A stretch of 46,635 nt of DNA from an uncultured Bacillota bacterium (GTDB lineage: Bacteria > Bacillota_I > Bacilli_A > RF39 > UBA660), in NCBI GenBank assembly GCA_900318075.1, contig ONJI01000008.1, positions 1 through 46,635 of the forward strand. The letters run 5' to 3'. Below, piece by piece: positions 1 through 46,635 of this stretch. Made by a program: the position numbers and the translations under genes. The notes under the pieces were generated by a model. That model made no database searches. It was not told the DNA's origin and worked only from the letters and a program-made list of their open reading frames with translations. Positions within the stretch are counted from its first letter, which is position 1, and every line of letters starts with the position of its first letter.

Positions 1-1
1 A

Positions 2-2539
2 ACTGGATATAGGAATGTTTATATACCATCATTATTTAAATATAATCAATTTTTAGTTATTAGTGATGGTGTTACTGCAAAAGCTGGTACTATTACAAGT
101 CCTTATTCTAGATTTAGTGATTGGAAAAAAGTAGAAGATACTGATGAAGTATATGAAAATATGCCTACACACGAAACTTTATTTAAAGGTATGTTTAGAA
201 AAGATAGACTTTTAGATATAATTGAAAACTTTATATTATTTAGTGATGATAAGAAGATACTTTCTCAATATCACCAATATTTTGGTGTAAAAAAGGCAAT
301 AGTTTCAACTGTAACTAAAGGTGTTAAAACTGGTAAAGCAGGAATAATTTGGCATACTCAGGGTTCTGGTAAATCATTTAGTATGGTATTCTATTCAGGA
401 AATATGATTAAAATGCTTAACAATCCTACAATTGTTGTAGTAACTGATAGAAATGATTTGGATAATCAATTATATGAAACTTTTGTTAAATGTGATTATT
501 ATTTAAAGCAAAAACCTCAAAAAGCCGAATCAAGACAATCATTAGATGAAATGTTAAAAGATAGATTATCAGGAGGAATATTCTTTAAAACACATCAAAA
601 ATTTGAAGAAGAAACAGGATTATTTACAGATAGAGATGATATTTTAGTATTAGTTGATGAAGCTCATAGAAGTCATTATGGATTAGAAGCAACTATGAAA
701 ATTGATTATGAAACAAATGAGGCAAAAGAAAAATTTGGTACTGCAAAATATCTTCATAATGCTTTACCAAATGCTATTTATATTGGATTTACTGGAACAC
801 CAGTAGAAACAAAAGATAAATCTACATCATCTATATTTGGTGATGTTATAGATACTTATGATATGACGCAAGCAATCCTTGATGGTTCTACTGTACCAAT
901 TATGTATGAATCAAGAATGGCTAGAGTAGGTTTAAATCAAAAAATATTAGATCAAATAGATGATTATTATAAACAAATTGAAGAATCTGGTGAAGCTGAT
1001 GATTATGCTATTAATAAATCAAAACAAATGATGGCAAAAATATCTCAAGTTATAGAAGATCCAGATAGATTAGAATTAATAGTAAAGGACATAATAAATC
1101 ATTTTGAAGAAAGAAAAGATATGGTTGCAGATCATGCAATGGTTGTTGCATATTCAAGAAAAGCAGCTTACACAATGTATCAAAAATTCCTAGAATTAAG
1201 ACCGGATTATAAAGATGTTGTTAATATGATAATTACTCCATCTAATAAAGATTCTGAAGAAATGCAAAAAGCAATTGGGACTAAAAATGATAAGAAAGAA
1301 TTAGAAATTAGATTTAAAAATGAAGCTGATGATCCTAATGAAAAATTTAAAATTGCTATTGTAGTAGATATGTGGCTTACTGGATTTGATGTGCCTAGAC
1401 TTGGAGTTATGTATATAGATAAACCTATGAAAGCACATAATTTAATGCAGGCTATTGCTAGAGTTAATAGAGTATATAAAACAAAACCAGCAGGATTAAT
1501 TGTTGATTATATCGGATTAAAAGCATGGTTGTTAGATGCTTTAAAAACATATACTTCTAGAGATCAAAGACAAGTAGTTGATAATAATGAACTAGTAAAT
1601 ACTTTAAAAGATAAAGTTGAAATTATAGATGGAATATTAAATAAATTTGATTATTCAAACTTTAATAATTTAGATAATACAGGAAAATATAATCTTATTA
1701 AAGATGGGGCAAACTTAGTTTTAAGTTCTGAAGATAAAAAGAAAAGATTTATGAAGCATAGTTTAGATGCTAAGAATCTTTATACTTTATGTAATGGTAT
1801 ATTAGAGCAATATTATAAAGACAAAGTATTATTTATTATTTCAGTTAGATCATTTATATCAAAGATAACAAACGAAAATAAATTAGATGTATCAGAAATT
1901 AATAGAAATGTTGGAGTAATGCTTGAACAATCTATTAGAGAAGATGAACTTATTCATTTAGGTGAATTGTCTAGAGGAAATAGTTTAGAATTACTAAGTA
2001 ATACGATGTTATCAAAATTAAAAAGTTTAAAAGATAAGAATGTAGCAGCAGAAATATTATCCAGGGCAATTAAATCGACTATTAGCGAGATTGGAAAAAT
2101 AAACTTAACATTACAAGAAAAATTCTCTACTAAATTTAATAAAATTGTTGATGCTTATAACGAGAGAACTGATTTAGCTGATATAGAAAAAATAATTGAA
2201 GAAATGATCAATTTAAAGAAAGAAATAGAAGAAGAATTAGAAAAAGGAAACGAATATGATTTATCTTCTGAAGAAAAAGCTTTCTTTGATGCTTTAGGTG
2301 CAGATAGTGAAATAAAAGAATTAATGCAAGATGAAACTTTAGTTCAAATAGCTAAGGAATTGGTAGAAATCATAAATGAAAATTTAACCTTAGATGCATT
2401 CAAGAGAGAAGATGCTAGAGCTAGAATTAGAGTTAATATAAGAAGATTGCTAATAAAATACAACTATCCTCCTGTAAAAAGAGAAGGAGCAGTTGAACAA
2501 GTTATAAGGCAAGCAGAGTTAAAATATCAAGAAATATAG
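2..2539 (+). CDS. hsdR: Type I restriction enzyme R subunit, 5'-truncated by window edge
   Basis: This is the motor and nuclease subunit of a type I restriction-modification complex, which translocates DNA and cleaves unmethylated invading DNA. The frame is open from base 2, and codons before the first ATG (161) already read as HsdR (IPSLFKYNQFLVISDG), so 161 is not the true start. Visible SF2 helicase motifs are Walker A (HTQGSGKSFSM, about nt 350-385), the DEAH box (LVDEAHRSHYG, about nt 650-682), GFTGTPVE (about nt 785), and a late helicase block with TGFDVPRLGVMYIDKP and QAIARVNR (about nt 1380-1470). The C-terminal part is the helical region that contacts the methyltransferase. The N-terminal PD-(D/E)XK nuclease and the partner hsdM and hsdS genes must lie upstream. 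The following gene starts 10 nt later and is probably co-transcribed. Confidence 0.95.
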   Translation, partial: TGYRNVYIPSLFKYNQFLVISDGVTAKAGTITSPYSRFSDWKKVEDTDEVYENMPTHETLFKGMFRKDRLLDIIENFILFSDDKKILSQYHQYFGVKKAIVSTVTKGVKTGKAGIIWHTQGSGKSFSMVFYSGNMIKMLNNPTIVVVTDRNDLDNQLYETFVKCDYYLKQKPQKAESRQSLDEMLKDRLSGGIFFKTHQKFEEETGLFTDRDDILVLVDEAHRSHYGLEATMKIDYETNEAKEKFGTAKYLHNALPNAIYIGFTGTPVETKDKSTSSIFGDVIDTYDMTQAILDGSTVPIMYESRMARVGLNQKILDQIDDYYKQIEESGEADDYAINKSKQMMAKISQVIEDPDRLELIVKDIINHFEERKDMVADHAMVVAYSRKAAYTMYQKFLELRPDYKDVVNMIITPSNKDSEEMQKAIGTKNDKKELEIRFKNEADDPNEKFKIAIVVDMWLTGFDVPRLGVMYIDKPMKAHNLMQAIARVNRVYKTKPAGLIVDYIGLKAWLLDALKTYTSRDQRQVVDNNELVNTLKDKVEIIDGILNKFDYSNFNNLDNTGKYNLIKDGANLVLSSEDKKKRFMKHSLDAKNLYTLCNGILEQYYKDKVLFIISVRSFISKITNENKLDVSEINRNVGVMLEQSIREDELIHLGELSRGNSLELLSNTMLSKLKSLKDKNVAAEILSRAIKSTISEIGKINLTLQEKFSTKFNKIVDAYNERTDLADIEKIIEEMINLKKEIEEELEKGNEYDLSSEEKAFFDALGADSEIKELMQDETLVQIAKELVEIINENLTLDAFKREDARARIRVNIRRLLIKYNYPPVKREGAVEQVIRQAELKYQEI

Positions 2540-2548
2540 GAGGTAAAT

Positions 2549-3472
2549 ATGGAAATAGGAAAGTTAAAAGAAGTAGATATAAGAAACCTATGGAAACATG
2601 AACAATATGATTTTTCTGAGTGGTTATCACAAGAAGAAAATATTAATATTTTAAATGATATTTTAGGTTTAACTTTAGTTGATGTATCAAAAGAAGCTTA
2701 TGTTGGTTCATATAGATGTGATTTATTTGCAGTGGATGAATCTACAGGTACTAAGGTAATTATTGAAAATCAGTTAGAACCATCTAACCATGATCATTTA
2801 GGTAAAATTATTACTTATGCTTCTGGATTAGATGCTGAGGTAATAGTTTGGATTGTTAAAACAGCTAAAGAAGAACATAGAAGTGCTATTGAATGGTTAA
2901 ATAACAATACAAATAGTAGGATTAATTTCTTCTTAATAGAGCTAAAAGCTTATACAATAGAAGATTCTATTCCAGCACCATTCTTTAATGTTATTGAAAA
3001 ACCTAATGACTTTATAAAAAACACTAAAATAAATAATAGCTCAGATAATTTAAATAAGTCACAATCTGAAAGACTAGAATTTTGGAATAGATTTAATGAA
3101 ATATTAATCGATAAAGGAAAACCATTCAATGTTAGAAAGGCTACTACTGATCATTGGTATAGCGTTGCTATAGGTACAAGTGCAGCACATGTGGATATTA
3201 CATTAGTTAATAAAGAGTCAAAGATTGGTGTTGAACTATATATTAGTGATGATAAAGAGTTATTTGATAAGTTATTTGAGAAAAAAAATCTAATTGAAGA
3301 TGAATTGGGATTTAAATTAGATTGGCAAAGATTAGATAATAGCAAAGCAAGTAGAATAAAATATTACATTAATGGTTTAGATTTTGATAATCATTCTAAT
3401 TATGATGAGCTTATAAATAAAACAATAGATTTAGCAGTTGTTATGAGAGATATTTTTAAGAAGTATATTTAA
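2549..3472 (+). CDS. DUF4268-type protein with PD-(D/E)XK nuclease-like N-terminus
   Basis: A 307-residue soluble protein with a strong SD (AGGAGG, about 2538-2543) that overlaps the hsdR stop, so it is probably translated from the same message. The N-terminal half has a restriction-endonuclease-like core: a predicted strand ending in RCDLFAVDE (D58), then KVIIENQLE (E73, Q75), spaced like the D...ExQ metal-binding signature of PD-(D/E)XK folds. The C-terminal half (about residues 175-307), which begins after a polar linker and contains FWNRF and HWYSVAIGTS, resembles the DUF4268 domain. Proteins of this type are often found beside type I restriction systems. Function is unproven; an accessory nuclease or anti-phage effector is the likeliest role. 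No transmembrane segment is seen. Confidence 0.75.
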   Translation: MEIGKLKEVDIRNLWKHEQYDFSEWLSQEENINILNDILGLTLVDVSKEAYVGSYRCDLFAVDESTGTKVIIENQLEPSNHDHLGKIITYASGLDAEVIVWIVKTAKEEHRSAIEWLNNNTNSRINFFLIELKAYTIEDSIPAPFFNVIEKPNDFIKNTKINNSSDNLNKSQSERLEFWNRFNEILIDKGKPFNVRKATTDHWYSVAIGTSAAHVDITLVNKESKIGVELYISDDKELFDKLFEKKNLIEDELGFKLDWQRLDNSKASRIKYYINGLDFDNHSNYDELINKTIDLAVVMRDIFKKYI

Positions 3473-3485
3473 AGTTATAAAATTT

Positions 3486-3495
3486 ATGATATAAT
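3486..3495 (+). promoter_or_regulatory. Extended -10 promoter for the PHP-ATPase unit
   Basis: TGATATAAT, with TATAAT at 3490-3495, lies just after the stop of the DUF4268-like gene. No convincing -35 is visible. Transcription would begin near 3502, placing the hairpin at 3512-3550 at the very start of the transcript. Confidence 0.5.
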
Positions 3496-3503
3496 ATTTT
3501 TAT

Positions 3504-3557
3504 AAAAAAAGCGCTAGTACAGGCTTTATTAAGAAGTTTTTGTAGTGGCGTTTTTTT
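3504..3557 (+). terminator. Terminator-like hairpin in the leader of the PHP-ATPase gene
   Basis: The arms 3512-3521 (CGCTAGTACA) and 3541-3550 (TGTAGTGGCG) pair over 10 positions with one G-G mismatch and one G-T wobble. They are flanked by A7 and T7, which extend the stem. The structure can terminate the upstream hsdR unit. Because a promoter lies just before it, it could also act as an attenuator of the downstream gene. Confidence 0.65.
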
Positions 3558-3574
3558 AGTAGTAGGAGGTATTT

Positions 3575-6088
3575 ATGGAACAAGAATGGCTTTTAATTGA
3601 TATGCATACCCATTCAGAATTTTCTAAAATAAATAAACCATCAGATAATGCAAGAGTAAAAAAAATGACAGCGGAAGAATATGTTAACATTTTAAGTTCA
3701 TATGGTGTTAAAATTTTTAGTATTACAGATCATAATTATTTTTCGAGTAAATATTATGATGAAATTGACAATTATATTAATAACAATTCATTGAATATGA
3801 AATTAATAAATGGTGTAGAACTTGATGTTTATGTTGAATTATCAAATGGAAAACAAGATTTTGTACATATGTGTGTTTATTTTGCAGACGGTGTAAATAG
3901 GAAACAACTTGAAAAAAAAGTTAATTCCTTATATAAGGATAAAAATGGATCTGAACTTAAACCGAACTTTATTGATGTTTTAAATAAATTTTATGAATTA
4001 AAAACAAAATATATAGTTGTTCCACATGGTGACAAAGATAGGGGATTATTTAAAAAACATATTATAGATAATTTAAATCTAAATGAAGTACCAGAATTTT
4101 ATAAATATGCAATGTATAAAATTTTTAATGCGTTTGATGTTTCCCCTAGTTTTTTTGGTGAGAGTGAACAATTTTGGGCGACTAGTTTTTGTGAAAAAAC
4201 AAATAGATTTATAGAATTGACCCAGAATATGACAGATGAAGAGTTAGATAATATTAAATCACATATTACTGATAAAATTAAAAATAGTGATATTATTTTA
4301 ACTACAGAAGAAAAAGAAATATATGATTATGCTTTAAAATATGGTGCATATTTTTCATATTTTAATTTTTCAGATTGGCACAATAATGAGGATTATAATC
4401 CATCGACTAATAATTTTATTTTTGGATCAATAAAAACTGCGTTTGAGTCATTTGAAATGTCAACTTTAGATCCTATATCTAGAATAATAAATACAACGGA
4501 TAAAGAAATTGAAATTCCTAACACAATTTTAGGTAAAGTTCAGTTCAAAATAAGTGGAAAGGAAAAAAAAGTCTTTTTTTCTCCTGGTCTAAATGCAATA
4601 GTTGGAAAAAGGGGAAGCGGTAAATCTTTATTGTTATCAGTAATAAGAAATTTAGTTGATAAAAATGATTCACAAGGTGCACTTATTAAATATAAAAGTT
4701 TAAAGATAAGTGATATATTGGCTCAAAATAGAGGTGGTATAAACATATCATTAGGAAGTTTGAGTTCTGTTGCATTTTTAACACAAGATGAAATCAAAGA
4801 TATATTTGAAAATCCTGAAAAAGCACAAAAAACAATATCTAATTATTTTATTGATGTTAAGGATATAGATATTACAAAAATAAATAGTATCATTGAAATT
4901 GGAGAAAAAATTGTTCCAATAAATGATAATTATAAAAATCTTACATCAAATATTTTGGCAATAAAAAAACAAAATGATTATAATTATGGTGTATATAATC
5001 AAATTAATATAGCTGATTTTAAATCAAATTATAATAATTCTATTAAAAGCTTGAAACAAGCAATAAATAATTTACAAATTATAGGTATTAATTCTGAAAT
5101 ATTAGAAGAACAATTAGAACAATTAATAAAGATTAGAGATGAATATATAAAAATAGTAGATTTATATAATGTTATTATTGCTAATTCTAATGAAACTATT
5201 ATTTCGATTAATTCTAAAAGGACAAGCAATCAAGTTACGCAACGACAAAATATGTTAGATATTCAAAAATCTTTGGAAACAATTAAAAATAATTTTGATA
5301 TACAGTTAAACGTAGAAAAATTGAAGTATTTATTATCAAATCTTAAAATAGATAATCCTTCGGTTGAAATATATAAAAAAGGAAAATATTTATTTGTAAC
5401 ATATTATGAAATTCCTGAAAATATAGGTGATATATTATTAGAAAAAATATTTACTTCAATTACATGGGCTAATTCTATTGATGATATTACTAAATATATA
5501 ATGGGAGTGCCAAATAGAACTTTAAAATCAACTTCTAGTAATTTAGTGAGTGAACTAAAAAAATATATTAATACTGAAAACGTATTTACTGCGAAGAAGG
5601 AATTTTATGAAATTAAGAACAGGAATATAGATTATGTTAGTTCGATAAAAACTTTAGAAGAATTAAAAAAGAATATTGAAGCAAATAATATAGTTAATTT
5701 AACTAATGTATCTCCAGGAATGAAAAGTGTTGCTTATTTAGATATGCTTTTCGATTTAGAAGAAACAATTTTAATTTTAGATCAGCCTGAAGATAATATA
5801 GATAATGATTATATTAGTAATTATTTAGTTCCAAATATAAAAGATAAAAAAAGAATAAAACAATTAATATTTGTTACACATAATCCTTCAGTTGCTGTAT
5901 ATGGTGACGCATTTAATTATATTTATGCGGAAAATAATGATGAAATAACGTATGATAATTTTATTATCGAAAAACCTGAAGATAAAGAAGATTTAATAAA
6001 AATTTTAGAGGGCGGTAGGGCAAGTTTTTCAAATAGAAATAAAAAATTTGGTAATGTATTAGGAGAAGAAGAATATGGAAATATGTAG
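3575..6088 (+). CDS. PHP phosphoesterase fused to SMC/ABC-like ATPase (TrlF-like)
   Basis: An 837-residue protein. The N-terminal PHP domain (about residues 5-290) has a full set of candidate metal ligands: HTH near residue 11, ITDHN, the Glu of NGVELD, the His of VPHGDKDRG, and a late DWHN. The second part is an SMC/RecN-like ATPase with Walker A GKRGSGKS (about residue 343), a central coiled-coil-prone region, Walker B plus catalytic Glu as LILDQPEDNID (about residue 731), and an H-loop FVTHNPSVAVYG (about residue 765). This layout matches proteins that databases call TrlF-family AAA-like ATPases. Position beside type I restriction suggests anti-phage defence: an ATPase sensor controlling a PHP nuclease or phosphatase. 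That role is inferred. The start is chosen on a good SD (AGGAGGT, 3564-3570). The 3' end overlaps the next gene by 14 nt. Confidence 0.8.
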   Translation: MEQEWLLIDMHTHSEFSKINKPSDNARVKKMTAEEYVNILSSYGVKIFSITDHNYFSSKYYDEIDNYINNNSLNMKLINGVELDVYVELSNGKQDFVHMCVYFADGVNRKQLEKKVNSLYKDKNGSELKPNFIDVLNKFYELKTKYIVVPHGDKDRGLFKKHIIDNLNLNEVPEFYKYAMYKIFNAFDVSPSFFGESEQFWATSFCEKTNRFIELTQNMTDEELDNIKSHITDKIKNSDIILTTEEKEIYDYALKYGAYFSYFNFSDWHNNEDYNPSTNNFIFGSIKTAFESFEMSTLDPISRIINTTDKEIEIPNTILGKVQFKISGKEKKVFFSPGLNAIVGKRGSGKSLLLSVIRNLVDKNDSQGALIKYKSLKISDILAQNRGGINISLGSLSSVAFLTQDEIKDIFENPEKAQKTISNYFIDVKDIDITKINSIIEIGEKIVPINDNYKNLTSNILAIKKQNDYNYGVYNQINIADFKSNYNNSIKSLKQAINNLQIIGINSEILEEQLEQLIKIRDEYIKIVDLYNVIIANSNETIISINSKRTSNQVTQRQNMLDIQKSLETIKNNFDIQLNVEKLKYLLSNLKIDNPSVEIYKKGKYLFVTYYEIPENIGDILLEKIFTSITWANSIDDITKYIMGVPNRTLKSTSSNLVSELKKYINTENVFTAKKEFYEIKNRNIDYVSSIKTLEELKKNIEANNIVNLTNVSPGMKSVAYLDMLFDLEETILILDQPEDNIDNDYISNYLVPNIKDKKRIKQLIFVTHNPSVAVYGDAFNYIYAENNDEITYDNFIIEKPEDKEDLIKILEGGRASFSNRNKKFGNVLGEEEYGNM

Positions 6089-6338
6089 AGAAAAAGAATC
6101 AATAATTATAAAAGAAAAAGAAGTTATAGAAGAATATAATTTAAATTCGGAAGTTAATTTTAAAAAATTAATTAACTTTTTACTAAATTTAAATTTATCA
6201 AAAAAAATTACAGTTGAAAGCAAAATTGATGATATGAGTGATGTAGAAGAAAACTTAGTGAAACTTATCAAAAAGATTATTAGTGATTATAATGAAAAAG
6301 TAGATGAATTAGATAAATTTAAACAAGAAAATAAATAA
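6075..6338 (+). CDS. Small helical partner of the PHP-ATPase
   Basis: An 87-residue, highly charged, Lys/Glu/Ile-rich protein with no recognised domain, predicted almost entirely helical. It begins inside the 3' end of the PHP-ATPase gene (14 nt overlap), with an SD-like AGGAGAAG 9-13 nt before its ATG, so translation is probably coupled. A strong terminator follows directly. The overlap and shared terminator suggest the two products act together, perhaps as a regulatory or substrate-sensing subunit. I do not recognise a family. Confidence 0.6.
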   Translation: MEICREKESIIIKEKEVIEEYNLNSEVNFKKLINFLLNLNLSKKITVESKIDDMSDVEENLVKLIKKIISDYNEKVDELDKFKQENK

Positions 6339-6344
6339 AAATCA

Positions 6345-6376
6345 ACTTCTCGTCAACTTGGCGAGAAGTGTTTTTG
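6345..6376 (+). terminator. Intrinsic terminator after the PHP-ATPase unit
   Basis: A perfect 8-bp stem (ACTTCTCG at 6345-6352 with CGAGAAGT at 6362-6369) is followed by GTTTTTG. Confidence 0.9.
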
Positions 6377-6503
6377 TCTTATAGGAGAAATACCTTTATC
6401 ATTACTTACATCGGCAGGTGAAGATATTATGTAAATCAATTCATTTTTTTAAAAACTTATTTTAGTAAATAAAGAATTGTTTATATTCAAATTTTAGAAA
6501 AAA

Positions 6504-6512
6504 TGATATAAT
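6504..6512 (+). promoter_or_regulatory. Extended -10 promoter for the SWIM protein
   Basis: TGATATAAT (TATAAT at 6507-6512), 24 nt before the chosen ATG. The -35 is not clear. Confidence 0.6.
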
Positions 6513-6535
6513 ACAATTTGAAAGAAGGTGCTATT

Positions 6536-7474
6536 ATGGAAATAGATACTAGAAAACTTTTTGATGAAGCCATATCAGAACTAACATTAAATTCAACAGA
6601 GCCTGAAGAGATAAACACAGAAATAGAAGAATTAACACCTGATAAAATAAACCCTGAAGAAGTATATTATGATGAAGAAGAATTATATGAAACATTATCT
6701 AAAGATTTCTCCTATCAAATTAAAGAAAGAGGAAAAGAATATTATTATAACGATAACGTTAAAAATGTCTATAAAACAAATAATAAATATATAGCAAAAG
6801 TAAGTGGTAATGCTGCTAAGCCATACGATATACAGATAGTTGTAACTGATGAAGACACAGCCCACTATGAATGTAGTTGTCCATGCACATATCCATGTAA
6901 ACATGAATATGCTGTTTTAATGGCTATATCAAATTTTGAATATTCTGAAGTTGAGTTAAAAACTCCAATTAAAGAAAAAGAGAACAACCTAAGAACAATA
7001 ATTAAAGAAATACCAGCAGAAGAAATCAAAAATTATTTATTATCACCAAAAGGATTAAATAATGTAGACTTTGATATGGAGGCATTTAGCGAATACTTTA
7101 GAAAATATTACATAAAGCAAAATTATGAGTTTTATTACAATAACTTATATAATGAACTAGTATTAGATGGTATGTATATATCAAAAATTAATTCATATAT
7201 AGATAGAGCTAGACAATACTTATTAGGTAATGATTTTGAAGAATCCTTTAAGATCGTAAAAAGTATTATTGAAGCATATAATGACAGTAAAAGACTAAAC
7301 TTTGATGATTATGTGTTTGAAGTAATAAATAAACTTGGAATGATATTAAGAATTTCTTACAGAAAAGCAGAATCTAATATTAAAGCAGAAATTAAAGAAT
7401 GGGCAAACAAATTAGAAGAAAAAAATTACTACAACAACTATTATTTAGAAGACTTAATTCTTAATTTAAAATAA
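6536..7474 (+). CDS. SWIM zinc-finger protein
   Basis: A 312-residue protein carrying a SWIM-type zinc finger, CSCPCTYPCKH (CxC...CxH), at about residues 110-120, inside the usual SWIM context: a beta-rich stretch ending with YECSCPC, then KHEYAVLMAI. SWIM domains bind DNA or proteins and often sit at the N-terminus of SNF2 helicases or in stand-alone proteins. The rest is acidic at the N-terminus (about residues 1-50) and helical at the C-terminus, with no helicase part. An in-frame TTG at 6518 is possible, but AGAAGGTG (6523-6530) is a proper SD for the ATG at 6536. It is a single-gene unit with its own promoter. The cellular role is unknown. Confidence 0.75.
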   Translation: MEIDTRKLFDEAISELTLNSTEPEEINTEIEELTPDKINPEEVYYDEEELYETLSKDFSYQIKERGKEYYYNDNVKNVYKTNNKYIAKVSGNAAKPYDIQIVVTDEDTAHYECSCPCTYPCKHEYAVLMAISNFEYSEVELKTPIKEKENNLRTIIKEIPAEEIKNYLLSPKGLNNVDFDMEAFSEYFRKYYIKQNYEFYYNNLYNELVLDGMYISKINSYIDRARQYLLGNDFEESFKIVKSIIEAYNDSKRLNFDDYVFEVINKLGMILRISYRKAESNIKAEIKEWANKLEEKNYYNNYYLEDLILNLK

Positions 7475-7553
7475 TGAAAACCTATTATTCGATAATAGGA
7501 CATAGTGCTTTTAATAAGATATTAAATCATTATGGAATATTATGGAGAAAACT

Positions 7554-7999
7554 ATGGAGATATTAAATGTTTATGATGACAATGTAAATATTACAGGAAA
7601 AACAATTGTCAGAGGTGACAAAATGTAGTACTAAACGAAAATGAACACATCGCAGTAGCAGTTATTTTTATTGAAAATGATAAAGGTGAATTTTTAATTC
7701 AAAAAACATCAAAAGAAAAAGTCGGAGAGTTTTCTTCAACAGACGGACATGTTGATAGTGGTGAAACTCCATTAGCTGCGATAAAAAGAGAAGTAAATGA
7801 AGAACTTGGTATAAATATCGATAAAGACAAAATAGAAGAGTATGGTTTCTTATTATATGATAAACCGCTTAGATATCTTTATTATTTAAGAAAGAATATC
7901 GATTTAAAAGATGTGCATATTCAAGAATAGGAAGTAGATTATGTTCAATATATGAGCGTGCCTGAAATTAATAAATTAATTGAAATAAACAAATATTAA
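7554..7999 (+). pseudogene. Decayed Nudix hydrolase
   Basis: The stretch from 7475 to 8050 has no intact long gene but holds a recognisable Nudix hydrolase. The N-terminus starts at ATG 7554 (MEILNVYDDNVN...) and hits a stop at 7626-7628. After a frameshift there, the next frame gives a good fold with a complete Nudix box (GHVDSGETPLAAIKREV then NEELGI, about nt 7748-7815). An in-frame TAG near 7928 interrupts it before the C-terminus. Its start and box resemble the intact Nudix protein at 9273-9767, so this is probably a dead paralogue. A 30-codon ORF at 7474-7566 overlaps the upstream stop codon but looks meaningless. Confidence 0.8.
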
Positions 8000-8049
8000 A
8001 ATCTCATGGACTTCAGTTTAAAGAGTTGATAAATAAAAACAAAATAAAA

Positions 8050-8080
8050 AGAAAAAAATAACGGCTATTCCGTTATCTTT
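8050..8080 (-). terminator. Terminator of the VWA gene
   Basis: A perfect stem, ATAACGG (8058-8064) with CCGTTAT (8070-8076) and loop CTATT. On the minus strand it is followed by a run of seven T. The stem covers the stop codon of the VWA gene and could also stop plus-strand transcripts. Confidence 0.8.
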
Positions 8081-8681
8081 TATTTTCTTCAATGTATTCT
8101 TCTAGTTCATCTTTCCAATTAGTGGTATCTTCATCAAACATCATTGATTTTTCAAAGTGAGATACAGCTTTAAATAGTAATCCAGATCCTTTTCTATCTT
8201 TCTTATAATTAGAAATATTGGAGCTACTAATACCAATAGAACCACCAGTTGAATAACTATCAATATCTGCTCCTATATAAATAAACTCATAATTAGAATG
8301 ACTTTTAATCATTTTTCTAATTTTTTCATTATTAAATTCTTTAGAAGCATTCTCATAACCATCAGTAATAATTATAAACATAACCTTATCAGTATCACAT
8401 TTATCAATATAGTTAATAGAACTACCAATTGCATCATATAAAGCTGTGCACCCACCAACATAATAATCTTTATGAGTCAAAGGCTTAACTTTAGATACAT
8501 CTAAACCTTTATGCAAATAACTATAATCATCACTAAATAAAATAGTTGTAATGCGTGTTTTAAACTTATTATTCTTTTCCCTTTCTAAATATTCATTAAA
8601 ACTACTAATTGTATTTTCCTCACTACCACTCATTGAACCACTCTTATCTAAAATGAATACAACATCTAATTTCTTTTCCAT
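8073..8681 (-). CDS. VWA-domain protein
   Basis: A 202-residue protein that is essentially one von Willebrand A domain. The MIDAS metal site is visible: DKSGS at residues 12-16, a Thr in GGCTALYDAIG, and the Asp of IIITDGYENAS. It has no signal peptide or membrane anchor, so it is cytosolic. Cytosolic bacterial VWA proteins usually act in metal-dependent protein assembly with partners such as MoxR ATPases; none is present here. It is transcribed divergently from the HTH gene at 8754, with overlapping promoter regions, and its SD (AAAGGAG) is clear. Similar VWA/HTH pairs occur in Bacillota as I recall, but the function is unknown. Confidence 0.85.
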   Translation of the reverse strand: MEKKLDVVFILDKSGSMSGSEENTISSFNEYLEREKNNKFKTRITTILFSDDYSYLHKGLDVSKVKPLTHKDYYVGGCTALYDAIGSSINYIDKCDTDKVMFIIITDGYENASKEFNNEKIRKMIKSHSNYEFIYIGADIDSYSTGGSIGISSSNISNYKKDRKGSGLLFKAVSHFEKSMMFDEDTTNWKDELEEYIEENKR

Positions 8682-8698
8682 AAAATCATCTCCTTTTC

Positions 8699-8707
8699 TG
8701 ATATAAT
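8699..8707 (+). promoter_or_regulatory. Extended -10 promoter for the HTH gene
   Basis: TGATATAAT (TATAAT at 8702-8707) inside the 72-nt divergent spacer between the VWA and HTH genes. Confidence 0.55.
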
Positions 8708-8753
8708 AATACTAGAAATAAATTATTAATTGGTCGCATAGGAGGGGACATTT

Positions 8754-9260
8754 ATGAATATGAAAGAAAAATTAGAAAAATATTTAAATAACTATTTAGA
8801 TGAGCCTAAAAAAACATTCACTGGCTTATTCAAAATGGCAAGAAGTAGCTTTTTTGAAGAATCATTAGGAGAAGCCTGCTACGACTATTCAGAAATAAAC
8901 AATTTTATAGATAAAAACAAAGATGAAAATACATTTCAAACAAAACTGTTTAAATATATCGATGATAAAAATTTAAAAGATTCAGATGTATATAATAAAG
9001 CAAGAATTGATAGAAGACTATTTAGTAAAATTAGAAGTGATATTAACTACCACCCAAGTAAAGAAACCGTAATATTGCTCGCACTGGCCTTAGAATTATC
9101 AGAATATGAAGTAGAAGACTTATTAGAATCTGCCTCATATTCATTACCTAAAAATACAACATATGATTTAATAATTAGATTTTGCTTTAAAGAATGCATT
9201 TATGACATTAATCAAATAAATGAATTTTTATATGATCACGACTGCAAAATATTAAATTAA
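8754..9260 (+). CDS. Helix-turn-helix-like protein divergent from VWA
   Basis: A 168-residue, mostly helical cytosolic protein. Residues about 80-120 (KARIDRRLFSKIRSD, then PSKETVILLALALELSEYE) look like an XRE-type helix-turn-helix: two short helices, a turn, then the typical PSxxTVxxLAxALxL helix. The C-terminal tail (SYSLPKNTTYDLIIRF onward) is part of the same recurring family. A strong SD (AGGAGGGG, about 8741-8748) precedes the ATG. It may regulate the divergent VWA gene, itself and the Nudix gene that starts 12 nt after its stop; that is inferred from position only. Confidence 0.7.
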   Translation: MNMKEKLEKYLNNYLDEPKKTFTGLFKMARSSFFEESLGEACYDYSEINNFIDKNKDENTFQTKLFKYIDDKNLKDSDVYNKARIDRRLFSKIRSDINYHPSKETVILLALALELSEYEVEDLLESASYSLPKNTTYDLIIRFCFKECIYDINQINEFLYDHDCKILN

Positions 9261-9272
9261 AGGAGTAATGAT

Positions 9273-9767
9273 ATGGAAAAAAGAGATCTATATAATTCAA
9301 ATAGAGAAAAAACTGGAAAATTTATATACAAAGATGAAGAAATCCCAGAAGGATATTATATTTTAGTAGTAGTAATAGTTATGCAAAATAAAGAAGGTAG
9401 ATTTTTAATTCAAAAAAGGAGTAAAGAAAAAGGCGGGAAATGGGCACTTACTGGAGGACATCCTAAAGCTGGTGAAAGCAGTATAGAAGGAATAAAAATA
9501 GAAGTTAAAGAAGAACTAGGCATAGATATAAACGACCCTATTTTATTTAAAAAAACAGGCAAGAAAAATATCTTATGTGATTTATACTATGTTAATCAAG
9601 ATATAGATATTAAGAATATAATTATGCAAAAAGAAGAAGTAGAAGATGTTAAATATGCTTCTTTAGAAGAAATAGATGATTTATTTAATAAAGGCGAATT
9701 TAAGAAAAGCCATTATAAGATGTTTAAAGATGGAATAAAATATTTAAATAAAAATAAAGTCAACTAA
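9273..9767 (+). CDS. Nudix hydrolase
   Basis: A 164-residue intact Nudix enzyme. The Nudix box GHPKAGESSIEGIKIEV plus KEELGI (about residues 67-89) has the G(x5)E(x7)xEuxEExGu pattern, with Lys/Ile-Glu in place of the usual Arg-Glu. The N-terminal part (DLYNSNREKTGKFIYKDEEIPEG) is like Nudix proteins related to isopentenyl-diphosphate isomerase and YfcD, so the substrate is probably a nucleoside diphosphate derivative, but it cannot be named. Its SD (AGGAGT) follows the HTH gene by a few bases and the two likely form an operon. Its stop codon overlaps the stop of convergent cotJC by 4 nt. Confidence 0.85.
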   Translation: MEKRDLYNSNREKTGKFIYKDEEIPEGYYILVVVIVMQNKEGRFLIQKRSKEKGGKWALTGGHPKAGESSIEGIKIEVKEELGIDINDPILFKKTGKKNILCDLYYVNQDIDIKNIIMQKEEVEDVKYASLEEIDDLFNKGEFKKSHYKMFKDGIKYLNKNKVN

Positions 9768-9786
9768 CCGTTGACTTTGTTTTTTG
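9756..9786. terminator. Bidirectional terminator between Nudix and cotJC
   Basis: AAAGTCAAC (9756-9764) pairs with GTTGACTTT (9770-9778), followed by GTTTTTTG. On the minus strand the stem runs into another T-rich tract. The hairpin contains both stop codons. Confidence 0.9.
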
Positions 9787-10333
9787 CTTCTAAATAATAA
9801 TCTCTAAGTTCTTTAAACCTTTGATAATGAATTATTTCCCTTTGCCTTAAAAAAGAGAGTGGCCCTAAAATATCTGGATCATCAGTTAGATCCATTAAAT
9901 GTTCATAAGTAGCTCTCGCTCTTTGTTCAGCTCCCATATCACTTTCAATATCTGCAATATAATCACCAGATACCTTAATATAAGTCATTGTAAATGGATT
10001 TCCAAAGGCATCAGAAGGGAATAAGTCTTTCCCAAACTGTGCATAATGACTATCTAATCCAGCGCGTTTTAATTCTTCTTTAGTTGCTCCTTTCATAAGC
10101 TGATAAAGCATAGCTGATATAATTTCAACATGAGCTAACTCCTCGGTTCCAATATCCGTAAGTAAAGCTTTTCCTCTATCATCAGGCATAATATACCTTT
10201 GATCTAAATATTGCCAAGCTGCCGCAAGCTCACCAGCAGGCCCACCATACTGCGTTAAAATACATTTAGCCATATTTAAATCTCTATTTTTAATATTCAC
10301 AGGATACTGTAATTTTTTTTCGTATTTCCACAT
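9764..10333 (-). CDS. cotJC: Spore coat protein CotJC (manganese-catalase family)
   Basis: A 189-residue protein that aligns by eye along its whole length with CotJC of spore-forming Bacillota, a ferritin-like, manganese-catalase-related protein of the inner spore coat. Metal-ligand motifs are present: an early Glu in GPAGELAAAW, ExxH in GTEELAHVEI, a Glu in the DMGAEQRARATYEHL helix, and ExxH in REIIHYQRF. No signal peptide. It lies 11 nt downstream of the CotJA-CotJB gene and has its own SD. It is expected to be made in the mother cell under sigma-E control, as the cotJ operon is in Bacillus subtilis. Confidence 0.92.
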   Translation of the reverse strand: MWKYEKKLQYPVNIKNRDLNMAKCILTQYGGPAGELAAAWQYLDQRYIMPDDRGKALLTDIGTEELAHVEIISAMLYQLMKGATKEELKRAGLDSHYAQFGKDLFPSDAFGNPFTMTYIKVSGDYIADIESDMGAEQRARATYEHLMDLTDDPDILGPLSFLRQREIIHYQRFKELRDYYLEAKNKVNG

Positions 10334-10344
10334 AACTAAACCTC

Positions 10345-10905
10345 CTAATCATTTTCCCAAGGCCAAGGTGATTCATTCCAAGCCCAAGGATAAGTTTCAC
10401 TTGAGTCTACAAAAAGTGGCCCATATTTATTTTCATATTCTTTTACAGCAATATTAGAATCATTTGAAAGCTCTTTAAATAAATTAATCATATCCCTATC
10501 ATATGGATGAGTATCTAAATATAAATTAACCTCATGAGCGGCAAAACAATAAGCATCAACCTTAGTAAGAAGCTCTGCTTGTTCATTCATAGGCTTAATA
10601 TCATAAGGCCTATTTAACTTATATTGATTAAATAGCGAAGGAAACATATTACCTCTAATAAACCCATTATAAACATCATATAATTGATTAGGAGTAGTAT
10701 CTCCATTATAATTACACATATTAAATTTCATATTATCACCAGCTTGCCCTTTAAGCTTATTTGCAAGTTTCATGTCGATGTTTTTATTAACATAATTATC
10801 TTGCTTGCCTATATTACCAAAACTATTTAAATTACTAAAAGAATTAGGATACATAGAATTAAAATTGTCTGGAAGATCCATCTTATCATTAAAATAGTTA
10901 TTCAT
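10345..10905 (-). CDS. CotJA-CotJB fusion spore-coat protein
   Basis: A 186-residue protein. The C-terminal 75 residues are a CotJB domain: AAHEVNLYLDTHPYDRDMI, then YENKYGPL, ending in tryptophan-rich PWAWNESPWPWEND. Just before it (about residues 78-105) is a CotJA-like segment with the GFIRGNMFPSLF motif (compare the KGTLWPALY type in classical CotJA) and a downstream PY. The first 60 residues are Asn-rich low complexity. In B. subtilis CotJA and CotJB are separate proteins; here they appear fused, making a two-gene cotJ operon with cotJC. The start is supported by SD AGGAGG at 10913-10918. Confidence 0.8.
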   Translation of the reverse strand: MNNYFNDKMDLPDNFNSMYPNSFSNLNSFGNIGKQDNYVNKNIDMKLANKLKGQAGDNMKFNMCNYNGDTTPNQLYDVYNGFIRGNMFPSLFNQYKLNRPYDIKPMNEQAELLTKVDAYCFAAHEVNLYLDTHPYDRDMINLFKELSNDSNIAVKEYENKYGPLFVDSSETYPWAWNESPWPWEND

Positions 10906-10924
10906 CTAATTACCTCCTCAAAAT

Positions 10925-10952
10925 ATAGTATGAATAACATAATTTCAAGTAT
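10925..10952 (-). promoter_or_regulatory. Sigma-E-like sporulation promoter for cotJ
   Basis: Reading the minus strand, ATACTT (10952-10947), a 14-nt spacer and CATACTAT (10932-10925) resemble the mother-cell sigma-E consensus (ATATT-like -35, CATACANT -10). The predicted start is close to the SD, giving a very short leader. No TATAAT-type promoter is seen in this gap. Confidence 0.45.
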
Positions 10953-10989
10953 AGATAAATGCCTATTTTAATAAAATTGTTAAATAGGC

Positions 10990-11018
10990 TTGAAAAAAAA
11001 TATTTTTATTGATAAAAT
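10990..11018 (+). promoter_or_regulatory. Promoter of tRNA-His
   Basis: TTGAAA (10990-10995), a 17-nt spacer, then TAAAAT (11013-11018) with TGA just before it. Confidence 0.75.
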
Positions 11019-11036
11019 ATATATGTCTTTTTAAAT

Positions 11037-11113
11037 GGCGGAATTGGTGAAGTGGTTAACACGGCGGATTGTGGTTCCGTTATGCATCGGTTCGATCCCG
11101 ATATTCCGCCCCA
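11037..11113 (+). tRNA. tRNA-His (GTG)
   Basis: A full cloverleaf. The anticodon loop TTGTGGT gives anticodon GTG. The acceptor stem is GCGGAAT (11038-11044) with ATTCCGC (11103-11109). The encoded extra G at -1 (11037) faces discriminator C73 (11110), the hallmark of histidine tRNA. The T loop is GGTTCGATCCC and CCA is encoded (11111-11113). Confidence 0.97.
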
Positions 11114-11123
11114 TAATAAAAAT

Positions 11124-11150
11124 AACTCGAATGACAAGATTCGAGTTTTA
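11124..11150 (+). terminator. Terminator of tRNA-His
   Basis: AACTCGAAT (11124-11132) pairs with ATTCGAGTT (11139-11147), loop GACAAG, then TTTA. Confidence 0.85.
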
Positions 11151-11225
11151 ATATGGAAAAAAATATTACATTACTTAGTTTATTTATAATTACAAATTAA
11201 AAATTAAAATGAAAAATTAATTTAA

Positions 11226-11254
11226 TTGCCATTTAAAACTATAGATGCTATAAT
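11226..11254 (+). promoter_or_regulatory. Promoter for the membrane protein at 11274
   Basis: TTGCCA (11226-11231), 17-nt spacer, TATAAT (11249-11254) with an extended TGC. Confidence 0.8.
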
Positions 11255-11273
11255 AAAATAAAGGAGTAAAAGT

Positions 11274-13076
11274 ATGAAAATATTATATTTATTATCGTTT
11301 TCGATACTATTTTTAACACTTATATTTTTAAAAAAAAGCGACCAAAAATTAAATATCATAGTAAGCTTCATATACACATTTTGCATTATGTACTTCTACG
11401 ATGTATTAATTGCCTACGTATTATCTTATATAAATATCAAAAACACCTTGCTTATGTTTTCCACAGTATATATATTCACATCAATAATTTTGATATATAT
11501 AAGTTATAAAAAAAGTAAGAATATCGAAAAACAAAAATACTATTTAGATAAAAAACAACTAATAAGTTTAATAACAATAATAACAGTTGCACTTACCATT
11601 GGAATCTTAAAATATGATAAATTTACAGAAATTGATTATGTCATAACTGATGCAGCATTACATTACAAAATGGCTTCTGAATATGAAATCAAGCAAAGTC
11701 TTTTTAACAAAAAAATATATGACCCTATATTTGGCCCTGATCATAACATGTTTGGATATTATGTTCCATGTGGCATTTTAATGAAATTGATGCCCTTTGC
11801 AAAATACATCAGTTATAATATTTTTAATACATCTATGTTATGCCTATTAATGCTATGTTTTTATATAACATGCCTAGAAATGAAAGAAAAAGATAAAAAC
11901 AATATTATTACAGTAATCATTACTTTAATGTATGGGCTTGCTTACCCATTAGGATATATAATACTTGGATTCGGTTATTCAGGACCAGGAATTTTAGCTA
12001 CCAATCTAATATTGCTTACATGGAAATTCATTTTAAAAGAAGAAAAAACAGCTTTATATTTAATTTTGACATTATTTAACATAGGGCTATTTTTCTCATA
12101 TTATCTATTTGTTCCAATTTTATTTTTAGCAGAGGCTTTATTCATTATATTCAAATTTATGAAGGGAAAAATAAGCTTTAAAAGACTACTAAAAATAGGC
12201 GTAACCACACTACTAATTCCAACTGTAATCGGATACCTATATTTTTTACATAAAGATAATGTGACAGAAATTGTTGAAACAACCACAAATAGTTTTTCCA
12301 TTGAAGGAACATCATACAAAAATTTATGGGGAAATTTCGTTTTATTAATTCCGATGATTGTCTATTCATTTATTTTACAAAAGAAAAACAAAAAAACAGA
12401 CGTAGATTCTATTTTCATAGTATGTGAGACTATTTATATGATAATTTCCCTATATTTTACCCTAAAAGGCTACATGTCCACATATTATTACTACAAAATG
12501 TATTTCATAGTGTGGTTAATTAGTTACATATATATCTACAAACTTGTAAACTGCGAAGAATACAAAACAAAGTTTAGGATAAATATAGCTTTCATAATTT
12601 TTATAATTACCATATCACTATTTAATGTAGAAAAAAATATGATGGAAAAAAATTATAGAATAATGTCGAGCCCCATTGGTCCAAACCTTGCAGATGTATA
12701 TGTCTATAATGCAAATTTTTTTGCACCAAAAGGTGTCATACAAAAAAAAGAAGCAAATTTAATAATCAATTCAACAAAATATACTAAGAAATGCCAAATA
12801 GACCCCAAAACTAAAATTCTACCATTTACTGGTAATTTCTATGAAAAACTTTGGTATTATGCTATAACAGGAAATGTTCCAACAATTAAATATGATAAAA
12901 AAACTCCTAACGACGCCTATATAACTCCATTTTCATATCAAGAATTTAAAGAAAGCGAAAAAGTTAAATGTGCATTACTAACCAATAAGTATATGAAGAA
13001 AATTGAAAACTTTGATTTAGAAGATTATGAAATTTTATATAAAGATAAAACTGGAATATTAATTAAGAAAAAATAG
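11274..13076 (+). CDS. Large polytopic membrane protein, GT-C-like
   Basis: A 600-residue protein with about ten or more hydrophobic segments across residues 1-450 and a soluble C-terminal tail of about 150 residues. The layout, with an acidic loop after the early helices (EIDYVITDAALHYKMASEY, about residue 120) and a GPDHNMFGYY loop, recalls integral-membrane GT-C glycosyltransferases that use lipid-linked sugars, but no diagnostic motif proves it. It has its own promoter and terminator, so it is a single-gene unit. The family-2 glycosyltransferase a little downstream, beyond a pseudogene, is consistent with a role in cell-surface polysaccharide. Confidence 0.6.
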   Translation: MKILYLLSFSILFLTLIFLKKSDQKLNIIVSFIYTFCIMYFYDVLIAYVLSYINIKNTLLMFSTVYIFTSIILIYISYKKSKNIEKQKYYLDKKQLISLITIITVALTIGILKYDKFTEIDYVITDAALHYKMASEYEIKQSLFNKKIYDPIFGPDHNMFGYYVPCGILMKLMPFAKYISYNIFNTSMLCLLMLCFYITCLEMKEKDKNNIITVIITLMYGLAYPLGYIILGFGYSGPGILATNLILLTWKFILKEEKTALYLILTLFNIGLFFSYYLFVPILFLAEALFIIFKFMKGKISFKRLLKIGVTTLLIPTVIGYLYFLHKDNVTEIVETTTNSFSIEGTSYKNLWGNFVLLIPMIVYSFILQKKNKKTDVDSIFIVCETIYMIISLYFTLKGYMSTYYYYKMYFIVWLISYIYIYKLVNCEEYKTKFRINIAFIIFIITISLFNVEKNMMEKNYRIMSSPIGPNLADVYVYNANFFAPKGVIQKKEANLIINSTKYTKKCQIDPKTKILPFTGNFYEKLWYYAITGNVPTIKYDKKTPNDAYITPFSYQEFKESEKVKCALLTNKYMKKIENFDLEDYEILYKDKTGILIKKK

Positions 13077-13090
13077 AAATATACAAAATA

Positions 13091-13119
13091 AAGAATCAAC
13101 TTACAATAGTTGATTCTTT
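13091..13119 (+). terminator. Terminator of the membrane protein gene
   Basis: An 11-bp stem: AAGAATCAACT (13091-13101) with AGTTGATTCTT (13108-13118). Confidence 0.85.
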
Positions 13120-13137
13120 GTATTTTAAATAATATAA

Positions 13138-13536
13138 TTCATAAAATTTAATATAAATTATAATGAACTAAAAGAAAAACTAAAAGAACTAAAAATAGAA
13201 GAAATTGTATGAATAGTATATATTGGCATTATTGTCCTAAGTTTTTATTCAAATGAATTAGAAAGAAAATACTTTATATATAATGATTTAGAGAGCAAAA
13301 ATAAATACCAGCAGACACTAATAATCATATTTTCCATACTTATTATAGTTTATCTATATTTTTTAAAAGACGCTTATGATACGGTTCAAAACTTAAAGCC
13401 TTATGACACAAATGAAAAGAAAAAGTTAGTTTACTTATCATTTATTGGGTAGTTATTAATTGCGATTAGTGGATTTATATTTTTATATATAGCTATTAAA
13501 GACGAAAGCATAGATGTTGAAATTGCCTTTAACTAA
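13138..13536 (+). pseudogene. Degraded small two-helix membrane protein
   Basis: In the 600-nt gap between the membrane protein and the glycosyltransferase, one frame reads as a continuous protein apart from two stops: TGA at 13210-13212 and TAG at 13450-13452. It encodes a charged helical start (ELKEKLKELKIEEIV), a hydrophobic helix, a stretch with NKYQQTLIIIFSILIIVYLY, a polar loop (DTVQNLKPYDTNEKKK) and a final hydrophobic helix. There is no start codon with an SD. The TAG shows it is not rescued by UGA recoding. The ancestral function is unknown. The remainder of the gap holds only the terminator above and the promoter below. Confidence 0.6.
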
Positions 13537-13647
13537 TATAATCCAGTTTGATCTAAAAATTGCTTTTAATTGTCATTTTTCTATGATAAAATTATCCGTT
13601 ATAAAGTTTTTATCTTTTGACTAACTTAATTGAAAGTTTTTTGATTA

Positions 13648-13676
13648 TTTACAGATTTTGTATACCATGTTATACT
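13648..13676 (+). promoter_or_regulatory. Promoter for the family-2 glycosyltransferase
   Basis: TTTACA (13648-13653), 17-nt spacer, TATACT (13671-13676), with TGT directly before the -10. Confidence 0.75.
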
Positions 13677-13694
13677 GAAAACAGGTGAATATAT

Positions 13695-15212
13695 ATGAAA
13701 GCACAAATAATGTATGAAAATGATGAATTTTTATTTATTACTTGGGAAAAAGATTCTAATGCCAATCGCTATTATGTTAGTGGGATGGATAATAATTTTA
13801 ATTATGAAATTATCAAAACATTAGATACAAATTCCGCATTATTAAAAAAAGAAGACATAAAACAGTACCTTAACATCCGCATAAACTATATTTTTTATGA
13901 TGAAAAAATTAATCAAGATATCTTAGTTAATCAATCTAACGAAATATACATGAATAAAAGAGAACTAGATAATATTACAGTTTTATTTCTTGAATCATTC
14001 GATGGAATGACAATGTCATTCCAAAGCAAAGATATTTATGATAAGTATCTTATATATGAAAAAAATGGGAATGATTATACATTAATAATTCAGACTGAAG
14101 ACTTTCAAATTACTAGTAAAGCAATTGTTAAAAACAATCATTATTTTGTAGAAGGATATAGAAAAGAAAATGATGAATACATTTTGTGTGCCAAGTCACA
14201 AAAAATATCTTGTAATCCTATAAAACATGTAATACCTAAGAAGCAGGCAATTTCGATTGTAGTACCAATATATAATAGTGAGTTGTTTTTGTGTAGATGC
14301 GTAGATTCTATTTTGCTTTCAGCGCTAAAGGATATAGAAATAATATTAGTAGATGATGGATCAACCGACAATAGTCCAAATATAGTTGACTGGTATCACG
14401 AGCAGTACAAAGATATTGTAAAAGTAATACATAAAAAAAATCAAGGCCTTTCTTTTGCTAGAAACGATGGAATTAAGATAGCAACAGGTGAATACATTGC
14501 CTTTTTAGATAGTGATGACCTCGTACATCCATTTATGTATGAAAATTTGTATACTGAAGCTATAGAGAATAATTTAGATATTACAATTGGAAAGGCAATT
14601 ATAAGAAAAAATATTGGTGAATATATTGTTTGCCTTGATGTTAAAACAGGCTTTGAAAACACAGTAATATATAGCTATGATCAAATGTTTTTTAATCACA
14701 TTAGAAATAATTTTGAGAATATTTACTTTGTTGCTGTTTGGAATAAAATAATTAAATCCAGTATTGTTAAGCAGCATCCTTTTCCTTTAGAAAATTATTA
14801 TGAGGATACAGCCTTTACTAGAATGATTTATAGTTATATTAATAAATTTGGATTTGTTAAAAATGCATATTACATATGGGATAAACGTCAAAGACAAACT
14901 AAAGGAACCTTATCTACAACATATAAAAACGGAAAAAATCAACTTATAAATCAGAAGTATTGTGATGCTGTTTTTTATGCAGTTGAGACTGGTAACACAA
15001 ATAGAATTGATTACATTATATATGATTCTATTAAAGAGACTGTAGATTACTTAAAAAGTAGAAAAATATTAGACACAAAGACTGAGATATCAAAAATTTA
15101 TATAGATAAGATTAAAAGTATTAATGAAAAATATAATATTTTTCAAAACAAGTTAATTCTAAATGATCAAAAATTACTTGCTGATTTGAAAAATTACATA
15201 ATTATAAAATAA
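13695..15212 (+). CDS. Family 2 glycosyltransferase with N-terminal beta domains
   Basis: A 505-residue protein. Residues about 190-310 are a GT-A fold: ISIVVPIYNSELFLCRCVDS, ILVDDGSTDNS for nucleotide-sugar binding, the NQGLSFARNDGI helix, and the FLDSDD metal motif. GT2 enzymes of this kind add sugars to surface polysaccharides, teichoic acids or glycoproteins. The first ~185 residues are unusual: two repeats rich in aromatic and charged beta strands (for example FLFITWEKDSNANRYYV) that look like fibronectin-type sandwiches. There is no membrane helix. SD is AGGTG. It is probably monocistronic, convergent with glmS. Confidence 0.85.
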   Translation: MKAQIMYENDEFLFITWEKDSNANRYYVSGMDNNFNYEIIKTLDTNSALLKKEDIKQYLNIRINYIFYDEKINQDILVNQSNEIYMNKRELDNITVLFLESFDGMTMSFQSKDIYDKYLIYEKNGNDYTLIIQTEDFQITSKAIVKNNHYFVEGYRKENDEYILCAKSQKISCNPIKHVIPKKQAISIVVPIYNSELFLCRCVDSILLSALKDIEIILVDDGSTDNSPNIVDWYHEQYKDIVKVIHKKNQGLSFARNDGIKIATGEYIAFLDSDDLVHPFMYENLYTEAIENNLDITIGKAIIRKNIGEYIVCLDVKTGFENTVIYSYDQMFFNHIRNNFENIYFVAVWNKIIKSSIVKQHPFPLENYYEDTAFTRMIYSYINKFGFVKNAYYIWDKRQRQTKGTLSTTYKNGKNQLINQKYCDAVFYAVETGNTNRIDYIIYDSIKETVDYLKSRKILDTKTEISKIYIDKIKSINEKYNIFQNKLILNDQKLLADLKNYIIIK

Positions 15213-15287
15213 AGCTCAAAACCTTATAAGAAAACAAGGAAACTTCTAAGAATATAACTCATGATATATTTAAAATATAAAAAAAAG

Positions 15288-15310
15288 AACACATCAAATT
15301 GATGTGTTTT
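15288..15310. terminator. Bidirectional terminator between the GT2 gene and glmS
   Basis: AACACATCAA (15288-15297) is the inverse of TTGATGTGTT (15299-15308), flanked by A-rich and T-rich runs on either side. Confidence 0.8.
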
Positions 15311-17060
15311 ATTCAACTGTAACGCTTTTAGCTAAATTTTTAGGCTTATCTATATCACAGCCTCTAAGCTTAGCCACCTCATAAGCAATTAATTGTAGAC
15401 AAGGTACAACTAATATTGCTTGAAAATAATCACTTATTTTTGGAACAATAATTTGTCTATCATAACCGCTAACTTTCCTATTACTAACAATTATAACTTT
15501 CGCCCCTCTAGATTTAACTTCCTCAATATTAGAAATCGTTTTATCTCTTATATCATCATCTGTAATAATTCCAAATACTGGAGTTCCATCATCGATTAAA
15601 GAGATAGTTCCATGCTTTAGCTCGCCAGCTTGGTAAGCCTCACTATGTAAATATGAAACTTCTTTTAATTTTAAACTGCCTTCCATACATATTGCATAAT
15701 CTATTTTCCTACCTATAAAGAATATATCATTATTTTGATAAATTTCCTTAGCTATTTTAAGATAAGTATCTCTATCGCCAAGAATTTCATTGACATATCT
15801 AGGCAACTTTTTAATTTCAGATATTATATTTATAGAATTAGAAGCTCTATAAGCTAGCAAGCCAAATATTGCTACTTGTAAAATATAAGCCTTAGTTGTG
15901 GCTACAGCAATTTCCGGACCCGCTTCAATATAAATTTGCCTATCTGTTTCTCTAGCAATAGTCGAAGTTTTAACATTTACTATAGCTAAAGTATCAATAC
16001 CATTTTCTTTAGCTTTTCGCATAGCGGCAATCGTATCAGCTGTCTCACCAGACTGTGAAACTAATATAACCAGTGTTTTCCTATCATAAAATACTTTCTT
16101 ATATCGGTATTCACTGGCAAGTTCGCACATAACTTTGATACTAGCTTTTTCCTCAAGTAATGATTTACCAATCATACCTGCATACATAGCTGAACCACAG
16201 GCTACAATATGCACTTCCTCATATTCACGTAAATCAGGAATCAACGAAATATCAGCTAAAAAAGGTCTCAAAGTGTTTTCAAGTAAAACTGGTTCCTCCA
16301 TTATTTCTTTTAACATATAATGATCATAACCCTGTTTATCTTTAGCTTCCGCACTTATATCGGCTGTTAAAACCTCTTTATTTATTTTTTTACTATCTTT
16401 AATAATTTCAACTTCATTATCAGATATTACTGCTATTTCTCCTTCGTCTAGCAGTATATACTTATTAGTATAATTGATAATAGCTGTAATATCAGAAGCA
16501 ATATAATTTTCTGCATCATTAATTCCGACAATTAAAGGAGAGCCTTTTCTTACAGCATATAGTTTTTCATTACCTTCAAACATTATGCCAAAAGCATATG
16601 AACCAGTAAGCTTTTCTATAGCTTTTTCTATTGCTTTAATTTCATCACCATCATAATAGTAATTAATTAATCCACAAGCAACCTCAGTATCAGTATCACT
16701 GTTAAATATATAGCCTTCTTTTAATAAACGTTCCTTAATTTCACCTGCATTTTCAATGATACCGTTATGAACTAAAGTAACTTTTCCCACCTGATGTGGA
16801 TGAGCATTATTCTCTGTAGGTGCCCCGTGAGTTGCCCACCTCGTATGAGCAATTCCAATATTTGATTTGATTAGAGAAGCGTTCTTAACTTTCTCCTCCA
16901 AATTTTTAATTTTACCCACGCTTTTAATTATTTGTAAGTCGTGCTTGTTTTTTAAAGCGATTCCAGCGGAATCATAGCCTCTATATTCGAGGGATTTAAG
17001 CCCATTCAATAAAAAATCTTTTGGACTATGTTTACCAACATATCCAACAATTCCACACAT
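15309..17060 (-). CDS. glmS: Glutamine-fructose-6-phosphate aminotransferase (isomerizing)
   Basis: GlmS makes glucosamine-6-phosphate from fructose-6-phosphate and glutamine, the first step toward UDP-GlcNAc and the cell wall. An in-frame ATG lies at 17084, but the chosen start (17060) gives MCGIVGYVG, leaving Cys2 as the N-terminal glutaminase nucleophile after Met removal, and is preceded by a GGAGGA SD. The Ntn amidotransferase domain (residues 1 to about 220) shows HTRWATHGAPTENNAHPH and NGIIEN. Two SIS sugar-isomerase domains follow (SQSGETADT and the ATTKAYILQ region), and the C-terminus ends in DKPKNLAKSVTVE, typical of GlmS. It is 583 residues, close to normal length. Expression is controlled by the ribozyme in its leader. 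Confidence 0.97.
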   Translation of the reverse strand: MCGIVGYVGKHSPKDFLLNGLKSLEYRGYDSAGIALKNKHDLQIIKSVGKIKNLEEKVKNASLIKSNIGIAHTRWATHGAPTENNAHPHQVGKVTLVHNGIIENAGEIKERLLKEGYIFNSDTDTEVACGLINYYYDGDEIKAIEKAIEKLTGSYAFGIMFEGNEKLYAVRKGSPLIVGINDAENYIASDITAIINYTNKYILLDEGEIAVISDNEVEIIKDSKKINKEVLTADISAEAKDKQGYDHYMLKEIMEEPVLLENTLRPFLADISLIPDLREYEEVHIVACGSAMYAGMIGKSLLEEKASIKVMCELASEYRYKKVFYDRKTLVILVSQSGETADTIAAMRKAKENGIDTLAIVNVKTSTIARETDRQIYIEAGPEIAVATTKAYILQVAIFGLLAYRASNSINIISEIKKLPRYVNEILGDRDTYLKIAKEIYQNNDIFFIGRKIDYAICMEGSLKLKEVSYLHSEAYQAGELKHGTISLIDDGTPVFGIITDDDIRDKTISNIEEVKSRGAKVIIVSNRKVSGYDRQIIVPKISDYFQAILVVPCLQLIAYEVAKLRGCDIDKPKNLAKSVTVE

Positions 17061-17109
17061 AAAAATTCCTCCAATGTAAAACATATAGTGCTGATATATG
17101 CTTTGTTAT

Positions 17110-17218
17110 AATTTTGATTTTATTTTTTAACAGTATATCTTACGAATCACTAGTCCGTAGCAGCATCCGCCGAATTTTCGATCACTACTAACCTCGTCAG
17201 CTTAATAGCTCTGGCGCT
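17110..17218 (-). ncRNA. glmS self-cleaving ribozyme
   Basis: On the minus strand the leader of glmS reads AAGCGCCAGAGCT, then AGCTGACGAGGTTAGTAGTG, ATCGAAAATTCGGCGGATGC and a further hairpin with TACG/CGTA arms. These are the conserved blocks of the glmS ribozyme core. Cleavage is expected between A (17218) and G (17217) just before GCGCC. The known mechanism is glucosamine-6-phosphate-dependent self-cleavage that leads to mRNA decay, so the enzyme's product represses it. The extreme 3' border is approximate. Confidence 0.93.
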
Positions 17219-17257
17219 TAAACGATGTTACAACCTTCCTGCCATCATTCTACTTAT

Positions 17258-17286
17258 ATTATATATAATTAGATAAAAAAAGGCAA
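17258..17286 (-). promoter_or_regulatory. Promoter of glmS
   Basis: Minus strand TTGCCT (17286-17281), 17-nt spacer, TATAAT (17263-17258). Start is near 17251, about 33 nt before the ribozyme cleavage site. Confidence 0.8.
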
Positions 17287-17313
17287 CTTTTGATAAAAAA
17301 AAATCATAATTCA

Positions 17314-17322
17314 TGGTATAAT
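17314..17322 (+). promoter_or_regulatory. Extended -10 promoter for the gene at 17368
   Basis: TGGTATAAT (TATAAT at 17317-17322); the -35 is weak (TTGATA, badly spaced). It diverges from the glmS promoter. Confidence 0.5.
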
Positions 17323-17367
17323 AAAAATAGAATAAAAAGTGAAGAATAATTAGGAGGAAAAGAAATT

Positions 17368-17892
17368 ATGACCATACTAACATTATACAAGTTTTTATGC
17401 ACATTAATAGTAATATTACTAATATTATCAATTATAGTAGTTGTTTTAATGGCAATAATTAGTGCACTCAAATCAAAAGATAATGTCGATCAATATATAA
17501 AAAGTAAAAGACAAGAGGATTTAATAGATAGATTCTATGAAAATTTAAATATTGTTAGCTCTCAGACAACTCAAGAAATTTTAGAGTGCCTAATAGAAAT
17601 GGAAAATCTTGATCAGTTGTACACTCAAATTGTAAAAATTGACAAAAACTTTATGAATGATATTTCATATCTCAAACTTAAAGAAAAAACACTGTCTAAT
17701 ATTATTGATGAGAAAATAATTAATATTAAAAGCGGAACAAAAGTGAAGGAAAACCTTAAAGGTCTTTTAGACGAAATAGATGTATGCCGAAAAAGATATC
17801 CACAGTATAATGAAGTTTATGTTGAAAAAACTAATGCGATAAAGGAAAAAATGGAAACAAAAAAAGGAATAAAACCAAAGATAAAAGAATAA
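17368..17892 (+). CDS. Single-pass membrane protein of unknown function
   Basis: A 174-residue protein. Residues about 5-35 form one strongly hydrophobic helix (ending VVVLMAIISALK), with the rest in the cytosol if the positive-inside rule holds. The remainder is charged, helical and coiled-coil-prone. I do not recognise a family. A good SD (TAGGAGGAAAAG) precedes the ATG. It stands alone between the divergent glmS leader and addB. Confidence 0.7.
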   Translation: MTILTLYKFLCTLIVILLILSIIVVVLMAIISALKSKDNVDQYIKSKRQEDLIDRFYENLNIVSSQTTQEILECLIEMENLDQLYTQIVKIDKNFMNDISYLKLKEKTLSNIIDEKIINIKSGTKVKENLKGLLDEIDVCRKRYPQYNEVYVEKTNAIKEKMETKKGIKPKIKE

Positions 17893-17953
17893 TGGAAAAG
17901 AAGAAATGAAATAATATTGTGTTTTATAACATTGATTTTATTAATAAAAGACC

Positions 17954-18107
17954 ACACGTAAACTCAAAAAGGCTTTTTCTACAGTCAAGGGATAAAAAAA
18001 CTATACCTTGATTGTTTTATATTAGATATTTCTCTAATATAAGTTATAATAATTATTAATGAATATAAAAATATAAAATGATGAACTAAGATTATATCTT
18101 AGTTTTT
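17954..18107 (+). other. Intergenic stretch with several hairpins, including a terminator-like one
   Basis: Between the membrane protein and addB (about 250 nt, no gene seen) lie three inverted repeats: TCAAGG/CCTTGA around 17983-18009; TTATATTAG/CTAATATAA at 18017-18025 and 18034-18042; and AACTAAGAT/ATCTTAGTT at 18084-18104, followed by TTT. The last is a plausible terminator; the others may be RNA folds or chance in AT-rich DNA. Confidence 0.4.
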
Positions 18108-18114
18108 AAAATGA

Positions 18115-18123
18115 TGTTATAAT
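18115..18123 (+). promoter_or_regulatory. Extended -10 promoter for addBA
   Basis: TGTTATAAT (TATAAT at 18118-18123), 18 nt before the addB ATG. Confidence 0.55.
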
Positions 18124-18140
18124 TAATAGGGTGAAGTAAA

Positions 18141-20426
18141 ATGCTTGATGATATTAAAAATGGTGATTTAGTAATCACCCCGACTTATATAAAAAATAGA
18201 CTTTTACAAGAAATGTCAAAAGAAAAAAAACTAATAAATTGTAAATTTATGACCTTAGAGCAGTTTAAAAATAATCTAATAGGTTCATATGATGAAAAAG
18301 CCTTATATTATTTGATGAAAAATTATAAACTAAAATATGATGTAGCCAAAGAATACTTAGATAATATCTATTTAGATTTCAAAGAAATAAAGCCATATTA
18401 TGAAAAACTAGAAGAAGAAAAATTACTAGTTAAAAATAATTTATTTAAAATAGATAATGTTAAAGTAATCGGTTATGAAAAAATTGAACCATATATATTA
18501 GAAAAACTAAATAAAATTACATTTATAAATAACAAAAATGAAAAATATACTACTGAAGTTCATGAATTTGAAACAGAGACTGATGAGTTAGTTTATACAG
18601 CCACTAAAATAATTAATGATTTAAAGACCATAAATATAAATGACATATATTTAGTAATTCCAAATAATGAATATCTTATAAGTCTTAATATGGTATTTAA
18701 ACTATTTAACTTACCATTAAGCACAAAAGAAAGCCAAAGCATTTATAGTACTAAAACCGCTAGAGATTTTTTAAATATCTTAAAAGAAACTAAAGATATC
18801 AAAAAAGCTCTAGATAATATACCACAAAATGAAATATATAATAAGATAATTGATATATTAAACAAATATGCCTTCATAGATGAAATCGATAGTACTTTCA
18901 TAGAAATTGCCGAAAATGAGATAAAAAAAGCAAAATTTAAAAAAGAAGGTATTAAAGACGCAATAAAAGTAATAAAATTTGATGAAATCTATGACAAAGA
19001 TAAGTATTATTACATTTTAGGTTTAAACCAAAATCTCATACCTAAGATTCATGAAGAAAAAGGACTAATAAATGATAAAACAAGAAAAGAACTAGGATTA
19101 TTTACTTCTAATGATTTAAATAAGATAGAAAAGAAAAAAGTAATTGATGTTCTCACTCTTTATCCACACGTATATGCATCCTATAAGTTAAAAGATAATT
19201 TCAATACTTATTATCCATCGTCAGTTATTGCTGAGTCAAACTTAAAAGTTGTAAAAGATGAAAAAGCAAAACTAAATTACTCAAACATCTATAATAAATT
19301 ACTTCTCGGTAGTATGTTAGATGACTATATCAACTATAATGAAAACGACGAAAGAATAAAAATTTTATATCCTAATTACCCAAATCTTGAATATAAGACA
19401 TATGATAATAGCTATACCAAAATAGATGAAAGAAAAATAAAAAACTATTTAAAAAATCAAATTACCCTTTCATATTCGAGTATGAATAATTTCTTTTTGT
19501 GCCCATTTAAATTTTATATTCAAAATATTTTAAAGCTAAAGAAAAGTGAAGAGACCTTTCCAATCCTAATTGGTAATCTTTTTCACCATGTTCTGCAAAA
19601 CCTTTACACTAAAGACTTTGATTTAGACACATATTATACAAATTACCTTAAAGATAAAAGCTTTACACCAAAAGAGACATTCTTTTTAAATAAGCTAAAA
19701 AATATTTTAGAAAAAGATATAAAAGTAATAAAAATGCAAGATAGCCATAGTCTATTTAAAGATAAACTTACAGAGAAGAAAATCATTATAGAAAAAAGTA
19801 ATAGCTATAAAATTACATTCATGGGCATTATAGATAAGCTAAGTATTTTAGAAAATTATGTAGTAATTACCGATTATAAGACCGGAAATATTGAAACGAC
19901 CCTTGATAACATTACTGATGGTCTAAACCTTCAACTTCCATCTTACATTTATCTAATCAAAAACGGTTTTGACAAAGATAAAAAAATTGCCGGTTTTTAC
20001 CTTCAAAAACTTTTAAACAGTATTACTGTAGACGATAAAGAAGATAGTAAAACCAAATTAAGACTTAATGGCTACACCATAGATGATGAAAACATAATAG
20101 AAAAAATAGATGATACTTATGAAAACAGTGAAGTTATTAGAGGAATGAAAAAAACTAAAACAGGCTTTTATGCATATACTAAACTTATTAATAAAAACCA
20201 AATAGACTTAATAAGTGATATAGTAGAAAAAAACATAGAAAGAGTAATTAAAGCTATTGAACATTCGGACTTTAAAATTAATCCAAAAAGATTGAATGAC
20301 AAATTAATAAGCTGTGAGTACTGTAAGTTTAAAGATTTGTGCTACCACAAAGAAGAAGATATAACCACGCTCACACCAAAGACATTTAAAGAAATAGTAG
20401 GTGAAATAGATGCCAAACTGGACTAA
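18141..20426 (+). CDS. addB: AddB/RexB-type subunit of AddAB helicase-nuclease (short form)
   Basis: AddB partners AddA in processing DNA double-strand ends for RecA; it contributes Chi recognition, an iron-sulfur cluster and a second nuclease. The C-terminal part here is clear: a first cluster Cys in FFLCPFKFYIQN (about residue 454), a PD-(D/E)XK core with the acidic residue in MGIIDKLSI and VITDYKTGN (about residues 560-585), and the last three cluster Cys in CEYCKFKDLC (about residues 724-733). At 761 residues it is much shorter than the ~1160 of B. subtilis AddB; the reduction is in the N-terminal inactive helicase portion, where no intact Walker A is seen. It overlaps addA by 17 nt, indicating translational coupling. 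Confidence 0.85.
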   Translation: MLDDIKNGDLVITPTYIKNRLLQEMSKEKKLINCKFMTLEQFKNNLIGSYDEKALYYLMKNYKLKYDVAKEYLDNIYLDFKEIKPYYEKLEEEKLLVKNNLFKIDNVKVIGYEKIEPYILEKLNKITFINNKNEKYTTEVHEFETETDELVYTATKIINDLKTININDIYLVIPNNEYLISLNMVFKLFNLPLSTKESQSIYSTKTARDFLNILKETKDIKKALDNIPQNEIYNKIIDILNKYAFIDEIDSTFIEIAENEIKKAKFKKEGIKDAIKVIKFDEIYDKDKYYYILGLNQNLIPKIHEEKGLINDKTRKELGLFTSNDLNKIEKKKVIDVLTLYPHVYASYKLKDNFNTYYPSSVIAESNLKVVKDEKAKLNYSNIYNKLLLGSMLDDYINYNENDERIKILYPNYPNLEYKTYDNSYTKIDERKIKNYLKNQITLSYSSMNNFFLCPFKFYIQNILKLKKSEETFPILIGNLFHHVLQNLYTKDFDLDTYYTNYLKDKSFTPKETFFLNKLKNILEKDIKVIKMQDSHSLFKDKLTEKKIIIEKSNSYKITFMGIIDKLSILENYVVITDYKTGNIETTLDNITDGLNLQLPSYIYLIKNGFDKDKKIAGFYLQKLLNSITVDDKEDSKTKLRLNGYTIDDENIIEKIDDTYENSEVIRGMKKTKTGFYAYTKLINKNQIDLISDIVEKNIERVIKAIEHSDFKINPKRLNDKLISCEYCKFKDLCYHKEEDITTLTPKTFKEIVGEIDAKLD

Positions 20427-23400
20427 AGAACAAACACAGGCCATTAATGAAAAAGGCAAAAATATAATTGTGTCGGCAGGAGCAGGATCCGGCAAAACAG
20501 CCGTTTTAACCGAAAGAGTAGTAACCCACCTAAAGGGCAAAGTTGGAATAGATCACCTTTTAATCTTAACATTTACTAACGCAGCCGCTTTAGAAATGAA
20601 AGAACGAATAAGAAAGAAAATTAAATCTATCAAACAGTTAAAAGAAGACCTAGATAAAATTGATGCGGCAGATATTACAACCTTCGATGCCTACGCTCTT
20701 TCATTAGTAAAAAAATATAGTCATATATTAAACATTTCTAGCAACATCAAAATAGCCGAAAAATCATTAATAGATCTAAAAAAAGAAGAAATTTTATTAA
20801 ATATATTTGACGAATACTATAAAAAAAACGATAAACTATTTTTAAAATTGATAGATGACTTTTCTTTAAAAGATGATAGAGAAATATTTACAAACATAAT
20901 ATCTTTAAATAATCAACTTTTAAATTTATATAATAAAAAAGATTATCTAAATAGTTATGTAGATAAGACATATAAAGAAGAAAATATAGATAAATATATA
21001 GAAGAATATTTAAAATATTTAAATCAAAAGAAAAAAAATATTAAAGATATTATCTATAGACTAAGTTTATATCAAGATGGAACATATATCTCAAAAATCG
21101 AAAACACTTTAAACCCATTTTTATTATCCGAAAACTATATAGATATAAAAAATAATATTACTGATGATATTCCGAGATTGCCATCAGGTTCTAGTGACGA
21201 ATCTAAAAATATTAAAAAAGAGCTATCTATAGCTCTTAAAGAAATAGAAGAACTTACTAAATATGAAAGTATAGATGAAATAAAAAAGACCATTTTAAAG
21301 ACTAAAGATTATGCCAAAATAATAACTGAAATATTATTAAAACTAGACGAAAGATTAGATGTCTATAAAAAAGATAATAACCTATATGAATTTATTGATA
21401 TTTCTAATATGGCCATAACTCTTTTACAAGAAAATGAAAAAGTAAGAAAAGAGCTAAAAGAAAAATACTATGAAATACTAATAGATGAGTACCAAGATAC
21501 AAACGATCTTCAAGAACTATTTGTCAGTTTAATTGAAAGAAATAACGTCTATATGGTTGGCGATATAAAGCAGTCTATTTATAGATTTAGAAATACCAAC
21601 CCAAAACTATTTAAAGATAAATATAATCTTTATAGCAAAAATGAACAAGGATTAAAAATAGATTTAAATAAAAACTTTAGATCTAGAGGAGAAGTTTTAA
21701 CAAGCATTAATAAACTATTTGATCACATCATGAATGAAGATATAGGCGGCGCCGAATATAGATGTAGCCACCGAATGATTTTTGGAAATAATAGTTATGA
21801 TAGTGTTAATAAAGAAAACTACGATCTTGAAATATTAAACTATAAAGATGACGAAATATATTCGAAAGAAGAAATTGAAATATTTACCATTGCCAATGAT
21901 ATAAAAAATAAAATTGCAAACGGTTATGAAGTAATGGATAGTGATGGAAATCCAAGAAAAGTAAAATATGAGGACTTTGCCATATTGATGGATAGATCAA
22001 GTTCGTTTGAAAAATATAAAAAGATATTTGAATATTTAAATATTCCATTAAACATATACCGTGATAAAAAAATTACTGATTCAAACGATATTTTAATAAT
22101 CAAAAACATATACACACTAATTATAGATATCCACAGTAAAAACTTTAAAGATGATTTCAAATATGCATTTACGTCAATTTCAAGAAGTTTCTTGCTGGAG
22201 ACTAAAGATGACGAAATCTTTGACTATCTAAAAGATTTTTCTAATTCAAATTTATATAAAAAGTGTCAAAAACTAGCAGAGAATATCTTAGAAATAACTA
22301 ATTTAAACCTTCTAGATAAAATATTAGATGTATTTGACTATTATGAAAAAATTATTCATGACGGAAACATTCATGAGCACATACTTACTATAGATTCTTT
22401 AAAGAAAATAGCTAAAAACCTAGATGAATTAGGCTACTCACCATTTGAATTCTTAAAATATCTAGAAAAAGTTTTAGAAAAAGGATTAGACATAAACATT
22501 AAGATAAATAAAGGTAGTAAGGACGCCGTTAAAATAATGACCATTCACGCTTCTAAAGGTTTGGAATATCCTATTTGTTATTATAGCGGACTATACAAAA
22601 AATTTAACATTGATGACCTTAAAAACAAATTTTACTTTGACGATAAATATGGAATAATTACCCCTTATATCGATAATGGACCCAAGACAACTGTTTTAAA
22701 AACCTTACTAAAAAAAGATTACTTAAAAGAAGAAATATCTGAAAAATTAAGACTATTTTATGTTGCTTTAACTAGAGCTAGAGAAAAAATAATCATAGTT
22801 ACTAGTATAAAGCCTATGGATTTCGCGAAAAAAAGTGTAATCGATGATAGTGTTAGACTTAAATATTTATCTTTTAAAGATATTATTGATTCAGTGGGTA
22901 TTATTTTAGAAGATCATATAATAAATATAGATAACCAAAGTTTAAATCTAACAAAAAAATATAACCTATCTAAAAAATCATTTAATAAAGAAAATTTTTT
23001 AAAAAATGATCCTATTAAAATAGAAGAAATAAAAATAGAACCCAAAGAGATTGAAAATGAAAAATTTTCTAAAACAGTTCATAAATTGATAAGCAAAGAA
23101 GAAAATATAAATATAAAAGAAGGCCTTCATATGCATAAAATATTTGAAAACTTTGATTTTGAAAATCAAAACTATTCATCTCTAACAGACTTTGAAGCCT
23201 CAAAAGTAAAAGCTTTTATAAATACTAATATTTTAAAAAACACAAAAGAAATATATAGAGAATATGAATTTATCTACGAAGAAGAAGGCATAGAGTATCA
23301 TGGAATTATTGATTTACTATTAATCAAAGAAAAAGAAAGCATCATAATTGATTATAAATTAAAAAACACCCAAGATAGAGAATATATTAAACAGCTAAAT

Positions 23401-23490
23401 GGTTATAAAAAATATATTGAAAATTTAACTAATAAAAAGACAAAAATATATTTATATTCCATATTGGATGAAAACTTGATTCAAATGTAA
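20410..23490 (+). CDS. addA: AddA helicase-nuclease subunit
   Basis: A UvrD-family (SF1A) motor with a C-terminal nuclease. Motifs in order: Q-motif WTKEQTQAI, Walker A SAGAGSGKTA (about residues 21-30), motif Ia TFTNAAALEMKERI, Walker B DEYQDTNDLQ (about 361), motif III GDIKQSIYRFR, NFRSR, motif V IHASKGLEYPI (about 712), motif VI LFYVALTRAREK, then the PD-(D/E)XK nuclease with GIIDLLL and IIDYKLKNT near residues 970-985. Length 1026 is slightly below the usual ~1200. It starts inside the end of addB. The pair repairs breaks and degrades linear foreign DNA. Confidence 0.95.
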   Translation: MPNWTKEQTQAINEKGKNIIVSAGAGSGKTAVLTERVVTHLKGKVGIDHLLILTFTNAAALEMKERIRKKIKSIKQLKEDLDKIDAADITTFDAYALSLVKKYSHILNISSNIKIAEKSLIDLKKEEILLNIFDEYYKKNDKLFLKLIDDFSLKDDREIFTNIISLNNQLLNLYNKKDYLNSYVDKTYKEENIDKYIEEYLKYLNQKKKNIKDIIYRLSLYQDGTYISKIENTLNPFLLSENYIDIKNNITDDIPRLPSGSSDESKNIKKELSIALKEIEELTKYESIDEIKKTILKTKDYAKIITEILLKLDERLDVYKKDNNLYEFIDISNMAITLLQENEKVRKELKEKYYEILIDEYQDTNDLQELFVSLIERNNVYMVGDIKQSIYRFRNTNPKLFKDKYNLYSKNEQGLKIDLNKNFRSRGEVLTSINKLFDHIMNEDIGGAEYRCSHRMIFGNNSYDSVNKENYDLEILNYKDDEIYSKEEIEIFTIANDIKNKIANGYEVMDSDGNPRKVKYEDFAILMDRSSSFEKYKKIFEYLNIPLNIYRDKKITDSNDILIIKNIYTLIIDIHSKNFKDDFKYAFTSISRSFLLETKDDEIFDYLKDFSNSNLYKKCQKLAENILEITNLNLLDKILDVFDYYEKIIHDGNIHEHILTIDSLKKIAKNLDELGYSPFEFLKYLEKVLEKGLDINIKINKGSKDAVKIMTIHASKGLEYPICYYSGLYKKFNIDDLKNKFYFDDKYGIITPYIDNGPKTTVLKTLLKKDYLKEEISEKLRLFYVALTRAREKIIIVTSIKPMDFAKKSVIDDSVRLKYLSFKDIIDSVGIILEDHIINIDNQSLNLTKKYNLSKKSFNKENFLKNDPIKIEEIKIEPKEIENEKFSKTVHKLISKEENINIKEGLHMHKIFENFDFENQNYSSLTDFEASKVKAFINTNILKNTKEIYREYEFIYEEEGIEYHGIIDLLLIKEKESIIIDYKLKNTQDREYIKQLNGYKKYIENLTNKKTKIYLYSILDENLIQM

Positions 23491-23514
23491 AAAGAGGAAA
23501 AAATTTCCTCTTTT
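23491..23514. terminator. Bidirectional terminator between addA and clpB
   Basis: AAAGAGGAAA (23491-23500) pairs with TTTCCTCTTT (23504-23513). Confidence 0.85.
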
Positions 23515-25636
23515 AAAGTGTCACCATTTTAGCAGTAAACTTATCGCCTAAAACATCTATAAGTAACTTAGAATTAAATTTAACTTCTTCACTTATAATA
23601 GCTTTTGCAATTAATGTTTCTATGTTTCTACTTACAAACCTCTTAATAGGCCTAGCTCCATATTTTTCATCATAAGCTTCGTCAATAATATACTTTTTAG
23701 CTTTATCAGTAAGAACTATTTCTATTTTTTTGTCACTAAGTCTATCATTGATTTCATCGATAATCTTATCAAGTATTTCATAAACGACATCTTTGGATAA
23801 ACTGTTAAATATAATGATTTCATCAATACGGTTTATAAATTCAGGTTTAAAAGTACTTCTAAGTTCACTCATAACTTTCTCGTGACTATCATCTACATCA
23901 TCTAAGATATAGTCACTACCTAAGTTAGAAGTCATAATAATAATTGTATTTTTAAAATCTACAGTTCGTCCCTGCGAATCAGTAATTCTACCATCATCTA
24001 ATATTTGAAGAAGAATGTTAAAGACATCTTTATGAGCCTTTTCAATCTCATCAAACAAAACTATACTATATGGGTTTCTACGAACGGCTTCCGTAAGCTG
24101 ACCACCATCATCATAACCAACATATCCTGGAGGAGAACCTATAAGTCTAGCCACTGAATGACTCTCCATATATTCACTCATATCAATTCTAATCATGTGT
24201 CTTTCATCATCAAATAGTTCATAAGCAAGCGATTTAGCAACTTCTGTTTTACCTACACCTGTTGGACCCAAGAATATAAATGACCCTATAGGTCTATTTG
24301 GATCTTTAATACCAGCTCTAGCTCTTATGATAGCTTCGCTTACTAAATGTAATGCATTTTCTTGACCTTTAACCCTTTTTCCTAGATTTTCTTCTAGATG
24401 AAGTAATTTTTCTCTTTCCGTTCCTACAAGTTTACTAATAGGAATATTAGTCCATTTAGAAATAATAGCTGCAATAGATTCATCATCAACTACATCACTT
24501 AGTATAGCATTTTTATCTTCCTTTTTTAAATTTGCAAGTTCTTTTTCTAAAGAAGGAATAGTGCCATGTTTAAGTCTAGCAATAGTTTCATAATCATATT
24601 TAGATTCAGCATATTCAAGCTCAGTATTTGCTCTTTCAAGTTCCTCTTTTTTCTTATTTATTTCTAGATTAACTTTCTTTTCATTTTCCCAAGAAGTACG
24701 TAATTCATTTTCTTTGGTTTTAAGTTCAGAAAGCTTTTCATCTATCTCTTCAATTCTATTTTTAGAAAAGTCATCTTTTTCTTTTTTTAAAGCCTGTTTT
24801 TCAACTTCAAGCTGCATAATCTTTCTAGTTAAAGTATCTAGGGAAGTAGGAACAGATTCTAACTGAACTTTAATAGTAGCACAGGCTTCATCAACTAAAT
24901 CAATAGCCTTATCCGGTAAAAATCTATCGGTAATATATCGATCAGATAAAGTAGCAGCAGCTACTAGTGCTTTATCCTTAATAGTAACTCCATGATAAAC
25001 CTCAAAACGAGATTTTAAACCACGTAAAATAGTAATAGTATCAATAACATTAGGTTCAGAAACTAATACCTTTTGGAAACGTCTTTCTAAAGCCCCATCT
25101 TTTTCAATATATTTTCTATATTCATTTAAAGTAGTAGCTCCTATACAGTGAATTTCACCTCTAGCAAGCATAGGCTTAAGCATATTTCCAGCATCCATAG
25201 CCCCTTCAATCGCCCCAGCACCAACAATCATATGAATTTCATCGATAAACATAATTATTTCGCCTTCAGACTCTTTAACCTCTTTTAAAACAGCTTTAAG
25301 TCTATCTTCAAATTCACCTCTATATTTAGCGCCGGCAATTAAAGCTCCCATATCAAGTTCCCAAATGGTTTTATCTTTTAAACTATTAGGAACATCACCT
25401 TTAACAATCCTTTGAGCAAGGCCTTCAACAATAGCTGTTTTACCGACACCAGGCTCACCAATCAAAACAGGGTTGTTTTTAGTTTTACGAGATAGTATTC
25501 TACTGATAGAGCGTATTTCCTCATCGCGGCCAATAACTGGATCAACTTTTCCATCTTTGACACTTTTAGTAATATCTCTACCATATTTTTCTAAAGGATT
25601 TTGAAGTCCTTCTTGATATTCTTTTTCAGGATTCAT
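23513..25636 (-). CDS. clpB: ClpB disaggregase lacking the N-terminal domain
   Basis: A Hsp100 chaperone that rescues aggregated proteins with DnaK. The 707 residues begin directly at [20 protein letters not shown], which in typical ClpB (about 860 residues) follows the ~150-residue N domain. AAA-1 has Walker [11 protein letters not shown] (about 60-69) and [13 protein letters not shown]. The ClpB-specific coiled-coil M domain spans about 255-375 ([15 protein letters not shown] and following). AAA-2 has [14 protein letters not shown] (about 452), IDMSEYME and LFDEIEKAH. The SD (AAAGGAGG) and the CIRCE-controlled promoter sit immediately upstream, so the short form is encoded as such. Other bacteria make a similar short form by internal initiation. 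Confidence 0.93.
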
Positions 25637-25659
25637 ATTATAACCTCCTTTTCTACATA

Positions 25660-25689
25660 ATTATATCACCCTTTTTTAGCACTTGTCAA
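25660..25689 (-). promoter_or_regulatory. clpB promoter
   Basis: Minus strand TTGACA (25689-25684), 18-nt spacer, extended TGA and TATAAT (25665-25660). The -35 lies inside the CIRCE operator. Confidence 0.85.
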
Positions 25690-25702
25690 GATAGAGTGCT
25701 AA
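25676..25702. promoter_or_regulatory. CIRCE operator (HrcA binding site)
   Basis: TTAGCACTT, nine bases, GAGTGCTAA: the CIRCE inverted repeat with one mismatch in the left arm. The known ligand is the HrcA heat-shock repressor. It straddles the -35 of clpB, so HrcA would block RNA polymerase until heat or misfolding stress releases it. Confidence 0.93.
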
Positions 25703-25807
25703 AATGTGACAAAATAATTATAGGTAATAATTGTAAAATAAAATGTAAAATTTATAAAAAAAGCTTGAATATATATTATTTGAAGTGAAAATAAAGGAGG
25801 AATAAAT

Positions 25808-26386
25808 ATGGATAATGCAATAATGATATTACAAAGTGAAAAAGAAATACTTGAAGAAATACGTCAAATAATGAGTGAAAAATTTCAGGAAGTATGCGCA
25901 CCTGCTCTTGTTCAAACGCCAAGTGCAGAACTAGAAGATGTTATGGACTCATACATTGATCTAGATAAATTTACACCTGAACAAAGAGAAGAATTTGACC
26001 GAGTAAGTGAATTGTTTAAGGATGCGAGAGCCCGTTTAAATCTGTGTGATAGATATGTGAAAAGTAGAACATCCAGTGAAGTAATAGAATCATATAATCA
26101 ATCAGTAGAACCGCTTGAAAACTACAATGAAATAAAAATGCATTGTAATAATATAGCTCTAGACCAGGATGGAAATTTTTCAAAATATAGTATAAAGATT
26201 GGTCCAGTTAACGTTGAAAGCCCAGAAAGAATGACATATGAAGAATTTTCACAATTATATACTACGTCATTAGATAATATTTTAGCTAGATGTTATGTAT
26301 TAAATGCAGATCAAGCAAGAGAACAAATACAAGCCTCATGCACAGAAGTATATCTAAGTCAAAAACCATCTACCATGACACTATAA
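25808..26386 (+). CDS. Hypothetical soluble helical protein
   Basis: A 192-residue protein without signal peptide, membrane helix or recognised motif. It is acidic, predicted mostly helical, with scattered Cys residues. The SD AAAGGAGG seven bases before the ATG is excellent, so the gene is real. No clear promoter is visible upstream; TTGAAT with TATATT near 25765-25780 is too closely spaced. It is followed by an untranslated stretch with a terminator at 26476. I do not recognise the family. Confidence 0.7.
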   Translation: MDNAIMILQSEKEILEEIRQIMSEKFQEVCAPALVQTPSAELEDVMDSYIDLDKFTPEQREEFDRVSELFKDARARLNLCDRYVKSRTSSEVIESYNQSVEPLENYNEIKMHCNNIALDQDGNFSKYSIKIGPVNVESPERMTYEEFSQLYTTSLDNILARCYVLNADQAREQIQASCTEVYLSQKPSTMTL

Positions 26387-26475
26387 ATGACAATATAACA
26401 AAGATAAAAAGGCAAACTTGAAAAAAACTATTATGTTGTCTTGAAGAAGTTGACAAATTATTAATAAAAAAAAAT

Positions 26476-26504
26476 AGAATAATACAAATAGTATTATTCT
26501 TTTT
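26476..26504 (+). terminator. Terminator upstream of the sortase gene
   Basis: GAATAATAC (26477-26485) pairs with GTATTATTC (26491-26499), then TTTTT. Confidence 0.8.
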
Positions 26505-26507
26505 AAA

Positions 26508-26536
26508 TAGACTTTTTATATTATTTTTGTTATACT
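26508..26536 (+). promoter_or_regulatory. Sortase promoter
   Basis: TAGACT (26508-26513), 17-nt spacer, TATACT (26531-26536) with TGT before it. Confidence 0.65.
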
Positions 26537-26563
26537 CTTGTTGTCAAAGAAAGGAGAAGTAAT

Positions 26564-27184
26564 ATGTCAAAACTTAGTAATAGAACTATTGCAGTTATAA
26601 CAGTTATTACCATATTAATTGGTCTCCTTTTAATATCTGGTGATTATCTAAAATCAAAAAAAGAAAAGGCCTATGAAAAAATAAGAGTATCACTTTTTGT
26701 TGAAAAAGATAACAAAAAAGAGGATAACACCCCACAAATAGTAGAAGAATCTATTGAAAAACCAGTAGAAGAAACACCTAATAGTTATTTAGGAATTTTG
26801 ACAATTGATAAAATAAATCTATCGCAAGGATTTTATGATAAAGATAATCCTGATAACAATGTAAGTAAAAATATCACATTCTTAGAGCCTACTAATTATC
26901 CTGATGAAAATAAAGGTAATGTTATCTTAGTTGCCCATTCTGGAACAAGCCATATCGCTTACTTTAAAAATTTATATAAGCTTAAAATAAATGATATAGC
27001 TAAAATAGATTATAAGGGTAAAACATATATATATAAAATAGAAAACATATATAATGAAGAAAAAGATGGCGAAGTTACTATATATAGAGATACAAATAGA
27101 AGTACTTTAACTATGATTACCTGCACTAAAAATGATGACACCAAACAAACTATATATATAGCATATCTAGAAAGCGTGAAATAA
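26564..27184 (+). CDS. Sortase (membrane-anchored transpeptidase)
   Basis: A 206-residue sortase-fold protein. Residues about 8-28 are an N-terminal membrane anchor (TIAVITVITILIGLLLI), followed by an acidic linker and the beta-barrel catalytic domain from about residue 75. Catalytic His lies in VAHSG (H125) and catalytic Cys in LTMITCTKND (C187). The usual catalytic Arg position, just before the last strand, reads Gln (TKQTIYIA). Sortases attach LPxTG-like proteins to peptidoglycan or build pili. No sorting-signal substrate is in this window, so it may be a housekeeping enzyme or a class not tied to a local substrate. Confidence 0.88.
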   Translation: MSKLSNRTIAVITVITILIGLLLISGDYLKSKKEKAYEKIRVSLFVEKDNKKEDNTPQIVEESIEKPVEETPNSYLGILTIDKINLSQGFYDKDNPDNNVSKNITFLEPTNYPDENKGNVILVAHSGTSHIAYFKNLYKLKINDIAKIDYKGKTYIYKIENIYNEEKDGEVTIYRDTNRSTLTMITCTKNDDTKQTIYIAYLESVK

Positions 27185-27190
27185 GTTAAG

Positions 27191-27222
27191 ACAGATTACT
27201 ATAAAAAGTAATTTGTTTTTTG
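27191..27222 (+). terminator. Sortase terminator
   Basis: ACAGATTACT (27191-27200) pairs with AGTAATTTGT (27207-27216, one G-T wobble), then TTTTTTG. Confidence 0.8.
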
Positions 27223-27291
27223 TATAAAAAATTTTTCTTTTCCATATAATAGATTAGAGACACCTTACCTTAAAGTAAGAATTATCTCAAT

Positions 27292-27320
27292 TTGACGTGT
27301 TTGTTAAAAAATGCTAAAAT
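27292..27320 (+). promoter_or_regulatory. Promoter of the glucosaminidase-like gene
   Basis: TTGACG (27292-27297), 17-nt spacer, TAAAAT (27315-27320) with TGC before it. A short inverted repeat CTTAC/GTAAG lies just upstream (about 27264-27279). Confidence 0.75.
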
Positions 27321-27366
27321 AAAGCCTGTTTTCTGCAAATATTCTATATTTTTAGGAGAGGTGAAT

Positions 27367-28065
27367 ATGAAAACAACACGGTTGATTAAGATAGTTAATA
27401 CCTTAATCGTAATAGTTACTGTTATGGCTACATGTCATCCAACAGTGGTAAATGCTTTTAATACAAATAATGCTGAATTATTAGAAATTAAACCTTCTAG
27501 TGCTCTTATAACTGCCAAAAAATCTAGCACTTTAAAAATAGAAATAGATGTTGAAGAGCTAAAGAAAATCAGATTAGAGCGAAAAAGAGCTGAAGAAGAG
27601 CAAAGAAGAATAGAAGAAGAAAGAAGAAAAGCCGAAGAAGCCAGCAAAATAGTTTATGACGGAATGACTTTAGAAGAACTTTCAAACAAATTAAACCGTT
27701 CATTAAACTCTGACTTAGGAGGTAAAGGTGAATTATTCGCCAAATTATCCATCGAATATAATGTTGACCCTTACCTAGCAGTTGCCATTTCTATGCACGA
27801 GACAGGATGTAAGTGGAACTGTAGTAGACTTGTTAAATCATGTAACAACGTTGGCGGTATGAAAGGCTCACCTGGATGTGGAGGAGGCGCTTATGCATCT
27901 TTTGCCACCTTAGATGAAGGTATCAGAGCTTTTATAAGCAACATATCTAGAAACTACGCTTCAAAAGGATTAACAACCCCAGAAGCTATGGGACCTAAAT
28001 ATGCCGGTAGCCAGGAATGGCCTTCAAAAGTAAGATCATATATGAATGAGATAAAAGCAAAATAA
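27367..28065 (+). CDS. Secreted glucosaminidase/muramidase-like wall hydrolase
   Basis: A 232-residue exported protein. The frame extends to a TTG at 27292, but that lies in the promoter; ATG 27367 with SD AGGAGAGGTG gives a clean signal peptide (KTTRLIKIVNTLIVIVTVMA, cleavage probably after VNA). A charged, Arg/Glu-rich helix (about residues 60-95) forms a stalk. The C-terminal domain (about 105-232) has GELFAKLSIEYNVDPYLAVA, the Glu of SMHETGC as likely catalytic acid, NNVGGMKG, and SFATLDEGIRAFISNISRNY, which match glucosaminidase/lysozyme-like folds that cut peptidoglycan glycan chains. Confidence 0.85.
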   Translation: MKTTRLIKIVNTLIVIVTVMATCHPTVVNAFNTNNAELLEIKPSSALITAKKSSTLKIEIDVEELKKIRLERKRAEEEQRRIEEERRKAEEASKIVYDGMTLEELSNKLNRSLNSDLGGKGELFAKLSIEYNVDPYLAVAISMHETGCKWNCSRLVKSCNNVGGMKGSPGCGGGAYASFATLDEGIRAFISNISRNYASKGLTTPEAMGPKYAGSQEWPSKVRSYMNEIKAK

Positions 28066-28081
28066 TAAATTTTGCTTTTTT
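28053..28081 (+). terminator. Terminator of the glucosaminidase-like gene
   Basis: AAAAGCAAAA (28053-28062) pairs with TTTTGCTTTT (28070-28079), then more T; the stop codon is within the hairpin. Confidence 0.8.
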
Positions 28082-28136
28082 TTATGACATCATTAAAAAC
28101 CATTTAATCATAATATATTTTCAAATTTGACAAAAT

Positions 28137-28165
28137 TTGACGCTAAAAATATTATATGATAAAAT
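28137..28165 (+). promoter_or_regulatory. Promoter of the 3D-domain protein gene
   Basis: TTGACG (28137-28142), 17-nt spacer, TAAAAT (28160-28165), extended TGA. A second TTGACA lies 10 bp upstream at 28127-28132. Confidence 0.75.
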
Positions 28166-28193
28166 TAATATTAGAAAAATAGGAGAGATGTTC

Positions 28194-28925
28194 ATGAATT
28201 CAACTTTAAAAGTATCTGGTATTGTTGTATGCGGAGTATTAATTTCTATTGCCTTACCACATGTGATTATAAACAGTACGTCTAAAACTTTAGCCGCAAA
28301 AAAAACTGAAGTTAAAAGTGACGTTTCAACTACAACAAATAAGCAAATGGACAATGATACTGTTATCCTTGCTGCCAAAAAAGTTACGGAAGTACCTGTA
28401 GAACCAGTAAAAGAAGAACCAAAAGTAGAGGAAGTTCAGCCTGAAGTGGTAGAAGAGCCTAAAAAGGAAGAACAAAAAAAGGAAGAAGCTAAAAAAGAGG
28501 AAAAAGTAGAAGTTCAAGAACAAATTCAAGAACCAGCTCCAGAAGTTGCCGAAGTAAAATCTTATGGAGAAATGACAGTAGATGAGCTAATTAGTGCTAT
28601 TGCAAGCGGAACATATAAACTTGAATATTCTAGTAATTACGATACTAGAGCAAATAGACTAACAAAATCCAAAGGTGTTGTACAATACGCAGGACATAAA
28701 GAGACATATTACTCTGAAAAAAAGCTTCCTGGAGCAGCCCTAAAAATTCCAGGAAGGCATGTTGCTGATGATGGAACGGTAAGAGATGGAGACGGTTATA
28801 TTTGTGTAGCTGCCAGTACATCTTATCTATCAAAAGGAACTGTTGTTAAAACATCACTAGGTCCAGCCAAAGTTTACGACACAGGATGTGCGTATGGAAC
28901 AATAGATATTTATACAAACTGGTAA
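28194..28925 (+). CDS. Exported 3D/RlpA-like double-psi barrel protein
   Basis: A 243-residue exported protein. The start is ATG 28194, seven bases after AGGAGAG, not the earlier in-frame TTG at 28137, which is the -35. The N-terminal hydrophobic helix (STLKVSGIVVCGVLISIALP) is a signal peptide or anchor. A long Pro/Glu/Lys/Val-rich spacer (about residues 65-125, many KEE and EEP units) is typical of wall-spanning linkers. The C-terminal ~95 residues resemble a 3D (Asp-Asp-Asp) or RlpA-like domain: LPGAALKIPGRHVADDG, VAASTSYLSKGTVV, and VYDTGCAYGTIDIYTNW with the conserved Asp pair. Such domains occur in peptidoglycan lytic or resuscitation factors. Confidence 0.8.
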   Translation: MNSTLKVSGIVVCGVLISIALPHVIINSTSKTLAAKKTEVKSDVSTTTNKQMDNDTVILAAKKVTEVPVEPVKEEPKVEEVQPEVVEEPKKEEQKKEEAKKEEKVEVQEQIQEPAPEVAEVKSYGEMTVDELISAIASGTYKLEYSSNYDTRANRLTKSKGVVQYAGHKETYYSEKKLPGAALKIPGRHVADDGTVRDGDGYICVAASTSYLSKGTVVKTSLGPAKVYDTGCAYGTIDIYTNW

Positions 28926-28946
28926 AACACCAAAAGGTGTTTTTAT
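28924..28946 (+). terminator. Terminator of the 3D-domain gene
   Basis: AAAACACC (28924-28931) pairs with GGTGTTTT (28936-28943), followed by T's. Confidence 0.85.
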
Positions 28947-28957
28947 TTTCTAAAATT

Positions 28958-28966
28958 TGCTATAAT
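28958..28966 (+). promoter_or_regulatory. Extended -10 promoter for the RDD protein
   Basis: TGCTATAAT (TATAAT at 28961-28966). The start would fall near 28973, at the SD, so the leader is nearly absent. Confidence 0.6.
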
Positions 28967-28983
28967 ATAATAGAGGTGATATA

Positions 28984-29955
28984 ATGCAAAAAGGCTGTCC
29001 GAAATGTGGTAGAATGATTGATGAAAATTTAACTATATGCCCATATTGCAACTATGATTTTAAAGAGATAGATGAATTTTTAAAAAAAGTAAATCATGAA
29101 AAATTTACAGAAGAAGAAAAATACGCTGGCTTTATAAAAAGATTAGTCGCTGGGATGATAGATATTAATGCCATTTTAATAATAACCTATATCATATTCT
29201 TAATAATAGATAAATTTCTATTAAATATAGAAAAAACTAGCATTTTAGCAATTGCGCCATTGTTTATTTTACTATATATATTTTTAAATGCAGTAATGGA
29301 AAGAACATCATGGCACGCATCACTTGGAAAGCACATAGTAGGTATTGAAGTCGTCGATGAATATGAAAATCCTATTACCTTTGGCGAAGCTCTACTTAGA
29401 AATATAGCCAAGTTTTTAAATGTTCTAACACTAGGAATTGGTTTTCTAATTTGTGTAGCACCACCTAAACAACAGACCCTATCTGATAAAATTACCAACA
29501 CATATGTTTTAAATAAAATTAGCTTTAGTGAAGAAAAATCACATGACTATGCATCTTTATTAAAAAGATTATTATCCTTTATTATCGATATTATAGTCAT
29601 ATTTGTAATAGTTAAAATTACATGCTATATTTGTGATTACATAGTAGGAAATATCCCAGTACCTGATATTATAAAAGATAACAAAAACAAAATAAAAACC
29701 ATATTGATAATATTCATATCTATTCTTTATTTTCCTCTATACGAAAGCAAAAGAGGAAAGACAACAGGCAAGAAATATTTAAAAATAAAAATGACCGACC
29801 AAGAAGAAAATACAATCACTTTCCTTAAAGCATTTATTAGAGAAATGCTAATAATAGTGGATTTAATGACATTTGGATTTTTACTACCATTTTCTAGTAA
29901 GAAGCATCAGACCTTAAAAGATATATTAACTAAAACAATCGTGATAGATGATTAA
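28984..29955 (+). CDS. Zinc-ribbon protein with two RDD membrane domains
   Basis: A 323-residue membrane protein. An N-terminal zinc ribbon (CPKCGRM...ICPYC, residues 5-22) precedes two tandem RDD-like units. Unit 1 (about 45-175) has KRLVAGMIDINAI, ASLGKHIVGIEVVDEYENPITFGEALLRNIAKF and DKITNTYVL. Unit 2 (about 185-323) has KRLLSFIIDIIVI, GKTTGKKYLKIKMTDQEENTITFLKAFIREM and DILTKTIVI. The two halves are clearly homologous, so this is an internal duplication. RDD proteins are integral membrane proteins, some proposed as ion transporters, with mostly unknown function. Confidence 0.85.
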   Translation: MQKGCPKCGRMIDENLTICPYCNYDFKEIDEFLKKVNHEKFTEEEKYAGFIKRLVAGMIDINAILIITYIIFLIIDKFLLNIEKTSILAIAPLFILLYIFLNAVMERTSWHASLGKHIVGIEVVDEYENPITFGEALLRNIAKFLNVLTLGIGFLICVAPPKQQTLSDKITNTYVLNKISFSEEKSHDYASLLKRLLSFIIDIIVIFVIVKITCYICDYIVGNIPVPDIIKDNKNKIKTILIIFISILYFPLYESKRGKTTGKKYLKIKMTDQEENTITFLKAFIREMLIIVDLMTFGFLLPFSSKKHQTLKDILTKTIVIDD

Positions 29956-29980
29956 GTTTAGGCATAGCCCTAAACTTTTT
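29955..29980 (+). terminator. Terminator of the RDD gene
   Basis: AGTTTAGG (29955-29962) pairs with CCTAAACT (29969-29976), then TTTT. Confidence 0.85.
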
Positions 29981-29992
29981 GCTATCCAAAAC

Positions 29993-30021
29993 TTTAAAAA
30001 AAAACACATATATGGTAAAAT
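29993..30021 (+). promoter_or_regulatory. Promoter of the asnB-murE operon
   Basis: TTTAAA (29993-29998), 17-nt spacer, TAAAAT (30016-30021) with TGG before it. Confidence 0.6.
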
Positions 30022-30053
30022 GAATATATAAAACAAACCAAGGAGGCAGTATT

Positions 30054-31880
30054 ATGTGTGGCTTTGTAGGATATATAAATAAAGAAAAAGATAAAAAAGA
30101 CAATATTAAAAAAATGGCAGATTTAATTGCCCACCGTGGTCCAGATTCTGAAGGATATTACTGCGATGAAAATGTTGCTTTAGGTTTCAGAAGACTTAGT
30201 ATTATTGACTTAAAAGGCGGATCACAACCGATCTATAACGAAGATAGTACTAAAGTTATTGTTTTTAACGGAGAAATATATAACTTTCAAGAACTTAAAG
30301 AGGATTTAATACAAAAAGGACATAACTTTAAAACTAATACCGATACCGAAGTAATTTTACATGGATACGAGGAATATAAAGAAGAAATTTTAGATAAATT
30401 AAGAGGAATGTTTGCCTTCGTAATATATGATAGAACATCCAAAGAAATATTTGCCGCTAGAGATTTTTATGGTATTAAACCATTTTATTACGCCAAGATG
30501 GGTAACACATTCTTGTTTGGGTCAGAGATAAAAAGCTTTCTAATTCATCCTCATTTTAAAAAAGACTTAAATACTAAAATGTTAGAGTACTATCTTACAT
30601 TCCAGTATAGTGCCGGAGAAGAGACATTTTTTAAAAACGTATACAAATTGATGCCAGGTCATTATTTAAAATATAAAGGTGGAAAACTAACCATAAAAAA
30701 ATACTACGAAATTAAATTTGACGAAGACAAAGATAAGACATACGAAGAGTGGAAAGAAGGTATTAAAGAAAGACTAGAAGATTCGATTGAAGCACATAAG
30801 ATAAGTGACGTCGAAGTAGGCTCATTCCTATCAAGTGGAGTAGACTCTTCATACATCGCCGCTAGTAGTGATGTTGATAAGACATTTACTGTTGGTTTCA
30901 ACAACAAAAAATATAGTGAAATAAGTTATGCTGAAGATTTATCTAGCAAGATTAATACCAAAAACATAAATAAAATTATAACCAAAGAAGAATATTTTAA
31001 AAATCTTCCAAATATTTTATATTATATGGACGAGCCTCTAGCTGATCCATCAGCTATCGCCCTATATTTTGTAACTAAGCTAGCTAGTGAAAACGTTAAA
31101 GTTTCACTATCGGGAGAAGGCGCTGATGAGATATTTGGTGGTTATAACATCTATCAGGAGCCATTAACCGTTAGCTGGTATTATAAAGTGCCATACCCTA
31201 TAAGATATGTCCTTGGCAAAATCGCCAGCATATTACCCCAAAAACGAGGAATCAATTTTATCGTTAGACGAGGCAAAAAATTAGAGGATAAATTTGTTGG
31301 AAATGCCTTTATTTTCAATAACCATGAAATTAAAAAAATACTAATAAATAAACCTAGAACTAAAGGCTTTAAAGAACTTACTAAGCCTTATTATGAAAAG
31401 GTAAAAGATAAAGATGAAATTACAAAAATGCAATATATCGATTTTAACTTTTGGTTAATTGGCGATATTTTATTAAAAGCTGATAAAATGAGCATGGCTA
31501 ATTCACTAGAAGTTAGAGTACCATTTCTAGATAGACCTCTAATAGATTATGCATTAGGATTGCCAGTAGAATTTAAAACCGATAAATTTACGACAAAAAA
31601 AATATTTAGAGATATTGCTAGCGAAGTCTTAGAAGACAAAGTATCGACAAAAAAGAAGCTAGGCTTTCCCGTTCCAATTAGAGAATGGATGAAAGAAGAC
31701 GATACTTATAGACAAATAAAAGCTATGTTTGAAAAAAATAACAAATTCTTTAAGACAAAAAAAATTATTAAACTGTTAGACGATCATAAAAAAGGAAAAG
31801 CTGATAATAGCCGAAAAATTTGGACATTATACGTTTTTCTACTTTGGTATGAAATTTTCTTTGGAGGAGGTAGCCGATGA
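30054..31880 (+). CDS. asnB: AsnB-type glutamine amidotransferase (asparagine synthetase family)
   Basis: A 608-residue two-domain enzyme. The N-terminal Ntn glutaminase (residues 1 to about 200) has the Cys2 nucleophile in MCGFVGY, HRGPDSEG, FRRLSIIDL, NGEIYN and NTDTEV. The C-terminal ATP-pyrophosphatase synthetase domain has the PP-loop FLSSGVDSS (about residue 258), YMDEPLADPSA, SGEGADEIFGGY and the KADKMSMANSLEVRVPFLD block. Family members make asparagine, but several (B. subtilis AsnB, Lactobacillus plantarum AsnB1, corynebacterial LtsA) amidate meso-diaminopimelate in peptidoglycan. Its place in one operon with murE supports the latter. Its TGA stop overlaps the next ATG (ATGA). Confidence 0.93.
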   Translation: MCGFVGYINKEKDKKDNIKKMADLIAHRGPDSEGYYCDENVALGFRRLSIIDLKGGSQPIYNEDSTKVIVFNGEIYNFQELKEDLIQKGHNFKTNTDTEVILHGYEEYKEEILDKLRGMFAFVIYDRTSKEIFAARDFYGIKPFYYAKMGNTFLFGSEIKSFLIHPHFKKDLNTKMLEYYLTFQYSAGEETFFKNVYKLMPGHYLKYKGGKLTIKKYYEIKFDEDKDKTYEEWKEGIKERLEDSIEAHKISDVEVGSFLSSGVDSSYIAASSDVDKTFTVGFNNKKYSEISYAEDLSSKINTKNINKIITKEEYFKNLPNILYYMDEPLADPSAIALYFVTKLASENVKVSLSGEGADEIFGGYNIYQEPLTVSWYYKVPYPIRYVLGKIASILPQKRGINFIVRRGKKLEDKFVGNAFIFNNHEIKKILINKPRTKGFKELTKPYYEKVKDKDEITKMQYIDFNFWLIGDILLKADKMSMANSLEVRVPFLDRPLIDYALGLPVEFKTDKFTTKKIFRDIASEVLEDKVSTKKKLGFPVPIREWMKEDDTYRQIKAMFEKNNKFFKTKKIIKLLDDHKKGKADNSRKIWTLYVFLLWYEIFFGGGSR

Positions 31881-32380
31881 TCTACTTTTATGTATCACTA
31901 TCAACATACATTTGCTTTTGTATTATAAAATATAGAGAATCACTTCATTATTTACAAAAAGATAAATATGACACAAAAAAATATGGTAATAGGATTTCAA
32001 AAGATTTTAAAAATATTTTTATAACACCCGAATTACTTTCTTTAGTACTAATAATAGTTTCCCTAAATTTTAATATCAAAGTTTTAGGAATATGTACAAT
32101 AATTATATATATGTTATTATTCCTGTACAAACTAAAAAATAAAAATAAAGATCTTAAAATAGATAAAAAAATAAAACTCAGAATAGTCATAACATTACTA
32201 ATATATGTGATATTAAATATCTGGTTTTGTATAGACTATAAGCTCCGTCATGGAGCCGGAATAATTTTTGATAATACCGCACTTTATTATATAATTTTAA
32301 TCATTGTTACATATTTATCTTATATAGTAATTTATATTGTTAATCTTATAGGAAAACCGGTAGACAAGTTTTTAAAATAG
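31877..32380 (+). CDS. Small polytopic membrane protein between asnB and murE
   Basis: A 167-residue protein with four or five hydrophobic segments and a cytosolic loop LHYLQKDKYDTKKYGNRISK after the first helix. It overlaps asnB by 4 nt and ends 11 nt before murE, so the three are probably one translational unit. The layout (one helix, a QxxxY-type loop, then several helices) reminds me of the N-terminal membrane module fused to some MurF-like ligases in Bacillota; here it would be a separate subunit. That comparison is from memory. It could anchor AsnB and MurE at the membrane near lipid-linked precursors. Confidence 0.65.
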   Translation: MIYFYVSLSTYICFCIIKYRESLHYLQKDKYDTKKYGNRISKDFKNIFITPELLSLVLIIVSLNFNIKVLGICTIIIYMLLFLYKLKNKNKDLKIDKKIKLRIVITLLIYVILNIWFCIDYKLRHGAGIIFDNTALYYIILIIVTYLSYIVIYIVNLIGKPVDKFLK

Positions 32381-32391
32381 GGGGGATAATA

Positions 32392-33732
32392 GTGTTAAGA
32401 GTAAATTCGAAAGAAGTTAACCCTGGAGACACATTTTTAGCCTTACAAGGTATAGAGGATGACGGTCATAATTACATCGAAGAAGCAATTGATAAAGGCG
32501 CCGCTTGTATTATTGCAAGTCAAGGTGAATATAGTGTTAAAACAATTACCGTAAACGATACTAGAACATATTTATCTAATTATTTAAAAGAATTATATAT
32601 AGAAAAATTAGATAAGATTAGATTGATTGGAATTTCAGGAACTAGGGGTAAAACAACCACAGGTGATCTTATCTATCAGCTTCTAAATAACCTCGGTTCA
32701 AAGACCGCTTATATTGGAACTAACGGCTTTTATATGAATGATGAAGTAAAAAAAATAAGTTCTACCACTCCAGACATTTATGAAATATACCTACTCATAA
32801 ATAAAGCCATTGAAAATGAATGCGAAAATATAATAATAGAAGTGTCTAGTAAAGCTATCACTCAAAGACATGTTGAAGGATTGCGTTTTGACATGGTAAT
32901 ATTTACAAACTTTATCGTAGATGGTTTAAATGAAGAAGAAATACAGACATATTTAAACACTAAAATAGAGCTTTTTAAAATGATTAAGAAAAACGGAACT
33001 GCTATAATAAATAGTAAAGATCCATATTATCAGAATTTTGCATTACCACAAAACAACAATGTATTTTATGGCTCAAAAGATAGTGATTACCAAATATCTA
33101 ATATCGGATTGACATACGATTTTACCGAATTTGATATCAATGAAATCCATGTTGAAATACCGCTATTAGGGTCTTATAATATCTATAATTATTTGGCCGC
33201 GTATGTTACTGCCAAAAATCTTCATTTTCCAGATGAAGCTATAGCAAATGCTCAAGAAAAATTAAAACAAGTAGATGGAAGATATCAGGGTATAAAATAT
33301 AACGACAGCCTAATTATCATTGACTATGCTTATGATAAAAACCAAATTGAAAGTATTATAAAATGTACTAGAGAATTTGCTAAAGGTAGAATAATTACCC
33401 TTATAGGAAGTGGTGGAGAAGTAAGAGAAAACCAAAGATCACAAATAGGAAAGATGGTAACTAAAAAAAGTGACTACGCAATATTTACTACAGATAATCC
33501 AAGACACGAAGAGCCAGAAGACATTATTGATGAAATGACCAAAGAAATCCAAAATGACAATTATGAAGTGATAGTAAACAGAAAAGAAGCTATTAAGCAT
33601 GGCATAAATATGCTTGAGAATTACGATATTTTATTAGTTTTAGGAAAAGGCCATGAAGAGACACAAATTATAGGAAGCGATGAGTTTCCATTTAAAGATT
33701 ATAACGAAGTTATAAAAAATTTAAAAAGGTAG
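32392..33732 (+). CDS. murE: UDP-MurNAc-tripeptide synthetase, probable mDAP-adding MurE
   Basis: A Mur ligase that adds the third amino acid to UDP-MurNAc-dipeptide. The start is GTG 32392 behind a G-rich SD (GGGGGA, 32380-32385). Motifs: N-terminal VNSKEVNPGDTFLALQG, ATP loop GISGTRGKTTTGDL (about residue 80), VSSKAITQRHVEG, YLNTKIELF with the likely carbamylated Lys, and DGRYQG. The selectivity motif reads DNPR (TTDNPRHEE, about residue 368), which in characterised MurE enzymes goes with meso-diaminopimelate, not lysine. 446 residues is slightly short, mostly at the N-terminus. It is third in the asnB operon. Confidence 0.9.
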   Translation: MLRVNSKEVNPGDTFLALQGIEDDGHNYIEEAIDKGAACIIASQGEYSVKTITVNDTRTYLSNYLKELYIEKLDKIRLIGISGTRGKTTTGDLIYQLLNNLGSKTAYIGTNGFYMNDEVKKISSTTPDIYEIYLLINKAIENECENIIIEVSSKAITQRHVEGLRFDMVIFTNFIVDGLNEEEIQTYLNTKIELFKMIKKNGTAIINSKDPYYQNFALPQNNNVFYGSKDSDYQISNIGLTYDFTEFDINEIHVEIPLLGSYNIYNYLAAYVTAKNLHFPDEAIANAQEKLKQVDGRYQGIKYNDSLIIIDYAYDKNQIESIIKCTREFAKGRIITLIGSGGEVRENQRSQIGKMVTKKSDYAIFTTDNPRHEEPEDIIDEMTKEIQNDNYEVIVNRKEAIKHGINMLENYDILLVLGKGHEETQIIGSDEFPFKDYNEVIKNLKR

Positions 33733-33755
33733 ATAAATTCAAACAAATATGATAT

Positions 33756-33761
33756 TATAAT
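33756..33761 (+). promoter_or_regulatory. -10 element for the zinc-ribbon membrane protein
   Basis: TATAAT at 33756-33761, 16 nt before the ATG; no clear -35 or TGn. Confidence 0.4.
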
Positions 33762-33777
33762 AATAAGGAGGGATAAG

Positions 33778-34500
33778 ATGAAGTGTACTAATTGTGGCGC
33801 CGAAATAAAAGAAAGCGAAAATTTTTGTACTAATTGTGGAACTGCCATAAGTGAAAAGGTAGAAACATTACAAACTGAAGATTTAAAAGCTCCAGTTAAT
33901 CAAAGAAAAAATTCCCATGCAGTCCTTATAGCCGTAGTATTTGTTCTAGCAGTTATTGCTGTTATCGGTATTTTGGCTGTATTAGGCTTAAAATCTACTG
34001 AAACTCCAACAGTTGATAATCAAGGTAGTACAGAAAGTGTCAATCAAGACGAAGAAAAAGTAGCTGAACCTACAGCCATATCATTTAACGGTTATACATT
34101 TACTGTACCAGCAGAATGCAAAGCGTCTGTAAGTAATAACCAATTATTCGTTTACGGCCCTGGAAGTACTTGGGTCGGAGTAGTAATGATGCAAGAAGGT
34201 AGCTATGATACTTTAGTTTCTATGAAAGATCAAATAAAAACAGCTCTATCTGCTCAAGAAGGTGCTGATGCATATGATATTACTAATGCCATTACCGAAG
34301 AAAAAGAATATGGTGGAAAATCATTCCTAATCACAAGAAACATTAAATCGGGAACTTATAATTTAGATATTTCATATGGTAAAGCTGATGACAATAATAT
34401 ATATGTCGTGTCAATTACTAAAAGTAATGGTACAGAGCTTGCTGAAAATGAAAGATTAGAAATGTATTCTATTGTTGCATCTGGTCAAAAAGAGGCTTAA
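33778..34500 (+). CDS. Zinc-ribbon, single-pass membrane protein with extracellular domain
   Basis: A 240-residue protein. Residues 3-21 form a zinc ribbon (CTNCGAEI...FCTNCG). A basic stretch and one transmembrane helix follow (about 47-72, AVLIAVVFVLAVIAVIGILA), then a Ser/Thr/Glu-rich linker and an outside domain (about 100-240) with predicted beta strands (ISFNGYTFTVPAECKASV, FVYGPGSTWVGVVMM). The topology, zinc ribbon inside and sensor-like domain outside, is common in Bacillota, but the function is not known. The SD AAGGAGGG is strong. Confidence 0.75.
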   Translation: MKCTNCGAEIKESENFCTNCGTAISEKVETLQTEDLKAPVNQRKNSHAVLIAVVFVLAVIAVIGILAVLGLKSTETPTVDNQGSTESVNQDEEKVAEPTAISFNGYTFTVPAECKASVSNNQLFVYGPGSTWVGVVMMQEGSYDTLVSMKDQIKTALSAQEGADAYDITNAITEEKEYGGKSFLITRNIKSGTYNLDISYGKADDNNIYVVSITKSNGTELAENERLEMYSIVASGQKEA

Positions 34501-34519
34501 TTAAAAGTAACATATTAGA

Positions 34520-34550
34520 AAGATAATCGAAAAAAGATTATCTTTTTTTT
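34520..34550 (+). terminator. Terminator of the zinc-ribbon gene
   Basis: AGATAATC (34521-34528) pairs with GATTATCT (34536-34543), followed by T7. Confidence 0.88.
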
Positions 34551-34607
34551 ACATAAAAAAGGAAAAGCAAAAACCATTTAGTATATTTATAAATAGGAGG
34601 TGTTTTT

Positions 34608-36068
34608 ATAGTCATAAAAGTTAATGGAAAAAAAATAGATAGATATCAGAAAAAAGCAATTAATTCCAAAGCCAAAAACCTATTATTAATAGCTGGCGCT
34701 GGATGTGGAAAAACCTTTACTATTGTAGCTAAAATTAAAAAACTGACAGTAAAGGGAATTCTTCCTGAAGAAATACTATGTATATCATTTACAAAAGCAT
34801 CTGCTAAAAGCTTAGAAGAAAAACTGAAAGATGAAAATATATTTATAAAAGTAAAGACGTTTCATAGCTTAGGTTATGAAATAGTAAAAAAATATAAAGA
34901 TGTTAGCTTAGTAAAAGAAGATATACTAGAAGAAATAATTGAAAAAAACCTAAGAAAAGAACACAACTTAAAAAGTATAACTAAATCTAAATTTACAAGA
35001 TTAGGTTATCCAAACCATATTTTTAACATATTAGAAAATAACATAATTTTAAATTCTAAAGAAAAAGAAAAAATAAAACAGACCATAAAAACTTTCATAA
35101 ATTTATATAAAAGTAATAATCATAAAATTGGAGATTTTAAAAGTTTTAATGAATTAAACGATAATACAAATATATATGACCAAAAGAAAAGACATAAGCA
35201 CTTTTTAAAACTAACAAAAAAAATAATAGTAGAATATGAAAATACATTGAGAAAAAAACATCAAATAGACTATCATGACATGATAAACGAAAGCATAAAA
35301 ATAGTAAAAAAAAAGGGTATTTATCGTTATAAATATATTATTATAGATGAATATCAAGACACTTCCTTAAATAAAACTGAGCTTATTAAAGAAATTCAAA
35401 AAAAGACAAATGCTAAATTAATAGCAGTCGGTGATGACTGGCAGTCTATATATGGCTTTACCGGAAGTAATTTAGAAATATTTACAAATTTTGATAAAAA
35501 TTTTCCAAAAACAAAGATAATAAAATTAAAAAAAACATATAGAAATTCTAAAGAACTTTTAAAAATAACTAAAAAATTTATATGCAAAAATAAAAATCAA
35601 ATATACAAAAATCTAACTACCAAAAAGAAAAATAAACATCCTATTCACATCTATTATTACAAAGATAAAATAGATGAAATATGGGATAAAGTTTTAGAAA
35701 AAACAAAAGAAAAAGATTTATTAATATTAGGTAGAAACAATAGTGATATAGCAAAACTTCCAAAGCTAAAAGATAATAGTAAATTTCTAACTATTCACAA
35801 ATCAAAAGGCCTAGAATCAGAAAACACAATTATTATAAATCTAGAAAACAACTATAATGGATTGCCAAGTAAAATATGTGATAGTGAATACCTTGTATAT
35901 GTAAAACCAAAAACAGATAATTATACGTATGCCGAAGAAAGAAGACTTTTTTATGTGGCCTTAACTAGAAGCAAAAACAATAACTATTTATTAGTAAAAA
36001 AAGATAATCCATCAATATTTGTAAAAGAACTTATAAGAGATTACTCAAAATATATACTTATAAATTAG
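34608..36068 (+). CDS. UvrD/Rep-like DNA helicase, apparent ATA start
   Basis: An SF1A helicase of about 486 residues. The frame stays open from 34608 to the TAA at 36066, and conserved motifs fill it: DRYQKKAINS, Walker A IAGAGCGKT (about residues 29-37), motif Ia SFTKASAKSLEEK, KTFHSLGYEIV, Walker B YIIIDEYQDTS (about 244-254), GDDWQSIYGFTGS, TYRNS, TIHKSKGLE and LFYVALTRSKNN. The first in-frame ATG, GTG or TTG after the SD is TTG 35247, which would delete the Walker A, so that start is not credible. AGGAGG (34595-34600) is seven bases before an ATA codon at 34608. Either ATA is used as a start, or the ATG has mutated and the gene is silenced. It is short for a helicase of this family. Confidence 0.85.
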   Translation: MVIKVNGKKIDRYQKKAINSKAKNLLLIAGAGCGKTFTIVAKIKKLTVKGILPEEILCISFTKASAKSLEEKLKDENIFIKVKTFHSLGYEIVKKYKDVSLVKEDILEEIIEKNLRKEHNLKSITKSKFTRLGYPNHIFNILENNIILNSKEKEKIKQTIKTFINLYKSNNHKIGDFKSFNELNDNTNIYDQKKRHKHFLKLTKKIIVEYENTLRKKHQIDYHDMINESIKIVKKKGIYRYKYIIIDEYQDTSLNKTELIKEIQKKTNAKLIAVGDDWQSIYGFTGSNLEIFTNFDKNFPKTKIIKLKKTYRNSKELLKITKKFICKNKNQIYKNLTTKKKNKHPIHIYYYKDKIDEIWDKVLEKTKEKDLLILGRNNSDIAKLPKLKDNSKFLTIHKSKGLESENTIIINLENNYNGLPSKICDSEYLVYVKPKTDNYTYAEERRLFYVALTRSKNNNYLLVKKDNPSIFVKELIRDYSKYILIN

Positions 36069-36138
36069 AAAACAATTTTTAATTCATAGTAGGTTTATAT
36101 ATCGTTTAGACAAAATATGTTATAAAAAGCTTAATTTG

Positions 36139-36147
36139 TGGTATAAT
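36139..36147 (+). promoter_or_regulatory. Extended -10 promoter for the orphan HTH gene
   Basis: TGGTATAAT (TATAAT at 36142-36147), leaving a leader of about 85 nt before the ATG at 36237. Confidence 0.6.
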
Positions 36148-36236
36148 ATCTATACCTCAAAATGAGAACGTAAAGTAAAAGCAATACAATTATTTTTCAA
36201 AAATCTTACTTATAAAATACAAAAAAAGGTGATATT

Positions 36237-36566
36237 ATGGAAAAGAAAAGGGAAGCTGTACAATTAATTCAAAACAAAATAAATGGCAAGACATTTTTAT
36301 CATATAAAGAAATTGCTAGCATAACAGGATATCATCCTAAATATATTTTGAAACTAAAAAAGGATGTTTTAAATGGTAATATAAATTTTATCCATGGTAA
36401 CAAAAATCGGATTCCAGTAAATAGTATGCCCGAAGAAGAAAAACAGAAGATAATAACTCTATATAAAAAGAGTAATGTTAGTATTAGAAAATTTTGTAAT
36501 TTCTATCATACTAGAAGTTATTCTTGTATATATAATTTGTTAAAAGAAAATGGACTTTTAAAATAA
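36237..36566 (+). CDS. Transposase-like HTH protein without catalytic domain
   Basis: A 109-residue basic protein. Residues about 20-45 (LSYKEIASITGYHPKYILKLKKD) form a helix-turn-helix, followed by HGNKNRIPVNSMPEEEKQKIITLYKKS and a second helical pair to the end (FYHTRSYSCIYNLLKENG). This order resembles the N-terminal DNA-binding part of ISNCY-type transposases, in which a DDE domain should follow; here the gene stops and a terminator comes at once. It may be a transposase remnant or a domesticated regulator. It has its own promoter and SD, so it may be expressed. Confidence 0.65.
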   Translation: MEKKREAVQLIQNKINGKTFLSYKEIASITGYHPKYILKLKKDVLNGNINFIHGNKNRIPVNSMPEEEKQKIITLYKKSNVSIRKFCNFYHTRSYSCIYNLLKENGLLK

Positions 36567-36589
36567 CTGCCAGTACGGTAGTTTTTTTG
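36565..36589 (+). terminator. Terminator of the orphan HTH gene
   Basis: AACTGCC (36565-36571) pairs with GGTAGTT (36577-36583, one G-T), then TTTTTT. Confidence 0.8.
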
Positions 36590-36617
36590 TCGACTGATAT
36601 TTCTTCTAAAAGAAAGA

Positions 36618-36646
36618 ACCTCCTAATATTTTTATTGTAAGGAGGT
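36618..36646 (+). promoter_or_regulatory. Possible SD-sequestering hairpin before the Ca-ATPase
   Basis: ACCTCCT (36618-36624) is perfectly complementary to AGGAGGT (36640-36646), the SD of the next gene, across a 15-nt AU-rich loop. In the RNA the ribosome site could be hidden. An alternative TTTCTT/AAGAAA pairing (about 36600-36616) lies just before and could compete. Confidence 0.5.
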
Positions 36647-36650
36647 ATCT

Positions 36651-39233
36651 ATGAAAAAAGGTCTTACAGAAAAAGAAGTAATAGAAAGTAGAAAAAAACA
36701 TGGAAGTAACGAAATAAGTAAAATAGTTAAAGAAAGTTTTTTTAAAATGCTAATAAGTACTTTAGGTGATCCAATAATAAAAATTTTATTAATTGCTTTA
36801 GCTATTAAGACATTATTTTTATTTCATAACTTCGATTGGTATGAAACTGTTGGAATAGTAATTGCGATTTTTATGGCGTCTTTCATATCGACATTATCAG
36901 AATATGGCAGCGAAAAAGCTTTTGAAAAACTAGAAGAAGATGCCTCAAAAATAAGAAGTAAAGTAAGAAGAAATGGCAAGATCAAAGAAATAGAGATAAA
37001 TGATATCGTGGTTGGAGATATAATTAATATTGAATCAGGTGATCAAATACCAGCCGATGGCAAAATAATAATAGGAAGCATCCTTGTCAACGAATCTAAC
37101 CTAAACGGCGAGATGAAAGAGAAAGAAAAGAAATTTAACAGTAAAGTTTATCGTTCGACTGTTGTCTATTCTGGATCAGCTACCATGGTAGTAGAAGAAG
37201 TGGGGGATCAAACCTTCTATGGAAAATTAGCTGAAGAAGTAAAAGAAAAAGCCCAAGATAGCCCTCTTAAAATTAGACTTACAAAACTAGCCGAACAAAT
37301 AAGTAAAATGGGATATATAGGGGCTTTGTTAGTATCTATATCATATCTGTTTTCTGTAATTGTAATTAAAAATAGTTTTGATATAAACATGATTAAAGAT
37401 ACAATTACAAATTTGCCCTTAATGCTTGGACATATATTACATGCCTTAACTTTAAGTGTAACTATAATTGTCGTTGCTGTTCCAGAAGGATTACCCATGA
37501 TGATTACATTAGTTTTATCATCTAATATGAAAAGGATGCTAAAAAGTAATGTTTTAGTAAGAAAACTTACAGGAATAGAAACTGCTGGTAATATCAATAT
37601 ATTATTTACAGACAAGACAGGCACCATAACTAAAGGAAATTTAAATGTCATCGCGTTAGTAGACCCGAGAGGAAAAACCTATCACAATGAAGAAGAACTT
37701 AGAGAAAATAAGACTTATCATAAAATGGTAAAACTAGCCTTAACAGCAAACAATGAAAGTGATTATAGTGAAAAAGGCAAAGCTATCGGTGGAAATATTA
37801 CAGATAGAGCCATATTAGATTTTTTTAAAAATGAAAACTTAAAGTATACGACCATCAATAAAATACCATTTTCAAGTGAGAAAAAGTACTCCCTTACCCA
37901 AATAATTCAAGAGGAGAAAACTGTAAATTTAATTAAAGGAGCCCCGGAAATTATAGTAGATAGGTCGACTAATTACTACGAGAATGGTAAGAAATATACA
38001 TTAATGCATAAAGAAAAAATAAAAAGACAAATAAAAGAAGCAACAGATAAAGGCATAAGAGTTCTTGCCTTTGCAACCTCAGAATCAAAAGATAGCATAG
38101 ATAAACTATCATTAATGGGATTAATATATATTAAAGACGAAGTAAGACCAGCAGCAATAAATGGACTAAACTTAATAAATAAAGCCGGAATAAATGTAAT
38201 TATGATTACAGGCGACAACATAAACACGGCAAAAGCCATTGGCAAAGAGGTCGGGTTAATAAAAAGTAATGAAGACATAATCTTGACTAGTGATGAACTA
38301 CATAAAATGTCGGATGATAATATTAAAAAAATTATCACAAATTTAAAGATAGTTGCAAGATCTCTACCTCAGGATAAAAGCAGACTAGTGAAAATTGCTC
38401 AAAGCCAAAACCTCGTAGTAGGTATGACAGGAGATGGGGTAAATGATGCTCCAGCGTTAAAAAAAGCCGATGTTGGCTTTGCTATGGGATCAGGCACTGA
38501 GGTTGCTAAAGCTGCAAGCGATATCGTTATATTAGATGACAATCTTCTTTCAATTTCAAATGCTGTATTATATGGTAGGACAATATTTAAAAGCATAAGA
38601 AAATTTATAATTTTTCAGCTGACTATGAATATATGTGCAGTAAGCATATCAATAATCGGCCCCTTTATTGGTGTAGATACTCCAGTCACAGTAATTCAAA
38701 TGCTGTGGATAAATATGGTTATGGATACACTAGCCGCCTTAGCCTTTTCATATGAACCTGCTTTAGAAGAATACATGGAAGAAATGCCGAAGAAAAAAGA
38801 TGAAATGATAATAAATAGATATATGAAAGATGAGATATTATTCACTGGAACATTTTCAGCATTAATGTGCATACTATTCTTAAAAATGCCACTTATCCAC
38901 AGTATATATAGAGATTCCGAAAATGACAAATATCTAATGACCGCGTTCTTCGGCTTATTCATTTTTATGGGAATCTTTAACAGTTTTAATGCTAGGACGC
39001 ATAGATTAAATCCTTTTTCAAATCTATCTAAAAACAAAGTATTTTTAGTTATCATACTTTTTATATTAATAGTTCAAATATATCTAATATATTATGGTGG
39101 CGAAATTTTTAGGACATATGGATTAAATTTCATAGAATTTGAAATTATGATCTTACTGTCAATGCTAGTTGTTCCAATAGACTTTTTAAGAAAAATTTAT
39201 CTTCGAAAACACGGTGAAAAAGGTGGGGTATGA
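36651..39233 (+). CDS. P-type calcium ATPase, PMCA type
   Basis: An 860-residue P2B-like ATPase that exports Ca2+ at the cost of ATP. In order: the A-domain motif (ESNLNGE), M4 with VAVPEGLPMMITL (Ca-binding PEGLP), the phosphorylation site DKTGTITKGN (Asp about 321), nucleotide-binding KGAPEI, the hinge TGDGVNDAPAL (about 595), M5-M6 with NICAVSISI and WINMVMDTLAALAFSYEPA carrying the Asn and Asp ligands, and four C-terminal helices. No calmodulin tail, as expected in bacteria. Length is normal. The SD may be masked by a hairpin. The gene stops with TGA inside the promoter of the lipoprotein gene. Confidence 0.93.
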   Translation: MKKGLTEKEVIESRKKHGSNEISKIVKESFFKMLISTLGDPIIKILLIALAIKTLFLFHNFDWYETVGIVIAIFMASFISTLSEYGSEKAFEKLEEDASKIRSKVRRNGKIKEIEINDIVVGDIINIESGDQIPADGKIIIGSILVNESNLNGEMKEKEKKFNSKVYRSTVVYSGSATMVVEEVGDQTFYGKLAEEVKEKAQDSPLKIRLTKLAEQISKMGYIGALLVSISYLFSVIVIKNSFDINMIKDTITNLPLMLGHILHALTLSVTIIVVAVPEGLPMMITLVLSSNMKRMLKSNVLVRKLTGIETAGNINILFTDKTGTITKGNLNVIALVDPRGKTYHNEEELRENKTYHKMVKLALTANNESDYSEKGKAIGGNITDRAILDFFKNENLKYTTINKIPFSSEKKYSLTQIIQEEKTVNLIKGAPEIIVDRSTNYYENGKKYTLMHKEKIKRQIKEATDKGIRVLAFATSESKDSIDKLSLMGLIYIKDEVRPAAINGLNLINKAGINVIMITGDNINTAKAIGKEVGLIKSNEDIILTSDELHKMSDDNIKKIITNLKIVARSLPQDKSRLVKIAQSQNLVVGMTGDGVNDAPALKKADVGFAMGSGTEVAKAASDIVILDDNLLSISNAVLYGRTIFKSIRKFIIFQLTMNICAVSISIIGPFIGVDTPVTVIQMLWINMVMDTLAALAFSYEPALEEYMEEMPKKKDEMIINRYMKDEILFTGTFSALMCILFLKMPLIHSIYRDSENDKYLMTAFFGLFIFMGIFNSFNARTHRLNPFSNLSKNKVFLVIILFILIVQIYLIYYGGEIFRTYGLNFIEFEIMILLSMLVVPIDFLRKIYLRKHGEKGGV

Positions 39234-39234
39234 A

Positions 39235-39263
39235 TTTGCAATTTATACCAAAAGTGCTATAAT
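39235..39263 (+). promoter_or_regulatory. Promoter of the lipoprotein gene
   Basis: TTTGCA (39235-39240), 17-nt spacer, TATAAT (39258-39263) with TGC before it; it begins right after the ATPase stop. Confidence 0.7.
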
Positions 39264-39284
39264 ACTAACCTGAGGTGAGGGGTT

Positions 39285-39914
39285 ATGAAATTAACAAAAA
39301 ATAAAATTAATACAATATTAGTTACTATATCATTCGCACTTTCACTAGAAAGTTGTGCAAGGCCAAAAGAAAATAACACCACAAACTATGTATCGCAAGA
39401 TGTTATTATACAAGCAGTCGATTTTGGACTACATAAATGTGAGACAGTTATTGATAATACCAAACCAGAAATTTCTCAAATAAAAGCTGATTCTATAATA
39501 GATAGTTACATGTATTCATTAAGTGAAGAGTTTGATGAATTAAAAGAGCTAGCCGTAGAAAAGTGGAATAGTGAGGAATTTCAAGAAAAATTAACTTTGA
39601 TAAAGCAAAAGCTATCTGACCTTGTAGACTTTGTATTTAATGGTAAAGAAATAAATGGTGTTACATTTGACGAACTAAGCGACACCGCAAAAGAAAAAGT
39701 TAAATTTTTTATACAATTAATCGATGCACAGCTAGAAAGCCTGATTCCAAATTATCAAGATAGGTTTTATAATTGGCTTGTAGGTTTAGGCACAGACGGT
39801 CTAGAACTTTGGGATGAATTAAATGAAACCTTTAATAATTATCAAAATGATGTACTAGATGAATATAATAGTAGAACTGCTGACGCAGGTTCTAGAATAA
39901 TTGTTAGAAAGTAA
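39285..39914 (+). CDS. Putative lipoprotein of unknown function
   Basis: A 209-residue protein with a lipoprotein signal: basic start, hydrophobic stretch (INTILVTISFALSL) and lipobox LESC (Cys24). The mature part is acidic and helical without recognised motifs: amphipathic segments (QADSIIDSYMYSLSEEF-like, LKQKLSDLVDFVFNGKEIN-like) and a Trp-containing C-terminus ending ADAGSRIIVRK. It would be anchored outside the membrane. It has its own promoter and terminator. The adjoining agr locus downstream suggests, weakly, surface or signalling functions. Confidence 0.75.
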   Translation: MKLTKNKINTILVTISFALSLESCARPKENNTTNYVSQDVIIQAVDFGLHKCETVIDNTKPEISQIKADSIIDSYMYSLSEEFDELKELAVEKWNSEEFQEKLTLIKQKLSDLVDFVFNGKEINGVTFDELSDTAKEKVKFFIQLIDAQLESLIPNYQDRFYNWLVGLGTDGLELWDELNETFNNYQNDVLDEYNSRTADAGSRIIVRK

Positions 39915-39933
39915 GATAAATTCTTACTTTTTT
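39908..39933 (+). terminator. Terminator of the lipoprotein gene
   Basis: AAAGTAAGA (39908-39916) pairs with TCTTACTTT (39922-39930), then TTT. Confidence 0.85.
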
Positions 39934-39934
39934 G

Positions 39935-39963
39935 TTGTAAAAACTTATAAAATATGATATATT
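39935..39963 (+). promoter_or_regulatory. Promoter of the agrA-agrC operon
   Basis: TTGTAA (39935-39940), 17-nt spacer, TATATT (39958-39963) with TGA before it. Confidence 0.65.
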
Positions 39964-39996
39964 TTAGCTAGGATATAAAGAAAGAAGGTAAGATTT

Positions 39997-40698
39997 ATGA
40001 TAAATTTTATCGTATGCGATGATATTGTGAAAGACCGTGAAATCATTAAAAGTGCCATTTCGAAATATATGATGAAAAATAAGTTAGAATATAAAACCCA
40101 CATATTTGATGATTACAATGATGATTTCATCAAAATTGTTCAAAAGAAACTGCCATTTAAAATATACATTTTAGATATAGAAACGCCAACTAGATCAGGC
40201 ATCGACATAGCTAGAATTATTAGACATAAAGATGTTGACAGCGTTTTAATTTTCATAACTGGACATGAGGAATTAGGTAATATAGTAATGAAACATGATT
40301 TCATATTTCTATCATTTATTAATAAATTTGATAATGTAGAGGCAAGACTAACAAAAGCAATCGATAAAGCATTAAAAATGTTTAAAATAAAACAAACAAT
40401 AAAATTTAAAGATAATGGAATATTATATTCTATCCCAGTAGACGATATTCTTTATATAACAAGAGACAGTATCGATCGAAAATGTATTATTGTCACTGAT
40501 TATAGTGAATTTAGAGTTGGAAAAAGTTTAAACGAGTTAGAGAAAATGGTCTCAGAAGATTTTATTAGAACACATAGGGCGTGCCTTATAAATAAAAAAA
40601 GAGTCACTAGTTTTAATAAAGCAAAAAGAATAGTAACATTTGATAATGGAACCGAAAGTGATCTAATCTCTACACGTTTTGATAAGGAGCTGATATAA
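39997..40698 (+). CDS. AgrA-like LytTR response regulator
   Basis: A 233-residue response regulator. The receiver domain (about 1-125) has the acidic pair DD (8-9), the phospho-acceptor Asp60 in YILDIETPTRSG and the Thr of IFITGHEE. The C-terminal LytTR DNA-binding domain (about 140-233) has VDDILYITRDS, SLNELEKMVSEDFIRTHRAC and LINKKRVTSF. AgrA/VirR-type regulators bind paired direct repeats with about two turns between copies, and such repeats lie before agrB here. The kinase gene begins one base after the stop codon, so the two genes are coupled. Confidence 0.93.
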   Translation: MINFIVCDDIVKDREIIKSAISKYMMKNKLEYKTHIFDDYNDDFIKIVQKKLPFKIYILDIETPTRSGIDIARIIRHKDVDSVLIFITGHEELGNIVMKHDFIFLSFINKFDNVEARLTKAIDKALKMFKIKQTIKFKDNGILYSIPVDDILYITRDSIDRKCIIVTDYSEFRVGKSLNELEKMVSEDFIRTHRACLINKKRVTSFNKAKRIVTFDNGTESDLISTRFDKELI

Positions 40699-40699
40699 G

Positions 40700-42013
40700 A
40701 TGAACAGTATTACAACTGTTATTATACAAATGGTAAGTAATATACCTATAGATATCTTAAGTTTGTATTGTTGGGAACAATGTTTAGATAATAAAAATAT
40801 TTCTAAACTTAAAATATTTTTGATAGCTTTTATCATGACAATTATAACAGCAGTATTGAATTACAACGTAGCAAAAGATATAAGAATGTTTATAATTATC
40901 ACATTGCTAATAACTATAAATTATTTCTGTTTTTCTAAGAAATTAAACAAAGCAATATTATCAGTTTTAATTTTGGAAGCATTTTTATGGATTGCTGAAT
41001 TCACATTTGTAATAGGAGTGTCAATAATAAATAAAGATAATATTTATAACTTTCTAGGTTCCATATCAGGTTTTATTATTATAAATGCTTATATAACAAT
41101 AATTTTGTTTTTGAGTTATAAAAATAAAGTTTTTAAGAAAATTTACAGTAAGCTAAGAGGAATATTAAAAGCTATTACAATAAATGAGACAGCATTGTAT
41201 TTAATTATGATAATGTTAGTAATAATAACTTCTACAATAGAGAGCTATATGAATTTACCTGTTCAGATAGTTTTGACCACAAATACTATAATGGCTCTAG
41301 TTTTTATTATTATCATCATAAAATTTACATCCTTTAAATCTAGATTCAATAAAATAAATGGAAAATATCAAACAAGTATTTCTAGCTTAAGGGAATATGA
41401 ATCTATGATAGACAAATTTAGAGTAAATAACCACGAAAATAAGAATGAACTTATGACGATTAGAAATATGATTAAAGCTAAAGATAAAAACACTACAGAG
41501 TATATTGATAAACTTGTAGATAACAAAATAAAAGATAATGAAAAGATACTGTATAAAACAGCCAAAATTCCAGAAGGCGGTCTTAGAGCTACTATCTATT
41601 CTAAATTGTGTGTAATGGATGAGCTTAAGATAAAATATATATTAGATATAGCTAATGATGTAAGAGCTGCGGATTTAATAAATTTAAATGATGAAACAGT
41701 CTTAAGCATTTGTAAGATATTAGGAGTATTTTTAGATAATGCCATAGATGCAGTTAAAGATTTAAAAAAGAGAAATATTGATATTGAAATCTATGTAATG
41801 GATGAAAGATTATGCATCGACATAACAAACAAAATTAAAGGTGATTTAGACTTAAACAAGTTAGGTAATAAAAAATATACTACTAAAGGTGAAGGCCATG
41901 GCTATGGGTTATCGCTTGTAAATCAGATTATTAGAGAGAATAGTGAAATCTTAGAAAATGAAAAAAGTATAAACGGCGATAATTTTACTCAAACATTAAA
42001 AATAAAAATGTAG
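40700..42013 (+). CDS. AgrC-like sensor histidine kinase
   Basis: A 437-residue kinase. The N-terminal ~215 residues contain six or seven transmembrane helices typical of peptide-pheromone sensors. The DHp-like segment has the phospho-acceptor His in NNHENKNELMTIRNM (about residue 245). The GHKL ATPase domain has the N-box GVFLDNAIDAV (about 350) and G-box GEGHGYGLSLVNQI (about 397-410); it belongs to the HPK10 group with AgrC, ComD and PlnB. It should detect the thiolactone peptide made from AgrD and phosphorylate the regulator encoded just upstream. Confidence 0.93.
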   Translation: MNSITTVIIQMVSNIPIDILSLYCWEQCLDNKNISKLKIFLIAFIMTIITAVLNYNVAKDIRMFIIITLLITINYFCFSKKLNKAILSVLILEAFLWIAEFTFVIGVSIINKDNIYNFLGSISGFIIINAYITIILFLSYKNKVFKKIYSKLRGILKAITINETALYLIMIMLVIITSTIESYMNLPVQIVLTTNTIMALVFIIIIIKFTSFKSRFNKINGKYQTSISSLREYESMIDKFRVNNHENKNELMTIRNMIKAKDKNTTEYIDKLVDNKIKDNEKILYKTAKIPEGGLRATIYSKLCVMDELKIKYILDIANDVRAADLINLNDETVLSICKILGVFLDNAIDAVKDLKKRNIDIEIYVMDERLCIDITNKIKGDLDLNKLGNKKYTTKGEGHGYGLSLVNQIIRENSEILENEKSINGDNFTQTLKIKM

Positions 42014-42030
42014 ATTAACTACACTTTTAT
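42009..42030. terminator. Terminator between agrC and agrD
   Basis: TGTAG (42009-42013) pairs with CTACA (42019-42023); T-rich tracts follow on both strands (CTTTTATTTT on plus, TTTTTATTTTT on minus). The stem is short, so strength is modest. Confidence 0.55.
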
Positions 42031-42146
42031 TTTATTAAACTTTTTGGGCATTCTGGTTCATCCCACCAAAATAACCAACAAGCAGTAGAAGTTGCATTTG
42101 CAAATACACCTGCAAATCCAGCTAAAATTGAACTAAATAAATGCAT
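42027..42146 (-). CDS. agrD: AgrD-like cyclic peptide pheromone precursor
   Basis: A 39-residue ORF with SD AAAGGAGG, 50 nt downstream of agrB. It has all three AgrD parts: an amphipathic hydrophobic leader (HLFSSILAGFAGVFANA), the pheromone core with Cys23 (TSTACWLFWW), and the acidic processing tail DEPECPKSLIK, which matches the DExxxPKxL tail of staphylococcal AgrD. AgrB should cut before the tail and join the Cys thiol to the new C-terminus to make a thiolactone. If the cut is before Asp29, the ring is CWLFWW (six residues); a five-residue ring is usual. A second Cys in the tail is also unusual. Confidence 0.92.
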   Translation of the reverse strand: MHLFSSILAGFAGVFANATSTACWLFWWDEPECPKSLIK

Positions 42147-42196
42147 TTATAGTTCCTCCTTTCATTCTTTTATCTATGTTTAAATAAATTTAAACC

Positions 42197-42799
42197 TTAA
42201 TTAAGTTGATAATATTTATAATTATCATATTTCTGATTAGTTAGTTTATAAGTAAGTGGAGAAATCATTACACATTGAATCAATAAAGCAATAGTACAGC
42301 TATTTGATATAAAATTATCCTTAATAATTAAAGAACATATAACCATAATAATTGCAATAAGCATTGACAAAGTTTTATATATTGCTCTTCTTTTTGGACT
42401 TACAATTGGCTTTTTCTCAGTATCTGCTGGACTAAATTTGAAAATCAATATAATTCCTAATATACCAAACAGTACTTTAAACCAAATTGGTAATATTATA
42501 AGAGTACTAACGTAAGTAGCAGATAAAAAAGTTAATGCTGATGCAATAAGACAAATAATGCTAGAAGTTGCATGCATACCAAATGAAAAACTTCTAATAG
42601 CTGTATATATAATCATAAAAAAAATTAATTCCTTTAATATTCCAAGAAAATAAGCTATAGTAAATATAATAATTGTTTTTGAAATAAACATGTAAAAACC
42701 AGTCAGCCCATATTCTAAAACTTCCATTTTTTCATTAGAATAATCTGGATAAGATTTTTTAATTATTTTAAGTGAATTACCTACAACAAAATCTTTCAT
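42197..42799 (-). CDS. agrB: AgrB-like membrane protease for pheromone processing
   Basis: AgrB cleaves the C-terminal tail of AgrD and helps form the thiolactone. The frame is open to 42925, but I choose ATG 42799 (KDFVVGNSLKIIKKSYPDY): it has an AAGGGG SD, gives 200 residues, and places catalytic His76 and Cys83 (GMHATSSIIC) almost exactly where staphylococcal AgrB has His77 and Cys84. The region upstream would add an odd Phe-rich segment that is better read as promoter and leader. It has several membrane helices and the family motif SPADTEKKPIVSP. It precedes agrD in the same minus-strand operon and converges with agrC. Confidence 0.92.
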   Translation of the reverse strand: MKDFVVGNSLKIIKKSYPDYSNEKMEVLEYGLTGFYMFISKTIIIFTIAYFLGILKELIFFMIIYTAIRSFSFGMHATSSIICLIASALTFLSATYVSTLIILPIWFKVLFGILGIILIFKFSPADTEKKPIVSPKRRAIYKTLSMLIAIIMVICSLIIKDNFISNSCTIALLIQCVMISPLTYKLTNQKYDNYKYYQLN

Positions 42800-42877
42800 A
42801 ATAATGCCCCTTGCTAGCATAAGAATAGCACCACCAAAAAAGAAAAAATAAAAAAACGCACAAATATAAAAAAACGA

Positions 42878-42883
42878 AGTATG
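42878..42883 (-). promoter_or_regulatory. Possible -10 of agrBD
   Basis: Minus-strand CATACT (42883-42878) with no good -35, as expected for an activator-dependent promoter; LytTR-type repeats lie about 45 bp upstream. Confidence 0.35.
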
Positions 42884-42927
42884 ATTAACTATTTGCATAC
42901 AACGGTTCGTGACACTTGTTAGCATTT

Positions 42928-42957
42928 AGACAAATTAAAGTTGCTTTCAGACAAATT
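42928..42957 (-). promoter_or_regulatory. Paired direct repeats, candidate AgrA/LytTR binding site
   Basis: AATTTGTCT occurs twice on the minus strand (42957-42949 and 42936-42928), with exactly 12 bp between, a 21-bp period. LytTR regulators such as AgrA bind 9-bp direct repeats about 12 bp apart. The location before agrBD fits positive feedback. Confidence 0.6.
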
Positions 42958-42990
42958 CTAAAGATAACATATTAGTTACTAGTAAAATCG

Positions 42991-43029
42991 AAATTGTCGA
43001 CTCAGTACACGCGCGTATTGTCGGAATTT
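42991..43029 (+). repeat. GC-rich inverted repeat between agrB and cspA
   Basis: AAATTGTCGAC (42991-43001) pairs with GTCGGAATTT (43020-43029), ten pairs with one bulged G. The loop contains the palindrome ACGCGCGT. In a 28%-GC background this patch stands out. It may be an operator or the structured start of the cold-shock leader. A small hairpin TTTCG/CGAAA follows at 43040-43052. Confidence 0.6.
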
Positions 43030-43110
43030 GTAGTATTAATTTCGCAACGAAAGGGTCCCACATGCAGTATATTAGTATTGTAAGAGAATTACTAGAAGGG
43101 AGATGTAAGA

Positions 43111-43323
43111 GTGAGAGGCAAAGTAAAATGGTTTAATAACGAAAAAGGCTTCGGTTTTATTGAATATAATGATAAAGAAGATATCTTCGTTCATTATTCA
43201 GCTATTCTTACACCAGGCTACAAAACGCTAGTGGAAGGTCAATATGTAGAATTCGAACTAGTTAGAACTGATAAGGGTCTGCAAGCCAAAAATGTTGTCG
43301 AAATAAAAACTGCATTAGTGTAG
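43111..43323 (+). CDS. csp: Cold-shock protein (CspA family)
   Basis: A 70-residue single cold-shock domain that binds single-stranded RNA and DNA and melts RNA structure. RNP1 KGFGFIEY and RNP2 DIFVHYSAI are intact, with [10 protein letters not shown] at the start. The start is GTG 43111, with SD GAAGGGAGA seven bases away. The long, structured upstream region is typical of cold-shock leaders, which often act as RNA thermometers. A terminator overlaps the stop codon. Confidence 0.95.
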
Positions 43324-43332
43324 TTTTTTTTC
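43308..43332 (+). terminator. Terminator of the cold-shock gene
   Basis: AACTGCA (43308-43314) pairs with TGTAGTT (43319-43325, one G-T), followed by TTTTTT; it includes the stop codon. Confidence 0.8.
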
Positions 43333-43386
43333 ACAAAAAAATAAATAATTATCCACAATAAAAATATATATTTACCATAAAAACTG

Positions 43387-43395
43387 TGATATAAT
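43387..43395 (+). promoter_or_regulatory. Extended -10 promoter of hpf
   Basis: TGATATAAT (TATAAT at 43390-43395), 20 nt before the ATG. Confidence 0.6.
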
Positions 43396-43414
43396 ATAAT
43401 TGGAAGGTGATAAA

Positions 43415-43948
43415 ATGAAATATGTAGTTCGTGGAAAGAAAGTGAAGGTGACGGATGACTTAAAAAACCATGTCGAAGAAAAGTTATCCAAATTAGACAA
43501 GTATTTTGTAAATGCTGATGAATTTACAGCCACTGTTGTTTTCAAAAATCATGAACCAGTCCAAAAAGTAGAGGTTACGATACCAGTTAAAAGAATGATT
43601 TTAAGGGCTGAAGAAAGTCATAAGGATCCATTTGCCGCAATTGATTTAATCATTGATAAACTAGAAAGACAAATAAGAAAAAATAAGACTAGGATGAGAA
43701 AAAAATCGGCAAAAGATAAAATGGCAGGTTTTGTCACTGATTTCGAAATTGAAAAAGAAGACAAAGATAAAAGCAAAATTGTTAAAAAGAAAAGTATTGA
43801 ATTAAAACCGATGAGTGAAGATGAAGCCATACTTCAAATGAATTTAATAGACCATTCATTCTTTGTATTTAGGGATTCAAAAAACGGAGAAATTGAAGTC
43901 GTATATAAAAGAGAAGATGGAAATTACGGCTTGCTTAGAGAAAAATAA
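43415..43948 (+). CDS. hpf: Ribosome hibernation promoting factor, long form
   Basis: A 177-residue protein that dimerises 70S ribosomes into inactive 100S particles in starvation. An upstream in-frame TTG (43400) is less likely than ATG 43415, which has GGAAGGTGA at good spacing and starts KYVVRGKKVKVTDDLKNHVE. The N-terminal domain (about 1-95) is the YfiA-like beta-alpha fold that sits on the 30S subunit. After a charged linker, the C-terminal dimerisation domain (about 118-177) has IVKKKSIELKPMSEDEAI, MNLIDHSFFVFRD and YKREDGNYGLL, found only in the long form. Confidence 0.95.
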   Translation: MKYVVRGKKVKVTDDLKNHVEEKLSKLDKYFVNADEFTATVVFKNHEPVQKVEVTIPVKRMILRAEESHKDPFAAIDLIIDKLERQIRKNKTRMRKKSAKDKMAGFVTDFEIEKEDKDKSKIVKKKSIELKPMSEDEAILQMNLIDHSFFVFRDSKNGEIEVVYKREDGNYGLLREK

Positions 43949-43978
43949 AAGTCGTCAAAAGCGACTTTTTATTTTTTT
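43947..43978 (+). terminator. hpf terminator
   Basis: AAAAGTCG (43947-43954) pairs with CGACTTTT (43962-43969), then TATTTTTT. Confidence 0.88.
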
Positions 43979-44009
43979 CTTACAAATACTAGGAATTTTC
44001 GATATTTTC

Positions 44010-44018
44010 TGATAAAAT
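44010..44018 (+). promoter_or_regulatory. Extended -10 promoter of secA
   Basis: TGATAAAAT (TAAAAT at 44013-44018). Confidence 0.55.
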
Positions 44019-44044
44019 ACTATATAGACGAAAGGATGGAAAAT

Positions 44045-46537
44045 ATGAACTTCTTAAAAAAAATATTTGATCATGAATATAAAGAACTAGAACGCTTTCA
44101 AAAAATTGCTGATGAAATAGACGCCTTAGATGAAGAAATGTCTAAACTAACTGACAAACAATTAAAAGCAAAAACAGAAGAGTTCAAAAAGAGATTAAAA
44201 GAGGGTGAAACTCTAGAAGATATCAAAGTAGAAGCTTTTGCTGTCGCTAGAGAAGCAGCTTATAGAGTAATTGGCGAAAAACCATATTATGTACAGTTAT
44301 TAGGAGGACTTGCTATCCATTATGGTAACATAGCAGAGATGAAAACAGGAGAAGGTAAAACTTTAACTTCAATCTTGCCAGCTTATTTAAATGCTTTGAC
44401 TGGTGAAGGTGTACACATCATCACGGTTAATGAATACCTAGCTGGTCGTGACGCCAATTGGATGGGAAAAATTCATGAATTTCTAGGACTAAGTGTAGGA
44501 ATTAACTATAGAGAATATACTCCTGAGCAAAAAAGAGCAGCTTATGCCTGCGATATAATGTATTCTACAAACAACGAAATAGGTTTTGACTACTTAAGAG
44601 ACAACATGGTAGTTAAAGCTGAAGATAGAGTTCAAAGACCACTCAACTTTGTCATCATCGATGAAGTCGACTCAGTATTAATCGATGAGGCAAGAACTCC
44701 GCTAATCATTTCAGGCGGAAGCATGCAATCAGCTAATTTATATACAAATGCTGACAAATTTGTTAAGACTTTAAAAGAAAATGACGGATATATCTATGAT
44801 GAAAAAACCAAAGCTACCTCTTTAGACGCTGAAGGAATCAAAATGGCCGAAAAATTCTTTAAAGTTGATAATTTATATGATATTGAACATGCAACTTTAG
44901 TACACTTCATAAATCAAGCCTTACATGCTAATTACAGCATGAAAAAAGACTTTGATTATGTTATCCAAGATGGCAAAATAGTTATCGTTGACCAGTTTAC
45001 TGGAAGACTTATGCCAGGAAGAAACTTCTCAGAAGGATTACACCAAGCTATCGAAGCTAAAGAAGGGGTTCAAATAAATGAAGAAACTAAGACTTTAGCT
45101 ACAATCACATTCCAAAATTTATTCAGAATGTATAAAAAATTAGCTGGTATGACCGGTACTGCAAAAACAGAAGAAGAAGAATTTAGAGATATTTATAACA
45201 TGTACGTTATTCAAATACCAACTAATAAACCTATAATTCGTGAAGACTTTAGTGATTTAATATTCGCCACAGCAGAAGGAAAATATAGTGCAATCGTAAA
45301 AGAAATAAAAGAAAGACACGCTAAAGGACAACCAATTCTAGTAGGTACAGTTGCTGTTGAAAACAGTGAACTTATAAGTAGAATGCTAAAAAAAGAAGGC
45401 ATCCCACATGAAGTATTAAATGCCAAAAATAACGCTAGAGAAGCTGAAATAATCGCCAAAGCTGGTGAAAAAGGTGCCGTTACAATCGCAACTAACATGG
45501 CCGGCCGTGGTACAGATATCAAATTAGGCAAAGGAGTCTTGGAACTAGGTGGATTATGTGTTTTAGGAACAGAAAGGCACGAGTCAAGACGTATCGATAA
45601 CCAATTAAGAGGTAGATCTGGCCGTCAAGGAGACCCAGGAATGACCCAATTCTGTGTATCATTTGAAGATGATCTAATGGTAAGATTTGGAACTGATAGT
45701 GCTAAAGCATTACTTAAAAGGGTAGGATTTGATGGAGAACTTTCAATAAGAAGTAAAGCTCTATCAAAATCAATTGAATCAGCTCAAAAAAGAGTCGAAG
45801 GTAATAACTTTGATACTCGTAAACATTTACTAGAATACGACGATGTTATTAATAATCAAAGAATGATAATTTATAGACAAAGAAATGAAATACTAGATAG
45901 TGAGTCTATCCATAGTACTACTTTAAACCATTTCAAAGAACACATTACAAACGTTGTAAATAGTCATTTGATAGAAACAGATAAGCTAACAGGAATAGAT
46001 GTCAGTGAAATATTAGAATATGTAAACGAAAATTTACTTAAAAATGATTTAAAAGTAGAAGACTTAGAAGAACTAGACTCAGAATCAGTAATAGATACAA
46101 TTTATGAAAAGGTAGTAGAAGAATACGATAATAAACTATCAGAGTTTGATGAAGACCTTAAAAATGAATTTGAAAAAGCTATTACGTTAAGAGTAATTGA
46201 TACTCACTGGATGGATCACATTAATGCAATGAGCTTACTTAGAGAAGGAATTTATCTAAGACAATATGCTCAAGAGGATCCACTAAGAGCATATACTGCA
46301 GAAGGTTATGAAATGTTTGATAATTTACTAGCTGCTATAGCTCAAGATACAACTAGATATTTATTAAATGCTGAAATTAGACAAAACGTAGAAAGAGAAC
46401 AAGTAATTGAAGGAACACCAAATGAAGATAAAGGCAAAGTAAAAAAACAAACCCCAGTTAAAGTTCAAAAAGTTGGCCGTAATGATCCATGTCCATGTGG
46501 TAGCGGGAAAAAATACAAACAATGTCATGGAAAGTAA
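44045..46537 (+). CDS. secA: SecA preprotein translocase ATPase
   Basis: SecA drives proteins through SecYEG. ATG 44036 lies too close to the AAAGG SD; ATG 44045 gives MNFLKKIFD, the normal SecA start. Motifs: MKTGEGKTL (Walker A, about 100), the preprotein cross-linking region, FVIIDEVDSVLIDEARTP (DEAD-like box), LAGMTGTA, TNMAGRGTDIKLG, and RGRSGRQGDPG. The C-terminus has the SEC-C zinc motif DPCPCGSGKKYKQCHGK. At 830 residues it is a normal single SecA. The downstream gene (prfB in many Bacillota) is beyond the window. Confidence 0.97.
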   Translation: MNFLKKIFDHEYKELERFQKIADEIDALDEEMSKLTDKQLKAKTEEFKKRLKEGETLEDIKVEAFAVAREAAYRVIGEKPYYVQLLGGLAIHYGNIAEMKTGEGKTLTSILPAYLNALTGEGVHIITVNEYLAGRDANWMGKIHEFLGLSVGINYREYTPEQKRAAYACDIMYSTNNEIGFDYLRDNMVVKAEDRVQRPLNFVIIDEVDSVLIDEARTPLIISGGSMQSANLYTNADKFVKTLKENDGYIYDEKTKATSLDAEGIKMAEKFFKVDNLYDIEHATLVHFINQALHANYSMKKDFDYVIQDGKIVIVDQFTGRLMPGRNFSEGLHQAIEAKEGVQINEETKTLATITFQNLFRMYKKLAGMTGTAKTEEEEFRDIYNMYVIQIPTNKPIIREDFSDLIFATAEGKYSAIVKEIKERHAKGQPILVGTVAVENSELISRMLKKEGIPHEVLNAKNNAREAEIIAKAGEKGAVTIATNMAGRGTDIKLGKGVLELGGLCVLGTERHESRRIDNQLRGRSGRQGDPGMTQFCVSFEDDLMVRFGTDSAKALLKRVGFDGELSIRSKALSKSIESAQKRVEGNNFDTRKHLLEYDDVINNQRMIIYRQRNEILDSESIHSTTLNHFKEHITNVVNSHLIETDKLTGIDVSEILEYVNENLLKNDLKVEDLEELDSESVIDTIYEKVVEEYDNKLSEFDEDLKNEFEKAITLRVIDTHWMDHINAMSLLREGIYLRQYAQEDPLRAYTAEGYEMFDNLLAAIAQDTTRYLLNAEIRQNVEREQVIEGTPNEDKGKVKKQTPVKVQKVGRNDPCPCGSGKKYKQCHGK

Positions 46538-46538
46538 T

Positions 46539-46566
46539 AAAAGCCCAGTAATTACGGGCTTTTTTC
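46539..46566 (+). terminator. secA terminator
   Basis: AAAAGCCC (46539-46546) pairs with GGGCTTTT (46556-46563), then TT. Confidence 0.88.
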
Positions 46567-46570
46567 ATGC

Positions 46571-46635
46571 TCCGAATACTTCGGAATATACTTTAGATAC
46601 CTTTTTGGATACCTTCCGATGAGTATCTAAAAGGT
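46571..46635. repeat. Nested inverted repeats at the window end
   Basis: After the secA terminator lie TCCGAA/TTCGGA (46571-46585), two GATACCTT copies (about 46596 and 46609), and TTTAGATAC (46592-46600) inverted as GTATCTAAA (46623-46631). No gene is visible before the edge. It may be the leader of the next gene. Confidence 0.5.

Follow-up and report, generated by a model that had tools for sequence, protein, structure and literature searches.

The PHP-ATPases known from defence, such as Ppl, are single-gene systems. The E. coli Ppl protein is a PHP 3'-5' ssDNA exonuclease with PHP and NTPase domains that NTPs hold inactive, and its activation involves nucleotide depletion and 3'-OH ends (review, PMC12904381). 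Furthermore, a genome-wide association study of S. epidermidis linked ppl genes called by PADLOC to phage resistance (PMC13152194). A literature search of partial coverage returned no paper describing a PHP-ATPase paired with a small partner, the arrangement that we describe here for an uncultured Bacillota bacterium.

The DNA analysed, hereafter the window, is a stretch of 46,635 nucleotides (contig ONJI01000008.1) in which a first-pass annotation, made from the letters alone, had singled out a candidate two-gene defence system: a PHP metal-phosphoesterase fused to an SMC-like ATPase and coupled by a 14-nt overlap to an 87-codon partner. Both reading frames are present, ORF1 at 3575..6088 and ORF2 at 6075..6338, with exactly that overlap. 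The region comprises the following features:

2..2539, + strand, type I restriction subunit HsdR, a neighbour of the pair, cut by the contig start
2549..3472, + strand, DUF4268 protein, PADLOC candidate defence gene PDC-S11 (392 bits), between HsdR and the PHP-ATPase
3575..6088, + strand, PHP-ATPase gene ORF1, 837 aa; TrlF_fam_ATP 202 bits, Ppl 78, Spaf_1101 68; Pfam AAA_21 and a weak PHP match
3575..4480, + strand, PHP metal-phosphoesterase domain, N-terminal in ORF1 (about residues 1-302), with the weak Pfam PHP match at residues 9-140
4604..4627, + strand, ORF1 Walker A GKRGSGKS (residues 344-351), conserved in the alignment of relatives
5711..5797, + strand, ORF1 ABC signature SPGMKS and Walker B ILILDQPEDN (residues 713-741)
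6061..6077, + strand, ORF2 Shine-Dalgarno AGGAG and ATG, inside conserved C-terminal codons of ORF1 (LGEEEYG), the letters near-identical in relatives
6075..6338, + strand, small partner gene ORF2, 87 aa, pI 5.0, of no known family
6345..6369, + strand, intrinsic terminator after ORF2 (11-bp stem, T tract), closing the two-gene unit

The fusion and the intact catalytic residues claimed for the large protein held up on alignment. The PHP ligand positions H11, H13, H53, E82, H98, H151, D267 and H269 are all in place in the window protein, as are the SMC/ABC ATPase motifs GKRGSGKS (344-351), Q404, SPGMKS (713-718), ILILDQPEDN (732-741) and H769. ORF1 thereby displays the PHP metal ligands, Walker A, Q-loop, signature, Walker B and H-loop that characterize the PHP-ATPase superfamily in the broad sense. 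Across nine aligned proteins, H11, H13, H53, E82, D267 and H269 are invariant, and the exchanges of H98 for Q and H151 for E (window numbering) occur jointly in one sublineage, L021-L025, which may therefore differ in metal binding. Judged by profile similarity, the ATPase half belongs to a known kind: it is related to TrlF, Spaf_1101 and the anti-phage protein Ppl, but divergent. Comparison of ORF1 by sequence with solved structures gave weak matches only, to AriA, SMC and Rad50, and its structure prediction was poor (pLDDT 61).

The partner was said to belong to no known family, and ORF2 indeed had zero matches in NCBIfam, PADLOC and PHROGs, a sub-threshold match only in Pfam, and none by sequence among solved structures. 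Its predicted model is confident (pLDDT 94.5, pTM 0.82) and runs strand-strand-strand-helix-loop-long helix, with a C-terminal helix of 31 residues; the earlier label of a small helical protein thus fits the two helices, one of them long, and misses the three strands that the model also contains. Against PDB and viral models, Foldseek found no similar structure at E<=0.001. With VIA the best match was ExbD (Z 4.9), a likeness that is not convincing and may reflect a common arrangement. A tblastn search of plasmids with the ORF2 protein gave no match, and no phage record containing the window DNA was found. A terminator scan of the region found 2 against 0.4 expected, promoter-like matches were at chance level, and an Rfam scan returned tRNA only. 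Just downstream of the module, the protein encoded at positions 6518-7474 matches a SWIM zinc finger below threshold; further along this 1.1 Mb genome's window lie two genes that by eye resemble CotJ spore-coat genes (9764-10905 and 11038-11113), near tRNA-His.

A single scan, covering 84,980 species genomes, recovered nine relatives over nearly the full length of ORF1, at 45-59% identity, from Faecimonas, Tenericutes, Clostridia, Bacilli, Erysipelotrichaceae and a Patescibacteria bin, whose copy is 50% identical to the window protein. Because near copies occur among them (L018/L019; L022/L023/L024), the nine stand for about six lineages. Conservation of the small ORF beside PHP-ATPase homologues, the check named by the first-pass annotation, was borne out: the small gene is present in 10/10 loci (the window and all nine relatives), unbroken and always overlapping the end of the ATPase gene, by 14-23 nt. 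The relatives' small proteins are 38-49% identical to that of the window, with E19, Y21, L36, L37, N40, L41, E58, L61, DYN at 71-73, K75, E78 and F82 invariant. Outside the overlap the dN/dS of the small gene is about 0.07-0.36, and that of the ATPase 0.09-0.32; by these ratios the small gene is under purifying selection.

The flanks of these loci were surveyed for defence genes, and restriction-modification (R-M) or Gabija genes lie near the pair in six of the seven with readable flanks, a descriptive count. In the window these are the type I HsdR and PDC-S11; HsdR, which the first-pass annotation had placed directly beside the pair, is close by but separated from ORF1 by the DUF4268/PDC-S11 gene (2549-3472). 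Elsewhere the flanks hold a type IIG enzyme and a methyltransferase (L018), Gabija GajA and GajB directly downstream of the pair (L020), an AlwI-type endonuclease and a D12 methyltransferase (L022/L027), a type IIG enzyme and an M.Eco57I-type methyltransferase (L024/L028), or a type III restriction enzyme (L025); L021 has a recombinase only. With the small ORF at every close homologue and defence genes in these flanks, the proposal of a two-gene defence system stands as a candidate. The L022/L027 and L028 loci are IMG/VR or prophage-like contigs. The prophage copy lies among integrase, anti-repressor, replication and terminase genes, and recombinases adjoin two others. In L022, phage genes for replication initiation and the small terminase flank the pair together with its R-M genes; L028 carries another R-M cassette with the same genes downstream. 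In one prophage slot (L022/L027 3778-7804, L024 670-5303 and L028 746-5379), the R-M cassette next to the PHP-ATPase pair is interchangeable, either AlwI-type/D12 or type IIG/M.Eco57I.

Distant PHP-ATPases, including those of mycoplasmas read with code 4, likewise have an overlapping ORF of 84-152 aa, mostly acidic, after the ATPase; the partner is acidic in 18/19 distant members, and partner pI values range from 4.2 to 5.0. The TrlF members examined, Spaf_1101 and most plasmid- or phage-borne members are without a partner-like overlapping ORF. In a maximum-likelihood tree of 45 proteins, in which the partner rows were partly selected for having the ORF and some long branches leave details unsure, a single branch separates partnered from partner-less rows (support 100/97; 200/200 bootstrap trees), with the overlapping small ORF throughout one side. 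A quick tree agrees with this split, and partner presence changes once on the tree versus 15 times in shuffles. Because of the partial selection, we checked loci fetched by ATPase similarity alone, and the overlapping ORF was found in 5/5 (L233, L234, L235, L236, L239); as a control, a comparable overlapping ORF lies beside 5/67 (7.5%) of other ORFs of at least 300 aa in AT-rich loci. Furthermore, the Walker A-B spacing is about 391 residues in partnered ATPases versus about 504 in partner-less ones, Spaf_1101 excepted.

Leave-one-out HMMs indicated that the partners in the L098 group are homologous among themselves. Homology of the window's small protein to distant-group partners found no support, either from profile-profile comparison (probability about 3%) or from HMM scoring, where 871/2400 shuffles beat the window protein; therefore, position, size and charge are the grounds for speaking of one and the same subunit throughout the clade. 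Fusion of the partner into the longer middle region of TrlF was also considered and ruled against, there being no profile match. It is possible, though on balance doubtful, that a two-component state is ancestral in a deep branch of PHP-ATPases (mycoplasmas, gut Bacilli, the Patescibacteria bin and high-GC phage contigs), with a fast-evolving, acidic, co-translated subunit of about 100 residues gating the nuclease, perhaps as a DNA mimic, and with the TrlF/Ppl branch having no such subunit and an ATPase middle about 110 residues longer.

Other ATPase arrangements were encountered in the same searches. At L003/L034/L206 (G150) a truncated, PHP-less ATPase remnant is followed by an unrelated ORF; these loci have no small partner and are apparently degenerate. 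Viral contigs (among them L137, L138, L146, L148, L155, L156, L158, L160 and L189) encode TrlF-like ATPases of about 475-725 aa that have no PHP domain, and in 26/33 cases the next ORF is one of 360-415 aa that by eye combines HEAT repeats with a histidine-kinase-type ATPase. This is another conserved ATPase pair.

Because the two genes are always paired and lie beside restriction in very different bacteria and prophages, they probably constitute an antiviral system of two parts, the small one of which has so far escaped notice. Our leading reading of how it works, held tentatively and a little short of an even chance, is a bicistronic defence module in which an ATP-dependent PHP/SMC-like nuclease is made together with an acidic regulatory subunit that restrains it until infection. 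By analogy with E. coli Ppl, the PHP phosphoesterase would degrade nucleic acid and be gated by the ATPase, whose probable task is to sense or hold either abnormal DNA or DNA ends. The large protein would most likely be a DNA-end-directed nuclease, to which neighbouring restriction enzymes would supply ends. Translational coupling would let the small protein be made in step with the ATPase, which it most likely binds, restraining the nuclease or its access to DNA. What we infer, then, is a putative nuclease, bound and inhibited by its partner, with anti-phage activity. Two points count against this reading: gene overlaps are frequent in small AT-rich genomes, and the Ppl biochemistry that it draws on comes from a distant relative (78 bits).

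The same two-component module could have the opposite sign, with the small protein serving as activator, sensor or assembly factor and the PHP-ATPase inert alone. The same co-conservation evidence speaks for this, subunits produced for joint assembly are usually coupled in translation, and Gabija and Septu act as two-component complexes; but the acidic charge of the partner (pI 4.2-5.0) speaks against direct DNA binding, and the TrlF branch evidently manages without such a partner. We consider this reading unlikely, though a serious contender. Less probable again is a toxin-antitoxin-like pair, in which the free PHP-ATPase would kill or stall the cell (abortive infection) and the small protein would be its antitoxin. 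The small size, acidity and overlapping start of the partner suit an antitoxin, and no clear solo copy of the partner appeared in the scans made, yet the partner has no recognisable DNA-binding domain for autoregulation. At L026, on a low-coverage contig, a frameshifted ATPase accompanies an intact partner, which would be compatible with a toxin and its antitoxin, but the frameshift may be a sequencing error.

Repair and RNA-processing enzymes, too, can contain SMC-like ATPases and PHP domains, and ORF1 has weak profile matches to RecN and RNase RNM. A housekeeping role in DNA or RNA repair, with the defence neighbours incidental, is nevertheless very unlikely given the patchy distribution (a full-length close copy of ORF1 in only 2/196 genomes of the relatives set, the window's own and G068), the copies in prophages and beside R-M or Gabija, and the 50% identity to the Patescibacteria-bin copy. 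Chance ORFs do arise in AT-rich loci, as the control count illustrates, but a spurious small ORF, or one that is a by-product of the reading-frame overlap, is refuted for practical purposes by the comparative data: the identity retained in all relatives, dN/dS well below 1 and a confident predicted fold.

If a whole branch of PHP-ATPases is obligately two-component, the large gene cloned alone would miss activity or prove toxic. Current detection models, which do not include the small gene, would then leave such systems unreported, and the small subunit would offer a direct handle on how these nucleases are kept off host DNA.

Overall, the large protein resembles several curated families and falls below the cut-off of each. 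TrlF (NF045780) has the same PHP and SMC-like ATPase domains, the DQPEDN Walker B and the SPG signature, and is the best-scoring family for ORF1, which at 202.3 bits does not reach its cut-off of 350. TrlF members that score above this cut-off or close to it mostly measure 873-1074 aa, with a median Walker A-B distance of about 504 residues, versus about 391 in ORF1, and those examined are stand-alone genes with no partner-like overlapping gene, unlike the window; the long Walker A-B region and the stand-alone gene are features of the members examined here and lie outside the curated definition. Ppl (NF042955; PADLOC PDLC02208) combines PHP and ATPase as ORF1 does, but is a distant relative (78.4 bits against a cut-off of 1000) and is described as a single-gene system, whereas the window module has two genes. 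Spaf_1101 (NF045781) has its domains in the same order and Walker A and B a similar distance apart (382-388); ORF1 scores 68.2 bits against its cut-off of 475, and L129, a true member at 962 bits, lacks an overlapping partner gene. Gabija (GajA/GajB), which adjoins the pair in L020, likewise couples an ABC-type ATPase nuclease to a second protein, but its nuclease domain is TOPRIM rather than PHP and its second protein is a helicase rather than a tiny acidic subunit. Set beside these systems, the new part of the locus appears to be an obligate small subunit, together with the branch of PHP-ATPases that it appears to mark.
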